From the NCBI RefSeq assembly GCF_026130545.1, contig NZ_JAMOIM010000011.1, positions 62,001 through 126,000 on the forward strand: a stretch of 64,000 nucleotides of DNA, in the 5' to 3' direction. This stretch comes from Lichenifustis flavocetrariae. Its GTDB lineage: Bacteria > Pseudomonadota > Alphaproteobacteria > Rhizobiales > Beijerinckiaceae. The position numbers and the translations under genes are program-made. Under the pieces are notes generated by a model that saw only the letters and a list, made by a program, of their open reading frames with translations, was not told the DNA's origin and did no database searches. Numbering within the stretch: position 1 is the stretch's first letter; each line of letters starts with the position of its first letter. Below, one piece after another: positions 1 to 64,000 of the stretch.

Positions 1-1073
1 ATCCAACCCGTGCCTTCGCGGCAGGGGGTGCACTGGCCGCAGCTCTCGTGCTTGTAGAAATAGCTGATCCGGGCGATCGCCCGAACGATGTCGGTCGACT
101 TGTCCATCACGATCACGGCGGCCGTGCCGAGACCCGATTTGAGGTTGCGCAGCGTATCGAAATCCATCGGCGCATCGATGATCTGATCCGCCGGGACGCA
201 GGGAACCGACGAGCCACCGGGGATGACAGCCAGCAGATTGTCCCAGCCGCCCCGGATGCCACCACAATGCCGGTCGATCAGCTCCCGGAACGGGACCGAC
301 ATGGCCTCTTCAACGTTGCAGGGCTTGTTGACGTGACCTGAAATGCAGAAGAGCTTCGTGCCGCTGTTGTTTTTTGCGCCAAATCCAGCGAACCAAGCCG
401 CGCCGCGCCGCAGAATGGTCGGCGCAACGGCGATCGACTCGACATTGTTGACCGTCGTCGGATTGCCGTAGAGACCCATATTGGCCGGGAAAGGCGGCTT
501 CAGCCGGGGCATTCCCTTCTTGCCCTCGAGCGATTCCAACAGAGCGGTCTCTTCGCCGCAGATGTAGGCGCCAGCGCCCCGATGCACGTAGATGTGGAAC
601 GGATATCCGTGGACATTGGTGGGCCCGACGAGATTGGCCTCATAGGCTTCCTCGATAGCGGCATCCAGACGATCCGCCTCCAGAACGTATTCGCCGCGAA
701 TGTAAATGTAGCAGGCGTGAGCCCCCATCGCGAAGGAGGCAATGAGGCACCCCTCGATGAGCATGTGCGGGTCATTGCGCATGATCTCCCGGTCCTTGCA
801 GGTACCGGGCTCCGATTCATCGGCATTGACTACGAGATAGGAAGGCCGCGCCGCATCGGGCTTTGGCATGAACGACCATTTGAGGCCCGTCGGGAAACCG
901 GCGCCGCCACGGCCCCGAAGACCCGACGCCTTCATCTCGTTGATGATCCAGTCCTTGCCCTTTTCGATTAGTCCCTTCGTGCCATCCCAAAGCCCACGCG
1001 ACCGCGCGCCTTCCAGGCGCCAATCACCGAAGCCATAAAGATTCTGGAAGATCCGGTCCTTGTCCTCAAGCAT
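1..1073 (-). CDS. nuoF: NADH-quinone oxidoreductase subunit F (3' end outside window)
   Basis: Flavoprotein subunit of complex I that carries the FMN and the N3 [4Fe-4S] cluster and oxidises NADH on the cytoplasmic side. About 357 codons are present, against roughly 430 for the family; the C-terminus lies beyond the window edge. The start at 1073 gives [14 protein letters not shown], and a glycine-rich [16 protein letters not shown] segment of the NADH/FMN site follows near residue 55. The last visible codons contain [13 protein letters not shown], which supplies three of the four N3 cysteines. It lies 12 nt downstream of the nuoE stop, so it is part of the same minus-strand nuo operon. The assignment is secure. 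Confidence 0.97.
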
Positions 1074-1085
1074 CGAGTTCAGCCT

Positions 1086-2000
1086 TCACTTCTCGGGAGA
1101 GCCGGCCGGACCAGGCACGGACGGGTTGTTTCTCGTGGACTGCTCCTGCCTTTCCTTGGCCTGATCGGGAGCATCCGTTGTTCTCGCGCTCGACTCGATC
1201 TGGTTCGATCCGACCGGATCATCGGTCCGTGTGCCGGTATCAGCCACCGATCCCCGTGGCTTGCCGATCGTATTGTCGCGAGCGTGATCCACGCCACCAT
1301 GGGTGTGCTCGTTCGGAACGTTGTCCTGGTCGGACACGGCAGAAGGTGCGGTGGCTCCTGTCCCGCTCGTATGCGGCTGTACCGGTCCGGCTCCGTCATG
1401 GCCGTAGAAGCCGGTCAGCGTGGTCAGGCCGCCCTCCGGTTCCGACGTATGGCGTCCCGCCTGGGACCCCACTTTCACGTCACGGCCCGCAGCGAGGTTG
1501 TCGAGCAAGGTGGAAACGTTTTCAGGAGTCAGGTCTTCGAAATAATCGTCGTTGATCTGCACCATGGGCGCATTGCAGCAAGCCCCGAGACACTCGACTT
1601 CCAGCCACGAAAAGAGCCCGTCCGGCGTCACATGATCCTGCTCGCCGATTCGGGCGGCCAGAACGGCCTTGATGCCATCCGATCCCCGCAGCACGCACGG
1701 TGTCGTCCCGCACATCTGGATGAAGTATTTCCCGACAGGCTTCAGGTTGAACATCGAATAGAAGGTGGCGATTTCAAGCACCCGAATGTCGGGCATGTCG
1801 AGGATCGCGGCGACTTTCTCGATTGCTGGCCGGGGGAGCCAGCCGTCATGCTGGCGTTGCGCCCGATGCAGCAGAGCGATCACGGCCGAGGCCTGACGGC
1901 CAGCCGGATATTTCGCGATCTGCTTCTCTGCCCACGCCTGATTTTCAGGCGTGAATTCGAAGCTCTCGGGCTGGATTTCAGCGAGACGGCGTACAGCCAT
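1086..2000 (-). CDS. nuoE: NADH-quinone oxidoreductase subunit E with long C-terminal tail
   Basis: Thioredoxin-like [2Fe-2S] subunit (cluster N1a) of the NADH-oxidising arm of complex I. Residues 1-175 form the recognisable domain, with the cluster cysteines at C97, C102, C137 and C141 (CGTTPC and CLGACC contexts). The protein is 304 residues, while NuoE is usually about 160-220. Residues from about 178 to the end form a hydrophilic tail rich in Gly, Thr, Asp, Pro and His with no domain I recognise. The gene lies between the small secreted gene and nuoF in the minus-strand operon. The tail is in frame with a clean stop at 1086 and runs right up to nuoF, so it is probably real and not a read-through artefact. 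Confidence 0.96.
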   Translation of the reverse strand: MAVRRLAEIQPESFEFTPENQAWAEKQIAKYPAGRQASAVIALLHRAQRQHDGWLPRPAIEKVAAILDMPDIRVLEIATFYSMFNLKPVGKYFIQMCGTTPCVLRGSDGIKAVLAARIGEQDHVTPDGLFSWLEVECLGACCNAPMVQINDDYFEDLTPENVSTLLDNLAAGRDVKVGSQAGRHTSEPEGGLTTLTGFYGHDGAGPVQPHTSGTGATAPSAVSDQDNVPNEHTHGGVDHARDNTIGKPRGSVADTGTRTDDPVGSNQIESSARTTDAPDQAKERQEQSTRNNPSVPGPAGSPEK

Positions 2001-2007
2001 GCGGATC

Positions 2008-2253
2008 TCAATTCAGCTTTTCGCAGACCTGATTCGGACTGCTGTGACACAGGTAGGCCGAGGTCGCCTTTTGGAGAATCATGTAGGCCCCGCCGTTGTT
2101 ATCGGAGAAACCTGTCTTAATATCGTAACCGTCCACGAGGAGTTGACGGACGGGTCCGAACTTTGCGACGCCTCCTGTCCCCACCTCAACCTGCTGCGCC
2201 GAGACCGGCGACGCGCCGACAAGAGCAACGGCCATAACGGCTGCCGTCTTCAC
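2008..2253 (-). CDS. small exported protein inside the nuo operon
   Basis: An 81-residue protein of unknown function encoded between nuoD and nuoE. I place its start at a GTG whose last two bases share the nuoD stop (GTGA overlap at 2250-2253), which implies translational coupling. An ATG six codons later is an alternative start. The N-terminus is a typical Sec signal ([20 protein letters not shown]) with cleavage probably after the AQ pair near residue 20. The remaining 60 residues hold two cysteines (CHSSPNQVC), which could form a disulfide. It ends 7 nt before nuoE starts. A longer reading from 2379 exists but would run through nuoD. A periplasmic role linked to complex I is only an inference from position. 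Confidence 0.75.
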
Positions 2254-3440
2254 CGATCGACCTCGCCGAAAACGATGTCGATCGAGCCGAGGATCGCCGA
2301 CACGTCGGCCAGCATGTGCCCACGGCACATGAAATCCATCGCCTGGAGATGGGCGAAACCTGGCGCCTTGATCTTGCACCGATAAGGCTTGTCGCTGCCA
2401 TCCGAGACCAAATAGACGCCAAATTCACCTTTTGGTGTCTCGACCGCCGCGTAGATCTCCCCCGCGGGCACGTGAAACCCTTCGGTGAACAACTTGAAGT
2501 GGTGGATGAGAGCTTCCATCGAGCGCTTCATCTCAGCGCGCGACGGCGGGGTCAGCTTCCCCTCGCGCGCATGGACCGGCCCCTGGTTCTCAGGCGCCAA
2601 AAGCTTCGCCACACATTGCTGCATGATGCGTGTCGACTGCCGCATCTCCTCCATACGGATCACCTGACGGTCGTAATTGTCACCGTTGGTGCCGACCGGA
2701 ATATCGAAATCCATCTCCTCGTAGCATTCATAGGGCTGGCTTTTGCGCAGATCCCAGGCCGCGCCTGAACCCCGCACCATGACGCCCGAAAATCCCCACT
2801 TCCAGCATTCTTCAAGGGTCACGACGCCGATGTCGACGTTCCGCTGCTTGAAGATGCGATTGTCGATGAACAGGTCGGAAAGATCGTCCAGGACCTTCAG
2901 GAACGGTTCGCAGAAGCCCCCGATGTCCTCAACCAACTGACGCGGAAGATCGGAATGGACGCCACCCGGTCGGAAATAGTTCGCGTGCATGCGGGCGCCG
3001 GAGGCGCGCTCGTAGAAGACCATGAGCTTCTCACGCTCTTCGAAGCCCCAAAGGGGTGGCGTGAGAGCGCCGACGTCCATCACCTGGGTCGTGACGTTCA
3101 GAAGATGCGAAAGGAGGCGGCCGATCTCGGCGAAAAGCACGCGGATCAATTGCGCCCGTCTTGGCACCGTGATCCCCAGCATGCGCTCGATCGCGAGGCA
3201 GAAGGCGTGCTCCTGGTTCATCGGCGCGACATAGTCGAGGCGGTCGAAATAGGGCACGTTTTGAACGTAGGTTCGCGCCTCCATCAACTTCTCGGTGCCG
3301 CGATGCAGCAAGCCGATATGCGGGTCGACGCGCTCGACGACTTCGCCGTCGAGTTCCAGAACGAGCCTCAGCACTCCATGCGCGGCCGGATGCTGCGGTC
3401 CGAAATTGACTGCGAAGTTGCGAAGGTTGTGCTCTGTCAC
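2250..3440 (-). CDS. nuoD: NADH-quinone oxidoreductase subunit D
   Basis: The 49-kDa subunit of complex I, which forms the quinone site together with NuoB. Its 396 residues match the usual length of the separate (unfused) NuoD of alphaproteobacteria. The N-terminal [15 protein letters not shown] and the following [12 protein letters not shown] are hallmarks of the family, and the C-terminal DIVFGEVDR is the typical end. Its start overlaps the nuoC stop by 4 nt, and its stop overlaps the start of the small exported gene. The coupling in series indicates one transcript running nuoA to nuoF. Confidence 0.98.
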
Positions 3441-4051
3441 TGGGAAGCCTTTTCATCGCCAGGAAGCGCCGCGATCTCGATCCCTTCCCAAGGGGACAGG
3501 AAATCCCAGTTGCGGAATTCCTGGGTCAGACGCACGGGCTCATTGACGACACGTTTTTCCTGATCATCCCACCGGACCTCGACGAAGCCGGTCATCGGAA
3601 AATCCTTACGCAGCGGGTGACCCTCGAACCCGTAATCCGTGAGAATGCGGCGCAGGTCGGGGTGACCGGAGAATAAGATCCCGTAGAGATCGTAAGTTTC
3701 GCGCTCGAACCAGTTCGCCGCCGGGAAGACGTCGATCAGTGAGGGAACCGGCGTGACCTCGTCGGTCATCGTCTTCACGCGGATACGGCGGTTGTGTTTC
3801 GGAGAAAGAAGGTGAAGCACAACGTCGAACCGCTTGGGGCGCTGTGGATAATCAACGCCACAGAGATCCGTAAAATTGATGAACAGACAAGCTGGATCGT
3901 CACGCAGGAAGCGAACGACATCAACGAAACGGGATGAGTCCACCACAAGTGTCAGTTCGTCGAAGCGGACGGTCGCGACAATGTCGGCTCCCGGATGAGC
4001 CGCCACAATCGCCGCACCAAGATCTGCAAGCGAACCCGCTTCAGTGCTCAT
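3437..4051 (-). CDS. nuoC: NADH-quinone oxidoreductase subunit C
   Basis: The 30-kDa subunit of the peripheral arm of complex I. It is 204 residues, the normal length for a stand-alone NuoC. The signature segment [27 protein letters not shown] is present (residues about 115-142), followed by [12 protein letters not shown]. It lies 36 nt after nuoB and overlaps nuoD by 4 nt. It carries no cluster or cofactor, and its role is structural, bridging NuoD and NuoB. Confidence 0.98.
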
Positions 4052-4087
4052 ACGAGATTTATCTCCAATACCGCCGCGTCCAAGCGC

Positions 4088-4672
4088 TTAGCGCTCGATC
4101 GTTCCCGTGCGGCGAATCTTACGCTGCAGGAGCAGCACACCATAAAGCAGGGCTTCCGCCGAGGGCGGGCAGCCCGGAACGTAGATGTCGACGGGAACAA
4201 TGCGGTCACAGCCGCGCACGACCGAATACGAGTAGTGATAATACCCGCCACCGTTGGCGCAGGACCCCATCGAGATGACGTACCGTGGCTCGGGCATCTG
4301 GTCGTAGACCTTGCGCAGGGCCGGAGCCATCTTGTTGGTCAGTGTACCGGCCACGATCATCAAATCCGACTGGCGCGGGCTGGCGCGGGGCGCGAAGCCG
4401 AATCGCTCGGCATCATAACGGGGCATGGAGAATTGCATCATCTCCACGGCGCAGCAGGCGAGCCCGAAGGTCATCCACATCAGCGAGCCCGTGCGCGCCC
4501 ATTGGATCAAATCGTCGGTGGCAGTGACAAGAAAGCCCTTGTCGGCCAATTGGTCGTTCAACCCCATGAAGTAAGGGTCGTCCGATCCTATCGGCTTGTT
4601 GGTGCGTGGGTCGATGATGCCCCGCGGCTTCGGCGCGATCTCGGTCGCCGTCGGATTGCTGATCAATCCCAT
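4088..4672 (-). CDS. nuoB: NADH-quinone oxidoreductase subunit B
   Basis: PSST subunit of complex I that binds the terminal cluster N2 and passes electrons to quinone. From the chosen start ([10 protein letters not shown]) it has 194 residues. The four N2 ligands are C73 and C74 (adjacent, in LACCAVEMM), C138 (GSCANGG) and C168 (VPGCPP). An in-frame ATG seven codons upstream (4693) would give a 201-residue form. I prefer 4672 because its N-terminus resembles those of rhizobial NuoB and it leaves a 10-nt overlap with nuoA in place of 31 nt. Confidence 0.97.
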
Positions 4673-5028
4673 TCCAGGGCGCCCTTCTTCCATTCGTAGA
4701 CGAAACCGATGGTCAGCACGAAGATGAAACTCATCATCGACCAGAACCCGAACGTACCCACATCCCGGAACGCGACCGCCCAGGGGAACAGGAACGCCAC
4801 TTCAAGATCGAAGATGATGAAGAGAAGCGACACCAAATAGAACCTGATGTCGAACTTCATGCGCGCATCGTCGAAGGCGTTGAAGCCGCACTCGTAAGCC
4901 GAGAGCTTCTCGGGATCCGGTGACTGGAACGCCACGATGAAGGGCGCAATCAGAAGCGCACCGGACAGAAGCACCGCGATGGCGATAAAGATCACCAGCG
5001 GAAGATATTGGTTAAGCAGACTCGGCAT
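4663..5028 (-). CDS. nuoA: NADH-quinone oxidoreductase subunit A
   Basis: Small membrane subunit of complex I with three predicted transmembrane helices (roughly residues 8-30, 60-82 and 90-112). The start at 5028 ([14 protein letters not shown]) gives 121 residues, the family norm. A longer open frame to 5211 would add a basic, non-homologous N-terminus and is rejected. Conserved YECGF and the acidic [11 protein letters not shown] helix are present. This is the first gene of the minus-strand operon, so the nuo promoter should lie in 5029-5300. Confidence 0.96.
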
Positions 5029-5599
5029 GAAACTTCCGCGCCTCGATGAACGAGGATCGACGGACCGACACGCCCAGACCGAACGCCGACCCCGTCTACC
5101 TTGGAGGAGAACTAATCGACGGTGGGGTGGCTTGCAAGGCGAAAGGAGAGCGGGGAGACGCGCATTGTGTGCAGTGCGGCGAATTGGCTGACAAACCGTA
5201 TCTTCCGCCACACCCGAGTGAGAGGCGGCCGGGCCGGCGAGATAAGGTCGGCCTTGAGCGACCTATAGCTCGGTAGCTCGGCGCGCATTCGGGATTGTCG
5301 CGATTCCCGCCCTTGACCGACGAGTGCCGAAAACTGGTCAGAGGGACAAGAACGGCACCGCATCCTCGGGCGAACCTGCAATAAGGCTGCGGCTGAATGC
5401 AGATGTACGGATCATACCTCCTGCGGGGCGCTGAGTTCGATTGCGATGCTGGGCCCGCAATGTCAGGCCATCGGCTCGCGAATAGCAGCTATGTCCCTAG
5501 AAACGACGCAGGGGATTGAAGGACAACGTTGCGCCGCCTCTGCTCCAAATGTCGGAAAAACAGCCTTGTGGCACCGACGAATGCCGGATAGATTTTCGT
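5029..5599. other. intergenic region between nuoA and the TPP riboswitch
   Basis: About 570 nt separating two divergent transcription units. It must hold the nuo promoter (minus strand) and the promoter of the riboswitch transcript (plus strand). I see no convincing -35/-10 pair, tRNA or repeat. The short open frames here have no family features and appear to be chance readings. Confidence 0.5.
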
Positions 5600-5700
5600 C
5601 GACGTCGGGGTGTTCGGCCTTTCAAGCCGAGCTGAGAGCTCTCGCCCGTGAGAGAAACCCGTTGAACCTGAACCGGATCATACCGGCGGAGGGAACGACA
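5600..5700 (+). promoter_or_regulatory. TPP riboswitch (THI element)
   Basis: The conserved core of the thiamine pyrophosphate aptamer can be read directly: GCTGAGA at 5631-5637, TGAACCTGA at 5663-5671, and the 3' element CGGAGGGAACGAC ending at 5699. A short P1 stem is possible between GTCG (5604-5607) and CGAC (5696-5699). The GGAGGG at 5688-5693 is both part of the aptamer and, 9 nt before the ATG at 5703, the likely ribosome binding site. Ligand binding would therefore hide the ribosome site directly, giving translational repression when TPP is plentiful. Confidence 0.93.
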
Positions 5701-5702
5701 TT

Positions 5703-6566
5703 ATGCCAAGACTCGGCTTGTGGCCGACGCATGATCTGGCCCGTGACTTAGTTGGCCAAGACCCACCCCCTGCCCTTCCCTGGCTATCGCGTCGTTTCGG
5801 CGTTCACGCCTTGGGTCTCCGGCGGATCCCGTGGACGGCTGTATTCACTCTGTGCGCGGCTCTCACGGCCTGGGAGTGCGCGGTGCGGATCTACGCCGTC
5901 CCGCCATTCCTGCTGCCAGCGCCCTCGCGGATCGTGGGAACGCTGGTGTCGCGCTTTTCTCTCATCTGGCCCGATGCCCTGGTGACGTTCGGCGAAATGG
6001 CCGGCGGCCTGATCTTCGGCGTCGCGGCGGGTATCGCGGCGGCGTTGCTGATGGCGGCAACACCCTTGATCGAACGTGCGCTTGGTCCTCTTTTGGTGAT
6101 CACGCAGGCTCTTCCGGTCTTTGCCATCGCACCGTTGCTCGTGATCTGGCTCGGCTTCGGCCTTGCGTCGAAGCTCGCGATGGCAGGGCTGATCATCTTC
6201 TTTCCCGTATCGACAACCTTTCTCGAAGGCCTGCGCCGGACCGACGAGAACCTGATCGACCTCGCCCGGCTTAATCATGCCAGCCGCAGGGACATCCTCC
6301 TGTTGATCCGTGTGCCGGCTGCCCTTCCCGCTCTTGGCAGTGGATTACGGGTCGCCGCCGCGAGCGCGCCGATCGGCGCGATCATCGGAGAATGGGTCGG
6401 ATCTTCATCCGGGCTCGGTTTGATGATGCTCCACGCCAACGCCCGCATGCAGACCGACATGGTTTTCGCCGGCCTGACCGTATTGGTCGTGTTTTCGATC
6501 GCATTATGGGGACTGGTCGGCATCCTCAGTCGCCGCCTCGTCTTCTGGGCGCCCGACACCCTCTGA
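5703..6566 (+). CDS. ABC transporter permease, thiamine/pyrimidine precursor uptake
   Basis: A 287-residue inner-membrane permease of the nitrate/sulfonate/taurine (SsuC/ThiX) type. Several hydrophobic spans are visible (about residues 42-58, 95-120, 130-160, 215-240 and 255-275). The EAA-like loop EGLRRTDENLIDLARLNHAS lies near residue 182, where the ATPase subunit docks. It is the first gene under the TPP riboswitch and is followed 26 nt later by an NMT1/THI5-type binding protein, so thiamine or hydroxymethylpyrimidine-precursor uptake is the best inference (ThiX-like). No ATPase gene follows. Confidence 0.9.
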   Translation: MPRLGLWPTHDLARDLVGQDPPPALPWLSRRFGVHALGLRRIPWTAVFTLCAALTAWECAVRIYAVPPFLLPAPSRIVGTLVSRFSLIWPDALVTFGEMAGGLIFGVAAGIAAALLMAATPLIERALGPLLVITQALPVFAIAPLLVIWLGFGLASKLAMAGLIIFFPVSTTFLEGLRRTDENLIDLARLNHASRRDILLLIRVPAALPALGSGLRVAAASAPIGAIIGEWVGSSSGLGLMMLHANARMQTDMVFAGLTVLVVFSIALWGLVGILSRRLVFWAPDTL

Positions 6567-6592
6567 CAACATTATCCCTGGAGAACAACGCC

Positions 6593-7528
6593 ATGCGCCT
6601 TCTCGCACTGGTTCTTGCTGCCATGCTTGCTGTTTGGAGTCCGGCCCGGGCCGACGACAAATTGACGGTCCTGCTCGACTGGTTCGTCAATCCGGATCAT
6701 GCCGCGCTCGTCATCGCCAAGCAGGGCGGTTACTTCACGAAACATGGTCTGGACGTCACCTTCATCGAGCCGGCCGACCCTGCCACCCCACCTCGCCTTG
6801 TTGCGGCCGGCCAGGGCGACATTGCTTTGTCGTACCAGCCGAGCTTCTATCTCTCCCGCCAGGAAGGCATGAATCTCGTGCGCGTCGGCGCCGCAATCGC
6901 GACGCCACTCAACACGCTTATCGCCCTTCAGGACGGCCCCATCAAGACTCTCGCGGACCTCAAGGGAAAGCAGATCGGCTATTCCGTTTCGGGGTTCGAG
7001 GACGTGATGCTCGGTGCCATGCTGGCCAAGGCCGGGTTGAGCATGGCAGACGTCAAGCTCGTCAACGTCAATTTCGCATTGACCGAAGCGCTCGTCAGCA
7101 AACAAGTCGATGCGGTCGTGGGCGGCTATCGTAATTTCGAGTTGACCGAAATGAAGCTCGCGGGTCATCCCGGCCGCGCGTTCTTTCCTGAAGATGTCGA
7201 TTTCCCGGCCTATGACGAGCTGATCTACGTGACGACGCCGGACAAAGCCAAGGACCCGAAGACACGACGCTTTCTGGATGCCACCGAGGAGGCAACGCTC
7301 TTCATCCTCAATCATCCGGACGACGCCTGGGCCATGTTCATCAAAGCCTATCCCAAGCTTGACGACGCGCTGAACAAGCAAGCCTGGACCGACACGCTCC
7401 CTCGGCTCGCGCAGGATCCCGCCGCGGTCGACTACGGTCGCTACACCCGCCTCGCGGACTACCTCAAGGCCAAGGGATTGCTCAAGGCGACCGAGCCGGT
7501 CGACAGCTACGTCTACAGTGTCCGGTAG
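6593..7528 (+). CDS. ABC transporter substrate-binding protein, NMT1/THI5-like
   Basis: A 311-residue periplasmic binding protein, probably ThiY-like, binding a thiamine pyrimidine precursor. The start at 6593 yields a clear signal peptide (MRLLALVLAAMLAVWSPARA) cleaved near residue 20. An upstream frame starting at 6392 overlaps the permease and is rejected. The mature start DDKLTVLLDWFVNPDHAAL and the GGYFTKHGLDV segment are typical of the NMT1/THI5-like fold. It lies in the same riboswitch-controlled operon as the permease. Confidence 0.9.
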   Translation: MRLLALVLAAMLAVWSPARADDKLTVLLDWFVNPDHAALVIAKQGGYFTKHGLDVTFIEPADPATPPRLVAAGQGDIALSYQPSFYLSRQEGMNLVRVGAAIATPLNTLIALQDGPIKTLADLKGKQIGYSVSGFEDVMLGAMLAKAGLSMADVKLVNVNFALTEALVSKQVDAVVGGYRNFELTEMKLAGHPGRAFFPEDVDFPAYDELIYVTTPDKAKDPKTRRFLDATEEATLFILNHPDDAWAMFIKAYPKLDDALNKQAWTDTLPRLAQDPAAVDYGRYTRLADYLKAKGLLKATEPVDSYVYSVR

Positions 7529-7594
7529 CAAACGAGTCCCTTGCGCGCCGCGCGGCCGCACGCCATGTGTGAGGCCGTTTGACAGGAGCACACG

Positions 7595-7876
7595 ATGGCG
7601 CCGCGCGGTCGCATTTTCGATGATATGGCGAAGCTCATGACGGATGCCGCGGGCGTCGCCCAGGGTGTTCGTCGGGAAGCTGAAACGGCGATGAAGACAC
7701 AGGCCGAACGCATCCTGTCCAATCTCGACGTCGTGTCTCGCGAGGAATTCGAGGCGGTCCGCGACATGGCGGCACTCGCCCGGGACGAGAACGAGGCCTT
7801 GAAACGGCGCCTCTCCGCACTTGAGGAGAAGCTTGCGGGAACGACGGCAGCTGGTCCGGCCGGGATCGACGTCTAG
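7595..7876 (+). CDS. accessory factor UbiK family protein (BMFP domain)
   Basis: A 93-residue helical protein of the YqiC/BMFP family, known in enterobacteria as UbiK, an accessory factor for ubiquinone synthesis that binds membranes. The N-terminal half (FDDMAKLMTDAAGVAQGV) and the C-terminal coiled coil (REEFEAVRDMAALARDENEALKRRL) match the family pattern, and the length is normal. A good ribosome site (caggag) lies about 8 nt before the ATG. It follows the binding-protein gene after 66 nt and may be co-transcribed, although no functional link to thiamine is evident. Confidence 0.85.
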   Translation: MAPRGRIFDDMAKLMTDAAGVAQGVRREAETAMKTQAERILSNLDVVSREEFEAVRDMAALARDENEALKRRLSALEEKLAGTTAAGPAGIDV

Positions 7877-7995
7877 ACGGGCCGAAGGCCGGTCAGGTCG
7901 AGATCACCTCGCTCCCCGCAATTCGCGGGGGCGATCGATGCGGGACGCACAGACTGTAGGCGACCCCGCCTCTTGTGAGGCTTGAGCTGGCAATC

Positions 7996-8511
7996 TCACC
8001 CGAGTTCCGGCTCTCGCAGCAGACCTCGAAGGTCGAGTTGCTCCGTCACCATGGCGATTTGGCCGTTTCGATCCATGGGCCAAAGCTCTCGCGGCCGGTC
8101 CCAGTAGAGTTCGACGCCGTTCTGGTCGGGGTCACGGAGGTACAGGGCTTCGCTCACTCCGTGGTCGCTGGCGCCATCCAGAGGAAATTTAGCGGCAACG
8201 AGCCTTCGAAGCGCATCGGCGAGATCGGCCCGCGTCGGGTAGAGGATCGCGATATGGAAGAGCCCGGTGGTGCCAGGCGGCGGCGGAGACCCGCCCCGGC
8301 TTTCCCACGTGTTCAGCCCGATATGATGATGATAGCCGCCTGCCGAGATGAAGGCGGCCTGGGTCCCGAACCGCTGCATCAGTTCGAATCCCAAGACGCC
8401 ACAATAGAAAGCGAGCGCCCGCTCGATGTCTGCGACTTTAAGGTGAACATGGCCGATGCCGACGCCGCGTGCGATCGGTTTTGCCTGTGAATAGGTCGTG
8501 GTCACGGCCAT
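7996..8511 (-). CDS. VOC family protein (glyoxalase/extradiol dioxygenase fold)
   Basis: A 171-residue metal-dependent vicinal-oxygen-chelate protein resembling CatE-type catechol 2,3-dioxygenases and bleomycin-resistance-like proteins. The metal-ligand segments are visible: HVHLKVADIERALAFY (His ligand), YHHHIGLNTW, GLFHIAI and a C-terminal DPDQNGVELYWDRP with its Glu. The ATG at 8511 sits directly against AAGGAG with no spacer, so translation may start at the GTG two codons on (8505), which has ideal spacing. The substrate cannot be told. It is divergent from the efflux genes. Confidence 0.85.
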   Translation of the reverse strand: MAVTTTYSQAKPIARGVGIGHVHLKVADIERALAFYCGVLGFELMQRFGTQAAFISAGGYHHHIGLNTWESRGGSPPPPGTTGLFHIAILYPTRADLADALRRLVAAKFPLDGASDHGVSEALYLRDPDQNGVELYWDRPRELWPMDRNGQIAMVTEQLDLRGLLREPELG

Positions 8512-8730
8512 CTCCTTTGCTGCGAAAGGGCGATTTCGGGAGCCTGCGGAATTATACGGGCGGCCGGCCGTTCGAGCCAGCTGGGGATAGGCTGTCGTTC
8601 TGCCATAATCCTCAAGCTTAAGCACTGCAACGATGATACACCGCAGACCGGCGCGACCTGAGTTTTGAGACGACGTCCAGTGATGCTTGCGCGATCGAGG
8701 TTGCCGGCGGAGGTTGCCAGCCTCCGCGGC

Positions 8731-10218
8731 ATGTTCCGTCTCCTGGTAGGGGCCGCGGGAACATTATTGGCGTCCTGCTCCTTCGACTCGACAAGGCCCG
8801 ATGTGAACATCGCGGTGCCGGCTGCCTTCGAGCACTCCGGTGCCAAGGCCAGCGCCCCGATCAGCACCGATTGGCCGGCCCAGTTCGGCTCTACCGAGCT
8901 GGCCCGCCTTGGCCGCTCGACCGCCGACAATAATCTGGACATCCAGGCCGCGGCAGCGCGCATCCTTCAGGCGGATGCGCAGGCGCAGATCACGGATGCG
9001 GCCCTGCTTCCGACCCTCGATGGCTCAACGAATGCGAGCCGGAGTTGGAGTCCCTCAACGATCCGGTCGAAGACCGGTCCTTTCACGACCTCGGCCAATA
9101 ACTCCTACCAGCTCGGCTTGAGCGCCTCCTACGAACTGGATCTGTGGGGCAAGAACCGGCTTGCGGGATTGGCGGCCGAGCACACCGCCGTGGCCACGCG
9201 TTTCGGGCGCGACGCCGTAGTGCTTTCTTCGGTCGCCGCGACCGTCAATGCCTATTTCACGGTTCTTGCCGCGCAGGACCGACTGAAGGTTGCCGATGAC
9301 AATCTGAAAAGCTCGCGTTTTATCCTCGAAGCCATCAAGGGACGTCTGTCGGTCGGCACGGTGACGGCGCTCGAAGTGGCGCAACAGGAAAGCGTGGTGG
9401 CGCAACAACTTGCGTCCTTCCCACCTTTGCAGCTTGAGTTGCAGCAGGCAAAGACGCAGATCGCAATTCTGGCGGGTCGGACGCCCGAAAGCCTCAAGAT
9501 CGCGGGAGGCACCCTGACAGCCCTGAAGGTCCCGCCCTTGCGGGCCGGAGTGCCCTCGCAGTTGCTACGCCGCCGGCCCGATGTGGCAGAGGCGGAATCG
9601 ACGCTGCTCTCAGCCGACGCCAGCGTAGCCTCTGCCCAGGCGGCTTTCTTTCCCTCGATCAGCCTCACTGCCAGCGGCGGTCTCGAAAGCCTCCTACTCA
9701 AGACGCTGCTGCGGCCGGAAGCCGCATTCGGATCCTTGGCGAGTGGGCTGACGCAGCCGTTGTTCGATGGGGGCGCCCTGCAGGGGAACCTTGCTCTGCA
9801 GGAAGGGCGTGCACGCGAGTACCTGGCGGATTACCGAAAAGCCATCATCCAAGCCTTTGTCGACGTGGAAAATGCCTTGATCGCGGTGCAACAGGATACC
9901 GAACATGTGAAGCGGTTGTCCGACGTGGTGGACGCATCCCGACGCGCCTACACGATCACCGAAGCGCGACTGAAAGAAGGGACCATCGATATCGTGACGG
10001 TGCTCCAGACCGAGCAGACACTTTTCAGCGCCGAGGATGCACTCGTCGTCGCTCGCCTCAGCCAGTTTCAGGCTTTAGCGAGCTTGGCGCAGGCGCTGGG
10101 GGGTGGTTGGGTGCAACCAGCAAGCGTCGTCATCCCACCCGTGGGCGGTGCTCTCCCGGGAGCCGAACGAATATTGTCGGGGCCGGTCTCAGCAGCCTTG
10201 TCGGGGCCTCGCACGTGA
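8731..10218 (+). CDS. efflux RND outer membrane lipoprotein, NodT/OprM family
   Basis: Outer-membrane channel of a tripartite efflux system. From 8731 (MFRLLVGAAGTLLASCS) it is a 495-residue lipoprotein with the lipobox LLASC, the Cys being residue 16. An upstream in-frame ATG at 8665 would place 22 basic residues before the signal and is less likely. Two repeated coiled-coil halves of the TolC type are recognisable, including SYELDLWGKNR, LLRRRPDVAEAESTLLSADA and LTQPLFDGGAL. Its stop overlaps the fusion-protein start (GTGA), so the two are translationally coupled. Confidence 0.94.
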   Translation: MFRLLVGAAGTLLASCSFDSTRPDVNIAVPAAFEHSGAKASAPISTDWPAQFGSTELARLGRSTADNNLDIQAAAARILQADAQAQITDAALLPTLDGSTNASRSWSPSTIRSKTGPFTTSANNSYQLGLSASYELDLWGKNRLAGLAAEHTAVATRFGRDAVVLSSVAATVNAYFTVLAAQDRLKVADDNLKSSRFILEAIKGRLSVGTVTALEVAQQESVVAQQLASFPPLQLELQQAKTQIAILAGRTPESLKIAGGTLTALKVPPLRAGVPSQLLRRRPDVAEAESTLLSADASVASAQAAFFPSISLTASGGLESLLLKTLLRPEAAFGSLASGLTQPLFDGGALQGNLALQEGRAREYLADYRKAIIQAFVDVENALIAVQQDTEHVKRLSDVVDASRRAYTITEARLKEGTIDIVTVLQTEQTLFSAEDALVVARLSQFQALASLAQALGGGWVQPASVVIPPVGGALPGAERILSGPVSAALSGPRT

Positions 10219-11618
10219 AAAAGGTCGTCTGGCTTGTGCTCGTTCTGGTGGCGGCCTTCGTTGCGGCGGAACGCATCCCTGCGCTGCGCGCCAAGCTTCC
10301 CTGGCTCCCGAATGTTCCAGGACTGACCAACGTGGCTGACACCGGCCAGAACCAGGCCGCCGGAGCACCTGACACCACAGGCGGACGCCGTCGTGGCGCG
10401 GGCGGCGGGGGGCGGCGAGGCGGCGGAGACGGACCAACCCCGGTTCTCGTGGCAGCCGCGCAAACCGCGGATGTGCCGGTGACCGCCGATGTTCTCGGCA
10501 CGGTTCAGGCCACCAACAACGTGACGGTGAGAAGCCAGGTTGACGGCAAGCTCATCGAGTTGGACTTCCAGGACGGTCAGGATGTGACCAAGGGCGACGT
10601 TCTGGCCCGTATCGACCCGGCGCCCTTCCAGGCGACTTACGACCAGGCTGTTGCCAAGAAGGCCCAGGACGAAGCGAACCTCGCCAATTCCCAGGCGGAT
10701 CTCATTCGCTACACCAAGCTCGCCGCCACGCAGTATGGGTCCGCGCAGCAGGCTGACACGCAGAAGGCGCAGGTGGCGCAAAATAAGGCCCTGATCCAGC
10801 AGGACCAGGCTGCCATCGATAGTGCGAAGACCACGCTTGACTACGCGACGATCCGCGCCCCGATCACGGGACGAACCGGCATTCGACTGATCGACGCCGG
10901 CAATGTGGTGCATGCCTCCGACGCCACCGGGATCGTGACCATCGCCGAAGTTCGGCCGATCGCCGCGATCTTCAACCTGCCGCAACAGCTCCTCGGGCAA
11001 ATCAATGCCGCCCAGGCCGGCGGGCCGCCGCTCAAGCTCGAAGCGTCAAGTCCCGACTCGCACGAGGTGATCGAGACGGGGACATTGCAGGTCATCGACA
11101 ATAGCGTCGATCAGACCACCGGAACCGTGAAGCTGAAAGGCAGCTTCCCCAATTCCGACCTGCAGCTCTGGCCGGGCCAATTCGTGAATCTTCGTCTCAC
11201 GATCTCGGTCGAGCGCAACGTCGTTGTCGTTCCTACACCCGCCATTCAGCGTGGTCCGGATGGGCCCTTCGTTTTTATCGTTCAGCCGGACGCCACGGTT
11301 CACCTGCAAAAAGTGAAGGTCGGGCGACAAACCGAAGATCGCAGCGTGATCGCGGAAGGTCTCAAACCGGGCGACAGTGTCGTCACGACAGGCTTCACCC
11401 GTCTGACGGACGGGGCCAAGGTAGCGGTGTCAAAACCCACAGCCGACGCTGAAACGAAAGGGCCTGCCGATGCGGGCCAGGCGGTCCAGCCAGCGGAGCC
11501 AAACACCGGGACCGACAGCGGCAATCGCAAAGCCCGCCATCTCCACCGAAGTAATTCGGCGCAGGCTGAAGGCTCAGCTGGAACCCAGGCGAAACCGGCG
11601 CCTGCCGCGCAGGATTGA
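10215..11618 (+). CDS. efflux RND transporter periplasmic adaptor subunit
   Basis: Membrane fusion protein (HlyD/MdtA type) linking an RND pump to the outer-membrane channel. I start it at the GTG at 10215, which overlaps the preceding stop (GTGA) and gives a membrane anchor VKKVVWLVLVLVAAFVAAE; the length is then 467 residues. A Gly/Arg-rich linker (about residues 58-75) precedes the lipoyl half-motif VDGKLIELDFQDGQDV and a coiled-coil hairpin with the second lipoyl half YATIRAPITGRTGIRLID. The Pro/Thr-rich tail after about residue 410 is low complexity. The cognate pump gene lies after an intervening ParA gene. Confidence 0.94.
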   Translation: MKKVVWLVLVLVAAFVAAERIPALRAKLPWLPNVPGLTNVADTGQNQAAGAPDTTGGRRRGAGGGGRRGGGDGPTPVLVAAAQTADVPVTADVLGTVQATNNVTVRSQVDGKLIELDFQDGQDVTKGDVLARIDPAPFQATYDQAVAKKAQDEANLANSQADLIRYTKLAATQYGSAQQADTQKAQVAQNKALIQQDQAAIDSAKTTLDYATIRAPITGRTGIRLIDAGNVVHASDATGIVTIAEVRPIAAIFNLPQQLLGQINAAQAGGPPLKLEASSPDSHEVIETGTLQVIDNSVDQTTGTVKLKGSFPNSDLQLWPGQFVNLRLTISVERNVVVVPTPAIQRGPDGPFVFIVQPDATVHLQKVKVGRQTEDRSVIAEGLKPGDSVVTTGFTRLTDGAKVAVSKPTADAETKGPADAGQAVQPAEPNTGTDSGNRKARHLHRSNSAQAEGSAGTQAKPAPAAQD

Positions 11619-11683
11619 GTTCGAGGACAAAAAATAAGTGCCCTCCTTTAATAACCATGACAATTTTGTGACATACTTGATTC

Positions 11684-12481
11684 ATGCTCAGGGGCTACTC
11701 CGCACGAATCATCGCTGTTGCCAATCGAAAGGGCGGCGTTGGGAAATCAACGACCGTCGTTAATCTTGCAGCGGAGCTTGCCAACCGAGGCTACCGGGTG
11801 CTGGCGGTCGATCTCGATCCGCAGGGCCATGCCGGCCTGGGACTTGGCATCCTGGCGCGCGCCGCCGACAAGACGGCTCACAGCGCCCTCGTCGAACGGC
11901 AGGTCTGGCTCGGAACAAGCATTCGGTCGACAGCGATCAAGAACCTGGATGTTCTCCCGGCGGATCGTGAGTTCGACGGCGTCATCCACGCGTCCGATCC
12001 GCGCTGTCTCGCCAAGGCTCTCGCGCCCTTGCGATCGCGCTATGACGTGATCCTGATCGATACGCCTCCCGGCAGCGCCAACCTGATCGTCTGCGCCCTC
12101 CTGGCGTCAGACGGCGTTCTGGTGCCTACGCTGCTCGAACATCTCTCCTTCGATGGGGTGCGGCAGTTCTCGCGCACCTATCATCACGTCGCGATGGGGT
12201 TGAATGCCGCACTGATGGGGCTCGCGATTGTCCCGACGCGGGTCGACCTGCGAAGCAAGGTCCAGCAGCATGTGCTCAGCCAGCTCAATCGAGGGTTCGG
12301 CCTCAGTCAGGTGATGCCTGGCATTAGGGTCGACATTTCTCTGTGCGAGGCCTTCGGGCATCACGAACCTGTTCGCTGCTACAAGTCCGGAAGCCGGGCG
12401 GTCGGCGACTTCGCCCGGGTGGCAGACGACGTGATTCACCGCTTCGCGTGTCACGAGATTGGCGTGGAAGCCGTCAATTAG
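11684..12481 (+). CDS. orphan ParA family ATPase
   Basis: A 265-residue deviant Walker ATPase of the ParA/Soj/MinD family. The deviant Walker A is KGGVGKSTT (residues about 16-24), followed by VDLDPQGHAGLGLG and the Walker B-type VILIDTPPG near residue 125. There is no N-terminal HTH, no ParB and no parS-like repeat nearby, so plasmid partition is unlikely. Such orphan ParAs position protein complexes in some bacteria. It sits between the adaptor and the pump gene of an efflux system, with an AT-rich 65-nt gap upstream that may hold its own promoter. Function unknown. Confidence 0.88.
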   Translation: MLRGYSARIIAVANRKGGVGKSTTVVNLAAELANRGYRVLAVDLDPQGHAGLGLGILARAADKTAHSALVERQVWLGTSIRSTAIKNLDVLPADREFDGVIHASDPRCLAKALAPLRSRYDVILIDTPPGSANLIVCALLASDGVLVPTLLEHLSFDGVRQFSRTYHHVAMGLNAALMGLAIVPTRVDLRSKVQQHVLSQLNRGFGLSQVMPGIRVDISLCEAFGHHEPVRCYKSGSRAVGDFARVADDVIHRFACHEIGVEAVN

Positions 12482-12567
12482 CCATTTAAGCGCCGTAGAA
12501 AGACATCTACGAGTCCTGAACTTGGTAGGGTGGTGCGCGTCAACATCAGCAGAGATCATGCGCCGGG

Positions 12568-15500
12568 ATGGCCCGCATGAACGTCTCCTCCCTGTTTATC
12601 CTGAGGCCGATAGCGACGTCGCTTCTCGCGGTGGCAGTTCTGCTTGCGGGCATTCTCGGGTACAGGCAGCTTTCCGTCGCCTCGTTGCCGCAAGTCGATT
12701 TTCCGACGATTCAGGTCACCACGCAGCTTCCGGGCGCGAATCCTGACACGATCTCCTCGCTTGTAACGGCCTCGCTCGAGCGTCAATTCGGCCAGATCCC
12801 GTCGCTCGCGACCATGTCGTCGCAAAGCTCCTTTGGCCTGAGCCAAATCACTCTGCAGTTCGAACTCGGGCGCGATATCGATGCAGCCGCGCAGGATGTG
12901 CAATCGGCCATCAATGCGGCGGCTTCAACGCTTCCGAAGAACCTGCCGTACCCGCCCACCTATTCAAAGGTAAACCCGGCCGACACGCCCATCCTCACGC
13001 TCGCGCTGACCTCGGATACCGTGGCGCTGCGCAGCCTGAGCGATGTTGCCGATACCCTGCTGGGGCCCCGATTGAGCCAGGTCACCGGCGTCGGCCATGT
13101 GGCGGTCGAGGGCAACATCCGGCCGGCGATCCGCATCCAGGCCGACCTCACACGGCTCGCGGCCTATGGCATCGCCATCGAGGATCTGCGCAACGCCATC
13201 GTGGCCGCCAATGTGGCGGGATCGAAAGGCTCGCTCGACGGCAAGCAGCAGGCCTACACGATCGAGGCCAACGATCAGATACAGGCTGCAGACATCTATA
13301 AGACGATCGTGGTCGCCTATCGCAACAATGCGCCGGTGCTGCTGCGGGATGTCGCCGACGTTCTCGACGGCCTCGAAAACGCGCGCGTCGCCGGCTGGTA
13401 CAAGGGCCACCCGGCCGTCATCATCGACGTGCAGCGTCAGCCGGGCGCCAATGTGGTCGAAACGGTCGATCGGCTGAAACGCGAGATTCCGAAGCTGAAG
13501 GGCTCGCTGTCGGCCGGCGTGGATCTCCAGATCGTCCACGATTCGACGGAAACCATCCGGGCCTCGATCGCCGATGTGCAGTTCACTCTGGTTCTGAGTG
13601 CTGCTCTCGTGGTGCTGGTGGTGTTGCTGTTTCTGCGCACCTTACGCGCCACGATCATCGCGGGCGTGGCCCTGCCCTTGTCGATCGTCGCGACCTTCGG
13701 GGTCATGTGGTTCGCGGGCTTCTCGCTGAACAATCTGTCGCTCATGGCCTTGACCATCTCGACGGGATTCGTCGTCGACGACGCGATCGTGATGATCGAG
13801 AACATCGTTCGCAAGATCGAGGAAGGCGAGACACCGCTCCAGGCGGCGCTGAGTGGCGCGCGCGAAATCGGCTTTACGGTGATCTCGTTGACCCTGTCGC
13901 TTGTCGCCGTCTTCATCCCGCTGCTGTTCATGACCGGAATCGTTGGCCGCATGTTCCGGGAATTCGCCCTCACGCTCACCTTTTCGGTGGTGGTCTCGGC
14001 CGTGGTGTCGCTGACGCTCACGCCGATGATGTGCGGGCGATTGCTCAAGGCCGTCCCGCACGATTTCCGCGAGCCCTGGTACATGCGGCTGGCCGAAGCC
14101 CCGATCACCGGCATGGCTCGGTTCTATGAGATGACGCTCCACTGGGCTCTGCGGCGACAAAGTCTGATGTTGCTTCTCACCCTCGTCACGATCGGGATGA
14201 CGGCCTACCTATATCTTGTTGTGCCGAAAGGGTTTCTGCCAGATCAGGATACGGGATTGATCAAAGCCGTCATCGAGGGGTCGCCGACGGCATCCTTCGC
14301 CGACATGGCTCGCCTTCAGGCAGAAGCCGAGGCCGCGATCCGCGACGATCCGGATGTGACCGGTGTTGTAACGGTGCTCGGTGTCGGTCTTCTCAATCCC
14401 ACTCCGAACGTCGCCAGCCTACAGATCGGGCTGCGCTCCGCGGAAATCCGAAAAAGTACAGCCGCCGCCGTTTCCGAACGGCTCCGCGAGCGGCTCTCCC
14501 GAGTGCCAGGGCTTACGGCCTACGTGAAGCCGGTGCAGGATATTCAGATCGCCACGCAGACGAGCCGGTCCCAGTATCAATACACGCTCACCTCGACCGA
14601 CAATAGCGCGCTCAGCGACTGGACTCCGAAACTCGTCGAGGCCATGCGCCGGGACGGCACCTTCCTGCATGTCGCCAACGAGGTGCAGGACGGCGGCCTG
14701 CGGGCTTTCGTGGACATCGACCGCGGCAAGGCAGGGCGCCTCGGCGTCTCGGCACAGCTTATCGACGACACGCTCTATGACGCCTTCGGCCAGCGCCAGA
14801 TTTCGACCATCTACGCCCAGGCGAACCAATACCGGGTCATTCTGGAAGCTGCGCCCCGCTATCTTACAGATCCGGCCGTGCTCGACCGGCTTTACGTCGG
14901 CATTTCAGGCGGCGCGCAGGTGCCGCTCGTATCCTTCGCGACGCTGAAACGCATCACGGCACCGCTCTCGATCGCGCATCTCGAACAGTTCCCCAGCGAT
15001 ACGATTTCGTTCGACCTGCCGGAAGGAACGTCGCTCGGCGAGGCCGTCCAGAGGATCTCGACGATCGAACAAGGCATCAGCATGCCCGATACGGTGATCG
15101 GCAGCTTCGGAGGCGACGCGGCCGAATTCACCAAGTCGCTCGCCGGCGAACCATGGCTGATCCTGGCCGCTGTCGTGACGATCTATCTGGTTCTCGGCGT
15201 GCTCTACGAGAGCTACATCCATCCATTGACGATCCTCTCCACCCTGCCCTCAGCCGGCGTCGGGGCCATCCTGGCCTTGATGCTGTGCAAGCAGGAACTC
15301 TCGATCGTTGCCTTGATCGGCATCATCCTGCTGATGGGCATCGTCAAGAAGAACGCCATCATGATGATCGATTTCGCGACCGCGGCCGAGCGCGAGGAGG
15401 GTTTAAGCCCGTTTGACGCGATCGAGCGGGCGTGCCGCCTGCGTTTTCGCCCGATCATGATGACGACGCTCGCGGCCCTTTTTGGCGCCGTCCCCCTCGC

Positions 15501-15720
15501 TTTCGCGCATGGCTCTGGCGCCGAATTGCGTGTGCCCCTGGGGATCACCATCATCGGTGGTCTGTTGGTCAGCCAGGTGCTGACCCTCTATACGACGCCG
15601 GTGATCTATCTGCTGATGGACCGCGTCGGTCGCCGCTTCGGCCTCGGCATTCAACGCGGCGAAGCGATCCCAATCGAGGAGGAACGCTATCCCGTGGTGT
15701 CTCAGAGGGCGGCGGAGTAA
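12568..15720 (+). CDS. efflux RND transporter permease, MdtB/MdtC-like
   Basis: Proton-driven inner-membrane pump of the hydrophobic/amphiphilic efflux RND family, 1050 residues, the family norm. The N-terminus MNVSSLFILRPIATSLL resembles MdtB and MuxB. The start may be the ATG at 12568 or the one three codons later (12577). The proton-relay acidic pair of TM4 is seen in STGFVVDDAIVMIENI. Two repeats, each a TM bundle plus a large periplasmic loop, are evident. With the adaptor and outer-membrane genes upstream it forms a complete drug or metabolite exporter; the substrate is not predictable. Confidence 0.95.
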   Translation: MARMNVSSLFILRPIATSLLAVAVLLAGILGYRQLSVASLPQVDFPTIQVTTQLPGANPDTISSLVTASLERQFGQIPSLATMSSQSSFGLSQITLQFELGRDIDAAAQDVQSAINAAASTLPKNLPYPPTYSKVNPADTPILTLALTSDTVALRSLSDVADTLLGPRLSQVTGVGHVAVEGNIRPAIRIQADLTRLAAYGIAIEDLRNAIVAANVAGSKGSLDGKQQAYTIEANDQIQAADIYKTIVVAYRNNAPVLLRDVADVLDGLENARVAGWYKGHPAVIIDVQRQPGANVVETVDRLKREIPKLKGSLSAGVDLQIVHDSTETIRASIADVQFTLVLSAALVVLVVLLFLRTLRATIIAGVALPLSIVATFGVMWFAGFSLNNLSLMALTISTGFVVDDAIVMIENIVRKIEEGETPLQAALSGAREIGFTVISLTLSLVAVFIPLLFMTGIVGRMFREFALTLTFSVVVSAVVSLTLTPMMCGRLLKAVPHDFREPWYMRLAEAPITGMARFYEMTLHWALRRQSLMLLLTLVTIGMTAYLYLVVPKGFLPDQDTGLIKAVIEGSPTASFADMARLQAEAEAAIRDDPDVTGVVTVLGVGLLNPTPNVASLQIGLRSAEIRKSTAAAVSERLRERLSRVPGLTAYVKPVQDIQIATQTSRSQYQYTLTSTDNSALSDWTPKLVEAMRRDGTFLHVANEVQDGGLRAFVDIDRGKAGRLGVSAQLIDDTLYDAFGQRQISTIYAQANQYRVILEAAPRYLTDPAVLDRLYVGISGGAQVPLVSFATLKRITAPLSIAHLEQFPSDTISFDLPEGTSLGEAVQRISTIEQGISMPDTVIGSFGGDAAEFTKSLAGEPWLILAAVVTIYLVLGVLYESYIHPLTILSTLPSAGVGAILALMLCKQELSIVALIGIILLMGIVKKNAIMMIDFATAAEREEGLSPFDAIERACRLRFRPIMMTTLAALFGAVPLAFAHGSGAELRVPLGITIIGGLLVSQVLTLYTTPVIYLLMDRVGRRFGLGIQRGEAIPIEEERYPVVSQRAAE

Positions 15721-15773
15721 GGCAGCTTTCCTGATCAGCAGGCGCACAGCCGAGGACCATTGGACCTAACGCG

Positions 15774-17192
15774 CTAGAAGCGGAAATAGATGAATGGGCT
15801 ATATGATCCGCTCAGGATCTTCACGCTTGACGCCGATATGAGCAGAATGGCGATGATACATCCCACGCCGGACATGTAGACGGGAGTCCGTCTCGGCCAA
15901 GGCGGCATAGGCGACACCAGCGAGGCGCTGCGCAGCATGTGCGGCACGATACGCGTGGCGAACAGGATGGCGAGCACGAGGACGAGCTGTTCCTGTCCGT
16001 TCAGAAGATGCCAAGCATCGACTTCATCGGACGCCGTGGGGACGATCATAGTCTGCAGCATGCCGAACGCTTGTGTCACGTTGTCGGCGCGAAAGAGCAC
16101 CCAGCCGAAAATGACGGCGAGCATCGTATAAAGATGCTGGAAGGCGCGCGGCAAGCGGCGCAAAACCTCTCCCCACCCAAGCCGTTCGAGAACCAACAAA
16201 AGCCCGTGATAGATGCCCCAAAGGACGAATGTCCATCCGGCGCCATGCCACAAGCCGCAGAGAAGAAAGACGATAATCAGATTACGGTAGGTCTGCAGTG
16301 CCCCGTTGCGGTTACCCCCAAGGGGAATATAAAGGTAGTCGAGGAACCACTTCGATAAACTCATATGCCAGCGACGCCAAAACTCGGTCACCGAGCGAGA
16401 AATATATGGTGAGTTGAAATTTCTCGGGAAGTGAAATCCTGTCAGCCATCCCAGTCCGATGGCCATATTCGAGTAGCCGCTGAAGTCGAAGAGGATCTGC
16501 AGCGTATAGCAGACAGCAGCCAGCCATGCGGTGGTCGTGCTTAAACTTGCCCCGTTCACGAAGAGCGGATCAGCGACGCCTGCAAGCGTATCGGCAATCA
16601 GCACCTTTTGACCTAGACCGAGGCAGAACAGGTATAAACCAAAATAGACGTGCCTGCCGGTCACCACACGCTTTCTCAGTTGTCGGGCAATCGTATGAAA
16701 CCGCAGGATCGGTCCCGAGATCAATTGAGGAAACATCAGTATGTACAACGACAATCTTAAGAACGACCGCTCGGCGCGCGCCACTCGTCGATAGATGTCA
16801 ACCAGATAGGAGATCGCGTGGAATGTGAAAAATGACACACCCAGTGGCAGGTGCAGCCGAGAGCTCCATTCGAGCGAGGGCGCGTTCCAACCGAACGAGG
16901 CAACGAGGAAATTCGTATATTTAAAAAACACCAGCACAACCAAGTTGATGGCAACGCCAGCGAGCAGAGCCAAACGCCTTGCAGGCTCTGACTCGTTTCT
17001 GTCGATCCAGAGAGCTACAAAATAGTTCACCACCACCGACGCGAGGACGATCGATGTGTACCAACCTTCCCCAATGAAGTAAAAACCCAAGCTGAACACA
17101 ACATAGACGAGGTTTTTATCTTTTAAAAAGCAGTATACGAGCAAAAATATTGGTAGAAATAAAAACAAAAAGGAAACACTAGAGAAAACCAT
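15774..17192 (-). CDS. MBOAT family O-acyltransferase, AlgI-like
   Basis: A 472-residue polytopic membrane protein of the membrane-bound O-acyltransferase family, like AlgI, which passes acetyl groups across the membrane for polysaccharide O-acetylation. The family segments are SVTEFWRRWHMSLSKWFLDYLYIPLGGNR and LCGLWHGAGWTFVLWGIYHG, the second holding the invariant catalytic His. It follows the AlgJ-like gene with a 9-nt gap on the same strand, so the two probably work as a pair. The coding strand near the start is noticeably AT-rich compared with neighbouring genes, which suggests transfer from elsewhere. Confidence 0.93.
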   Translation of the reverse strand: MVFSSVSFLFLFLPIFLLVYCFLKDKNLVYVVFSLGFYFIGEGWYTSIVLASVVVNYFVALWIDRNESEPARRLALLAGVAINLVVLVFFKYTNFLVASFGWNAPSLEWSSRLHLPLGVSFFTFHAISYLVDIYRRVARAERSFLRLSLYILMFPQLISGPILRFHTIARQLRKRVVTGRHVYFGLYLFCLGLGQKVLIADTLAGVADPLFVNGASLSTTTAWLAAVCYTLQILFDFSGYSNMAIGLGWLTGFHFPRNFNSPYISRSVTEFWRRWHMSLSKWFLDYLYIPLGGNRNGALQTYRNLIIVFLLCGLWHGAGWTFVLWGIYHGLLLVLERLGWGEVLRRLPRAFQHLYTMLAVIFGWVLFRADNVTQAFGMLQTMIVPTASDEVDAWHLLNGQEQLVLVLAILFATRIVPHMLRSASLVSPMPPWPRRTPVYMSGVGCIIAILLISASSVKILSGSYSPFIYFRF

Positions 17193-17201
17193 CTGCGCAA
17201 C

Positions 17202-18524
17202 TCAGTTACTACTGGCCTTTGATTGAAGTTGGGCGAGATCGTTTCCATAACCCGCGATACGATCTGTGTTCCCTTCCTGGATCAAAAACGCAACCCTATC
17301 ATAAGGAAAACGCTGCTTAACTCGGGTGAGAAGCTCTCCAATCGTCTGACTTTTCATATCGTTGCTCGTCACATGGATCAATTTTGAAAAGCCTCCGGCA
17401 AAAACCTTAGCACCCAAATCTCCGAACGAATCCGACACAAGCAGTAGTCTGTCGGGATCGATGGCTTTCGAATTTTCGAACACGTGGGTTACGATCCGTG
17501 GGGTGTCGAACAAGCTGGAAATGTCGGCCGCGAGGGCCTTGGCGGCTTGCTCGTCGGATCTCACGTTCGCGTTGCTGATCTGATAGACGGGCCTGTATCG
17601 AGTTATGCCATAACTCAGCAGAAGTTCGGCTGGCTTCCGTGTCAGATCCAGCTTTTCCGGCACGTCACCGCTGATGCCAAGGGCTCGAAGATACGCATCC
17701 CGTACGACCTTAAGGCTCAGCCCATCCGCGTGCCAATTGGCTTTTGGAAAAAAAGCACCATCATCTCTGGCGGCTCTCATTTGCGCGACGGGATAGACAT
17801 AGCGCATGTTGGCTGGTGCCTCGATGCGACTTAGCGGTGAACTCCCCCTTGCCCGATCGGAGCAAGCACGGCGGTACCGCGGTGGCACGGATAGCGGGAG
17901 GCGATCACCGTAGAGCGTCTCGAGAGTAGGCACTACGATGACGTCGATCGGGATTTGCCTGGCCTGCGCGAAGGACGAGATGGCCGGAAGTGAGTTTTGA
18001 AAGGCCGCGTCAACCTCTTCGCTGTGCGCATGAATGCACACATTTTCGAAGATGTTGTTCAAGTGGTCGTCGTCCGAGCCGTTGAGAAAAATGAACCCGT
18101 CGGCACCCATGGTGACCCTGCGCTGCGGCGCGGTGTTTAGAACATCGAGAAGGAAGGCCTTCTGGAAATGCGAAACTCCGACGATGGGAAAAATGCGATC
18201 GGACAGCCACTTCTGAACCTGCGAGGAATACTGGGCCGGATCAGACCAGAAAAGCGAGGACTGCGGGATGGCAGTCAAGGTCCGGTTGTGGAACTGTTCC
18301 AGATAGCCGCGGTCTTGCCAGTAAATGCCGATCGTCGGGATCAGCAGGACACAGCTGACGATCAGCAAGCCTAATTTGCTGGGAAGGGAAATGAGCGCAT
18401 TTTGTGCAGCACCGCGGCGAAGCTTCGGACTCATGAAGAAGGTGTCTGCAGGAGAGAAAAACCCGGAGGTGGAGCCTCCGAATGCGTCAGGACCAAACGC
18501 ATCGAACTCGACTCCCCGTTTCAT
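17202..18524 (-). CDS. AlgJ/AlgX-like SGNH acetyltransferase, membrane anchored
   Basis: A 440-residue protein with one N-terminal transmembrane span (about 51-69) and a periplasmic SGNH-hydrolase-like domain, as in AlgJ/AlgX enzymes that O-acetylate exopolysaccharide. The nucleophile block is VSDSFGD (Ser366). The Asp-x-His motif of the family appears to read Asn-x-His (N263, H265 in KANWHADG), so the acid may be replaced or supplied by D267. It is followed directly by the MBOAT gene. No polysaccharide biosynthesis genes are adjacent, so the acceptor polymer is unknown. Confidence 0.78.
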   Translation of the reverse strand: MKRGVEFDAFGPDAFGGSTSGFFSPADTFFMSPKLRRGAAQNALISLPSKLGLLIVSCVLLIPTIGIYWQDRGYLEQFHNRTLTAIPQSSLFWSDPAQYSSQVQKWLSDRIFPIVGVSHFQKAFLLDVLNTAPQRRVTMGADGFIFLNGSDDDHLNNIFENVCIHAHSEEVDAAFQNSLPAISSFAQARQIPIDVIVVPTLETLYGDRLPLSVPPRYRRACSDRARGSSPLSRIEAPANMRYVYPVAQMRAARDDGAFFPKANWHADGLSLKVVRDAYLRALGISGDVPEKLDLTRKPAELLLSYGITRYRPVYQISNANVRSDEQAAKALAADISSLFDTPRIVTHVFENSKAIDPDRLLLVSDSFGDLGAKVFAGGFSKLIHVTSNDMKSQTIGELLTRVKQRFPYDRVAFLIQEGNTDRIAGYGNDLAQLQSKASSN

Positions 18525-18590
18525 TCAGAAAAGACCAGCCTCGACAACCTCTGGTGCCACAAGCCGGATCACGCCTCTGGTCTCCTCGAT

Positions 18591-19295
18591 CTAGTCATCC
18601 TTAGACATGGGCGGCGGCAGGCGTTCCGTCCGCGTCGGTGTCGCGGTGCGGGTCGGATTGTTCAGGCGGCGGTCGAGATAGGTGCCCACCTCGGCGATCA
18701 GGGGATCGACGCAATTCTCGAAGAAATGGTTGGCCCCCGGAATGACCGCGTGCTCGATCGCGATGCCCTTTTGGGTCTTCAGCTTCTCGATCAATCCCGT
18801 TACCTCCTTCATGGGTGCCACGCGATCCTTGTCGCCATGGACGAAGAGACCCGATGAGGGACAAGGCGCCAGGAACGAGAAATCGTAGAGGGTTGCGGGC
18901 GGCGCGATCGAGATGAAGCCCTCGATCTCCGGACGGCGCATCAGAAGCTGCATGCCGATCCACGAACCGAACGAGAAACCAGCAATCCAACAGGCGCGGG
19001 CCTCCGGGCTGATCGTCTGCGCCCAGTCGAGCGCGGCGGCGGCATCGGACAGCTCGCCCGAGCCATGATCGAACGCGCCCTGAGACCGGCCGACACCGCG
19101 GAAATTGAACCGGAGAACCGAAAAGCCACGCTCTGCGAAGGCATAGTAGAGGTTGTAGACGATCTGGTTGTTCATCGTTCCGCCGAACTGCGGATGGGGA
19201 TGCAGCACGATGGCGATCGGGGCACCGCGTGCCTTTGCATGATGGAAACGGCCTTCCAGGCGTCCGGCGGGACCGTTGAAAATGACTTCAGGCAT
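18591..19295 (-). CDS. alpha/beta hydrolase
   Basis: A 234-residue cytoplasmic serine hydrolase of the small dienelactone-hydrolase/YpfH-like group. The nucleophile elbow is AGFSFGSWIG (G-x-S-x-G). The oxyanion region is VLHPHPQFGGTMNNQ and the catalytic His lies in PGANHFFE. The start at 19295 (MPEVIFNGPAG) is preferred over 19316 because it aligns with homologues that begin at this motif. It is divergent from the suf operon and shares its control region, though a role in iron metabolism is not implied. The substrate is unknown. Confidence 0.88.
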   Translation of the reverse strand: MPEVIFNGPAGRLEGRFHHAKARGAPIAIVLHPHPQFGGTMNNQIVYNLYYAFAERGFSVLRFNFRGVGRSQGAFDHGSGELSDAAAALDWAQTISPEARACWIAGFSFGSWIGMQLLMRRPEIEGFISIAPPATLYDFSFLAPCPSSGLFVHGDKDRVAPMKEVTGLIEKLKTQKGIAIEHAVIPGANHFFENCVDPLIAEVGTYLDRRLNNPTRTATPTRTERLPPPMSKDD

Positions 19296-19348
19296 TGAGA
19301 CCTCGGTGTCGCGCACTCAGCCGAAAGCGCCCGTTCGACGCGGCAAAA

Positions 19349-19414
19349 GTGAGAACGGTTTTCACAACCAACCTTGACTCGAACCGCGTCGCATGGTGCT
19401 AGAATAATTCTAAC
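19349..19414. promoter_or_regulatory. candidate iron-responsive operators (RirA-like and Irr-like) before the suf operon
   Basis: Two dyads lie between the hydrolase and the suf operon. At 19349-19365, GTGAGAACGGTTTTCAC contains TGA-N9-TCA, the pattern described for rhizobial RirA (iron-responsive operator) sites. At 19398-19414, GCTAGAATAATTCTAAC contains the perfect palindrome TAGAATAATTCTA and is close to the alphaproteobacterial Irr box (TTTAGAA...TTCTAAA). A TTGACT at 19374-19379 and TGCTAGAAT (extended -10) overlap this segment. Control of the suf operon by iron is the expected role; binding is inferred from motif resemblance only. Confidence 0.65.
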
Positions 19415-19517
19415 AGGTTGCTCAGGCCGGTCCGGAGTCCGTCGTTGCGGGTTAATTGACAAGCGCGGCGTGCTTACCACGGGTGCGGATGCACTTTGCA
19501 AGCTTTTTGAGAGTCCA

Positions 19518-20684
19518 ATGTCCGCTTCGCGGTGCTATCTCGACTACAATGCGACTTCGCCGCTGAGACTCAGCGCTCGCGAGGCTTGTGTCGCAGCACT
19601 CGATCTTGCCGGCAACGCATCCTCGATCCATCGCGAAGGTCGAGAAGCGCGGCGGTTCATCGAAGACGCCCGCCGACGGGTCGGCGGACTTTTTGCTGCC
19701 GCTCCTGAACAGGTGGTGTTTACATCCGGTGCCACCGAGGCAGCCAATCTGATGCTCACGCCGGAATTGGCGAGCCCAACGGCGCCACGCGGCATCCGCC
19801 GTCTGCTGGTCCAGGCGACCGAGCATTCAGCCGTTCTGCGCGGTCACAGGTTTGCGCCAGATGCCGTGACCTTGTTACGCGTGCGACCCGACGGGGTGAT
19901 TGATCTCACCGGCCTTGCCGAAGCGCTCGCGTCCGATGGAGGTAGTCCGGCACTGCTGGCCCTTCAGGCGGCGAACAACGAAACAGGGGTGTTGCAACCA
20001 CTGCGGGAGGCGGCCGACCTCGTCCATGCGTCGGGTGGACTCGTGGCTTGCGACGCTGTGCAGGTCGCCGGACGCGTTGCCGTCTCGCTCGCGGACACCG
20101 GCGTCGATGTGGCATGTCTTTCCGGGCACAAGCTTGGAGGGCCGCAGGGCACAGGCGCCGTTGTGCTTCGGAAGGGAATTGTCCTCGGGCCGGCGGTGCT
20201 TCGGGGCGGTGGCCAGGAGCGTGGTTCTCGTTCCGGCACCGAGAATGTGGCCGGAATTGCGGGCTTTGGGGCGGCGGCGGCAGAGGCTGGGGAAACTGAC
20301 GGGACCGGGCGCCTCTCAGAGTTGCAAAAGCTGTTGGAGAAGGGACTGGCGGACGTGGCCGCGGATGTCGTTGTGTTCGGCGCAGCGGCACCGCGTTTGC
20401 CGAACACCACGTGTTTCGCCGTGCCTCACACCTCCGCCGAGGTTCTGCTGATCGCGCTCGATTTGGCAGGCATTGCGGTATCAACCGGCTCCGCATGCTC
20501 CTCCGGGAAGGTTTCTCGGTCGCACGTCCTTGAGGCCATGGGGGTCGGACCTCATCTAAGTCAGGGTGCCTTGCGGGTAAGCACGGGCTGGGCTTCGACC
20601 ACCGATGACATCGCCCGTTTTCTCGACGCGTTCGGAGCAGCGTTGCGACGGATGCACAAGCGGCCGTTCGCTGCCGCAGCTTGA
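19518..20684 (+). CDS. cysteine desulfurase, IscS/NifS type (class I)
   Basis: PLP-dependent enzyme that takes sulfur from cysteine for iron-sulfur clusters, 388 residues from the ATG at 19518. The PLP lysine is K205 (SGHKLGGPQG) and the active-site cysteine is C327 in the flexible loop STGSACSSGKVSRSH. HSAVL, NNETG and RSGTENV are also family marks. An upstream in-frame ATG at 19374 would read through the promoter region and is rejected. It is the first gene of the suf operon, so the operon encodes two desulfurases of different classes (see sufS). Confidence 0.94.
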   Translation: MSASRCYLDYNATSPLRLSAREACVAALDLAGNASSIHREGREARRFIEDARRRVGGLFAAAPEQVVFTSGATEAANLMLTPELASPTAPRGIRRLLVQATEHSAVLRGHRFAPDAVTLLRVRPDGVIDLTGLAEALASDGGSPALLALQAANNETGVLQPLREAADLVHASGGLVACDAVQVAGRVAVSLADTGVDVACLSGHKLGGPQGTGAVVLRKGIVLGPAVLRGGGQERGSRSGTENVAGIAGFGAAAAEAGETDGTGRLSELQKLLEKGLADVAADVVVFGAAAPRLPNTTCFAVPHTSAEVLLIALDLAGIAVSTGSACSSGKVSRSHVLEAMGVGPHLSQGALRVSTGWASTTDDIARFLDAFGAALRRMHKRPFAAAA

Positions 20685-20753
20685 TAGGATTTCGGGGCGA
20701 AAGCCCTTCAAAAACGCCGGTGGCTGTGCGCTGCCAATCGAAGGAGTGATCAC

Positions 20754-22223
20754 ATGCCCGCTGTCCAGGAGACCGTGGATCGCGTCAAGGAAATCGACGT
20801 CAGTGAGTACAAATACGGCTTCATCACCGACATCGAATCCGACAAGGCGCCGAAGGGCCTTTCAGAAGATATTGTCCGCTTCATCTCAGCCAAGAAGAAC
20901 GAACCTGAGTGGCTGACGGAATGGCGGCTCGGTGCGTACCGGCGCTGGCTGACGATGCGCGAACCCGATTGGGCGCGCGTCGACTATCCGCCGATCGACT
21001 ATCAGAATCTCTATTACTACTCAGCCCCCAAAGGCACGGCCGGCCCAAAGACCCTGGCCGACGTCGATCCTGAGTTGTTACGCACATATGAAAAGCTCGG
21101 CATCCCGTTGCGCGAACAGGAAGTGCTGGCCGGCGTTCAGGAACGGCGCGTGGCGGTCGATGCCGTGTTCGACTCGGTGTCCGTCGCGACGACATTCAAG
21201 GACGAACTGGCAAAGGCCGGCGTGATTTTCTGCCCGATCTCGGAGGCGGTGCATTCCCACCCTGAGCTCGTGAAGCACTATCTTGGCTCCGTGGTCCCGA
21301 CCACGGACAATTACTTTGCGACGCTGAACTCGGCTGTCTTCTCCGACGGCTCCTTCGTCTACATCCCGCCCGGGGTGCGCTGCCCGATGGAGCTGTCGAC
21401 CTATTTCCGCATAAACGAGCAGAACACCGGGCAGTTTGAGCGCACGCTGATCATCGCCGACAAGGGTTCCTACGTCAGCTACCTGGAAGGCTGCACGGCG
21501 CCCAAGCGTGACGAGAACCAGCTGCATGCCGCCGTGGTCGAGTTGGTGACACTCGACGACGCGGAAATCAAATATTCCACGGTGCAGAATTGGTACCCCG
21601 GCGACGCCGAGGGCAAAGGGGGCATCTACAATTTCGTGACGAAGCGGGGTGACTGCCGAGGCAAGAACTCCAAGATCTCCTGGACCCAGGTCGAGACGGG
21701 TTCGGCCATCACCTGGAAGTACCCGTCCTGCATCCTTCGCGGCGACAATTCGCGGGGCGAGTTCTACTCGATCGCCATTTCAAACGGCCGTCAGCAGGTC
21801 GATAGCGGAACCAAGATGATCCACCTCGGCAAGAACACGACGAGCCGGATCATTTCGAAGGGGATCTCGGCGGGTCACTCACAGAATACCTATCGAGGTC
21901 TCGTCTCGGCGCACCGCAAGGCGGACAATGCCCGCAACTTCACGAACTGCGACTCGCTGCTGATCGGGGAACACTGCGGGGCGCATACCGTGCCCTACAT
22001 AGAGGCGAAGACCTCGTCGGCGCAGTTCGAGCACGAAGCCACGACCTCGAAGATCTCCGAGGACCAGATGTTCTACTGCCGCCAGCGCGGTCTGTCCGAT
22101 GAGGAAGCGACGGCGCTAATCGTCAACGGCTTCGTCCGCGACGTGCTGCAGCAATTGCCGATGGAGTTTGCTGTCGAGGCTCAGAAGCTTATCGCGATCT
22201 CGCTCGAGGGTAGTGTGGGCTGA
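20754..22223 (+). CDS. sufB: Fe-S cluster assembly scaffold SufB
   Basis: Scaffold subunit of the SufBC2D complex, 489 residues. Strong ribosome site GAAGGAG lies 8 nt before the ATG. The family core [40 protein letters not shown] and the C-terminal [17 protein letters not shown] are clear; the invariant cysteine near [18 protein letters not shown] and the C-terminal region are where the nascent cluster is held. The stop TGA shares its A with the ATG of the following small gene, implying coupling. Confidence 0.98.
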
Positions 22224-22441
22224 TGGCAGAGACCAGCAACCTCGTGCTTGAACATCTTCGCGCCATGCACGGAGATATGGGCAAAATGGCAGACGCGATG
22301 CGGACCGTCGGCGCGGAGATGACCGCGCGGCGCCAGCATTCGTCCAGCCTGATCACGCTTCGAAAGCATGATCACCTGGATCTGGCCCCCATCAAGGTCC
22401 GACTCGACCGTATCGAGAAGCAGCTTGAATTGACGGAGTAG
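22223..22441 (+). CDS. small coiled-coil protein within the suf operon
   Basis: A 72-residue charged protein that starts on the last base of the sufB stop (TGATG). It begins with NLVLEHLRAMHGDMGKMAD and ends with VRLDRIEKQLELTE, a heptad-like helix at each end. I recognise this layout as a family of short coiled-coil proteins common in Hyphomicrobiales but without assigned function. A related, frameshifted copy lies at 51343-51544 in this window. It separates sufB from sufC, which usually lie next to each other, and is followed by about 190 nt of apparently non-coding sequence. Confidence 0.7.
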   Translation: MAETSNLVLEHLRAMHGDMGKMADAMRTVGAEMTARRQHSSSLITLRKHDHLDLAPIKVRLDRIEKQLELTE

Positions 22442-22631
22442 ATTCAAAGTTTGGCTTGCTGGTCAAAGCCGGACTCGAAAGTTGCCTTCTGCCTCCAGCC
22501 TTGAAACCAGGGGATCGTCTCACCTGCCTGATCCCGCGCCAACGCGCTTCAACCGCCACGAAGGCAGACATCAAATTTGACTGACCTCCATGAGGCTGTT
22601 TGCCCATGGAGAAATTCAACGGAACGAACGA

Positions 22632-23381
22632 ATGCTGGAAATCAAGAACCTTCACGTCGAAGTCGAGGGCAAAAAAATCCTCAACGGACTGAATCTCACG
22701 GTCAATCCGGGTGAGGTGGCAGCCATCATGGGGCCTAACGGCTCGGGCAAGTCGACGCTGTCTTACGTGATCGCCGGCAAGGACGATTACGACGTCACCG
22801 ATGGCGAAATCCTGATCGACGGCGAGAACATCCTCGACAAGGATCCTGAAGAGCGAGCCGCCGCTGGCATCTTCCTGGCATTCCAGTACCCAGTCGAGAT
22901 CCCAGGCGTTGCGACCATGACGTTCCTGAAGGCCTCTCTCAACGCGCAACGGCGTGCACGTGGCGAAAGCGACATGTCTACGCCCGATTTCATGCGGGTG
23001 GTTCGCGAGGCTGCCGCGAAGCTCGAGGTCGACCCCGACATGCTGAAGCGCCCCCTCAACGTCGGCTTCTCCGGCGGTGAAAAGAAGCGCATGGAAATTC
23101 TTCAGATGGCGCTTCTCTCGCCGCGCTACGGCATTCTCGACGAAACGGATTCCGGCCTTGACATCGACGCCCTACGGATTGTTGCCGGCGGTGTGAATGC
23201 CCTGCGGGCCGAGAACCGCGGGTTTCTGGTGATCACCCACTACCAGCGCCTGCTCGACTACATCAAACCCGACGTCGTGCATATCATGTCGCGCGGCCAG
23301 ATCGTGAAGACCGGGAGCGCGGATCTTGCGCTCGAACTTGAGAAGAACGGCTATCGCGACTATGTCGCCGATGCCGCGTGA
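22632..23381 (+). CDS. sufC: Fe-S cluster assembly ATPase SufC
   Basis: ABC-type ATPase of the SufBCD complex, 249 residues from the ATG at 22632 (MLEIKNLHVEVEGKKIL). Walker A is GPNGSGKSTLSYV, the signature is NVGFSGGEKKRMEILQM, and the Walker B region is modified to YGILDETDSGLDIDAL as in all SufC. An in-frame ATG at 22590 would add 14 residues without family similarity and is not chosen. It ends 7 nt before sufD starts. Confidence 0.98.
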   Translation: MLEIKNLHVEVEGKKILNGLNLTVNPGEVAAIMGPNGSGKSTLSYVIAGKDDYDVTDGEILIDGENILDKDPEERAAAGIFLAFQYPVEIPGVATMTFLKASLNAQRRARGESDMSTPDFMRVVREAAAKLEVDPDMLKRPLNVGFSGGEKKRMEILQMALLSPRYGILDETDSGLDIDALRIVAGGVNALRAENRGFLVITHYQRLLDYIKPDVVHIMSRGQIVKTGSADLALELEKNGYRDYVADAA

Positions 23382-23388
23382 GGGTGCG

Positions 23389-24717
23389 ATGACGGCTGAA
23401 ATCACACGTATCAACACCGCCGCCGAATCCAAGCTGATCGAATTGTTCGGCGCAGCGAAAGGCGGCGTTTACTCCGGGGCCAGCCTCGACCGTGAAGCAG
23501 CTTTTGCGCGTTTCGCAAAAAGCGGGTTGCCTCATCGGCGCATCGAGGCCTGGCATTATACGGACTTGCGATCGATCCTCCGTGACGCCTATGCCCCGAC
23601 GGTCGCGCCCACCGAGGACACGGTGGCGCTCGCCAGAACTCGCCTTGCAGAGATGCACGTCGAGGGCACCCGCGTTGTGATTCTCGACGGTTATTTTCAG
23701 GCGGAGCTGTCGTCCAATCTGGAACAGCCGGGCGTGTCGACCCGGTCCCTCATCGACGTGCTGGGCGGAGGACCCTCGGGCGTCATCGACCGGCTTGCAG
23801 TTTCAGCCTTGGAGGCCCAAGAATCGGTCCTGTCCCTGAATGCAGCTTTCATGCAGGGAGGCGCCGTCGTTTCGGTTGCGCCGGGCGCGGTGGTCGAGAC
23901 GCCGATTGAGCTGCTCTTTTTGACATCGGGTCAAAGGGCCGGTGCCGTCACGACTCGCTCGCTGGTCGAGGTGGGATCGGGAGCGTCCGCGATCGTGGTC
24001 GAGCGCCATGAAGCGCTCGGTTCGGCACCAAGCCAGAGCAATCACGCTTTGATCCTGTCGGTCTACGACAAGGCATCGCTTCATCACGTGACAATGTCGA
24101 GCGGTGCCGAAGCAGCCACGCAGACTGTCGCTTCGATCATCGCCAACCTCGGGGCGGATGCAAACCTCGTCAGCTTCGCGCTCGTCACCGGTTTCGGCTT
24201 TGTCCGTCGTCAGGGCTTCCTCACCTTCAACGGTGCACATGCCAAGGGCGATCTCCGCGGCATATCGCTTCTCGACCACCAGGGTCACGCGGATACAACG
24301 CTGGTTGTCACCCACAAGGCAACGCATTGCGAAAGCCGTGAACTCTTCAAGCACATCCTCGACGACGAAGCCACGGGTGTGTTTCAGGGCAAGGTGATTG
24401 TGGCGCCCGGCGCGCAGAAGACCGATGGCAAGATGATGAGCCGGGCCATTTTCCTGGCCGACGGTGCCACCATGTACAACAAGCCCGAGTTGGAGATCTT
24501 CGCCGACGATGTGGTTTGTGGCCACGGCGCCACGGCGGGCTTTCTCAACGAGGAGCAGCTCTTTTATCTACGCGCGCGCGGCATCCCGGAAAAGGAAGCT
24601 CAGGCCCTGTTGCTGGAAGCCTTTGCGGCAGAAGCAATCGAGGGTGTCGGCACGGACGCGATCCGCGAAGTTCTGACCGAAAGTGTGGGACGATGGTTGC
24701 GACAGCGACAGGACTGA
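23389..24717 (+). CDS. sufD: Fe-S cluster assembly protein SufD
   Basis: Partner of SufB in the scaffold complex, 442 residues from the ATG at 23389 (MTAEITRINTAAESK). The right-handed beta-helix core and the SufBD C-terminal block are seen in SRELFKHILDDEATGVFQGKVIV and in GATAGFLNEEQLFYLRARGIPEKEAQALLLEAFAAE. The N-terminal part is variable, as usual. The last 25 nt overlap the sufS start, consistent with translational coupling. Confidence 0.97.
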   Translation: MTAEITRINTAAESKLIELFGAAKGGVYSGASLDREAAFARFAKSGLPHRRIEAWHYTDLRSILRDAYAPTVAPTEDTVALARTRLAEMHVEGTRVVILDGYFQAELSSNLEQPGVSTRSLIDVLGGGPSGVIDRLAVSALEAQESVLSLNAAFMQGGAVVSVAPGAVVETPIELLFLTSGQRAGAVTTRSLVEVGSGASAIVVERHEALGSAPSQSNHALILSVYDKASLHHVTMSSGAEAATQTVASIIANLGADANLVSFALVTGFGFVRRQGFLTFNGAHAKGDLRGISLLDHQGHADTTLVVTHKATHCESRELFKHILDDEATGVFQGKVIVAPGAQKTDGKMMSRAIFLADGATMYNKPELEIFADDVVCGHGATAGFLNEEQLFYLRARGIPEKEAQALLLEAFAAEAIEGVGTDAIREVLTESVGRWLRQRQD

Positions 24718-25940
24718 ACGGCTTCGACGTTGAGGCGGTGCGTGCCGATTTTCCGGCCCTCACCTCCGTCAGGCCTTATGGCAAGCCGCTCGTTTATCTC
24801 GACAATGCAGCCTCCGTGCAGAAGCCGAGGGCGGTGATCGAGCGGATCTCGCACGCCTACGAGTATGAATATGCGAATGTTCACCGTGGCTTGCATTATC
24901 TGGCCAACGCCGCCACGGATGCCTACGAGATCGCGCGGGAACAGGTTCGCGCCTTCCTCAACGCTGGTTCAGTCGACGAGATCATCTTCACCCGCTCGGC
25001 CACCGAGTCGATCAATCTCGTGTCCTATTCCTACGGCGCGGAGCGCATCCGCGAAGGGGACGAAATCGTGCTCTCCATCATGGAGCATCACGCCAATATC
25101 GTGCCGTGGCACTTCCTGCGCGAACGACAGGGAGCGGTTCTCACCTGGGTCGATATCGACGACGAAGGAAATTTCTCCATCGAGGCCTTCGAACAGGCTC
25201 TGACGCCGCGCACGAAGCTCGTCGCCATCACGCATATGTCGAACATGCTCGGGACGGTGACGCCAATTAAGGAGATCGTCCGGATCGCGCATGCGCGCGG
25301 CATTCCGGTTCTGGTCGACGGCTCGCAAGGGGCCGTGCATCTCGATGTCGACGTCCGCGATCTCGATGTCGATTTCTATGTCTTCACGGGGCACAAGGTC
25401 TACGGACCGACCGGCATCGGCGTCCTCTACGCCAAGCGGGCCCTTCTCGACGAGATGCGACCGTTCAACGGCGGTGGCGAAATGATCGACGTTGTGACCA
25501 AGGAGGGTGTTTCCTACAATACGCCGCCCCATCGGTTCGAGGCTGGTACACCGCCTCTCGTCCAGGCGATCGGGCTCGGGGCCGCGCTCGCCTATATGGA
25601 GACGATCGGCCGGGACAAGATCCATGCGCATGAGGCTGATCTGACCGCCTACGCGCATGAGCAATTGGGCCGCCTCAACTCGATCCGGATCTTCGGCAAT
25701 GCGAAGGGCAAGGGCGCCATTGTCGCGTTCGATATGAAGTCGGCTCATGCCCACGACGTCGCGACAGTGATCGATCGATCGGGCGTCGCGGTTCGTGCCG
25801 GAACTCATTGCGCCATGCCGCTGTTGCAGCGATTTGGCGTCACCTCGACGTGCCGGGCCTCCTTCGCGATGTACAACACCCGTCAGGAGGTGGATAAGCT
25901 CGTCGAAGCCCTGCAAAAGGCCGAAGCCCTGTTTTCATGA
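24693..25940 (+). CDS. sufS: cysteine desulfurase SufS (class II)
   Basis: Group II cysteine desulfurase/selenocysteine lyase, 415 residues from the ATG at 24693. An earlier in-frame ATG at 24516 lies deep inside sufD and is rejected. The core YLDNAASVQKPRAVIERI, the ESINLVSYSYG segment, the PLP lysine in FTGHKVYGPTGIGVLY and the active-site cysteine in RAGTHCAMPLL are all present. It normally works with SufE or SufU, neither of which is encoded here. Its last 4 nt overlap sufT (ATGA). Confidence 0.96.
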   Translation: MVATATGLNGFDVEAVRADFPALTSVRPYGKPLVYLDNAASVQKPRAVIERISHAYEYEYANVHRGLHYLANAATDAYEIAREQVRAFLNAGSVDEIIFTRSATESINLVSYSYGAERIREGDEIVLSIMEHHANIVPWHFLRERQGAVLTWVDIDDEGNFSIEAFEQALTPRTKLVAITHMSNMLGTVTPIKEIVRIAHARGIPVLVDGSQGAVHLDVDVRDLDVDFYVFTGHKVYGPTGIGVLYAKRALLDEMRPFNGGGEMIDVVTKEGVSYNTPPHRFEAGTPPLVQAIGLGAALAYMETIGRDKIHAHEADLTAYAHEQLGRLNSIRIFGNAKGKGAIVAFDMKSAHAHDVATVIDRSGVAVRAGTHCAMPLLQRFGVTSTCRASFAMYNTRQEVDKLVEALQKAEALFS

Positions 25941-26338
25941 AGGAGGCAAGCTTGACCAGCGTTGCCAATGAAACCGTCGATCAACCCAACAAGCCCGCGA
26001 TGACACCCGCCGTGGCGCTTGCGCCTGAAGAAATCGACACTCTCACGGATGGATTGGTGGCGGCCCTTAAAACGGTCTATGATCCAGAGATCCCGGTCGA
26101 TATCTACGAACTCGGGCTGATCTATAAGATCGATATCGACGACAATCGCTTTGTCTCCGTCGATATGACCCTGACGGCGCCCGCATGTCCGGTCGCCGGA
26201 GAAATGCCAGGGTGGGTGGAAACGGCCGTGACCAATGTACCGGGGGTCTCGGGCGCAAAGGTCACGATGGTGTTCGATCCGCCGTGGGATCAGAGCCGCA
26301 TGTCGGATGAAGCCCGTGTCGCGTTGGACATGTGGTAG
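25937..26338 (+). CDS. sufT: SUF system Fe-S assembly protein SufT (DUF59/MIP18)
   Basis: A 133-residue protein with a MIP18/DUF59 domain (about residues 35-130), known in bacteria as SufT and implicated in maturation of Fe-S proteins. The key segments are VYDPEIPVDIYELGLIYKI and TLTAPACPVAGEMPGWVE, the second holding the conserved Cys. The first 30 residues are a disordered extension. It closes the operon. The A-type carrier gene (sufA/iscA) that often follows in related bacteria is absent, and the convergent AsmA-like gene begins 21 nt later. Confidence 0.92.
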   Translation: MKEASLTSVANETVDQPNKPAMTPAVALAPEEIDTLTDGLVAALKTVYDPEIPVDIYELGLIYKIDIDDNRFVSVDMTLTAPACPVAGEMPGWVETAVTNVPGVSGAKVTMVFDPPWDQSRMSDEARVALDMW

Positions 26339-26359
26339 CAGCTCATGACGATAGTGCGG

Positions 26360-29300
26360 CTATCGCGCCGCATTATCGGGAAGAAGGTCCTTTCGCCCCG
26401 GTGTCGGCGCGCTACCCTCCTGGGTGGCCTCGCTGATGGCTCCAAAAATCTCACGCAGAAAGCCTGGCGCGAGGGCCGAGAGCGGGTCGACGGTAAGATT
26501 GGGCGAAGCAATCGAACCCGTGAGCCTGTAATTGATCCCAAATAGGCCCTCATGCGAGCCGCCGCCCAAAATTGGGCCGAGAACAGGAATCTGGGAGAAC
26601 AGGTTGTTCACACCATAAGCCGGCACGTAGGTGCCGTTGAGCTGAATGCGATCGCCGCCGAGGTCGATCCATCCCCGGACGGTCGCGCCCATCTGAGGGC
26701 CGAACATCCCGCCATCCCGGATATTCATCCGTGACCCCGCCTTGTTGAAGATCACGTATAGTTTGGTGAAGCCGAGATTCGACGTGTCGATCTGCACGCT
26801 TCCTGACTTTTCCTGCGAGATCCCCTCTTCGGTCAAACGTTTCATGGCCGGATCTTCGCGCAGCGCGAAATTATGGATCGTCGCATATCCGTCGAACTTC
26901 GTTTCGGACATGTGGATCGTCGCATCCAACTGGCCGCCGCTGACCTTCTTGTAGAGATCGAGGAAAGCCAACGTCGCGCCTGCGTCGGCAGAAGATGCGT
27001 CGAGCACGAGGTCTCGGCCTTGCTGACTGGATTTGACCTCGAATGATGACCGACCGAATTTCCCGGTAAGCTGAACCTTACGGATCTGAGCGTCCCGTTT
27101 GACCATGCGAAGGTCAACGGCTGTCAGGACCTGGCTGTTCTGACCCGTCAAGACCGATGAGTGCATCTCGACCTCGATGTTTTTCGAACCCGATTCGGAG
27201 GGCGAACTATCCGAGCCTGTCAGGTTCTTCAGAAAAGGCCGCGCATCGATATTGGTGCCGCGGATGACGAGCTTTAAGCCATCCGGCCCCTGGGTAACGT
27301 CGGCCTTCATGTCGTCGCTGGGCGACAACTTGATTTGACTGAGCCGGGCCGACTGAAACCCGCCGTCGGAGTCGAGCACGGCAGCTCCGCGCAGCGTGAA
27401 CGTTCCCATGTCGCAGGTTACGTTATCGAGAGCGACGCCATTTGCTGTCTGCGTGATCGTAAGCGTGAGACGGCCCGGTTTTCCGGCCGGTTTCAGCAGT
27501 CCGGGTATGAGGTTGTTCACAGCCGCGCGGCTCAAATCCACATCGACGGTGGCTGGCTTGTGGTCCCCGTCGCCGAGGCCAACGGACACCTTCGCGGTGA
27601 TGGATCCGGTCAACTGCTTGCCGAAGTTCAATCCCGCCTTCACGCGGGCGGCATCGTCCATGACCAGCACCGCATTCGCCTCGCCGGGCCCCGCGCCTGC
27701 CGGTTTTTTCACGTCGAGCGTGGTCGGCGCGCCGAACAAGCGTGCGTCGCCCTTCAATCGCAGGCCGGTCTTGTCGAGGGCGAGCCCGATCTGTCCGTCG
27801 GTGAGGCCTTGCTTGCCGACGAGCTTATCGATCGCCAGGGCACTAATTTGCGCATTCGCGCCGATCTTGACGTCCTTGGACGTCGCACCGCGCCCGATTT
27901 TTAAATCAACGGAGAGATCGCCTTCGATCTGGCCGCGTGCGTTTCCGATATCGGAGGGAAGGTTTGCGTAGGGTTTTAGGGCGTCGCGCGACAGCAAATC
28001 CGTCAGAGTGTCGATGGCACCGGCAACATGAGCCGTGATCGTCGCGGCTGCCGGCTTCGGGTCGGTGCTCGGGACAACGAGGCCGCCACTCGCGACTGCG
28101 AGTTGGTGGCCCGGCGTGACCTCGATCGTCGCGGTATCCACCGCGAACGAGGATGTGTCGCCCGTCACGACCCCATGCCCAATGACCTTACGCAACGGGG
28201 GAACGCCATCCATGAAGGCCAGTGACACGTCGGAGACGGCATAATCCAAGCGCAGATGGCTGTCGGCAATCGAACGCTGAAGGCGCATCTTGGCCAGGTC
28301 CGCATCGTCAAGCGCGAATGAAACGGAGCCCCGCTCCACCATGCCACCCTGCAGATTGACCAGGAGCCAGGCCCGAACCTCGGCGGCGAGTGGGGTCGGC
28401 CAAATACGTAGGAGCGCCGGCGCGGGCATCCGGCCCGCATTCGCACTGCCCTTGATCGAAAGGCCAGACGCGGAACTGCGCAGGGCGACTTGCAGGCTGA
28501 GGTCCACCTGGGGCCCGGTGATGTGAAAGGCATCGACGGTCACGCTGCCGTCGGTGGGAGCGACGTGCGCCGAAAAAACGATGTTCTCTAGCGCTATTGG
28601 CTTTTCACCCGGCCGCTCCTGGCCAAAGACGCCTTTGCCCGAAAGCGATAGGGCCCACGGTTGTCGCTCACCTGACGGCGGCGTGACCCGACCCGAGACT
28701 TGATAATTGGACGTATCTGCTTTCAGGGTCACGGCATCGACCAAGATGGCCTGTGCGCCGGGATCGAAGTGAAACGAACCCTCCAGAGAATTCACGAGAT
28801 AGGGTTCATGGTCGGGATCGTGAATGCGGACAAAACCACTGCCCGCCCCAACGTGTCCGCGCGCTACCACGAGCGCTCCTGAGGGATCGAGTCCCAAGGT
28901 CACATTGGCCGAGAATGGCAGATCCGTATCGACACCTATGTCCCGGAACGCCGGAATGGCTCGGAGGTCGTCGAGTGTGATCCCGTTCGCGTCGGCCGAG
29001 AGAGTGCGCCGGCCATCCTCCTGATGCGAGCCCCATGCCTGCACAGACCAGCGACCCGCATCGCCGTCTGCCGCGAGCGACATTCGCGACGCTCGATCCG
29101 AGAGCTTTTGATAATCGAGATCAAGGTTGCGAAACGAGGTGATCGTGTCGTGCGTGCGGTCGTCGAGGATCAGGGTCCCCTGCCCGACCCCGAAACGATC
29201 GAGCCCACCGGTGCCATGCACGGCATCGCTGAACTGATCGATCACTCCGGCCAGCGCTGACGCAAACCTTGTGGCAGGGGTCGCCTCGGGCGGCGGCGTC

Positions 29301-29968
29301 TCGGCGCCCGAACCATTGGTCCGCGGCGGGGTCGCGGCCGAAGGCGCGGCCGTCGTCATGGCAATCGCCTCGCTGACCCGAAGCGGTGCCGTGTCCTCGC
29401 TGCCAGCCGAAAGCGCGGTCGACCCATCGGGCAGGATCGAAAGTTTCAGCACGACATTCTGCACATCGAGACGCGTCGGTACGATGGATCCGGTGAGGAG
29501 ACTGACCGGGTCGACGGAAATCACGGCCCGTGGGGCGCGAAAGATCGGCCGGCCCGCCTCGTCACGCACCAACATCTGCTTCAATGCGATGGCCGGGCGT
29601 CCGTCGACGGCTTCGACATCAACACCCTCGATGCCCACATGAAAGCCGGGACGAAGATGAGCCGAGAGCGCATCCAAAACAGGCGCATCGAGGGCCGCAA
29701 CAGTGATCGGGCCATGCGCCAACCGCAGCGAAAGCAGGCCAAACGCCGCTGCTACAAACAGCAGCACCGTGATTGCGAAGGTCACGACAGCGAGACACAG
29801 CCGCCGCGTTCGGCGGATTACGCTCGGGGTCGCCCCCCACGCCCCTCGACGAAGCCGAAACCCACGTTCCTGGAGCGTAAGATCGTCAGTGTGATCAACC
29901 AAATGCCTCTTGACCCGCCCTGTCTTCAAGGTGGTTAAAAATCCGCGAACCATGGTGGCCGCGAACAA
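26360..29968 (-). CDS. AsmA/YhdP-like large periplasmic protein (DUF3971 type)
   Basis: A 1202-residue protein with an N-terminal cytoplasmic region, one transmembrane span (about residues 57-80: CLAVVTFAITVLLFVAAAFG) and a very long beta-rich periplasmic part. The repetitive beta pattern with AsmA-type C-terminal region (GWIDLGGDRIQLNGTYVPAYGVNN, then LTGSIASPNLTVDPLSALAPGFLREIFG) fits the YhdP/TamB/AsmA-like bridge proteins that are thought to move phospholipids to the outer membrane. The stop faces sufT. The start may be 29968 or the ATG at 29953. The specific paralogue cannot be named. Confidence 0.85.
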   Translation of the reverse strand: MFAATMVRGFLTTLKTGRVKRHLVDHTDDLTLQERGFRLRRGAWGATPSVIRRTRRLCLAVVTFAITVLLFVAAAFGLLSLRLAHGPITVAALDAPVLDALSAHLRPGFHVGIEGVDVEAVDGRPAIALKQMLVRDEAGRPIFRAPRAVISVDPVSLLTGSIVPTRLDVQNVVLKLSILPDGSTALSAGSEDTAPLRVSEAIAMTTAAPSAATPPRTNGSGAETPPPEATPATRFASALAGVIDQFSDAVHGTGGLDRFGVGQGTLILDDRTHDTITSFRNLDLDYQKLSDRASRMSLAADGDAGRWSVQAWGSHQEDGRRTLSADANGITLDDLRAIPAFRDIGVDTDLPFSANVTLGLDPSGALVVARGHVGAGSGFVRIHDPDHEPYLVNSLEGSFHFDPGAQAILVDAVTLKADTSNYQVSGRVTPPSGERQPWALSLSGKGVFGQERPGEKPIALENIVFSAHVAPTDGSVTVDAFHITGPQVDLSLQVALRSSASGLSIKGSANAGRMPAPALLRIWPTPLAAEVRAWLLVNLQGGMVERGSVSFALDDADLAKMRLQRSIADSHLRLDYAVSDVSLAFMDGVPPLRKVIGHGVVTGDTSSFAVDTATIEVTPGHQLAVASGGLVVPSTDPKPAAATITAHVAGAIDTLTDLLSRDALKPYANLPSDIGNARGQIEGDLSVDLKIGRGATSKDVKIGANAQISALAIDKLVGKQGLTDGQIGLALDKTGLRLKGDARLFGAPTTLDVKKPAGAGPGEANAVLVMDDAARVKAGLNFGKQLTGSITAKVSVGLGDGDHKPATVDVDLSRAAVNNLIPGLLKPAGKPGRLTLTITQTANGVALDNVTCDMGTFTLRGAAVLDSDGGFQSARLSQIKLSPSDDMKADVTQGPDGLKLVIRGTNIDARPFLKNLTGSDSSPSESGSKNIEVEMHSSVLTGQNSQVLTAVDLRMVKRDAQIRKVQLTGKFGRSSFEVKSSQQGRDLVLDASSADAGATLAFLDLYKKVSGGQLDATIHMSETKFDGYATIHNFALREDPAMKRLTEEGISQEKSGSVQIDTSNLGFTKLYVIFNKAGSRMNIRDGGMFGPQMGATVRGWIDLGGDRIQLNGTYVPAYGVNNLFSQIPVLGPILGGGSHEGLFGINYRLTGSIASPNLTVDPLSALAPGFLREIFGAISEATQEGSAPTPGRKDLLPDNAAR

Positions 29969-30019
29969 CTCAGTTTATGGTCAAGCCATCACGGTTCAAT
30001 AGGACGAAAGGAAGGCCGC

Positions 30020-30493
30020 ATGAGAGCAACGTTGAACATTGGGGATCAGGCTCCACCTTTCGCATTCACAAGTGCTGCAGGTACGCCGCTCACAAACGAA
30101 TCCTGTCTTGGACAGAAACTCGTCCTGTATTTCTATCCCAAGGACGACACGAGTGGCTGCACCAAGGAAGCCATCGAATTCAACCATCTCCGACAGGACT
30201 TCGCGTCGTCTGACACCACCATCATCGGAGTATCACCGGACTCGGCTCTGAGCCACGAGAAGTTCAAGGCCAAACACAAACTCGATCTGGAACTGGGCTC
30301 CGACGAGGCGAAGGCAACCCTCGAGGCCTATGGGGTTTGGGCGGAAAAGAGCATGTATGGTCGCAAGTACATGGGGGTGGAGCGCACCACCGTCCTCATC
30401 GACCGCGGCGGCAAGATCTCCAAAGTATGGCCCAACGTGAAGGTGCCTGGCCACGCTGCCGAGGTTCTCGAGGCCGCGCGCGCGCTTTCCTGA
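30020..30493 (+). CDS. peroxiredoxin, BCP/PrxQ family
   Basis: A 157-residue thiol peroxidase that reduces peroxides. The peroxidatic cysteine is C47 in YPKDDTSGCTKEA, with the supporting Thr and the later Arg in GVERTTVLID. The resolving cysteine found five residues on in two-Cys BCPs is I52 here. The only other cysteine is C29, so the enzyme may work as a one-Cys type or use C29. It is divergent from the AsmA-like gene with only 51 nt between the starts and convergent with the Rrf2 regulator. Confidence 0.93.
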   Translation: MRATLNIGDQAPPFAFTSAAGTPLTNESCLGQKLVLYFYPKDDTSGCTKEAIEFNHLRQDFASSDTTIIGVSPDSALSHEKFKAKHKLDLELGSDEAKATLEAYGVWAEKSMYGRKYMGVERTTVLIDRGGKISKVWPNVKVPGHAAEVLEAARALS

Positions 30494-30501
30494 GACGCAG
30501 G

Positions 30502-30948
30502 TCAGATCTCGTAGGTCAATCCGTCCATTTCGGACGGTTTGCGGCACATGTCTTCGAGCGAGGTATGATCGAGCACCCGGGCCGATACGTCACGAACCTC
30601 GAGCATCATGAGACGCACCGTGCAGGTTCGGATATCGTGACAGTCGGCACAGGGACGATATGACTTGCGGCTCGCGCACCCGATCGGTGCCAGCGGGCCG
30701 TCCAACACCCGAACTGCGGCTCCGACACTTATCAGTGCCGGAGCCCGAGCCAACCGATATCCGCCGCCTTTTCCCTTCTTCGTGCTGACGATTCCCGCCA
30801 CGCGAAGCTCTCCCAGAATCGCATCGAGGAACTTCTTGGGAATGTTGTTGGCGGTTGCGATCTCGACCGACTGCGCTGTACGACCAACGGGAAGTCCTGC
30901 GAGATGCGTGAGCGCCTTGAGCCCGTACTTGCCTTTGTTCGTGAGCAT
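30502..30948 (-). CDS. Rrf2 family transcriptional regulator
   Basis: A 148-residue winged-helix repressor-type protein. The HTH lies in residues 1-65 (LTNKGKYGLKALTHLAGL, IPKKFLDAILGELRVAGIV) with the wing KKGKGGGYRLAR. Four cysteines, C91, C100, C103 and C109, are clustered where Rrf2 proteins such as IscR, NsrR and RsrR hold an Fe-S cluster, although the spacing is not that of IscR. It may sense redox or iron state. Its gene converges on the peroxiredoxin gene and is divergent from the deacetylase. A link to the suf operon 4 kb away is possible but unproven. Confidence 0.9.
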   Translation of the reverse strand: MLTNKGKYGLKALTHLAGLPVGRTAQSVEIATANNIPKKFLDAILGELRVAGIVSTKKGKGGGYRLARAPALISVGAAVRVLDGPLAPIGCASRKSYRPCADCHDIRTCTVRLMMLEVRDVSARVLDHTSLEDMCRKPSEMDGLTYEI

Positions 30949-31069
30949 GTTGATCCGCTTTACCTACCCGTCCATATAACGGCGCGTGGCCCTGGATGCG
31001 AGGGCGCAAAACTACGCCGGCAGATTCGCATGGCGTCCCGAGCCTTTCGGCCAGATCTCAAGAGTGAGT

Positions 31070-31975
31070 ATGACATCTACGTCGCCATTCAGCCGTTATC
31101 CTTTCACACCCATCGCCGGCCGGCCCGGATACGAGTGGCCCAATGGCCAGCGTCTCGCCGTCTACATCGGCCTGAACCTGGAGACCTTTGCGTTCGGTGA
31201 GGGTTTGGGGGCGGAACTGGCACCAGGCGGTCCGCAGCCCGATATCCTGAACTACGCCTGGCGAGACTACGGCAACCGCGTCGGTGTCTGGCGGATGCTT
31301 GATCTGTTCGACGCTCTCGATCTGCCGGTGTCGGTGCTCATTAACAGCCAGATCTACAAGGATTGTCCCGCGATCGCGACGGCGTTTCGGAAGCGGGGTG
31401 ACGAGTTTCTCGGGCACGGCCGAACGAACAGCGAGCGCCAAGGCACGATGCCGGAGCCTGCCGAAGCCGCCCTGATCGGCGAGGCGACCGCGGCGATCGT
31501 GCAGCATGAAGGCCGGCATCCGGGAGGTTGGCTCGGACCGTGGATCTCGGAAAGCCCGCAGACACCCGACCTCCTCGATGAGGCCGGATATGAATTCGTG
31601 CTCGACTGGTGCATGGACGACCAACCGGTATGGATGCAGACCCGGCGGGGACGTATCCTTTCAGTCCCTTATCCGCAGGAACTCAACGACATTCCGGCCA
31701 TCGTCGGGCGCAAGATGAACGGCGACGATTTCGCCGACATGATCGTCGATCAGTTCGACGAGATGCTTGAGCAGAGCGCGGCCGCGCCGCTCGTCATGGG
31801 CATCGCGCTGCATCCGTATATCGTCGGCCAGCCGCACCGGCTACGGCACCTGCGGCGTGCCCTCGCGCATATCTGCCGCTTTCGCGGCGACGTTTTCCTG
31901 ACGCGCGCCGGCACGATCGCGGCACATGTCCGCAGCCTGCCGGATGGCATCGTGCCCGGAGTCAGCCGCGCTTGA
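31070..31975 (+). CDS. polysaccharide deacetylase family protein
   Basis: A 301-residue NodB-fold hydrolase from the ATG at 31070 (MTSTSPFSRYPF); a longer frame from 30986 overlaps the promoter region of the Rrf2 gene. It belongs to the PuuE/allantoinase-like branch: VYIGLNLETFAFG replaces the usual TFDDG-type start, and LGHGRTNSERQG and ALHPYIVGQPHRL correspond to the later catalytic blocks. There is no signal peptide, so it acts in the cytoplasm, more in keeping with an amide or ureide substrate than a wall polymer. It overlaps the MFS gene end-to-end by 14 nt. Confidence 0.86.
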   Translation: MTSTSPFSRYPFTPIAGRPGYEWPNGQRLAVYIGLNLETFAFGEGLGAELAPGGPQPDILNYAWRDYGNRVGVWRMLDLFDALDLPVSVLINSQIYKDCPAIATAFRKRGDEFLGHGRTNSERQGTMPEPAEAALIGEATAAIVQHEGRHPGGWLGPWISESPQTPDLLDEAGYEFVLDWCMDDQPVWMQTRRGRILSVPYPQELNDIPAIVGRKMNGDDFADMIVDQFDEMLEQSAAAPLVMGIALHPYIVGQPHRLRHLRRALAHICRFRGDVFLTRAGTIAAHVRSLPDGIVPGVSRA

Positions 31976-33176
31976 ACTCGGTGGTGAAGAGAAGAAGCGC
32001 CAGAAGAGGCGGCACGATCCCAAGCCACGACGCCAGCGTCCAGCCGCCCTGCGCATAAGCCCAGGCGCCAAGACCAGATCCGAGGGCGCCGCCGATGAAG
32101 AACATCGACATGAAGAGGCCGTTCAGCCGGGCCCTCAGGTGAGGCCCGAGAGAAAAGATCGTGCGCTGGCTGACCACGAGCGCAGCCGACACCCCGAAGT
32201 CCAGCAGAACGGCGGCGGCAAGCAGGAACCCGAGTGCCGTCTTTGAGCCCGGCTGGCCGAAGTGGGAGAGCGGGAAGGCAATCGCCACCGCCACAATTCC
32301 CAACCCGGTCGCGAAACGCCCCAGGTTCCGGTCGGCGAGCGTGCCCGCTACCGGCGCCGCGACCGCACCGGCCACACCTGCCAGTCCGAACCAGGCAATG
32401 CCGGCCTGAGTGAATCCGAAAGTCGGCCCGGCCAAGAACAAGGGCGTGGTCGTCCAGAATAGGCTGAACGCGCCATAGAGCAGAAATTGATAGGCGGCCC
32501 GCTGTCGGAGCACCGGGGTTGTCAGGGCAAGCCGCAACATAGATTGCAGCAGAGTGACATAACTCAAGCCAGGCGGCGGCTGGCGACGCGGCAGGGCGCG
32601 CGCCAGCACCAAGGCGAGACCGAGCGTGGATGCCGTGGAAAGCGCAAACACCGTCTTCCAAGAGGCCAGATACGTAATGAAGCTCGCGACCGGTCGAGAG
32701 AGCATGATGCCGAGCATCAGGCCGCTCGTAACGGTGCCGACCACGCGACCTCGTGTCTCCTCCGGGGCGAGATGAGCCGAAAAAGGGATCAACACTTGGA
32801 CCACGACCGAGCATAAGCCGACCGAAAGCATCGCGATCAGAAACGGTATGGGCCGGGTCGCCAGGGTCGCGGCAAGAAGCGCGACCGCACAGAGGCCCAG
32901 AACCAAGGCGATGAGCCGGCGGTTTTCAACAAGGTCGCCAAGCGGAACGATGAACAACAGGCCGAGCACATAGCCGATCTGAGTCATCGTGACGATCAGT
33001 CCGGCTGCCGCGGTCGACAGGCCGAGTGAAGCGCTGATGGGCCCGACAAGGGGCTGGGCGTAGTAGATGTTGGCAACCGCGATGCCGCATGCGGTTGCGA
33101 GAAGAAGGACAAGACCCGTCGATAGGGAAGGGACAGACCGCGAAGGTTGCTTGGATTCACTCAACGAGATCGTCAT
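31962..33176 (-). CDS. MFS transporter
   Basis: A 404-residue major facilitator with 12 predicted transmembrane helices. The first helix region ATACGIAVANIYYAQPLVGPI and the loop after TM2 (PLGDLVENRRLI) are typical of a group of DHA1-like exporters found in alpha- and betaproteobacteria. The convergent deacetylase overlaps its 3' end by 14 nt. The substrate cannot be predicted. Downstream of smoK but separated from it by 198 nt holding two hairpins, it is probably a separate transcript. Confidence 0.9.
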   Translation of the reverse strand: MTISLSESKQPSRSVPSLSTGLVLLLATACGIAVANIYYAQPLVGPISASLGLSTAAAGLIVTMTQIGYVLGLLFIVPLGDLVENRRLIALVLGLCAVALLAATLATRPIPFLIAMLSVGLCSVVVQVLIPFSAHLAPEETRGRVVGTVTSGLMLGIMLSRPVASFITYLASWKTVFALSTASTLGLALVLARALPRRQPPPGLSYVTLLQSMLRLALTTPVLRQRAAYQFLLYGAFSLFWTTTPLFLAGPTFGFTQAGIAWFGLAGVAGAVAAPVAGTLADRNLGRFATGLGIVAVAIAFPLSHFGQPGSKTALGFLLAAAVLLDFGVSAALVVSQRTIFSLGPHLRARLNGLFMSMFFIGGALGSGLGAWAYAQGGWTLASWLGIVPPLLALLLFTTEFKRG

Positions 33177-33304
33177 AGGAGACCAGTCGGCAGGATCCGC
33201 AGACGACGTGACTGCAGGAGAGCACGACCGGCTTGTCGATCTGCTCCGTTAACCTATCGGCTGGTCTTTACAGAAGTGCGCCGTGCATTGCACGCCCTCG
33301 GTAC

Positions 33305-33364
33305 GCCCAGCAGGCGGAGGCTGGGCTGCCATGCACCGGCGTAACCCCGGCGCTTCCGCGCCAG
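33305..33364 (-). terminator. two hairpins after the smo operon
   Basis: Reading on the minus strand after the smoK stop, a 7-bp stem (33347-33353 with 33358-33364, one G-U pair) closes a GGAA tetraloop. Next comes a second perfect 7-bp stem GCCCAGC/GCTGGGC (33305-33311 with 33320-33326). No long U run follows, so this is a structural candidate only, but its place between smoK and the unrelated MFS gene fits a transcription end. Confidence 0.5.
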
Positions 33365-33374
33365 GACCTCTCGA

Positions 33375-34490
33375 TCAGTGAACCTTGGTTGCCGAGTAGT
33401 CGTGTTTAACCTTCGGCGTCATGGCAAGGCCGTCCTTGTCGAACAGGTTCGACTCGCTCGTCGAAACGGCCAGCCGCACATTCGTGCCGACCGGCACGTT
33501 GAGACCGCCACCACCCTTGACGGTCACCAGCGTTCCATCGCCGACATCCACATAGACAAGGGTTTCGCCCCCGAGCTGCTCCACCACCGCGACCTTGCCA
33601 CCCATGGGGCCGCTTTCCGCAACCACGAAATTCTCAGGCCGCACGCCAAGGGTAGCTGACGACCCAGGCGTCGCCCGCGCTGCCTCGACCGGCACGGACA
33701 CGGTTCCGCCGCCAGGTAGAGTCACTGCGACACCCGTTGCGTCGGCGCCTTTCACGGTCACAGGAGTCAAATTCATTTTGGGTGAGCCGATAAAGCCGGC
33801 CACGAATGTGTTCGCGGGATAATGGTAGAGTTCAAGCGGCGTACCGACCTGCTCGATCTTGCCGGCGCGCAGGACCACGATCCGGTCAGCCATCGTCATG
33901 GCTTCGATCTGGTCGTGCGTCACGTAGATCATCGTCGCATCGAGTTCATTGTGGAGACGCGCGATTTCAATGCGCATCTGAACGCGGAGCGAGGCATCGA
34001 GGTTGGACAGGGGCTCGTCGAACAGGAAGACCTTGGGCTGGCGCACGATGGCCCGGCCGATCGCCACGCGCTGACGTTGACCGCCCGAGAGTTGGCCGGG
34101 CCTCCGGTCGAGCAACTTTTCAAGCTGTAAGATACGGGCGGCTTCCGCCACTTTCGCGTCACGCTCGGTCTTCGGCACGCCCGCGAGTTTGAGCGCGAAG
34201 GCCATGTTGTTGGCCACCGTCATATGGGGATAGAGCGCGTAGGATTGGAACACCATGGCAAGCCCGCGCTGGTCGGGCGGAACGTCGTTCGCGACGGAGC
34301 CATCGATCTTCAATTCACCGCCGGTGATCTCTTCGAGGCCCGCGATCATGCGCAGAAGCGTGGACTTACCGCAGCCCGACGGGCCGACGAAAACCACAAA
34401 TTCGCGGTCCTTGATGGCGAGATCCACGCCTTGGATCACGTGGACGTCGCCATAATGTTTTTGGACATTGCTAAGGGAGACGGTGGCCAT
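33375..34490 (-). CDS. smoK: ABC transporter ATP-binding protein, polyol uptake (SmoK/MalK type)
   Basis: ATPase of a CUT1-family sugar importer, 371 residues. Walker [13 protein letters not shown], signature [15 protein letters not shown], Walker [13 protein letters not shown] and the switch His in [15 protein letters not shown] are all present, followed by a C-terminal OB-type (TOBE) regulatory domain (about residues 240-355). It is the last gene of the minus-strand set regulator-smoE-smoF-smoG-smoK, the order known for sorbitol/mannitol transporters. The gene name rests on this order and on family resemblance. Confidence 0.9.
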
Positions 34491-34503
34491 GAAAGGGTGT
34501 TTC

Positions 34504-35325
34504 CTACTTGACGGCGCCGAAGGTCAGGCCTCGGACCAATTGTTTTTGTGTCAGCCAGCCGAACACCAAAATCGGCGCGATGGCAAGAAGCGAAGCGGCT
34601 GAGAGTTTCGCCCAGAACAGGCCCTCCGGACTTGAGAAGGAGGCGATGAAAGCTGTGAGCGGTGCAGCCTTCGAGGCCGTAAGATTGATGCTCCAGAAGG
34701 CCTCATTCCAGCAGATGATGATCGAGAGCAGCGCGGTCGACATGATCCCGGGAAGGGACAGCGGCAGAAGCAACTCCAGCAACTGTTGTCGTGGAGTTGC
34801 ACCATCCATACGCGCCGCTTCGAGAATCTCCTTCGGGACTTCGCGGAAGAAGGAATACAGCATCCAGACGACGATCGGCAGGTTCATCAGCGTGTAGACG
34901 ATGATCATACCGGCCCAGGTGTCGAGCAAATGGGTCTGGATGGCGAGTATATAGATCGGAACCAACACGCCGACGGCGGGCATCATCTTGGTGGAGAGCA
35001 TCCACATCAAAATGTCCTTGGTCTTCCGTGTCGGGAAGAACGCCATGGCATAGGCGGCTGGCGCCGCCAGGAGCAGGCACACGAGGGTCGCACCAACCGA
35101 TTCGACAATCGAATTCGTGAAGAATTTCAGATAGTCGGCACGCTGGTTAATTTCGGCGTAATTCTCAAGCGTCGGCCGAAACAGGATCTTTGGCGGGGTC
35201 GCGACCGCATCGAGTTCGGTCTTCACGGAGGCGAGGGCCATCCAAAGAACCGGGAAGAACACGATGAAGGCGACGCCCCAGCCGAGCAGGGTCATCAGGG
35301 CTTTGTCGCGAGGCTTGGTTTTCAT
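34504..35325 (-). CDS. smoG: carbohydrate ABC transporter permease (SmoG-like)
   Basis: Inner-membrane permease of the MalG type, 273 residues with six predicted transmembrane helices. The EAA loop [29 protein letters not shown] lies near residues 165-195. It ends 13 nt before smoK and begins 9 nt after smoF. It works with the partner permease, the ATPase and the binding protein of the same operon to import a hexitol such as sorbitol or mannitol (inferred from operon type). Confidence 0.9.
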
Positions 35326-35334
35326 GACAGGGCC

Positions 35335-36252
35335 TCAGTCGAGATTTCGCGCGACGGTGCGCACCAGGAAGAAAGCCACGATGTTCGCCAAGACGACCGC
35401 GACGATACCCCCGGCCGAGCCACCGCCGACATCCGAGTTCAAAATCGCGGTCTTGTAGATCAGGAATGGCAGATTGGTCGACGCATCGCCCGGGCCGCCC
35501 GATGTGGTGACGTAGATCTCGGCGAAGATACCGAGCAGGAAGATCGTCTCGATCATCACGACAACGGTGATAGGACGGGCCAGATGCGGCACGATGATGT
35601 GGCGGAAGCGCGCCACGGCCTTGGCGCCGTCCATGCGAGCCGCCTCCATCTGTTCGCGGTCGAGCGACTGCATGGCGGTCAACAAGATCAGGGTCGCGAA
35701 GGGGACCCACTGCCATGCCACGATGATTCCGACCGAGAACAAGGGCATTGTCGTGAACCAGTCGATCACGCCAAGGCCGAGGGAACTGGTGATATAGGCG
35801 AAGAGACCATTCACCGGATGCATCAGCAGGTTTTTCCACACCAGGGCCGCCACCGTCGGCATTACGAAGAAGGGCGCGATGACGAACAGGCGTGCTGCGC
35901 CCTGCCCCCAGAACTCCTGATCGAACAGAACGGCGAAGAGCGTGCCGAACACGACCGTCGAGATCAGCACGCCGCCGACCAGTACAACGGTATTCATCAC
36001 CGAGGTCAGGAAAGACGGGTCTGTGAGAAGATAGGTGTAATTGTCGATCCCGGCCCAGCCGGTCACTGTCGGATCGACCAGATTATAGTTCCGCAGCGAG
36101 TAATAAAGCGTCAGGACAAGCGGCACGATCATCCAGATCAGCAGGACGAAAATGCTGGGCCAGAGAAGCGGCCGTGTGTCCGTCGCGCGGCTCTGTGCCC
36201 GCCGAAACGAGAAACCGGCCGCCTTCGGAGAGGGAATGGTGGACGTTGTCAT
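35335..36252 (-). CDS. smoF: sugar ABC transporter permease (SmoF-like)
   Basis: Inner-membrane permease of the MalF type, 305 residues from the ATG at 36252 (MTTSTIPSPKAAG). An upstream frame to 36297 adds a non-homologous Arg-rich start. Six helices are predicted and the EAA loop is [26 protein letters not shown]. About 250 nt separate it from the binding-protein gene, including a hairpin, which is common where the binding protein is made in excess over the membrane parts. Confidence 0.89.
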   Translation of the reverse strand: MTTSTIPSPKAAGFSFRRAQSRATDTRPLLWPSIFVLLIWMIVPLVLTLYYSLRNYNLVDPTVTGWAGIDNYTYLLTDPSFLTSVMNTVVLVGGVLISTVVFGTLFAVLFDQEFWGQGAARLFVIAPFFVMPTVAALVWKNLLMHPVNGLFAYITSSLGLGVIDWFTTMPLFSVGIIVAWQWVPFATLILLTAMQSLDREQMEAARMDGAKAVARFRHIIVPHLARPITVVVMIETIFLLGIFAEIYVTTSGGPGDASTNLPFLIYKTAILNSDVGGGSAGGIVAVVLANIVAFFLVRTVARNLD

Positions 36253-36474
36253 GTCGATCACTCGATCGAAAAGAAACCTCGAACGCCGCGCGAGCAAAGG
36301 GCCCGATACGGCTGGATCGATCGTTCGACGGCCACCACCGTGCCGCGTTCAATCGATCACTGCGGAAGTCTAAGCTCAGCGCGCTCTTGACCAAGGCGCT
36401 TTAGAGTCGATCATTGACCGGGAAGGCCGAGCCACCCCAGATCCCTGATCAAACGAGGCCCGGATCGACCGAGC

Positions 36475-36492
36475 CCCGGATGAGAAGCCGGG
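36475..36492 (-). terminator. possible attenuating hairpin between smoE and smoF
   Basis: CCCGG (36475-36479) can pair with CCGGG (36488-36492) around an 8-nt loop, 8 nt beyond the smoE stop on the minus strand. It is short and not followed by a U run. It could stabilise the smoE message or lower read-through into smoF. The rest of the 248-nt gap shows no gene. Confidence 0.3.
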
Positions 36493-36500
36493 ATGACCGA

Positions 36501-37820
36501 CTACTTCGGGTAGCCCGCCTGCTTCATCGTACGCTCGGCGGAAGCTTGAGCCTTGGCCAGCGCCTGGTCACCCGTCGAAGAACCGGCGAGAGCAGCAGCG
36601 ACATCTTGGCCAGCCGTTGTCCCAATCCCCTGGAATTCAGGGATCGCGGCGAACTGCACGCCCGTATAGGGGACGGGCTTCACGGTCGGCTTCGCCGGGT
36701 TCGTGGTCTCGATCGCGTTCAGGACGAAGTCCGCGAAGGGCGCGACCTTCTTGTATTCAGGGTTGCTATAGGTCGACATGCGGGTGCCAGGAGGCGCCGC
36801 GATCCAACCTTCGCTTTCGCCGACAAGCTTCACGTAATCCTTGGAGGTGGCCCACTGAACGAACTTCTTGGCGGCTTCGGCATTTTTGGAGGAAGCCGGG
36901 ACCCCAAGCGCCCAGGACCAGAACCAGCCTGATGCCTTCGGGTTGGCATCTGTGATGGGCGCCGGCGCGAATGCAACCTTGTCGGCAACCTGGCTTTCCT
37001 TGGGGTTGTAGAGGTAGCCCGCCGTCACGGTGGCGTCGATCCACATGCCGCATTTGCCGGTCGCAAACAAAGCACGGTTCTCGTTATAGCCGTTGGCAGC
37101 GGCGCCGGGAGGACCGTCCTTCTTCATGACGTCCAGATACCACTTGATGGTCTCTTTCCACGGTTCCGTGGTAAACTGGGGCTTCCACTGCTCGTCGAAC
37201 CAGGAGCCGCCGAACGCCACGGCTGCGGTCCCAAGCCAAGCCATGTTCTCGCCCCATCCCGGCTTGCCCCGGAGGCATATGCCGTAGATGCCGTCCTTTT
37301 TATCGCTCAGCTTGTTGGCGTATTCCGCGATCTGCGCATACGTCGGCTTTTCGGCCATCTTGATGCCGGCCTTCTCGAAGAGATCCTTGCGATAGAAGGT
37401 CAGCGAGCTTTCGGCATAAAAGGGCGCCGCATACATTTTGCCGCCAACGCTGAGACCGTCCTTCACCTGAGGCACGAGGTCGGCATAATCGTAGTCGGCG
37501 CCGAAGTCGTCGAGCGGCACGAGCCAGCCCTGCTTGCCCCAGATCGGAGCCTCATAGGCGCCGATCGTCATGACGTCGAAGGAGCCACCCTTGGTGGCGA
37601 TGTCGGTCGTAACGCGCTGGCGAAGCACGTTTTCTTCGAGCACCACCCAATCAAGCTTGATATCGGGATTCGCTTTTTCGAATGCCGACGATAGCTTCTG
37701 CATGATGATCATATCGCCATTGTTGACCGTGGCGATCGTCAACTTTGTCTCTGCTTGCGCCGCCAGAGTACCGGCAATGAGCCCAAGCGCCGTCATCCCG
37801 CAAAAACGAGCGAAACGCAT
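36501..37820 (-). CDS. smoE: sugar ABC transporter substrate-binding protein (SmoE-like)
   Basis: Periplasmic binding protein of the CUT1/SmoE family, 439 residues from the ATG at 37820. The signal peptide MRFARFCGMTALGLIAGTLA...AQA is cleaved near residue 24. Mature segments KLTIATVNNGDMIIMQKLS, FDVMTIGAYEAPIWGKQGWL and APFYAESSLTFYRKDLFE are characteristic of polyol-binding members. It is the first transport gene after the regulator, with candidate operators in the 114-nt gap upstream. The ligand is probably sorbitol or mannitol, by family. Confidence 0.92.
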   Translation of the reverse strand: MRFARFCGMTALGLIAGTLAAQAETKLTIATVNNGDMIIMQKLSSAFEKANPDIKLDWVVLEENVLRQRVTTDIATKGGSFDVMTIGAYEAPIWGKQGWLVPLDDFGADYDYADLVPQVKDGLSVGGKMYAAPFYAESSLTFYRKDLFEKAGIKMAEKPTYAQIAEYANKLSDKKDGIYGICLRGKPGWGENMAWLGTAAVAFGGSWFDEQWKPQFTTEPWKETIKWYLDVMKKDGPPGAAANGYNENRALFATGKCGMWIDATVTAGYLYNPKESQVADKVAFAPAPITDANPKASGWFWSWALGVPASSKNAEAAKKFVQWATSKDYVKLVGESEGWIAAPPGTRMSTYSNPEYKKVAPFADFVLNAIETTNPAKPTVKPVPYTGVQFAAIPEFQGIGTTAGQDVAAALAGSSTGDQALAKAQASAERTMKQAGYPK

Positions 37821-37847
37821 CAGTCTTCCTCCCAAAGCGGCTTGTTA

Positions 37848-37914
37848 AATGCTCACCGCGAGAGCAAATGCTCTGTCCTTTCGCAGTTGTTGTCAAGCTC
37901 TTAACGGAGCAAAT
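37848..37914 (-). promoter_or_regulatory. smoE promoter with repeated operator-like sites
   Basis: On the minus strand a perfect TTGACA lies at 37891-37896. With a 17-nt spacer the -10 position (37868-37873, GAGCAT) falls inside the dyad AGAGCAAATGCTCT (37861-37874). Two further half-sites, AAATGCTC (37848-37855) and GAGCAAAT (37907-37914), flank it. These repeats probably bind the SorC/DeoR-type regulator encoded just upstream. Confidence 0.5.
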
Positions 37915-37934
37915 CATTTATTGCGGCGCACGTA

Positions 37935-38900
37935 CTATTGTGCAGTGCGAAGTAGCCCGTGTGCGATATCTTCGTCGATGATGACGCCGTTGGCAAACGC
38001 ACCCTTGAGAGCGGCCCTGAGCGGCTCGGTCTTCTCCGCTCCACTTGCCACAAGGATCGTCGGGCGCTCTGGACGGCGACGCAATTCCATCGCGGTCAGC
38101 CGTCCTGCGATGGAACCTTCGATCATGGCACCCGAGGCATCGAAGCTGCGGCTGGTGAGTTCTCCCGCAGCCCCCAGCCGGACCATCTCGCTCCATTCGT
38201 GATGTGTCACGAAGCCGTCGATCAGCAGAGGCGCCTGTTCGTCCACGCGACCGACGCCGAACATCAGAGCATCTGCCTGATCGAACAGCGCCTGGATGGT
38301 CCGATACCCGCGCTGGGCCTTCAGGATGTTGCATTCCTCCTCCGTGTCCACGATCACGGGCAGCGGCAAGGGATAACATTGCGCGCCCACGCGGTCGGAG
38401 AGGCGCATCACCACATCATAGGGACTGGCTCGCCCATCACGCGAAAGATTGCCGACGGTCGACACGATCTTGTGGTCCGGTCTGGACATGGATGAGACCA
38501 GACGAACGGCCTCCCGCAATGTCCGCCCTGTACCGAACGCAAGGGTTTGGGGCACCTTCGGCGACAGGAAGCTCTCCAGCAATTCGGCCGCTTTATGCGC
38601 AACCCCGATCTGATTTTCAGTTTTTCGGCTCTCGCTTGGCGCCACATCGCAAAATGTAAGGCCGAAAGTTTCTCGCACCTGTTCGCCAAGTTCGATGCTT
38701 TTCACCAACGGGTGATCGATGCGGATCCGGACAAGCCCCTCACTGAGGGCCAAGGCCACAAGACGCTGCGCATTGGGACGCGAGACGTTGAGTTCGATCG
38801 CGATTTCGTCCTGAGTGCGACGTTTGATGTAGTAAAGCCAAGCCGCGCGAGCCGCCAAATCCAGGCGGCGCAGCTTTGGATCGATGGTCAGGTCGTTCAA
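37935..38900 (-). CDS. smoC: sugar-binding transcriptional regulator, SorC/DeoR family (SmoC-like)
   Basis: A 321-residue regulator with an N-terminal HTH (about residues 28-50: TQDEIAIELNVSRPNAQRLVALA) and a C-terminal sugar-binding domain of the SorC type (AFGTGRTLREAVRLVSSM, LLIDGFVTHHEWSEMVRLGAAGEL, LVASGAEKTEPLRAAL). It precedes smoE on the same strand with 114 nt between them. It most likely controls the polyol transporter and is released or activated by the imported sugar or its phosphate. Confidence 0.9.
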   Translation of the reverse strand: MNDLTIDPKLRRLDLAARAAWLYYIKRRTQDEIAIELNVSRPNAQRLVALALSEGLVRIRIDHPLVKSIELGEQVRETFGLTFCDVAPSESRKTENQIGVAHKAAELLESFLSPKVPQTLAFGTGRTLREAVRLVSSMSRPDHKIVSTVGNLSRDGRASPYDVVMRLSDRVGAQCYPLPLPVIVDTEEECNILKAQRGYRTIQALFDQADALMFGVGRVDEQAPLLIDGFVTHHEWSEMVRLGAAGELTSRSFDASGAMIEGSIAGRLTAMELRRRPERPTILVASGAEKTEPLRAALKGAFANGVIIDEDIAHGLLRTAQ

Positions 38901-39149
38901 ACTGTTCCCCGACGCGTTGGACCCTGCTCTGGTTCTGCGAATAAAGCGTCAGCCGCTTCCCAGGGTCAAGAGCGTGTGGAGACCGTGCAAAACCCGGGAC
39001 CCGATTCTTGGGGAAGCATTAATCAAGAGCTGTTTCCGGCCTTGCACCAAAGCGGCATCGAACCGAACGTCACTTGGCCGCGTTAGCACAGCACGAACTT
39101 AGCAGTTGGCCTTCGGGACTCGAAGGACCGACGCACTGGCGAGAGAACA

Positions 39150-39677
39150 ATGGGCAAGCTGAACACCACAACCCGCGCCGCTCTGCTGGCGATCACGGTG
39201 GGCATTGCGGCGACGCCGGTTCTCGCGCAAACCCGCCACCACGAGCATCCGCTTACGATCACACGCCACACGGGCGCCGCCGCACGCGGCACAGGGATCG
39301 AGTACCGCGACGGCGGCCGTGAAATCATCGCCTGGGGCGGCTTCAGCGCCAACGGCTACGGTAACAACCGCATGGGCCGGGAAGCTTCCCGGCGCGAAGC
39401 ACGCAACGAGAGCGTGCGTTTGCGCACCGAAGGCGTCTACGGCTACGGATTCGACGGGCTCGGCGGAACGTTTGGGGATGACCTCGACAGCGGCTACAAC
39501 AACCCGAACTATGGCAATGCCTACAGTTCCTATGTCGGATACAATGGTGTTCCTACGAACCTTGCATTCGGCCCAGGGTTTGCAAATCGCCACATCACGG
39601 ACAGCGACGACTTCGATACGGATGCCGACCTGCCAGGACCTACTCCCGGCGAGCTCGGATACACGCCTCTCGACTGA
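39150..39677 (+). CDS. exported hypothetical protein
   Basis: A 175-residue protein I do not recognise. It has a clear Sec signal peptide (TTRAALLAITVGIAATPVLAQ, cleavage near residue 26). The mature part starts with a His-rich stretch (TRHHEHPLTITRH). It then contains many Gly, Tyr and Asn residues (YGYGFDGLGGTFGDDLDSGYN) and ends with an acidic Pro-rich tail. It has no cysteine and no transmembrane span, so it should be periplasmic or secreted. A 6-bp hairpin (39110-39115 with 39121-39126) lies 24 nt before the ATG. The neighbour downstream is convergent. Confidence 0.7.
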   Translation: MGKLNTTTRAALLAITVGIAATPVLAQTRHHEHPLTITRHTGAAARGTGIEYRDGGREIIAWGGFSANGYGNNRMGREASRREARNESVRLRTEGVYGYGFDGLGGTFGDDLDSGYNNPNYGNAYSSYVGYNGVPTNLAFGPGFANRHITDSDDFDTDADLPGPTPGELGYTPLD

Positions 39678-39688
39678 TCAGCGCGGGC

Positions 39689-40687
39689 TCAACCGAGCCC
39701 GTTCTGTTCCGCCAGACCTGAGAGCGACACGTGAGGATGTGCTCCGACGTGTTGAATGATCTCGGCAGCCGCCAAGGCTCCGAGGCGAGCGCAATGAGTG
39801 TGGTCAACACGCCGGGCAAGCCCAGCCATGAAACCGGCCGCAAACAGGTCACCGGCCCCGGTCGTGTCAACCAGTTCGTTGATCGTAGCGGCCGGAACGG
39901 TTGTGTGGCCGCCGGCCGTGATGACCGCGGCGCCGCGGTCACCCAGAGTGACCACGGCGAGTTCGCAATCCGCCTGAATGGCTGCAACGGCGGTTCCGAA
40001 ATCGGAGGTCTGGTACAGGGCGTGCAATTCGCTTTCGTTCGCAAAAACCAGATCGACTGTCTTCGACCGTATCAGTTCGAGAAACTCACTGCGGTACCGA
40101 TCGACGCAAAAGCTGTCTGACAAGGTGATAGCCACTGTCCGCTGCGCGGCATGAGCGATCTCTGCCGCCTTCCGAAATGCGGTTTTGGCCGCCGCAGGAT
40201 CCCAGAGGTAACCTTCGAAGTAGGTGATGGAGGCGGCTCTGACGACCTCAGGATCGATGTCGTCGGACGTCAAACCCTGGCAGGCTCCCAGGAAGGTGTT
40301 CATCGAACGCTGTCCGTCCGGCGTGACCATGATGAACGAGCGTGCGGTGGCAAGACCATCAATCGCATGAGCGGTTTCGAAGTGCACCCCGCCTGCCTTG
40401 AGATCCCGCGTGAAAAAGGCGCCGACTTCGTCGTTCTTTACCTTGCCCGCGAACGCGGCTCTGGCGCCGAAACTTGCGACCCCTACGGCCGTGTTGGCAG
40501 CCGAACCGCCCGACACGACCGTGACCCGCGGCATCAACCGGTAGAGATGCTCGGCCCGCGTCTCATCGATGAGCGTCATCGAGCCCTTGACGATATGTTC
40601 CCGAACCAGAACGTCGTCTTCGACTTGGCAGATCACATCGACGATCGCATTGCCAAGGCAAAGCACGTCAAAGTCAGAAGAAGGCAT
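39689..40687 (-). CDS. PfkB family carbohydrate kinase, adenosine kinase-like
   Basis: A 332-residue ribokinase-fold kinase. The N-terminal CLGNAIVDVICQV, the VSGGSAANTAVGVASFG glycine motif and the C-terminal NELVDTTGAGDLFAAGFMAGLAR with the catalytic Asp are plain. The pattern is that of the alphaproteobacterial adenosine kinase group, which salvages adenosine to AMP, although a sugar substrate cannot be excluded. It stands between unrelated genes and faces the secreted protein gene with an 11-nt gap. Confidence 0.88.
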   Translation of the reverse strand: MPSSDFDVLCLGNAIVDVICQVEDDVLVREHIVKGSMTLIDETRAEHLYRLMPRVTVVSGGSAANTAVGVASFGARAAFAGKVKNDEVGAFFTRDLKAGGVHFETAHAIDGLATARSFIMVTPDGQRSMNTFLGACQGLTSDDIDPEVVRAASITYFEGYLWDPAAAKTAFRKAAEIAHAAQRTVAITLSDSFCVDRYRSEFLELIRSKTVDLVFANESELHALYQTSDFGTAVAAIQADCELAVVTLGDRGAAVITAGGHTTVPAATINELVDTTGAGDLFAAGFMAGLARRVDHTHCARLGALAAAEIIQHVGAHPHVSLSGLAEQNGLG

Positions 40688-40741
40688 CTGGTCTCACAGC
40701 GTTGAGGCGATGACCGCGTCTCGCACCGGACTCAGCACGCG

Positions 40742-41845
40742 TCAAGAGCCGCCCGCGATCGTGCCGCCGAGCAGCAATGCCCCGGCCATAAGCACGAGAC
40801 AGGCGGCGCCGAACTCGACCGTCGCTCCGACCAGCGCACCGAGACGTGAATGCGTGCCGACAAATCGCTGGGCCAATTGCTTCATGAAGACCGCCGCGGT
40901 GGCGAGCGACGCCGTGGTCAGGGCCACGCCGAGCGACATGGCGAGGACCGACACGATGCCGGCCAGGAGGATACCCTGAGCCAGAGAAAACACCAGAACC
41001 AGGATCGCGCCCGAACAGGGTCGCAACCCGGCCGCGAGAACGGTTGTCACCGCATCCCTGAGGGAGAAAACCGGCGCCATCAATAAAGTTGGGTCTGGAC
41101 CGGAGCAATGCTGGCATCCCACCGGATGCGAACCCTCTCCGGGCACGCAGACAAAACGCCCGGAGTTGGAGGCGCGCATCGGTTCGAAGCGCAACGCGCC
41201 GATCCCTGGAGCCGCCAGTACGTGGTCGTTTGCCAGAAACACCGGCGCCGCGCTGCCCGGCGTCGCGAAGGCGTACCCCTGGGAGCACAGTCGAAATAAC
41301 GCAAGCCCCTTTCTCCATACGAGAAGCAGCCCAAGCCCGACGATCGCCGCGAAACTCGCCGTCTCAACGAGCGATGCGGCATCCTTCATGTGCTGCGCCG
41401 TCGCGTGCAGCATCAGCGCCAGGATGCTCACCAGCACGATCGCCATGAGCCCTTGCAGCAACGCAGCGAGGAAGGACAGAACCACGCCGCGTCGGAAGGC
41501 ACGCTCGTTGGCCACCATGTAGGACGCCAGCACGGCCTTGCCGTGCCCGGGCCCGGCGGCATGAAACACGCCGTAACCGAAGCTGAGAAGCACCAGGGGC
41601 CAAAACGCCCCTCCGTCGACCCTCGCGGCGCGTACCCCAAGCGAAAGCTGATGCTCGAACCATCCCTGCTGGGAGAGAATCCACCCAGCAAAGCCGGTCG
41701 CACTCCCACCGCCTTCCGAGATCCCCACGCTAAACGGGTTCTTGGCCTGTGCCATGGCAGACCCCGACCAGCTGAGAAGAGCCAGCCCTGCCGGCATGAG
41801 CCCCGATAACGCCCGAAGCCAGGCCTTCGAAACCATCAAGGGCAT
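40742..41845 (-). CDS. nickel/cobalt transporter, NicO/RcnA family
   Basis: A polytopic inner-membrane metal transporter, 367 residues from the ATG at 41845; another ATG three codons later (41836) is possible. An N-terminal hydrophobic segment is followed by six or more helices. The metal motif FHAAGPGHGKAVLASY is in the first TM bundle, a Cys/His loop (HPVGCQHCSGPDP) lies in the middle, and RPCSGAILVLVFSLAQG is the second family motif. It overlaps the DUF1007 gene by 10 nt, a pairing common in alphaproteobacteria. Export or import of Ni2+/Co2+ cannot be decided. Confidence 0.9.
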   Translation of the reverse strand: MPLMVSKAWLRALSGLMPAGLALLSWSGSAMAQAKNPFSVGISEGGGSATGFAGWILSQQGWFEHQLSLGVRAARVDGGAFWPLVLLSFGYGVFHAAGPGHGKAVLASYMVANERAFRRGVVLSFLAALLQGLMAIVLVSILALMLHATAQHMKDAASLVETASFAAIVGLGLLLVWRKGLALFRLCSQGYAFATPGSAAPVFLANDHVLAAPGIGALRFEPMRASNSGRFVCVPGEGSHPVGCQHCSGPDPTLLMAPVFSLRDAVTTVLAAGLRPCSGAILVLVFSLAQGILLAGIVSVLAMSLGVALTTASLATAAVFMKQLAQRFVGTHSRLGALVGATVEFGAACLVLMAGALLLGGTIAGGS

Positions 41846-42504
41846 GCGATGATCGCCCGGCTCGCCAGCTTGATTCCAAAATCGGTGCCGGGCGACATGT
41901 TGGTGAAGAATGCCTCGGACAGCTTCTGGCTGTCGGTATTGTCGAGAGGCTTCGGTTTCGCCACGCTGACCGAACATCCCGGCGGCGGGTTCACCAGGGT
42001 CACGGGGTCCTTGGTTTCATAGTCGAAAGCCACAAAATAGGTGGGATCGTAGATCTGCAGGTTGAAGAAGGGGCCGGTCGCGGTGGGCGTCTTCAATGGC
42101 AGAGTGAAATGCAGAGTGACGAGTTTGTCCGCGCCTTCGTCGAGGGAGTAATCGACCGGTTCGCTGAACTGGATTGGCTTACCGAAGGCCCGACCGACCG
42201 TAAACCAGCCAAACTCGGCCAGCGACTCGACATTGGTCTTCGCCAGCGGCGCGAGTTGCTCCTTTGTGAGGATCTTGTCGGGATCGCCGAGGCCCTGGAT
42301 CGCAAAGGCTGAATACATGTCGTCGAACTTCCAGTCGGCCCGGATACCCGTGATCTTTCCGTCGGAGCCAAAAATCACCTGCTCGCGAGCGGTGACGAAG
42401 ACATGGGGATGAGCCGAGGCCTGCCCGGCGCCCACGACCGACAAACAAGCCGCCAGGGCTGCCTTACGGACGCGACGTTTGTTCCAGCTCCGACTTGACC
42501 CCAT
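41836..42504 (-). CDS. DUF1007 family periplasmic protein
   Basis: A 222-residue exported protein. The signal peptide spans residues 1-31 (KAALAACLSVVGAGQASA), and the mature N-terminus starts HPHVFVTAREQVIF, which could bind metal through its His pair as soon as the signal is removed. DUF1007 proteins are routinely encoded beside NicO transporters, as here, and are thought to hand metals to or from the transporter. The function is inferred from this pairing. Confidence 0.88.
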   Translation of the reverse strand: MGSSRSWNKRRVRKAALAACLSVVGAGQASAHPHVFVTAREQVIFGSDGKITGIRADWKFDDMYSAFAIQGLGDPDKILTKEQLAPLAKTNVESLAEFGWFTVGRAFGKPIQFSEPVDYSLDEGADKLVTLHFTLPLKTPTATGPFFNLQIYDPTYFVAFDYETKDPVTLVNPPPGCSVSVAKPKPLDNTDSQKLSEAFFTNMSPGTDFGIKLASRAIIACP

Positions 42505-42563
42505 GCGCTGCCGTGTTCTCCGGTTCGACTCGCTTCCGGTCTGAGGTGACCCTGGGAGTTCGG

Positions 42564-43763
42564 CTAATCTGAGGCGTCTGATCCGGAGGGGCGTTCGGCC
42601 TCTAGGAAGCTTCCGATGCGATCGAGAGCGCGTCGGATATTCTCGGCCGAATTCGCATAGCTGAAGCGCAAATATCCTTCGCCGAATACGCCGAAATCCG
42701 GTCCCCCGATCGTCGCGACACCGACGCGTTCCAGTAACGCAGAGGCCAACGGTTTCGCCTTCCAGCCCGTCGCGCCGATGTTGGGAAAGGCATAGAAAGC
42801 CCCCTTCGGCGTTGCGGCCGTCACCCCGGGCAACGCATTGAGCCCGTCGACGATGAGCGACCGGCGCCTGTCGAACTCGCGCACCATGGCGGCGACCGCG
42901 TCCTGCGGCCCTTCGAGAGCGGCAAGGCCGGCATATTGCGCGGGTGCATTGGTGCAGGAAAAGGAGTTCACGACCAGCTTGCGGGCCTTGTCGTAGAGCG
43001 CCTCGGGCCAGACGCTGTAGCCCAGCCGCCAGCCTGTCATGGCATAGGTCTTCGACCAGCCATCGAGCACGATGAGCCGGTCACGCAGCTCCGGATAGGC
43101 CAACAAGCTCTGATGCGCCAAGCCGTCGTAAGTCATCTGCCCATAGATTTCGTCGGACAGAACCGCGACATGCGGATGCCGAGAGAGCCCGGCGGCCAGC
43201 CGGTCGATCTCCTGCTTCGGCGTCACGCCACCGGTCGGGTTGGCCGGCGAATTGACGATCAGGAGCCGTGCACGCGGCGTGATGAGCCCCAGGGTCTCCT
43301 CGGCCGAAAACGCGAACCCGTTCTCCTCGCGGATAGGGATCGGCACCGGCGTCGCGCCGGTGAACTCGATCATCGAGCGGTAAATGGGAAAACCAGGGTC
43401 CGGGTAGAGGATCTCGGCGCCCGGCTCGCCGAACATCAAGATTGCCATGAACATCGTGACCTTGCCGCCCGGCACGATCATCACGCGCTCCGGGGACACC
43501 GAGATCCCGAGCCGGCGGTGCAGATCGGCGGCCACACCTTCACGTAGCGGCAGGATGCCGGTCGCGGGCGTGTAGCCATGGTGCCCATCCCGCAAGGCTT
43601 TGACGGCCGCCTCGACGATATGCGGGGGCGTCGCGAAATCCGGCTGCCCGATACCGAGATTGATGATGTCACGCCCCTGGCCGGCCAGCGCCGTGGCGCG
43701 GGCCAGCACCGCGAAGGCATTTTCCTCGCCGATGCGGTCGAAGCTCGGCACGGTCGTCAGCAT
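42564..43763 (-). CDS. pyridoxal-dependent aminotransferase, class I/II
   Basis: A 399-residue fold-type I aminotransferase. The start at 43763 (MLTTVPSFDRIG) has a GAGG ribosome site 8 nt before it, and the frame upstream to 43853 is not homologous. NSPANPTGGV, the DEIYGQMTYDG block and the PLP lysine in VLDGWSKTYAMTGWRLGY are diagnostic. It resembles aspartate/alanine-type aminotransferases. An Lrp-type regulator lies upstream on the same strand, so amino-acid-responsive control is likely. The substrate is not certain. Confidence 0.93.
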   Translation of the reverse strand: MLTTVPSFDRIGEENAFAVLARATALAGQGRDIINLGIGQPDFATPPHIVEAAVKALRDGHHGYTPATGILPLREGVAADLHRRLGISVSPERVMIVPGGKVTMFMAILMFGEPGAEILYPDPGFPIYRSMIEFTGATPVPIPIREENGFAFSAEETLGLITPRARLLIVNSPANPTGGVTPKQEIDRLAAGLSRHPHVAVLSDEIYGQMTYDGLAHQSLLAYPELRDRLIVLDGWSKTYAMTGWRLGYSVWPEALYDKARKLVVNSFSCTNAPAQYAGLAALEGPQDAVAAMVREFDRRRSLIVDGLNALPGVTAATPKGAFYAFPNIGATGWKAKPLASALLERVGVATIGGPDFGVFGEGYLRFSYANSAENIRRALDRIGSFLEAERPSGSDASD

Positions 43764-43858
43764 TGGGATTTCCTCGCTCTTGATGGCTGATGACCCGGAC
43801 TGCCGCACCGTTCGATCCTGTGCAAGTGCAAAAGATGCTTCTCTCCCGATCAAACGGT

Positions 43859-44323
43859 CTACCGTCGGCGCGCCATCATCAGGGTTCGGCTGATGGCTTT
43901 CGGTGGCTCGCTCCGCAAGACGACTGCGGTCGTCACCACGCCGAACCGGCCGATCGCGTCGACGATCGTCGCGAGATCTTCAGGAGCCGGGACGAGCACC
44001 TTCAGGATGAAACAGTCTTCGCCGGTGACCCGATGCACTTCGATCACATAGGAAAGCTCGGCGAACTGCTGCAGGCAGGCTTTGATGTGCTCATGTGCGG
44101 TCTTCAGGCGGATGATCGCCATCATCCGTAACCCCAACGCATCGGCGCTGATCCGCGCCCCGTAACCTGTGATGATGCCCCGCTCCTCCAAGCGCTTGAC
44201 GCGTTCGGACATGGCCGGCTGCGACAGACCGATCCTGCGGCCGAGGAGCGCGAGCGAGATCCGGCCATCCTCCTGCAAGGCTTCGAGGATCGCCAGATCT
44301 TTGGCGTCGATGTCAGGCAACAT
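43859..44323 (-). CDS. Lrp/AsnC family transcriptional regulator
   Basis: A 154-residue regulator from the ATG at 44323 (MLPDIDAKDLAILEAL). Residues 5-60 form the HTH (GRRIGLSQPAMSERVKRLEERGIITGY), and residues 70-145 form the RAM ligand-binding domain (HRVTGEDCFILKVLVPAPEDL). An in-frame ATG at 44359 would add 12 residues. It precedes the aminotransferase gene on the same strand by 95 nt and probably regulates it together with itself. It is divergent from a GST gene. Confidence 0.93.
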   Translation of the reverse strand: MLPDIDAKDLAILEALQEDGRISLALLGRRIGLSQPAMSERVKRLEERGIITGYGARISADALGLRMMAIIRLKTAHEHIKACLQQFAELSYVIEVHRVTGEDCFILKVLVPAPEDLATIVDAIGRFGVVTTAVVLRSEPPKAISRTLMMARRR

Positions 44324-44467
44324 GATCGGCTTTCGTCCCCAGCTTGAATTCATCGGCAACCCGCCAGGATTTCCGATGAACCGCCATGGTGGCGCGATCG
44401 GCCTGGTGTCAATCTCCTGTCGCTTGGCCGGTGGCAGACCCGGTCTGAAACCTGGGACACGCGCTTC

Positions 44468-45082
44468 ATGCGTCTGATCGGTAAACTCGATTCCCCCTAT
44501 GTTCGCCGCGTCGCGATCTCGCTCCTGCTGATGGACCTACCCTTCGTCCACGACGATTTGTCGGTCTTCAGGGACTTTGATCGCATCGCGGTGCTGAATC
44601 CGATCGTCAAGGCTCCGACACTTGTCACCGATTCAGGTGTCGTTCTCATGGATTCGACGTTGATCCTCGAACTTCTGGAACGACTCGTGCCGCCAAAGCG
44701 GCGTTTGTCACCGGAAGACCCTGCGACCTTCATTCGCGCCCAGCGTGTGATCGGGCTCGCCCTCGCAAGCTGCGAGAAGACCGTGCAGATCGTCTACGAG
44801 CGGCAGCTCCGACCAGCCGAGAAGCAGCACCAGCCCTGGCTCGACCGGGTTGAGCGACAATTGCGCGCTGCCTATGGGCTCCTCGAGCAAGAAATCGGGT
44901 CCGGCGAGACGTGGCTCTTCGCGGATCGGCCGCTGCAGGCCGATGTCACGGCGGCAGTGGCATGGCGTTTCACCAAGGATATCCTGCCCGAGCTCTTCGC
45001 CATCGATTCGCATCCGAATCTCGCGCGGCTTGCCGCACGGGCTGAAGCTCTGTCGGCGTTTCGCGACGCCCCGCCGACCTGA
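44468..45082 (+). CDS. glutathione S-transferase family protein
   Basis: A 204-residue cytoplasmic protein with an N-terminal thioredoxin-like domain (residues 1-80: KLDSPYVRRVAISLLLMDLPF, VLMDSTLILELLE) and an all-helical C-terminal domain. The Ser in the SPYVRR context at the start of helix 1 is the likely glutathione-activating residue. ADVTAAVAWRF is the typical N-capping-box region of the C-terminal domain. The substrate and physiological role are unknown. Confidence 0.9.
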   Translation: MRLIGKLDSPYVRRVAISLLLMDLPFVHDDLSVFRDFDRIAVLNPIVKAPTLVTDSGVVLMDSTLILELLERLVPPKRRLSPEDPATFIRAQRVIGLALASCEKTVQIVYERQLRPAEKQHQPWLDRVERQLRAAYGLLEQEIGSGETWLFADRPLQADVTAAVAWRFTKDILPELFAIDSHPNLARLAARAEALSAFRDAPPT

Positions 45083-45113
45083 GTCCCCGAGTCACCACGC
45101 TCGCCCCTTTCGC

Positions 45114-45148
45114 TTGACGCACCATGGCACTCTCGCTTAGCGCCATGG
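45114..45148. promoter_or_regulatory. inverted repeat near the MHS transporter promoter
   Basis: CCATGGC (45122-45128) and GCCATGG (45142-45148) form a perfect 7-bp inverted repeat with a 13-nt spacer, just downstream of a TTGACG (45114-45119) that could be a -35 element. No good -10 is apparent. It may be an operator for the transporter gene that starts at 45204. Confidence 0.25.
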
Positions 45149-45203
45149 GCCATCGAGCCGCGCAACAGATGCGGCCAGGGCCTATGGCGGAGAAGCGCGG
45201 GGA

Positions 45204-46496
45204 ATGGCTGCGGAACGGGTGGAGGTCGCACAAGCGCAGGTCAGCACCGCGCGCATCGTCCTGGCGAGCCTCGTCGGGACCACGATCGAATTCTACGATT
45301 TCTATATCTATGGAACGGCTGCCGCGCTCGTCATCGGCGGGACGTTCTTTCCGGGCGGCGACCCGTCCCTGCAGGCTCTGAGCGCGTTCCTGACGTTCGG
45401 GATCGCGTTTTTGGCGCGCCCGATCGGTTCGGTTCTCTTCGGCCATTTCGGCGATCGTATCGGACGCAAATCGACACTTGTCGGGTCGATGCTTGTGATG
45501 GGATGCGCCACGACGTTGATCGGCGCGCTGCCCGGCTATGCACAGGCCGGCATCGCCGCGCCTGTCCTGCTCTGCCTGCTGCGCCTCTTTCAAGGCATCG
45601 GACTTGGCGGCGAATGGGGCGGGGCCGCGCTACTGGCCGTCGAGAACGCGCCGCGCAAGCAGCGCGCTTGGTTCGGCATGTTCCCGCAGCTCGGGCCGCC
45701 GATCGGCTTCCTGCTCGCCAACGGCTTTTTCCTGGCGCTTCTGCTTGGTCTTGGCGAAGAACGGTTTCTAGCCTTCGGCTGGCGCATTCCGTTCCTTGCC
45801 AGCGCGGTTCTCGTGGGCGTCGGTCTCTATGTGCGCGTGACACTGGCCGAGACCCCAGCCTTCGTGGCCGCCGCGGAGCGGGGTGATCGAGCCCGCGTAC
45901 CGATCATGGAGGTGCTACGCGATCATGGCGTGCCGCTCATCCAGGGTTCGCTCGCCATGGTGGTGTGCTACGCGCTGTTCTACATTTCCACCGTCTTCGC
46001 GCTCAGCTATGGCACGGGCGTCAAGCATATCCCGCGCATCGATTTTCTCGGGCTTCTGTGCATGGCGGTCATGTTCATGGCCCTCGCCACGCCGATTTCC
46101 GCCTTGTTGGCCGACATGATCGGGCGGCGCCCGGTCCTTCTGGCAGGCTGCGCCATGGCGGCCTTGTCGGGCCTCGGGCTGCCTCGCCTGCTCGGAAGCG
46201 GTGATCCTTTTGACGCGTTGATCTTTTTGTCGATGGAATTGGCCCTGATGGGCTTCACATTCGCGCCGATGGGCGCCTTGCTGCCCGAACTATTTCCGAC
46301 GCGGGTTCGTTACACGGGAGCGTCGACCGCCTATAACATCGGCGGCATTCTGGGAGCGTCTCTTGCACCGTCGCTCGCGCAACTGCTGCTGCTGCGCGGT
46401 GGGCTCCCCTGGGTTGGCGATTACGTCACCGTCGCGGCCCTGATCAGCTTCCTGGCGGTGTTGAGCATGAAGGAAACGCAGTCGTCGGCGTTATGA
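45204..46496 (+). CDS. MFS transporter, metabolite:H+ symporter (MHS) family
   Basis: A 430-residue, 12-helix transporter. The N-terminal VGTTIEFYDFYIYGTAAAL and the loop FGHFGDRIGRKSTLVGSM are hallmarks of the MHS family (relatives of the citrate, ketoglutarate, proline/betaine and shikimate carriers). FQGIGLGGEWGGAALLAVENAP and LLPELFPTRVRYTGAS are also typical. An organic acid or zwitterion is the likely substrate; nothing nearby settles which. Ribosome site GCGGGG is close before the ATG. Confidence 0.92.
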   Translation: MAAERVEVAQAQVSTARIVLASLVGTTIEFYDFYIYGTAAALVIGGTFFPGGDPSLQALSAFLTFGIAFLARPIGSVLFGHFGDRIGRKSTLVGSMLVMGCATTLIGALPGYAQAGIAAPVLLCLLRLFQGIGLGGEWGGAALLAVENAPRKQRAWFGMFPQLGPPIGFLLANGFFLALLLGLGEERFLAFGWRIPFLASAVLVGVGLYVRVTLAETPAFVAAAERGDRARVPIMEVLRDHGVPLIQGSLAMVVCYALFYISTVFALSYGTGVKHIPRIDFLGLLCMAVMFMALATPISALLADMIGRRPVLLAGCAMAALSGLGLPRLLGSGDPFDALIFLSMELALMGFTFAPMGALLPELFPTRVRYTGASTAYNIGGILGASLAPSLAQLLLLRGGLPWVGDYVTVAALISFLAVLSMKETQSSAL

Positions 46497-46547
46497 GCTT
46501 TAGCGGCATTGTTCGATCATCTCAGATGAGTGACCCGTTCCGAAACC

Positions 46548-47174
46548 TCAATCCACCCGAATGACTGATTGGATCTTCTGAAAATCGCTGGTCCGGAGGA
46601 CCCGCTTCCGAACGAGATCACCGACCGCTCGATAGGGCCGGTGCGTGACGATCGCGTGGCCGATCCGACCGGCCCCAGGTAAATGATCCAACACTTCAGT
46701 TGAAGCTGTATTGATATTAATCAGCGTCGATCCTGCTGGCTCGACGGCCGTCTTATCCTGTTTTAGCCGTGACCCCTGGTCCGGGTCGACAGCAGCTATC
46801 TTGACCGGCGCATCGTTTGAAGCAGGCGCAGAACTCGCCGCTTGTGAGGTCGCATCCACCGGCTCTGTTGCTAGAACCGCGGGGGAAACATCGGCCGGCT
46901 GAGCCACGGCACTGGCTACGGCCTGGACCTTCTCGGTCTCGTCGTCGGCTTGTGTCGCGCCCGTTTTCAAAGCGGCGAGCTTCAAAAGCTGCGCACGATC
47001 CGTGTCCACGGAAGCGATGGCGGGCGACGCGACCGACAGAGACGAGATCGATCCCCATGGGGCACTCTGCGTCGGGCCGACGACCCGATTAAACAGATAA
47101 GGCGCGGCTCCCAGGAGCAGCGCGCCCGCGGCAAGCGTCGATACGGACCCGACCGCCAAACGTGTTGTCATCAT
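46548..47174 (-). CDS. membrane-anchored helix-hairpin-helix protein
   Basis: A 208-residue protein from the ATG at 47174. Residues about 8-28 are a hydrophobic anchor or uncleaved signal, residues about 35-140 are an Ala/Thr/Pro-rich linker of low complexity, and residues about 147-205 carry a ComEA-type helix-hairpin-helix domain (LININTASTEVLDHLPGAGRIG). ComEA domains bind DNA in uptake, but no other competence gene is seen here. A longer frame from 47483 overlaps the putA promoter and is rejected. Function uncertain. Confidence 0.75.
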   Translation of the reverse strand: MMTTRLAVGSVSTLAAGALLLGAAPYLFNRVVGPTQSAPWGSISSLSVASPAIASVDTDRAQLLKLAALKTGATQADDETEKVQAVASAVAQPADVSPAVLATEPVDATSQAASSAPASNDAPVKIAAVDPDQGSRLKQDKTAVEPAGSTLININTASTEVLDHLPGAGRIGHAIVTHRPYRAVGDLVRKRVLRTSDFQKIQSVIRVD

Positions 47175-47327
47175 GCTACTCCCTGCCCCTCGTTCAGCTG
47201 TGTGCCGAAAAACTGTGCCCGGATAAGGGCATAAAATTAAACAGTTCCCATCTCGAAGGCAATCAGGACAACACGGAGTTGATTCGCAAGCCCGAATTGC
47301 AAGACATGAACATCTCGATCCTTGCGG

Positions 47328-47357
47328 GTTGCGCCGTTCTATACTAGGGGTTGCGCC
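47328..47357 (+). promoter_or_regulatory. putA promoter with two GTTGCGCC repeats
   Basis: A good -10 element, TATACT, lies at 47340-47345, 38 nt before the putA ATG. It is flanked by two direct repeats GTTGCGCC at 47328-47335 and 47350-47357, starting 22 nt apart (about two helical turns). The ribbon-helix-helix domain of E. coli PutA recognises GTTGCA-type sites, so these repeats are good candidates for autoregulation by the PutA encoded next. Confidence 0.6.
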
Positions 47358-47382
47358 TATCGGAGAGCGGAGCGACAGTCTG

Positions 47383-50300
47383 ATGGCCAACTCGACAATC
47401 GGTGTAAAGATCGATGAGAGCTTGAAAGAGCGTCTCAAATCGGCAGCCCAGACAATGGGCTCCACGCCCCACGGATTGATCAAGAAATCGATCTTTGCGA
47501 CTTTGGAGCGAATTGAGAGCGGTGATGCCGCTGATGGGCGCCACTCGGCTCCTCAGAGTGGCGCAACCGCGAGAGCATCGCAGCCATTCCTGGCTTTTGC
47601 ACAAGATCTTCAGCCCCAGAGCGTTCTTCGCGCCAGAATTACGTCCGCCTATCGGGTGCCTGAGCCAGACTGCGTGCCGCTGCTCTGCGCGGAAGCCCGC
47701 CTGCCCGCCGAAACGATTGAGCGAGCCCAAGCAACAGCCCGAAAACTGGTCGAAGATCTGCGCGCCAAGACGCGGCGTGGCGGCGTGGAAGGCTTGCTGC
47801 AGGAATATTCATTGTCGAGCCAGGAGGGTGTCGCGCTGATGTGCCTCGCGGAGGCACTTCTGCGCATTCCCGACCGAGCGACCCGCGATGCACTGATCCG
47901 GGACAAGATCGCGCTGGGGGATTGGTCCAGTCACTTAGGGCAAAGCCCCTCCATGTTCGTCAATGCCGCAACCTGGGGGTTGGTGGTCACTGGCAGGCTC
48001 ACGGCGACCGCCAGCGAGAACGGCCTCGGCACGGCCTTGACCCGGATGATTGGCAAGGGAGGCGAGCCGCTGATCCGCAAGGGCACCGATTTGGCCATGC
48101 GGATGATGGGCGAGCAGTTCGTCACCGGGCAGACCATTGGCGAAGCTCTAGCCAACAGCCGCAAGAACGAAGGGCGCGGTTTCCGCTATTCCTATGACAT
48201 GCTCGGCGAGGCCGCGACCACCACGGCCGACGCCGCGCGCTATTACCGCGATTACGAACAGGCCATCCACGCCATTGGGGCGGCCTCGAACCGGCGCGGG
48301 ATCTACGAAGGACCGGGAATCTCCGTCAAGCTCTCGGCGCTGCATCCACGCTATGCGCGCGCCCAGCGTGAAAGGGTGATGACCGAACTGCTGCCCCGCG
48401 TGCTGGCGCTCGCGGTTTTGGCGCGCCACTACGATATCGGCCTCAACATCGACGCCGAGGAGGCGGATCGGCTTGAGCTGTCGCTCGACCTCCTCGAATC
48501 GCTCTGTTTCGCACCCGAGCTTGCCGGCTGGAACGGCATCGGCTTCGTCGTGCAGGCCTATCAGAAGCGCGCGCCCTACGTGCTCGATGTCCTCATCGAT
48601 CTCGCGCGGCGGTCGAACCACCGGCTGATGATCCGTCTGGTCAAGGGGGCCTATTGGGATAGCGAGATCAAGCGTGCCCAGGTGGACGGGCTCGAAGGTT
48701 TCCCGGTCTTCACGCGCAAGCTTTACACCGACCTGTCCTATCTCGCCTGTGCCCGCAAGCTGCTGCGGGTGCCCGATGCGGTATTTCCGCAATTCGCGAC
48801 GCATAATGCCCAGACGCTGGCGACGATCCACGCCATGGCAGGCGAGAACTTCTACCACGGCCAATACGAGTTCCAGTGCCTTCATGGGATGGGCGAGCCG
48901 CTCTATGACGAGGTGGTCGGACGCGACAAGCTCAACCGGCCATGCCGCATTTACGCGCCGGTGGGATCGCATGAGACCCTCCTCGCCTATCTGGTGCGCC
49001 GTCTTCTCGAAAATGGTGCCAACACCTCCTTCGTGAACCGGATCGCGGACCCGAGCATCTCGGTCGACGATCTGATCGCCGATCCGGTCGCACAGGCCGA
49101 GAGCATGGAGCCGATCGGGGCGCCACATGCCAAGATCGCCTTGCCGCGAGATCTCTTCGGCGCCGAGCGCGTCAATTCGGCCGGTCTTGACCTGTCGAAT
49201 GAGCAACGCCTTGCGGCGCTGGCCGGGACCCTGCTGGCCGGGACGGCGACCGATTGGCGTGCGGCTCCCGCTCACACGACGGATGGCACATCCGAAACGG
49301 TGATGCGGGCCGTGATCAATCCCGCGGATCATGACGACATTGTCGGGCATGTCACGGATGCCGATTTGGCCGCCGTGGATCATGCCTTTGCCGAGGCGCT
49401 GGCGGCTGGGTCGATCTGGCAGGCGACCCCTCCCGAGGCACGGTCCGCCTGCCTGCGCCGAGCGGCCGATCTGATGGAAGCTCGCCTGCCGGCCTTGCTG
49501 GGCCTGCTGGTGCGTGAAGCCGGAAAGTCTTTCGCGAATGCGATCGCCGAGGTGCGCGAGGCCGTGGACTTCCTGCGTTACTACGCTGCCCAGGCGACCC
49601 AGAACTTCGCACATGACCGCGGCCGCCCACTTGGGACCGTCGTCTGCATCAGCCCCTGGAATTTCCCGCTCGCCATTTTCACCGGGCAGGTATCGGCGGC
49701 CCTTGCGGTCGGCAATGCGGTCCTGGCGAAGCCGGCCGAAGAAACGCCGCTGATCGCCGCCCGCGCGATCGAGATGCTCCATGAGGCGGGCGTCCCTGCG
49801 GGCGCGGTCCAGCTGATACCGGGCGCCGGTGAAGTGGGAGCAGCGCTCGTGGCCGACCGCGGATGCGCCGCCGTCATGTTCACCGGGTCGACCGAGGTGG
49901 CGCGCCTCATCCAACGGACGCTGGCCAAACGCCTGAGCCCCGAAGGCCGAACGATTCCCTTCGTGGCCGAGACGGGCGGCCTGAATGCGATGGTGGTCGA
50001 CTCCTCCGCCTTGGCCGAGCAGGTCGTGGCCGATGTCCTCGTATCGGCCTTCGACTCCGCCGGTCAGCGCTGCTCGGCCCTGCGCCTGCTTTGCCTGCAG
50101 GATGAGATCGCCGATCGTACGATAGAGATGCTGAGGGGTGCGCTTGCGGAGCTTTCAGTCGGCAATCCCGATCGGCTTGCGACGGACATCGGTCCGGTCA
50201 TTTCGGCCGAGGCCCGCGACAACATCTTGGGACACATCGAGGCCATGCGAGCGGCGGGCCATGCGGTTCATGCCGCGGATCTGCCGAGCGATTGCGCGGG

Positions 50301-51237
50301 GGGCACATTCGTGGCGCCCACGCTGATCGAACTCAACCAAGTGGGCGACCTGAAACGCGAGGTGTTCGGCCCCGTGCTGCACATCGTCCGCTACAAGCGC
50401 GACGATCTCGATGCCCTGATAGATGCCCTCAACGCGACCGGGTTCGGGCTCACCTTCGGGCTGCATACGCGGCTCGACGAAACGATCGCGCATGTCACGG
50501 ACAAGATCGGCGCCGGCAACATCTATGTGAACCGCAACATCGTGGGCGCGGTGGTGGGCGTGCAGCCGTTTGGCGGCAATGGCTTGTCGGGCACGGGTCC
50601 AAAGGCAGGGGGACCTCTCTACCTGCATCGTTTGGTGCAATCCGACGTGGGCGGGTCCGACGCAAGGCCGGAAACCTCAACCCTGCCTCTCGTTGGCCAA
50701 TTGCGGGAGTGGTTGCTGGCGAGGGGGGATACGAGGACCGCTGATCTCGTGGCCGAGATCGGTGCTTCGGCGCCCTGGCGTCTTTGGGTAGATCTTCCCG
50801 GGCCGGTAGGTGAGGTCAATCGCTATGGCCTTAAGCCGCGAGGCCTCGTTGCGGCCAAGGTGCAGAGTTCGAATGGTCTTTTCACAGCCCTCGCATCGGC
50901 ACTTGCAACCGGCAACGAACTCACGGTCGATGCGCCCGACGACGTGATCGCGGTTCTCAAAACCCTTCCGGCGCCCCTTCGGAACAGGGTGGTCAACGGA
51001 GCGCGGCATCTCGGTGTGACAGCTGTGCTCTATGAAGGCGATGGAGACGGCCTGCTGCATCTCAGCCAGGACGTCGCTGGCTGGGAGGGCGCCGTCATCC
51101 CGGTCTATGGTGCGTCACGCCAGGGCCTGGCCTCCGGGCGCGAACGCTTCCCACTCGACCGGCTTCTCGAAGAAGTGGTGATCAGCACCAACACTGCCGC
51201 GGCCGGCGGGAATGCCAGTCTGATGACAATCGGCTGA
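47383..51237 (+). CDS. putA: trifunctional PutA: proline dehydrogenase / glutamate-semialdehyde dehydrogenase / DNA-binding
   Basis: Oxidises proline to glutamate in two steps, 1284 residues from the ATG at 47383. An N-terminal ribbon-helix-helix DNA-binding domain occupies residues 1-47 (IGVKIDESLKERLKSAAQTMG). The FAD proline dehydrogenase barrel (about 180-500) ends with YQKRAPYVLDVLIDLARRS, RLVKGAYWDSEIK and a FATHNAQTLATI segment. The NAD+ aldehyde dehydrogenase (about 560-1010) has SPWNFPLAIFTGQ, the Glu in AETGGLNAM and the catalytic Cys in SAGQRCSAL. A C-terminal lid-like domain follows. The RHH domain suggests that it represses its own promoter without proline. Confidence 0.96.
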   Translation: MANSTIGVKIDESLKERLKSAAQTMGSTPHGLIKKSIFATLERIESGDAADGRHSAPQSGATARASQPFLAFAQDLQPQSVLRARITSAYRVPEPDCVPLLCAEARLPAETIERAQATARKLVEDLRAKTRRGGVEGLLQEYSLSSQEGVALMCLAEALLRIPDRATRDALIRDKIALGDWSSHLGQSPSMFVNAATWGLVVTGRLTATASENGLGTALTRMIGKGGEPLIRKGTDLAMRMMGEQFVTGQTIGEALANSRKNEGRGFRYSYDMLGEAATTTADAARYYRDYEQAIHAIGAASNRRGIYEGPGISVKLSALHPRYARAQRERVMTELLPRVLALAVLARHYDIGLNIDAEEADRLELSLDLLESLCFAPELAGWNGIGFVVQAYQKRAPYVLDVLIDLARRSNHRLMIRLVKGAYWDSEIKRAQVDGLEGFPVFTRKLYTDLSYLACARKLLRVPDAVFPQFATHNAQTLATIHAMAGENFYHGQYEFQCLHGMGEPLYDEVVGRDKLNRPCRIYAPVGSHETLLAYLVRRLLENGANTSFVNRIADPSISVDDLIADPVAQAESMEPIGAPHAKIALPRDLFGAERVNSAGLDLSNEQRLAALAGTLLAGTATDWRAAPAHTTDGTSETVMRAVINPADHDDIVGHVTDADLAAVDHAFAEALAAGSIWQATPPEARSACLRRAADLMEARLPALLGLLVREAGKSFANAIAEVREAVDFLRYYAAQATQNFAHDRGRPLGTVVCISPWNFPLAIFTGQVSAALAVGNAVLAKPAEETPLIAARAIEMLHEAGVPAGAVQLIPGAGEVGAALVADRGCAAVMFTGSTEVARLIQRTLAKRLSPEGRTIPFVAETGGLNAMVVDSSALAEQVVADVLVSAFDSAGQRCSALRLLCLQDEIADRTIEMLRGALAELSVGNPDRLATDIGPVISAEARDNILGHIEAMRAAGHAVHAADLPSDCAGGTFVAPTLIELNQVGDLKREVFGPVLHIVRYKRDDLDALIDALNATGFGLTFGLHTRLDETIAHVTDKIGAGNIYVNRNIVGAVVGVQPFGGNGLSGTGPKAGGPLYLHRLVQSDVGGSDARPETSTLPLVGQLREWLLARGDTRTADLVAEIGASAPWRLWVDLPGPVGEVNRYGLKPRGLVAAKVQSSNGLFTALASALATGNELTVDAPDDVIAVLKTLPAPLRNRVVNGARHLGVTAVLYEGDGDGLLHLSQDVAGWEGAVIPVYGASRQGLASGRERFPLDRLLEEVVISTNTAAAGGNASLMTIG

Positions 51238-51342
51238 CGCTTTGCGCGATCCCTGAGACCGGCAGCGCCAGCCGGTCTTTCGACTGAGCGTAGGTTTGAC
51301 TCCGACCGGCCGTCGACAGATCATGGCGCGAGGGCCGACCAG

Positions 51343-51544
51343 ATGGACAGCCTTGTGATTGCACATCTTCGGCACATCCGATCAGATGGCGGAAGATGTC
51401 GAACAGTTAAAGCATAGGGTCGGCGGACTCGAACAGTCGGTCGCCCAGGTGCACGTTGCGATTGCCGAACATTCCGTACGGATGGATCGGATGGAAACGC
51501 GGCTCACCCGAATCGAGATCCGGCTCGATCTGGTCGAGGCTTAG
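51343..51544 (+). pseudogene. frameshifted small coiled-coil gene
   Basis: The frame starting at the ATG at 51343 reads MDSLVIAHLRHIRSD and then loses similarity. The next frame resumes at the ATG at 51386 with MAEDVEQLKHRVGGLEQS and ends RLTRIEIRLDLVEA at 51544. Joining the two gives a product like the small gene at 22223 (both start LV-x-x-HLR and end with a RL-x-RIE-x-x-L-x-L helix). A loss of two bases near 51384-51387 would explain it. The 3' part could still be expressed alone as a 52-residue protein. A sequencing error is possible. Confidence 0.55.
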
Positions 51545-51616
51545 GCTCCAGCGCGTCTTTCTGACCCGAAGGATCTACCGCGATAAGGGTCGCGGCAGAT
51601 CCTCTTTTGGTTGTGA

Positions 51617-51886
51617 TCAAGCAGCTTTGGCTTGAGGTTCTTCGCTGCTTTCCATGGCGCGCATGTAGAGATCGAGCAGCGATTCCTGTTCGTCGCGCTC
51701 GTCCTGGTCCTGCTTGCGCAATTTGAGGATTTCCTTGAGCACCTTCACGTCAAAGCCTTCACCCTTGGCTTCTGCGAAAACTTCCTTCTTGCCTTCGGTG
51801 AGGGCTTTGATCTCCTCCTCGATGTGCTCGACACGTTCGACGAAGGAGCGAATCCGGTCTCCGGCGATCCCAACTGTGTCCGTCAT
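51617..51886 (-). CDS. GapR family nucleoid-associated protein (DUF2312)
   Basis: An 89-residue protein from the ATG at 51886 (MTDTVGIAGDRIRSF). It matches GapR of Caulobacter in layout: a coiled-coil N-terminal helix (SFVERVEHIEEEIKALTEGKKEVFAEAKGEGFDVKVLKEILKLRKQ) and a short C-terminal helix. GapR is an essential chromosome-structuring protein that binds overtwisted AT-rich DNA ahead of replication. The frame extended to 52018 is non-homologous. The Ala-rich end EEPQAKAA is variable in the family. Confidence 0.93.
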   Translation of the reverse strand: MTDTVGIAGDRIRSFVERVEHIEEEIKALTEGKKEVFAEAKGEGFDVKVLKEILKLRKQDQDERDEQESLLDLYMRAMESSEEPQAKAA

Positions 51887-52095
51887 CTCTATTCTCCTGC
51901 GTGAAGCTGGCGCAGGGTAAGTCCGGATGGTGAGCAGAAGGTTAAGGGACGCGCCGCCTGGTGGTTCGGCGTTCGCCGCCCGGCTGACAAGATCCGGGAT
52001 GCCAGTTCGCTCCCACATGCGCCTGCGACGATGTTGGACAATTCACGACCAGGAAAGTTGACGGGTCCAACGCCAAAAGGGCAAGACATGCCGCC

Positions 52096-53487
52096 ATGAG
52101 TGACGTTCGACAGGCGGCAGTGAACTCGGAGCGCCGCACGGACGGCATCGGTTGGACCCAAGCGGCCGCGAGTGTCGGCTTCGCCCTGGTGCAGATCGAC
52201 GTCACCGTCGTCAATGTGGCCCTGCCCCGCTTGGGCACCGACCTCGGGGCTGGCATTGCCGGGCTACAATGGATCGTCGACGGCTACGCGCTCGTTCTTG
52301 CCGTCATGCTGCTGATCGGCGGGTTTCTAGGTGACCGCTTCGGGGCGCGGAGGGTCTACATCACGGGCGTCGGTCTCTTCGCATTGGCCTCGTCCTTGTG
52401 CGGATTGGCCCAGGGGGTGACGACGCTGGTGGCGGCACGTGCGCTGCAGGGTGTCGGCGCGGCCGTGATGTTGCCCTGCTCCCTCTCGCTGATCAACCAT
52501 GCGACTCAGGACAGGCTTTCGCTTCGCCTGAAGGCCGTAGGCTTGTGGACGGCGTCGGGAAGCATCGGCCTTGCGGTCGGCCCGATGCTGGGCGGACTGT
52601 TGCTCGCAATCGGCTCCTGGCGGCTGATCTTCTTCATCAATCTGCCAATCTGCCTCGGGGCAGCGCTCCTCAGCCTGCGCGCACCAGAGACGCCGCGCGA
52701 GGACAAAGGTCGAGGGTTCGACCCACTCGGACAGGTGCTGGCCATATTGGCGCTTGGCGGTTTGACCGGCGCCGTGATCGAAACCCATCCACTTGGGCTG
52801 GGTCACCCGATTGTGCTGGCGCTGTTTGCTCTCGCATTGGTCGCGGCACCGCTGTTCATCTGGGTCGAAGCACGGGTGGCGACGCCGCTCATGCCGCTGT
52901 CACTCTTCCGCTCCGGCACTTTCTCGACCGCTCTGGCCTATGGGGCCCTGGCCAATTTCACCTTCTACGGCATGATCTTCGTGCTGAGCCTCTATTTTCA
53001 GCGCGTGCGCGGCTATGACGGCCCGACGATCGGCTTCGCCTACCTGCCGCTGATGGCGACGTTCGTCGCGGTCAATCTCATCAATGCCCGGATGGTGAGG
53101 CGGTTCGGCGTGCGGGCCTGCATGGTGGGCGGATTTCTCGTTGATGCGCTCGGATTCGCGCTACTGCTCTTGCTCGGCCCAGAGTCCCCATACTGGCTGG
53201 CCCTCCCGGCCTTCATGCTCATGCCGGGCGGGATGGGAACCGGCATTCCCGCCATGATCGGGGCGATGCTGGGCAGCGTGGAGCGCGCGCGCTCCGGTAT
53301 TGCCTCCGCGGTCAGCAATGCGGCGCGGCAGGCCGGTGGCGCGATGGGCGTCGCGGTGTTCGGCACATTGGCGGGACCCGACCTCGTTGGCGGATTGCAC
53401 GCTGCGGCGCTCCTCTCAGCGTGCTTGTTGGTCGTCATGGCGGCCGTCGCCTTTGTCATCGTTCCAGGACGCGTCGCGCTGCATTGA
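52096..53487 (+). CDS. MFS transporter, DHA2 (EmrB/QacA) family
   Basis: A 463-residue drug:H+ antiporter with about 14 predicted helices. The first helix FALVQIDVTVVNVALPRLG holds the typical IDVTVVNVALP motif. FLGDRFGARRVYITG (motif A) and the TM5 motif C-like region ASGSIGLAVGPMLGGLLL are also seen. It probably exports toxic hydrophobic compounds. It precedes the cyclase-family gene by 147 nt on the same strand, but there is no sign that they work together. Confidence 0.91.
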   Translation: MSDVRQAAVNSERRTDGIGWTQAAASVGFALVQIDVTVVNVALPRLGTDLGAGIAGLQWIVDGYALVLAVMLLIGGFLGDRFGARRVYITGVGLFALASSLCGLAQGVTTLVAARALQGVGAAVMLPCSLSLINHATQDRLSLRLKAVGLWTASGSIGLAVGPMLGGLLLAIGSWRLIFFINLPICLGAALLSLRAPETPREDKGRGFDPLGQVLAILALGGLTGAVIETHPLGLGHPIVLALFALALVAAPLFIWVEARVATPLMPLSLFRSGTFSTALAYGALANFTFYGMIFVLSLYFQRVRGYDGPTIGFAYLPLMATFVAVNLINARMVRRFGVRACMVGGFLVDALGFALLLLLGPESPYWLALPAFMLMPGGMGTGIPAMIGAMLGSVERARSGIASAVSNAARQAGGAMGVAVFGTLAGPDLVGGLHAAALLSACLLVVMAAVAFVIVPGRVALH

Positions 53488-53634
53488 AGGCGGCCGGCGT
53501 AGAAACCAGAACCGGGGCGCGGCCAGTTCGGCTTTTTGACGAGCCGTCTCAAAGAGGGAGGATTGTGGTACGAACATTGTACCGCGAGTGTCCCGCCCAA
53601 CCTTGCAAGGGGCAACTGCCGAGGAGACACAATC

Positions 53635-54603
53635 ATGTGCGTCGCTTGCGTGATCGATGAAGCCACCAAAGCCAAGATCATCGCCTATGGAGCGAAGTTC
53701 CATGAGGTCACAAAAAGCCCCTATGGAAGCGATGACGAGATCGGCATGCTGCACCTCATCGATGGCACATCGCGTTCAGCGATTCTCGGTCGTGCCGACG
53801 CCTCGAAGATGTTCGATCTGTCGGTCGACCATTTCGTGGGCATGCCAGGCTGGTTCGGCGCGGGCGATCAGCCCTACCAGATCTGGATGACCCACACGCC
53901 CCAGGGTGAGATCGTGGCGAACACCATGGGTGTGAGCGCGGAGGCCAACGAACTCGTTGCCTATTCCGGCGACAGCATCTCGATGTACACCCATTGCGGG
54001 ACCCACATCGATACGTTCAATCACTTCGGCTACAAAGGCCAGATCTTCAACGGCTTCACGGCGCAGGATCACCTCGGCAGCCGGGCCTGGCAGAAATGCG
54101 GTCCGGAAAAACACCCGCCCATTCTGGCGCGCGGCGTCCTGCTTGACGTGGCTGGTCTGCATGGCCTGGCGACGCTACCCCCGAGCCACGCTGTTGGCGC
54201 GGCCGACATCACCGGATGCCTCAAGCATCAGGGTGTGGAATTGCGGCCCGGCGACGTCGTCTTGCTCCGCACCGGGCAGATGGCGCTCTGGCCAGACATG
54301 GCCTTCACCAAGAACACTCCAGGCCTCAATCGGGAGGGTGCCGAGTTCCTGGCAAAGGCGGGCGCGGTGATGATCGGGGCCGATAATCTGACGCTTGAGC
54401 AGACGCCGTCGGCTCATGACCTCAATTTTTTCCCCGTCCACACCTACCTGCTGGCCGAGGCCGGCGTGCCGATCCTGGAAATGGCCCAGCTGGACGAACT
54501 CGCGGCGGAGAAGCTCTACGAGTTTGCTTTTTTCGGCGCCTGCATCAAGCTGCGCGGCGCGACCGGAGCTCCGATGCGCCCAGTGGCAATGCCCTTATCG
54601 TAG
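53635..54603 (+). CDS. cyclase family protein (kynurenine formamidase-like metal hydrolase)
   Basis: A 322-residue protein from the ATG at 53635 with a GAGGAG ribosome site before it; the frame upstream from 53536 is not homologous. The zinc/manganese-binding signature is HCGTHIDTFNH (H120, H124, D126), and a second half-site lies in ADNLTLEQTPSAHDLNFFPVHTYLL. Family members include kynurenine formamidases, isatin hydrolases and cyclamide-type hydrolases. No tryptophan genes are adjacent, so the substrate is open. There is no signal peptide. Confidence 0.88.
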   Translation: MCVACVIDEATKAKIIAYGAKFHEVTKSPYGSDDEIGMLHLIDGTSRSAILGRADASKMFDLSVDHFVGMPGWFGAGDQPYQIWMTHTPQGEIVANTMGVSAEANELVAYSGDSISMYTHCGTHIDTFNHFGYKGQIFNGFTAQDHLGSRAWQKCGPEKHPPILARGVLLDVAGLHGLATLPPSHAVGAADITGCLKHQGVELRPGDVVLLRTGQMALWPDMAFTKNTPGLNREGAEFLAKAGAVMIGADNLTLEQTPSAHDLNFFPVHTYLLAEAGVPILEMAQLDELAAEKLYEFAFFGACIKLRGATGAPMRPVAMPLS

Positions 54604-54627
54604 CACCGAGGGCTGTCTATTTAAGCT

Positions 54628-55473
54628 TCAAGATTTCGGCTTGGTGAAGCGGAGGAGCATACGGTCGCTTTCGCCGATTGCCGTATAAGTGGCTCTGTCG
54701 ACATCCTTGAGCCGATAAGTCGGGGGCAGGGTCCAAACCCCGGCAGGATAGTCCTTGGTGTCCTTCGGGTTGGCGTTGGCTTCCGAGGTCGCGGCAAGCC
54801 TGAAGCCAGCCTGTTCGGCGAGAGCGATGACGGCATCCTGGCGCACATAGCCGCTCTTGGCGAGCGGATCCTGCGGCTGATCAGACCGGCCGCGGTGTTC
54901 CTCCACCCCCAGAATGCCGCCTGGTTTCAGCGCGCGAAAGAAGGCCGCGAAGACGGCGGGTGCCGAGCCGTCGGCCATCCAATTGTGCACGTTACGGAAT
55001 GTCAGCACCGCGTCGGCCGTCCCAGAGGGGACGATATTCCCGTCGTGGACGAAGTCGGCCGTGTCGACCTTGGCATAGTCGGCCGGATCCGAAGCGATCT
55101 TGGCCGCGAGGGCGGCATTGCCCTTGACGGCCTCCTCGGAGGTGTCGGTCTTCGGCGGATTGGCAGCGATGTAGCGACCGCCGTCCTTCAGGTACGGGGC
55201 GAGGATTTCGGTCCAATAGCCCACGCCGCCCGGCAGGATCTCCACGACCGTATCGGAAGGCGTGATACCCAAGAACGTGAGATCTTCGATGGGGTGCCGG
55301 TAGGGGTCACGAGCGCGGTTGGCGGGCTGACGCTGCGGGCCATCGACCAGGGCTTGGAGGCGCGGCGCGTCGACCCCCTGCGCCCGGGCCGGCCCGGCGC
55401 CGATGCCCGCAAGCGTGAAGGCCAGAACAAGGGCGGCGGCCCGTGATCGTCGACCCGTGATGGTAGTGGTCAT
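54628..55473 (-). CDS. exported class I SAM-dependent methyltransferase-like protein
   Basis: A 281-residue protein from the ATG at 55473 (MTTTITGRRSRAAALVLAFTLAGIGAGPARAQ), whose first 32 residues are a good signal peptide. The rest has the Rossmann methyltransferase fold: VVEILPGGVGYWTEILAPYL (motif I), ADAVLTFRNVHNWM and FFRALKPGGILGVEEHR. Methyltransferases need cytoplasmic SAM, so export of this family is puzzling, although similar signal-bearing members occur in other proteobacteria. It may bind another ligand. Divergent from the acyl-CoA synthetase. Confidence 0.82.
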   Translation of the reverse strand: MTTTITGRRSRAAALVLAFTLAGIGAGPARAQGVDAPRLQALVDGPQRQPANRARDPYRHPIEDLTFLGITPSDTVVEILPGGVGYWTEILAPYLKDGGRYIAANPPKTDTSEEAVKGNAALAAKIASDPADYAKVDTADFVHDGNIVPSGTADAVLTFRNVHNWMADGSAPAVFAAFFRALKPGGILGVEEHRGRSDQPQDPLAKSGYVRQDAVIALAEQAGFRLAATSEANANPKDTKDYPAGVWTLPPTYRLKDVDRATYTAIGESDRMLLRFTKPKS

Positions 55474-55725
55474 AGTACGCCTCGATGTCAGAACCCATCT
55501 CACTGTCGCAGCTCCCTTTCGCTTCGCAAAGCCAAAGGGGGTGATGATGCGGTGAAAGGCCCTGCCCGGACAGTCAGTCCCCTCGACAAGCTTCCCGGTC
55601 TTAGGCTCAATGGAAAGACGGCCCTAAAACGGCTGCGGCAGTGCCGGACAACGACGTCTCCACCCAAGCGGCGAAGACTCTCAACCGACACGCAAGCGGA
55701 CAGCGAAACGACGGGGGAACTTTCG

Positions 55726-57393
55726 ATGGCAGTTCTAGAGGATAAAGGCGGGCCCATCGGGGCTGACTATTTGACGCGGCGGCGCGCCAACCACGTGCCA
55801 TTGTCACCCTTGTCGTTTCTGCGCCGTGCAGCGGCGTCACATCCGGACCGCACCGCCATCGTGTATGGTTCGACCAGGCGATCCTGGGCGGGGACCGAGC
55901 AGCGATGTCGGCGACTGGCATCGGCCCTCGTTCGTCTCGGCATCGAACCGGGCGACACCGTGTCGCTGATGGCGGCCAACACGCCCGAGCTTTACGAAGC
56001 GCATTTCGGGGTGCCGATGGCCGGCGCAGTGCTCAACGCGATCAACATTCGGCTCGACGCTGGCACGATCGGCTACATCCTCGACCACAGCGATGCCAAG
56101 GTCCTGATCACCGATTGCGAGTTCTCCGCCGTGGTCAAGAGCGCTCTCGCAGCATTGGCGAACCCACCGATCGTGATCGACATCTCGGATCCGGCCGCGC
56201 CTGGCGAGCGGCTCGGGGCGATGGACTACGAAGCCCTGCTGGCCAGCGGCGATCCCGCCTTCGAGGCGACCGGACCGCTAGACGAGTGGGACGCGATCAG
56301 CCTCAACTATACGTCAGGCACCACGGGTCGGCCGAAGGGCGTGCTGTATCATCATCGCGGCGCCTACCTGAACGCCATCGGCAATATCCTCGAATGGCAC
56401 ATGGTCGAGAAGCCTGTCTACCTGTGGACTTTGCCGATGTTCCATTGCAACGGCTGGTGTTTCCCGTGGACGCTTGCGGCCAAGGCAGGCACGAATGTCT
56501 GCCTGCGTAAAGTGACGGCGAAGGCCATCTACGACGCGATCGCAGACGAGGGCGTCGATCACCTCTGCGGCGCCCCAATCGTGCTCAAGTTTATGGTGGA
56601 CGCGAAGCAGGAGGACCTGCGCGCCTTCGCGCACTCGTGCAAGGTGATGACCGCCGGGGCACCCCCGCCCGCAGCTGTGCTCGCCGCCATGCAGGGCCGC
56701 GGCTTTGATGTGACCCATACCTACGGCCTGACCGAAACCTACGGCCCTGCGGTCGCTTGCGCCTGGCGTGAGGAATGGGACGGACTCGAACCAGAGTCGC
56801 AAGCCGCCAAGCGCTCACGCCAGGGTCTGGGGTATATCGTCTGCGAGGATGTGATCGTGGCCGATTTGACCACCGGAGAAGTCGTCCCGGCCGACGGCAT
56901 CTCCATGGGTGAGATCCGGTTTCGCGGCAACGTGGTGATGAAGGGCTATTTCAAAGATCCCGTCGCGACCGAAGCGGCCTTTGCGGGTGGCCGTTTCCGA
57001 TCGGGCGATCTCGCGGTGCGGCACCCCGACGGCTACATGCAGATCCGCGATCGGCTCAAAGACATCATCATCTGCGGCGGAGAGAATATCTCGTCGATCG
57101 AGGTCGAGGATGCGATCTGCCATCATCCGTCGGTCTTTGCCGCCGCCGTCGTGGCGCTGCCGGATCAGACGTGGGGCGAGATTCCGTGCGCCGTGATCGA
57201 GCTCGCTCCTGGAGCCACAGCGCCGACCGCTGAAGAAATCATTGCCTTCGCGCGCCAGCGCCTTGCAGCTTATAAATGCCCAAAGCGCGTCATCGTCGCG
57301 AACCTGCCGCGGACATCGACCGGCAAAGTGCAAAAGCGGATGCTGCGGGAAAGTCTGCTCGGCGTCGACGGACTGGTCGGGAGGGTGGCATGA
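55726..57393 (+). CDS. acyl-CoA synthetase (AMP-forming)
   Basis: A 555-residue ANL-superfamily ligase from the ATG at 55726 (MAVLEDKGGPIGAD), which has a GGGGG ribosome site; the frame upstream from 55552 lacks similarity. The AMP motif LNYTSGTTGRPKGVLYHHRG, THTYGLTETYGP, the hinge RDRLKDIIICGGENISS and the C-terminal catalytic Lys in STGKVQKRML are present. It activates a fatty or branched carboxylic acid to its CoA ester. Its stop overlaps the crotonase start (ATGA), so the two act in sequence in one operon. Confidence 0.94.
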   Translation: MAVLEDKGGPIGADYLTRRRANHVPLSPLSFLRRAAASHPDRTAIVYGSTRRSWAGTEQRCRRLASALVRLGIEPGDTVSLMAANTPELYEAHFGVPMAGAVLNAINIRLDAGTIGYILDHSDAKVLITDCEFSAVVKSALAALANPPIVIDISDPAAPGERLGAMDYEALLASGDPAFEATGPLDEWDAISLNYTSGTTGRPKGVLYHHRGAYLNAIGNILEWHMVEKPVYLWTLPMFHCNGWCFPWTLAAKAGTNVCLRKVTAKAIYDAIADEGVDHLCGAPIVLKFMVDAKQEDLRAFAHSCKVMTAGAPPPAAVLAAMQGRGFDVTHTYGLTETYGPAVACAWREEWDGLEPESQAAKRSRQGLGYIVCEDVIVADLTTGEVVPADGISMGEIRFRGNVVMKGYFKDPVATEAAFAGGRFRSGDLAVRHPDGYMQIRDRLKDIIICGGENISSIEVEDAICHHPSVFAAAVVALPDQTWGEIPCAVIELAPGATAPTAEEIIAFARQRLAAYKCPKRVIVANLPRTSTGKVQKRMLRESLLGVDGLVGRVA

Positions 57394-58190
57394 TCTCGGA
57401 TCCGGTATCCAACGTGTCCGAGGAGATCCTCCTCCGCTCCGACCAGGATGGCGTCGCGACATTGCGGCTCAATCGTCCGTCGCGATTCAATGCGCTTTCG
57501 GAGGCGATGCTCGGCGCTCTCCAGCGTGAACTAGTTGAGTTGAAAGACGATCAAACGATCCGCTGCGTTGTGCTCGGCGGCAGCGGTCCCGCCTTCTGCG
57601 CCGGCCATGACCTCGTTGAGATGAATGGTCACGCCGAGGAGGACTATTTCCAGCGGCTTTTTGCGCAATGCAGCGAGGTCATGCAGGCGATCCGCGCGCT
57701 GCCCGTGCCGGTCATCGCTGAGGTGCATGGGATCGCTACGGCCGCCGGCTGTCAGCTCGTCGCGACTTGCGACATGGCGGTGGCGGGACGCGCTGCACGC
57801 TTTGCTGTCTCGGGTGTCAACCTCGGCCTGTTCTGCTCGACACCGGCCGTCGCCCTATCCCGCAACATTCCGCCCAAAGCCGCCTTCGACATGCTGACGA
57901 CAGGTCGCTTCATTGACGCCGACGAAGCGCTTGCCTTGGGCCTCGTGAACGCGGTTGTGGACGATGCGGCGCTATCAGCATCGGTTGCCGCCAAGGCAGC
58001 GGTGATCTGCAGCAAAAGTCCTGAGGCCATCCGGCTCGGAAAACAGATGTTCTATGCTCAAGCTGCGCTGCCGTTGGCCGATGCCTATCGCTATGCCGCC
58101 GACGTCATGGCCTGCAATATGATGAGCACCGATGCTCGTCAGGGGATCGAGGCGTTCCTCACGAAGCGCAAAGTGCTTGGGGCAGTTTGA
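57390..58190 (+). CDS. enoyl-CoA hydratase/isomerase family protein, ECHDC3-like
   Basis: A 266-residue crotonase-fold protein. The start at 57390 overlaps the synthetase stop (ATGA). FCAGHDLVEM and HGIATAAGCQLVATCD give the oxyanion hole. The two glutamates used by true hydratases appear as Gln (in GCQLVA) and Asn (in SGVNLGLFCSTP). This is the pattern of the ECHDC3 group, whose reaction is not firmly known. The general name is therefore safer than hydratase. It should act on the acyl-CoA made by the preceding enzyme. Confidence 0.9.
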   Translation: MISDPVSNVSEEILLRSDQDGVATLRLNRPSRFNALSEAMLGALQRELVELKDDQTIRCVVLGGSGPAFCAGHDLVEMNGHAEEDYFQRLFAQCSEVMQAIRALPVPVIAEVHGIATAAGCQLVATCDMAVAGRAARFAVSGVNLGLFCSTPAVALSRNIPPKAAFDMLTTGRFIDADEALALGLVNAVVDDAALSASVAAKAAVICSKSPEAIRLGKQMFYAQAALPLADAYRYAADVMACNMMSTDARQGIEAFLTKRKVLGAV

Positions 58191-58376
58191 GGCTGACGCT
58201 CACCCTCGCGCGCTGGAGGACGAATATTCGATTGCTACGATCCCGATGTTCTCACGAGGACGTCGCCTCCCTAAACCCGGCCGCCTCCGGGCATCGCATC
58301 AATCTTGTATTTCGAAGGCAGGCCTGCGTAGCTGCGCCACGGAAGATAGTTCTTACAGCCTTTCAAGGAGGACCTT

Positions 58377-58691
58377 ATGGCGAGGACTCAAGCCCTGTCG
58401 CCTGACGATGTCCGTCGAGAACTGGAGAAGCTGGACGATTGGACACATCAAGGCGATTCGATCACCAAGTCCTTCACGCTTCACGATTTCCAGGATGTCA
58501 TTGCGTTTCTCGTGCAGATAGCGATCGCGGCCGAGAAGCTCAATCATCATCCGGACATTTCCATTTCCTACAACAAGGTCCGGTTCACCTGTTGTACTCA
58601 CGATGCCGGACACGCGCTGACACACCTCGATTTTTCACTCGCGTCTCGCATATCGCAGCTGGCGTTTAGATTCTTGCAGATGGACAAGTGA
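58377..58691 (+). CDS. 4a-hydroxytetrahydrobiopterin dehydratase
   Basis: A 104-residue pterin carbinolamine dehydratase (PCD/DCoH). The signature KLNHHPDISISYNKVRF (active-site H57, H58 and P59) and CTHDAGHALTHLDF are clear, and the length is normal. A strong ribosome site AAGGAGG precedes the ATG. It recycles pterin for aromatic amino acid hydroxylases in bacteria that have them; none is seen in this window. It stands alone between the crotonase operon and the triterpenoid locus. Confidence 0.95.
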   Translation: MARTQALSPDDVRRELEKLDDWTHQGDSITKSFTLHDFQDVIAFLVQIAIAAEKLNHHPDISISYNKVRFTCCTHDAGHALTHLDFSLASRISQLAFRFLQMDK

Positions 58692-58762
58692 GGTTTGGGG
58701 CAGCGATCCCAACAATACGAGTTTCGTGTGATCAGTCCGACCTGCGAAGAGCGTGAACCCGC

Positions 58763-59866
58763 TCACATATGCGCCATCGTCCCGGCCAGGTAGCGCTGAA
58801 CGAAGGGACGGTTGGCCGCCTTGGCCACCACATCGAGAGCGCCGATGTCGATGAGCCGGCGCCAGATCATCCCGCCTCGAAACGAGGTTCCGAATGCAGA
58901 CCGGCAGGCCGTCTGATACGCGGCGGCGGCGCGAGCCTCGTCTGTGTGACCCTGCAGCACCGATGCGATCGCCTCAGCGGCGGCAATCCCTGTCCGCATT
59001 GCCTGGTAGATGCCTTCTCCCGTCGCCGGATGCGTCATTCGGCCGGCCTCGCCGATGACGAAGCGGCCCGGTGATGTCAGATTCGCGATGCCGGTCGAGT
59101 AGGAGATCGGGTGGCCTTTCCAGGCACCAGAAGGCTGGGCGACGGAAATCCTATCAGCGTAATATTTGTCGAGAAACCTCTGAAACAGCTCCCGTCCGTT
59201 TTTTTCGAGCTTCGCGTCTTCGTAGCAGATCCCGATATTCACGCGGTTCTCGGTTTCAGGAAACATCCAGCCATAGAGAGGGGCCACGAGGGGATCGAAC
59301 ACCATTTCGATAAGGCCCGGCTCGTGCGCGAAGCCGTCCCACCAGCCCATGATCGTCTGCAAGGCGCGTCGCGGTCCTCGATCCAAGGCAAACCGCGACT
59401 TCGCTCCATCAGCGACGATCGTGAAAGCCGATTTCACCGCCGTCTCATCCTTCGCCTGGAACCCGACCACACGGTCGTCACGCATCAAGAGGTGATCGAC
59501 GTTGAGCCCAGGACGGAACACAGTTCCCAGCGCTTCAGCGCGGCGCAGAAGAATTTCATCGAAGATCCTGCGATTGCAGATCAAAGCGGCATCGGACTTC
59601 CCGATCATCCGGACGTCGTGTCCGGCCGGCGTGATAAGCCGCATGCCATTGATCCACAGGGCATGAGCCGACACCTCTTCGAGAAGTCCTAGCTGTTTAA
59701 GGATCTCGATCCCTTTCGGGGAGATCGCGCTGCCGCAGGTTTTATCGCGAGGAAAATCGTGACGATCCACGAGTGTCACATCTTTGACGCCGAGCATTGC
59801 CAACCGAATGGCAGCGACCAAGCCTGCCGGTCCGGCACCGATAATGCTGACATTGTGCTGTGACAT
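58763..59866 (-). CDS. geranylgeranyl reductase-like FAD oxidoreductase
   Basis: A 367-residue flavoprotein. The FAD motif is SIIGAGPAGLVAAIRL at the N-terminus, followed by the DKTCG motif (C44) of the geranylgeranyl reductase family. YGWMFPETENRVNIGIC (the Y-x-W-x-FP element) and GEAGRMTHPATGEGIYQAM complete the pattern. Relatives saturate prenyl double bonds in lipids, quinones or chlorophyll. Divergent from a cyclase and a squalene-monooxygenase-like gene, it could reduce an isoprenoid side chain in the same pathway; this is inferred from context. Confidence 0.87.
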   Translation of the reverse strand: MSQHNVSIIGAGPAGLVAAIRLAMLGVKDVTLVDRHDFPRDKTCGSAISPKGIEILKQLGLLEEVSAHALWINGMRLITPAGHDVRMIGKSDAALICNRRIFDEILLRRAEALGTVFRPGLNVDHLLMRDDRVVGFQAKDETAVKSAFTIVADGAKSRFALDRGPRRALQTIMGWWDGFAHEPGLIEMVFDPLVAPLYGWMFPETENRVNIGICYEDAKLEKNGRELFQRFLDKYYADRISVAQPSGAWKGHPISYSTGIANLTSPGRFVIGEAGRMTHPATGEGIYQAMRTGIAAAEAIASVLQGHTDEARAAAAYQTACRSAFGTSFRGGMIWRRLIDIGALDVVAKAANRPFVQRYLAGTMAHM

Positions 59867-60212
59867 AGTTTCTTACGCGACGCTGTATGTGGGAGGTCGT
59901 ATCTAGGTTCGAACGCGCCCAGATCCAGCGCGGACCCGGGGCGGCCGCAGCGAAGAAGCCGAAACACCGAAGCTTCGACCGTTCACCATGGACCCAGGCC
60001 GTGGGTTGCGCGTTCCGACCTTAGCATTCATTAAGATCGAGATCGACCCGGACACTTATGAAGGCAGCACAGGAACTTGCAATCGAACGCGCAGAGGGTG
60101 GGAAGTTGATCATCCGTTCGGCAGCGAGCCACGCGCGGGCGTGTCTGGATCTTGGACAGGAAAAATCGACGGCCCTGTACCGGATCGCAAAGGATGTTCC
60201 GTCCGCCGAGAC
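59867..60212. promoter_or_regulatory. divergent control region of the triterpenoid locus
   Basis: About 346 nt between the reductase start and the cyclase start. It contains the palindrome CGAAGCTTCG at 59968-59977 and a possible plus-strand promoter, TTGCGC (60006-60011), 17 nt, CATTAA (60029-60034). A 54-codon frame at 60058-60222 fills the stretch just before the cyclase. The promoter call is weak and rests on spacing only. Confidence 0.35.
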
Positions 60213-60222
60213 ATGTGCGTGA
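60058..60222 (+). CDS. possible 54-residue leader protein overlapping the cyclase start
   Basis: The frame begins MKAAQELAIERAEGGKLI and ends PSAETCA, its stop lying 10 nt past the first base of the chosen cyclase ATG at 60213. That overlap is typical of translational coupling. The product would be a charged helical peptide with no family I recognise. There is no strong ribosome site, and third-position G+C looks moderate. It might be a real small protein, a regulatory leader or chance. Confidence 0.3.
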   Translation: MKAAQELAIERAEGGKLIIRSAASHARACLDLGQEKSTALYRIAKDVPSAETCA

Positions 60223-62213
60223 ACGCTTCTATCGGTCATTTGCTTCCACATCCCGCCACATCCCTCGTGAAGGCCCAGCAGCGACTGGCCTCGTTGCAAC
60301 TTGACGACGGGTCCTGGGAAGCGGAGGTGGTCTGGAGCCCTGTGATCACAGCACAGGCCGTCATCGTCCAGGCCATTGTGGGGCAGATCGCATCCGAGCA
60401 GCGGCGCCGGCTCATCCTCCACTATTTCAGTCAGACACGCCGCCCGGATGGCGGCTGGGGGCTGCACCCGGAATCGCGGTCCTATGTGTTCGTGACGACG
60501 GTCGTCTACATCGCGGCAAGGCTGCTCGGTGCATCTCCTCAGGACAAGATGATAGTGTCGGCGCGCGAGTTCCTGGCCGCGAACCCGCATGGTGTTCATG
60601 CCAATCCGCAATGGGGACTGTTCTGGCTGGCCCTTATCGGCCTTTACGACCGGCATGGGCTGAACCCCTGCCCGCCAGAGCTTTTCTTGCTGCCGCGCAG
60701 CTCGCCGCTGTCGCCCCTTCGTTTCTACTGCCACACGCGATACATCTATCTTGCCATGGCGTATCTCTCCGGCAGTGGCTTTCAGGCCAATCTCGGCCCG
60801 CTGACCAACGAGCTCAGAAACGAATTGCCGGGCCTCGCGGGTGGGCCGCCATCCCATAAGGTTCCTGTCGCCCCGAGCGACCTTCACGAACCCCCAGGCA
60901 GGGTGCTGAGTGCGCTTTACGGCCTGACACGGGGCACCGCGGGCCTTTGGCGTGCACTGCCTGGAACCGCCGCTCTGCGAAAACGGGCTTTGAGTAGCGT
61001 GATCGATCGGATCCGCTACGAGCAGCGGGCGACCGGCTATCAAGGATTGTCGCCCGTCAGCGGTCTCCTCAATACGCTCGCGCTCTTTGCGCGGGACCCA
61101 AGCGACACCGATGTCGCCGCCAGCCTTGATGGAGTCGAGGCATGGTGTTGGAGCGACGAGGAAAACGGTTTGCGCTACGCCGGCGCTCGTTCAACCGCAT
61201 GGGATACGAGCTTTGCCCTTCAAGCCCTCGTTGAGGAGGGCCCTGATGCCGCGACGCGGCACATGCAGGTCATCCGGCGGGGCTATGCGCGGCTATGTGC
61301 CATGCAGGCGGTGAGCGATCCGCCCGACCGGATCGCGCAGGATCGCGATATCAATCTGGGCGGCTGGTGTTTCACCGAAGGTACTCAGGCGTGGCCGGTC
61401 AGCGATTGCACGGCCGAAGCCGTGATCGCGCTGCTGGACTGCCACGCGATCGAGGGGTTGATCGAGCCTCAGAATCGCATCTCCGGCATCAGGCTGCCAC
61501 AGGCGGCCGATTTTATCCTCAGCCGCCAGAACCAGGACGGCGGTTTCGGCAGCTATGAGCGGAGACGCGGTCAAGCGTTTCTGGAACGCCTCAACCCATC
61601 GGAGATGTTCGGCCGATGCATGACCGAACTCACCTATGTAGAATGCACGTCTTCCTCCATCCGAGCGCTCTCCCGCATTCTCGGCTCCGGCGCGCCCGTC
61701 GACCGCGAACGATTGACCGAGGCAATCCGGCAAGGAACGGAGATTGTTCTTTCCCGGCAACAACAGGATGGCAGCTGGCCAGGATTCTGGGGCATCAATT
61801 TTGTCTATGGAACTTTGTTCGCTCTGACGGCTTTGCGGGATATCGGCCTTCCCGTCGATCACCCGGCAATCCTGCGTGCACGAGCTTGGCTCGAGGCTCG
61901 GCAAAAGCCGGATGGCGGTTGGGGAGAGCATTTCGACGGCTGTGCCAGCGGCACATATGTCGATAACCCAAGAAGTCTCGTGATAACAACCGCCTGGGCC
62001 ACCCTGGCTCTCCTTTGCACTGCCAATCTTTCACTGGAGAGCGCTCGACGCGGAGGTGCTTGGCTCGAGTCGAGCCAGCTCGCGAATGGCGACTGGCCAC
62101 GCGACAGCGTGAATGGCGTTTTCTTTGGAACCGCGATGCTCGACTATCGTCTTTACAACACCTATTTCCCCGTCATGGCGCTTGCGAAGTTGGCCCGACA
62201 TGCTAGCGCCTGA
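60213..62213 (+). CDS. oxidosqualene cyclase-type terpene cyclase
   Basis: A 666-residue triterpene cyclase from the ATG at 60213; an open frame runs back to 59988 but those 75 residues look unrelated. The catalytic acid motif is VSDCTAE (D398, C399), as in lanosterol and cycloartenol synthases, not the DXDD of squalene-hopene cyclases. LNPSEMFGRCMTELTYVECTS (C478), FGSYE (Y448) and FYCHTRYIYLAMAY (H174) match the positions of human C533, Y503 and H232. QW repeats such as QDGGFGSY, QDGSWPGFWG and QKPDGGWGEHF recur. It overlaps the squalene-monooxygenase-like gene by 14 nt, implying oxidosqualene as substrate. Confidence 0.93.
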   Translation: MCVNASIGHLLPHPATSLVKAQQRLASLQLDDGSWEAEVVWSPVITAQAVIVQAIVGQIASEQRRRLILHYFSQTRRPDGGWGLHPESRSYVFVTTVVYIAARLLGASPQDKMIVSAREFLAANPHGVHANPQWGLFWLALIGLYDRHGLNPCPPELFLLPRSSPLSPLRFYCHTRYIYLAMAYLSGSGFQANLGPLTNELRNELPGLAGGPPSHKVPVAPSDLHEPPGRVLSALYGLTRGTAGLWRALPGTAALRKRALSSVIDRIRYEQRATGYQGLSPVSGLLNTLALFARDPSDTDVAASLDGVEAWCWSDEENGLRYAGARSTAWDTSFALQALVEEGPDAATRHMQVIRRGYARLCAMQAVSDPPDRIAQDRDINLGGWCFTEGTQAWPVSDCTAEAVIALLDCHAIEGLIEPQNRISGIRLPQAADFILSRQNQDGGFGSYERRRGQAFLERLNPSEMFGRCMTELTYVECTSSSIRALSRILGSGAPVDRERLTEAIRQGTEIVLSRQQQDGSWPGFWGINFVYGTLFALTALRDIGLPVDHPAILRARAWLEARQKPDGGWGEHFDGCASGTYVDNPRSLVITTAWATLALLCTANLSLESARRGGAWLESSQLANGDWPRDSVNGVFFGTAMLDYRLYNTYFPVMALAKLARHASA

Positions 62214-63552
62214 TCGCTTTTTCGACGTGCTGATCGCCGGCGGCAGCGTGGCCGGTCTCGCCACCGCGGCTGCCCTGCGCGAATTTGGGTTCTCGGTCCT
62301 TGTCGTCGAGCCGGGTCAGCGCACCGAGCGGCGGCTGGCGGGCGAGCTTCTTCACCCACTCGGCGTCGCGGCTCTTCACGAGCTCGGTCTCTTCGACCCG
62401 GAAGCCTTCGTGAAGGCGATGCCAATCCAGGGGTTCGCAGTTTTTCCGGATGAAGGACAGGCCGCTTCGCGGATTATGCTGACCTATGGCAAACACAAGG
62501 TGGCGGCTTCGCGCGCTATGGCGATCGACTTTTCCGTCTTCCGCCGCAATCTCGAAAACGCCGCGCGCCGTTTCGATCACGTGACCTTCCTCGACGATGC
62601 CCGTGTGGCTGCGGTGGACATGAGTGACCCGATGTCGCCTCGGATCACGGTGGAGTCGGAGGGTCGTCTTCAAATCATCGGATGCCGTATTCTTGTCGCG
62701 GCCGATGGGGCTTCAAGTTCCGTCCGCAGCCTGGTCGGGATTGAACACACGCGCCGAAACATCTCGACGATCTCCGGCTATGTGATCGAGGGCGCGACCC
62801 TGCCGGCGCCGGGTTTCGGCCACGTCATCATCGGAGGGTCCTCTCTCGTATTGGCCTACGAGATCGGAGGAGGTCGTGCCCGCGTGATGTTCGACCACCC
62901 GATCGAGCTCGAAGGGATCGCTTCCGCATCGCATCGCGAGAGCTTGCTGGGCTCGATTCCGGAACCCTTACGTCAGCAAGTGGCCGCAGCGATGGCCACT
63001 CAAAAGCCGTTGATCTTCAAGAGTGCCGAGGTTGTCGCTCATGCCTCATCGCTTGGTGCGGCCGTTCTGGTTGGCGATGCCGGGGGAAGCTGCCATCCTC
63101 TCACCGCGACGGGCATGACGATCGGGATCTGCGATGGATTGCGTCTCCGTGATGCTCTGCGCCGGCACCCCAACAGCCTGCGGAATGCGTTCCGGCACTA
63201 TGACCGCGTGCGGCGCAAGGCCCAGCGGAGCCGGCGCATGGTCGCATCCGCGCTTCACGACGTGTGCAGCAAAAGAGACCCCGAACTCTGCGTGATCCGC
63301 GCCGGTTTGATCCGCTACTGGCGCCGGGATGCCCGCAGTTCATCGGCCACGATGGCAATTCTGGCCATGACGGACGATCGCCTCGTTTCGGCGTTCTGGC
63401 AGTTCGTGAAGGTGATCCGCCATGGTCTTGCGGAACATTGGCAGACAGACCGTACACCGCGTCTCGCACGTGTCGGTCTCAGTGCCCGCCTCGTTGCGGC
63501 CCTCGGCGCCATGACGGTCCGACGGATGAGTGCTTCATTGAAAGCGCGCTAG
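62200..63552 (+). CDS. squalene monooxygenase-like FAD oxidoreductase
   Basis: A 450-residue flavoprotein monooxygenase. The start at 62200 lies 14 nt inside the cyclase gene, and the frame upstream from 62113 belongs to shadow coding. The FAD motif is LIAGGSVAGLATA (about 11-23). It then has GELLHPLGVAALHELGL (48-64), a mark of squalene epoxidases, ADGASSSVRSLVG, and GDAGGSCHPLTATGMTIGICD (292-312), like the GDA...HPLTGGGM block of that family. The C-terminal part is basic and amphipathic and may bind membrane. It should make 2,3-oxidosqualene for the cyclase. Confidence 0.88.
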   Translation: MLAPDRFFDVLIAGGSVAGLATAAALREFGFSVLVVEPGQRTERRLAGELLHPLGVAALHELGLFDPEAFVKAMPIQGFAVFPDEGQAASRIMLTYGKHKVAASRAMAIDFSVFRRNLENAARRFDHVTFLDDARVAAVDMSDPMSPRITVESEGRLQIIGCRILVAADGASSSVRSLVGIEHTRRNISTISGYVIEGATLPAPGFGHVIIGGSSLVLAYEIGGGRARVMFDHPIELEGIASASHRESLLGSIPEPLRQQVAAAMATQKPLIFKSAEVVAHASSLGAAVLVGDAGGSCHPLTATGMTIGICDGLRLRDALRRHPNSLRNAFRHYDRVRRKAQRSRRMVASALHDVCSKRDPELCVIRAGLIRYWRRDARSSSATMAILAMTDDRLVSAFWQFVKVIRHGLAEHWQTDRTPRLARVGLSARLVAALGAMTVRRMSASLKAR

Positions 63553-63576
63553 CTCTTCGCACACGTCGGCTTTCAT

Positions 63577-63609
63577 GGATCAGGCGCGGCAGTGCGCCAT
63601 GCCTGATCC
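63577..63609. terminator. bidirectional terminator-like hairpin
   Basis: GGATCAGGC (63577-63585) and GCCTGATCC (63601-63609) form a perfect 9-bp stem with a 15-nt loop, between the convergent ends of the monooxygenase and aldehyde dehydrogenase genes. An alternative inner stem GGCGC/GCGCC (63583-63587 with 63593-63597) is possible. No U run is seen, but the position suits termination from both sides. Confidence 0.6.
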
Positions 63610-63633
63610 GATGATCGTCCCCAGTTGGGGTGA

Positions 63634-64000
63634 TTAAGCCGCCTCGTAACCCAGGATGCCCTTGATCTCGAGGAAATCTTCGAGGCCGTATTCGGCATAC
63701 TCGCGGCCGTTGCCCGACTGCTTATACCCGCCGAACGGCATTCCGGCGTCCCAGGCCGGATAATTGATGTGCACGTTCCCGGTTCGCATCAGGCTTGCGA
63801 CCTGCCTGGCCTTCTTCAGATCTTTGCTCTGAATATAGGAGGCGAGACCATAGACCGTGTTGTTCGCCTCATGGACGACCTGGTCGACCGTGTCATAAGG
63901 CATGATGGAGAGAACCGGTCCGAAGATCTCCTCTCGGGCGATCCGCATGTCGGGCGTGACATCCGCAAAGACGGTGGGACGCACGTAATAGCCGCGGTTC
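63634..64000 (-). CDS. aldehyde dehydrogenase family protein (5' part outside window)
   Basis: About 122 C-terminal residues of an NAD(P)+-dependent aldehyde dehydrogenase are visible, running off the window edge. The segment EEIFGPVLSIMPYDTVDQ and the following NNTVYGLASYIQS and GNVHINYPAWDAGMPFGGYKQSGNGREYAEYGLEDFLEIK are the typical end of the fold. The catalytic Cys and Glu lie upstream, outside the window. It is convergent with the triterpenoid operon, so a role in that pathway is not suggested. Confidence 0.94.
   Translation of the reverse strand, partial: NRGYYVRPTVFADVTPDMRIAREEIFGPVLSIMPYDTVDQVVHEANNTVYGLASYIQSKDLKKARQVASLMRTGNVHINYPAWDAGMPFGGYKQSGNGREYAEYGLEDFLEIKGILGYEAA

Follow-up and report, generated by a model that had tools for sequence, protein, structure and literature searches.

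The stretch of DNA analysed here, referred to as the window (64,000 nucleotides), carries three intact open reading frames at positions 58763-63552: a gene for a geranylgeranyl reductase (GGR)-like flavoprotein on the minus strand (58763..59866), followed on the plus strand by a cyclase gene (60213..62213) and a second flavoprotein gene (62200..63552). This layout had been reported in a preliminary description of the locus and is seen again in the ORF list of the window. In particular, the stop codon of the cyclase gene is overlapped by 14 nt by the flavoprotein gene starting at 62200, and the GGR-like gene is divergent from the other two, an orientation that was counted against the pathway proposed below. 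The longest flavoprotein frame opens at 62113 and the longest cyclase frame at 59988; since homology of the cyclase begins only at about residue 90, the ATG at 60213 would be a plausible start for this gene. The window lies within a contig of 208 kb; the genome as a whole measures 7.5 Mb in 180 contigs and is 99.72% complete and 3.04% contaminated. The matches of the locus to protein families are long, highly significant and not due to chance, and the third-position GC of the three genes is coding-like. In addition, the GC content of the locus is close to that of the window, and there is therefore no compositional sign of recent transfer.

Identity and product specificity of the cyclase

By its sequence, the product of the gene at 60213..62213 is an oxidosqualene cyclase (OSC) of the Group 1 bacterial type and not a squalene-hopene cyclase (SHC). 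The protein passes the squalene/oxidosqualene cyclase model TIGR01787 (435 bits, cut-off 322.7) and stays below the cut-off of the hopene cyclase model TIGR01507 (223.8 bits against 431.1). It also misses the cut-off of the 2,3-oxidosqualene cyclase model TIGR03463 (750.5 bits against 851), a threshold that was not treated as defining because it is missed as well by four of the 10 other OSCs scored, one of them the Group 2 OSC of an order-mate. The top PDB sequence relative is human lanosterol synthase, and the structure model (pLDDT 92.3) is nearest in fold to the human OSC, with a TM score of 0.92. Both a pairwise and a 94-row alignment agree with the preliminary description on the catalytic residues: the VSDCTAE motif (61398..61418, plus strand) aligns with D455 and C456 of the human enzyme, and H232, Y503 and C533 are also kept. 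The valine of the motif corresponds to human V453, and the glutamine equivalent to human position 449 lies four codons upstream of it. Moreover, the DxDD motif is missing from the window cyclase, as had been noticed before, and is present in the genome's own separate hopene cyclase.

The placement of the cyclase was studied in two trees. The relatives came from a scan of a collection of species genomes (84,980 species) that yielded 133 OSC relatives, the 80 best being retained. The first tree was built after dropping seven fragmentary or broken rows and with 9 hopene cyclases as outgroup; the second comprised 55 chosen rows, one of which is a 278-residue fragment. In both trees the protein falls within the Group 1 bacterial OSCs, together with those of Methylococcus, Gemmata, Rokubacteria, actinomycetes and a Terriglobia MAG, with a clade support of 99 in the first tree and of 100/100 (20 rows) in the second. 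The Terriglobia sequence is its sister (87 and 97/90, respectively), and OSCs and SHCs are split at 100/100 in the second tree. A grouping inside the SHCs had been named beforehand as an outcome that would speak against the preliminary interpretation; the cyclase falls with the OSCs and apart from the SHCs. An SHC paralogue might be suspected from the SQHop Pfam domains that both kinds of cyclase have in common and from the hopanoid pathway present in this genome, and yet the low TIGR01507 score makes it virtually negligible, and it was rejected on the missing DxDD and on the fully supported grouping with OSCs.

The product of the cyclase can be approached through a few residues. The protein has F444 and V453 (human numbering), as in lanosterol synthases. 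Phenylalanine at 444 leads to lanosterol and leucine to parkeol (PMC9236903), and V453 went with lanosterol in the bacteria tested (PMC4919349). On the basis of F444 and V453, the specificity of the cyclase would be for lanosterol, and parkeol, to which residue 449 had pointed, is placed second because the two residues favour lanosterol. At the same time, the branch of the cyclase is among the longest of Group 1 (1.05 and 1.01 in the two trees), and seven changes are private to it at columns with a conservation of 95% or more across 56 Group 1 rows, Group 1 and Group 2 having been separated for this count on residue 230 alone; both features were counted against the pathway proposed below. The clearest of these changes concerns human position 449, where the cyclase has Q; of the 64 other Group 1 rows, 62 have H and not one has Q. 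Residue 449 is known to influence the product of the cyclase. Hence the same pathway might lead to a 3-hydroxy triterpenoid other than lanosterol, be it parkeol, a mixture or a new skeleton, later saturated by the GGR-like enzyme, as the long branch, the seven private changes including a product-affecting site and the presence in Group 1 of the Gemmata parkeol synthase would allow. This is conceivable but unlikely, in that F444 and V453 obey the published rules for lanosterol, and Q at 449 is itself among the usual lanosterol-synthase residues, these enzymes typically combining V at 453 with C, Q or H at 449.

The cyclase resembles the other Group 1 OSCs (Methylococcus capsulatus, Gemmata, Rokubacteria) in catalytic residues, clade and adjoining epoxidase, at about 45-52% identity. 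It differs from them in its long branch, in Q449 for H and in its alphaproteobacterial host and, unlike in those systems, no CYP51 was found in the host genome.

The squalene epoxidase and the GGR-family flavoprotein

The product of the gene at 62200-63552 (plus strand) is, as judged from family models, alignments and trees, a squalene epoxidase (squalene monooxygenase). It matches the Pfam SE family with 77 bits (cut-off 20); for comparison, the Methylococcus capsulatus protein encoded beside its OSC, of which a part was scored, reaches 69 bits. The best PDB relative is human squalene monooxygenase (2.4e-20), the next one following at 2.6e-9. The squalene-epoxidase marks pointed out earlier in this gene, GELLHP (62341..62358, plus strand) and GDA...HPLT..GM (63073..63117, plus strand), align with the human enzyme, and the FAD motifs are present. 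Two trees were calculated, the first on a chosen set from which one sequence (L121) was dropped, the second on fewer sequences, the long ones truncated at 560 residues. In both, the protein clusters with epoxidases from Methylococcus, Rokubacteria and Terriglobia (98 and 98/97), the same lineages that surround the window cyclase in its own tree, and its sister sequence comes from a Bradyrhizobiaceae MAG (92 and 97/88); its branch is long. In the second tree it stands apart from the GGR outgroup, with human SQLE and PqsL unplaced at the base. A grouping of this flavoprotein with non-squalene monooxygenases had been named in the preliminary description as another refuting outcome; the protein falls with OSC-linked squalene epoxidases.

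The divergent gene (58763..59866, minus strand) encodes a GGR-family flavoprotein that is a candidate sterol C-24 reductase on the grounds of its match to TIGR02032, of its clade and of its co-occurrence with OSCs. The score against TIGR02032 is 153.9 bits, just below the cut-off of 158.8, and was counted against the pathway reading. In alignments the protein keeps the two catalytic features given for this family in PMC12004948, namely the active-site cysteine, Cys44 of DKTCGS (59735..59737, minus strand), and the YxWxFP motif, here YGWMFP (59258..59275, minus strand). Its structure model (pLDDT 86.5) is nearest to a GGR-like protein of Thermoplasma. Of the 59 loci L143-L201, 55 entered a tree limited to homologues with a returned locus; the other four, of which three were poor matches and one had no BLAST hit, were excluded. 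The protein falls in a 7-row clade with Rokubacteria and Myxococcota (100/100), itself inside a 26-row clade (100/99). An OSC is carried by 24 of the 25 other genomes of the larger clade; nine of these 24 were fetched through their OSC, so that the unbiased part of this association is the Myxococcota sample.

Specifically, the Myxococcota sample comprised 193 genomes. A close homologue (E <= 1e-65) is present in 17, in 16 of them together with an OSC (E <= 1e-60), whereas in the remaining one (G454) no OSC was found; an OSC is present in 40 of the 176 genomes devoid of a close homologue (Fisher test, 6e-9, uncorrected for relatedness). Weaker homologues (1e-20 to 1e-40) go with an OSC in only one of 17 Myxococcota genomes. 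In a set of 20 genomes searched as a whole, the present one included, close homologues (E <= 1e-40) occur in nine others. These nine belong to several phyla and were picked for an already seen GGR-OSC link; in each of them the best GGR match of the genome is the copy within about 6 kb of the OSC. No homologue at this threshold was found in the ten remaining OSC genomes of the set. In a Myxococcota member of the 7-row clade (L202) the GGR gene has an epoxidase gene and an OSC gene as neighbours, and HMG-CoA reductase, prenyl synthase, squalene synthase and 3-beta-HSD-like domains are recognised in a frame beside it.

A function for this clade is suggested by the work of Lee and Welander, who showed that the GGR protein Bsr of Sandaracinus reduces the C-24 bond of sterols and has homologues in Myxococcota and cyanobacteria (PMC12004948). 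The fit of the OSC-linked GGR clade to Bsr is one of description, not of alignment with the assayed Sandaracinus protein; the clade includes Myxococcota and cyanobacteria and adds Rokubacteria, Nonomuraea and the present alphaproteobacterium. Compared on this description, the window protein is like Bsr in GGR family, catalytic cysteine, YxWxFP motif and link to OSCs in Myxococcota and cyanobacteria, and unlike it in its likely substrate, which would be lanosterol rather than zymosterol or desmosterol, as no CYP51 was found in the genome. This clade lends strong support to the suggestion, made at the outset, of side-chain saturation by the third enzyme, and C-24 reduction would be the predicted activity of the enzyme. 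It is rather improbable that the protein acts on another isoprenoid, such as a quinone or a carotenoid, and lies at this position by chance. The divergent orientation, the diverse substrates of the GGR family (PMC12004948) and a score of 94.6 bits to the MenJ model, though far below its cut-off of 700, would favour such a role; the OSCs accompanying nearly all close homologues in Myxococcota and the homologues lying within about 6 kb of OSCs in nine genomes of several phyla speak against it.

Distribution and comparison with other sterol loci

The occurrence of OSCs in the host lineage was surveyed by taking E <= 1e-60 as an OSC-level match. Such a match was found in one of six genomes of the genus and in one of 397 sampled genomes of the family, in both cases the present one; in six of 397 genomes of the order including this one, the other five belonging to one genus of another family; and in seven of 385 genomes of the class, again including this one. 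Accordingly, the rarity attributed to these pathways in the preliminary description stands for the family sample and is weaker for the class, with six other genomes. A trait of the host lineage was rejected, as none of the five genus-mates and none of the 396 other family genomes has an OSC-level match.

Of the five OSCs of order-mates, four were placed and all fall in Group 2; these are of the cycloartenol type (Y381/H449/I453), 36-39% identical to the window cyclase, and no close GGR occurs in the approximately 4.9 kb read at each of their loci. Likewise, four of the six OSCs of class-mates were placed, and they belong to a different Group 1 clade, which also holds MAGs of Acidimicrobiia, Bacteroidetes and Gammaproteobacteria. 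In the stretches of 7 to 20 kb around all six, no GGR match exceeds 50 bits; an epoxidase is present in five of the six. A shared origin with either group of OSCs was rejected on these placements. As a single family genome has an OSC and the other placed alphaproteobacterial OSCs lie in other clades, the locus is best read, from these comparisons, as a separate acquisition. The cyclase, the epoxidase and the GGR-like protein each have different nearest relatives, and their GC content is like that of the window; a recent transfer or a single donor can therefore not be demonstrated.

The OSCs of the order-mates probably resemble that of Methyloceanibacter. Wei and others found that Methyloceanibacter caenitepidi, also of the Rhizobiales, has an epoxidase and an OSC, is devoid of homologues for later steps and makes only cycloartenol (PMC4919349). 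This pathway resembles the one proposed here in host order and in the absence of later-step homologues beside epoxidase and OSC, and a minimal gene set can thus work in Rhizobiales. A locus closer in composition is that of Rokubacteria L126 (QHRU01000036.1), where OSC, GGR and epoxidase lie side by side with identities of 51%, 52% and 41%, respectively. It differs in gene order and in two additional genes, one for a Rieske oxygenase and one for an MMPL/Patched protein that matches a sterol-sensing domain.

Squalene supply, later steps and the proposed pathway

The preliminary description had asked for a genome search for squalene synthesis and CYP51. The genes hpnC, hpnD and hpnE were found adjacent to each other on another contig, all passing curated cut-offs, so that squalene should be available. 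The hopene cyclase mentioned above, an ordinary one, is encoded on another contig. A PF00067 search of the whole genome returned three P450s, all on other contigs, in line with the earlier remark that no P450 lies in the window. Sterol 14-demethylase structures exist in the PDB, and none of the three P450s has a sterol 14-demethylase named among its 60 best PDB hits listed; none is, by this measure, CYP51-like. A search with PF01222 (C-14 reductase) gave no match in the genome and none in the controls either. Moreover, no sterol-modifying enzyme was recognised in 20 further ORFs of the window (of 52 picked; Pfam, E <= 1e-10), two of which match nothing in Pfam. The guess of a 4,4-dimethyl sterol should rather read 4,4,14-trimethyl, given that the P450 search of the genome revealed nothing CYP51-like.

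Taken at the level of sequence comparison, these data support the preliminary interpretation as a bacterial sterol or oxygenated-triterpenoid locus, and a minimal sterol pathway grafted onto the hopanoid pathway of the host is proposed. Squalene would be provided by HpnC, HpnD and HpnE of the host; the enzyme encoded at 62200-63552 would convert squalene and O2 into 2,3-oxidosqualene, which the cyclase encoded at 60213-62213 would turn, through the protosteryl cation, into lanosterol; the divergent GGR-family enzyme would then reduce the C-24 double bond. The probable end product would be 24,25-dihydrolanosterol, a 4,4,14-trimethyl sterol with a saturated side chain and no ring demethylation. 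That the three genes specify a pathway to lanosterol, reduced to 24,25-dihydrolanosterol as its probable end product, is fairly probable. The stricter claim of a self-contained three-enzyme pathway ending at 24,25-dihydrolanosterol or a parkeol analogue, with C-24 reduction as the sole step after cyclisation and operating beside hopanoids in a Hyphomicrobiales-type bacterium, is evenly balanced.

A sterol might also be made with its later steps scattered in the genome and a final product partly demethylated. In three Myxococcota genomes (G560, G564 and G531) the close GGR and the OSC are on different contigs or 1.6 Mb apart, a Rieske oxygenase adjoins the OSC of the Rokubacteria locus, and the search for later steps here covered P450s and PF01222, not C-4 demethylases. 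Nevertheless, the genome is 99.7% complete and yielded only three P450s, none of them resembling CYP51 by its 60 best PDB hits listed, and such a dispersal appears quite improbable. Equally to be weighed is a decaying, non-functional acquisition, as could be imagined for a locus present in a single genome of the family and with long cyclase and epoxidase branches. Against it stand three full-length frames with coding-like third-position GC, intact catalytic residues wherever checked and confident structure models of the cyclase and the GGR protein, which render decay very improbable.

Only a minority of bacteria is thought to make sterols. Since the presence of eukaryotes and of oxygen is read from sterols and their fossil products, each new bacterial producer or end product bears on such interpretations. 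While each enzyme family of the putative 24,25-dihydrolanosterol pathway is known, their combination in this host lineage is the new part. Searches of an open full-text library, which lacks most subscription papers, showed no report of this combination for Rhizobiales or Beijerinckiaceae among the matches listed (20 of 293), and for dihydrolanosterol together with parkeol in bacteria a single, unrelated paper. The locus predicts a specific bacterial lipid of an unusual kind, and its three genes form a minimal set open to testing in a laboratory host; it also offers a natural system where one membrane could contain both hopanoids and a sterol. It also suggests that the C-24 sterol reductase family occurs in more phyla than the two main holders named in PMC12004948. 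If the strict three-enzyme reading is true, the range of Bsr, described for Myxococcota and cyanobacteria, would come to include Alphaproteobacteria, Rokubacteria and actinomycetes, and lanostanes with a saturated side chain would have a bacterial source.

As minor observations, steroid C26-monooxygenases occur among the lower PDB matches of one of the three P450s, and the enoyl-CoA hydratase flanking the locus has a match at E <= 1e-60 in one of five genus-mates.

Genes beside the Rokubacteria cyclase

In the Rokubacteria locus L126 (QHRU01000036.1), where genes for an oxidosqualene cyclase (OSC), a GGR-family flavoprotein and a squalene epoxidase lie side by side, the OSC gene is adjoined by a gene for a Rieske oxygenase of the VanA type (L126:7939-9996), which is a possible candidate for a C-4 demethylase. 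On the opposite side of the OSC from the Rieske gene lies the gene of an MMPL/Patched protein (L126:16220-19441), characterized by a match to the sterol-sensing domain and by a cNMP-binding domain; this protein is a possible candidate for a sterol transporter.

MAG and plasmid-borne cyclases

The OSC of a Bradyrhizobiaceae MAG (L116), basal to the Group 2 (cycloartenol-type) sequences, lacks Cys533 (human numbering); its gene adjoins that of the epoxidase which is sister to the one in the window. In the Terriglobia MAG, whose OSC is the sister of the window cyclase, a P450 gene (L048:8610-9959) is located directly upstream of the OSC gene.

OSC or OSC-like genes are also found on plasmids. The linear megaplasmid pSSP121038 of Streptomyces sp. 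YIM 121038 carries an OSC-like cyclase with a tyrosine where the catalytic H232 is expected, accompanied by genes for a squalene synthase and an FAD oxidoreductase; transposase genes lie close by. On plasmid p2 of Planktothrix agardhii, an OSC is joined by a squalene synthase, several P450s and a flavoprotein resembling an epoxidase, a gene set that is apparently a triterpenoid cluster.

Other genes of the window and its contig

Within the window, positions 8665-15717 hold a triad of RND efflux genes, for an outer membrane factor and for HlyD-type and AcrB-type proteins. Some 43 kb separate it from the sterol genes, and there is no sign of a link between the two. On the same contig, outside the window and about 20 kb to the right of the epoxidase, an ORF judged by eye, rather than by family search, to be serine-recombinase-like occupies L135:18011-19633.
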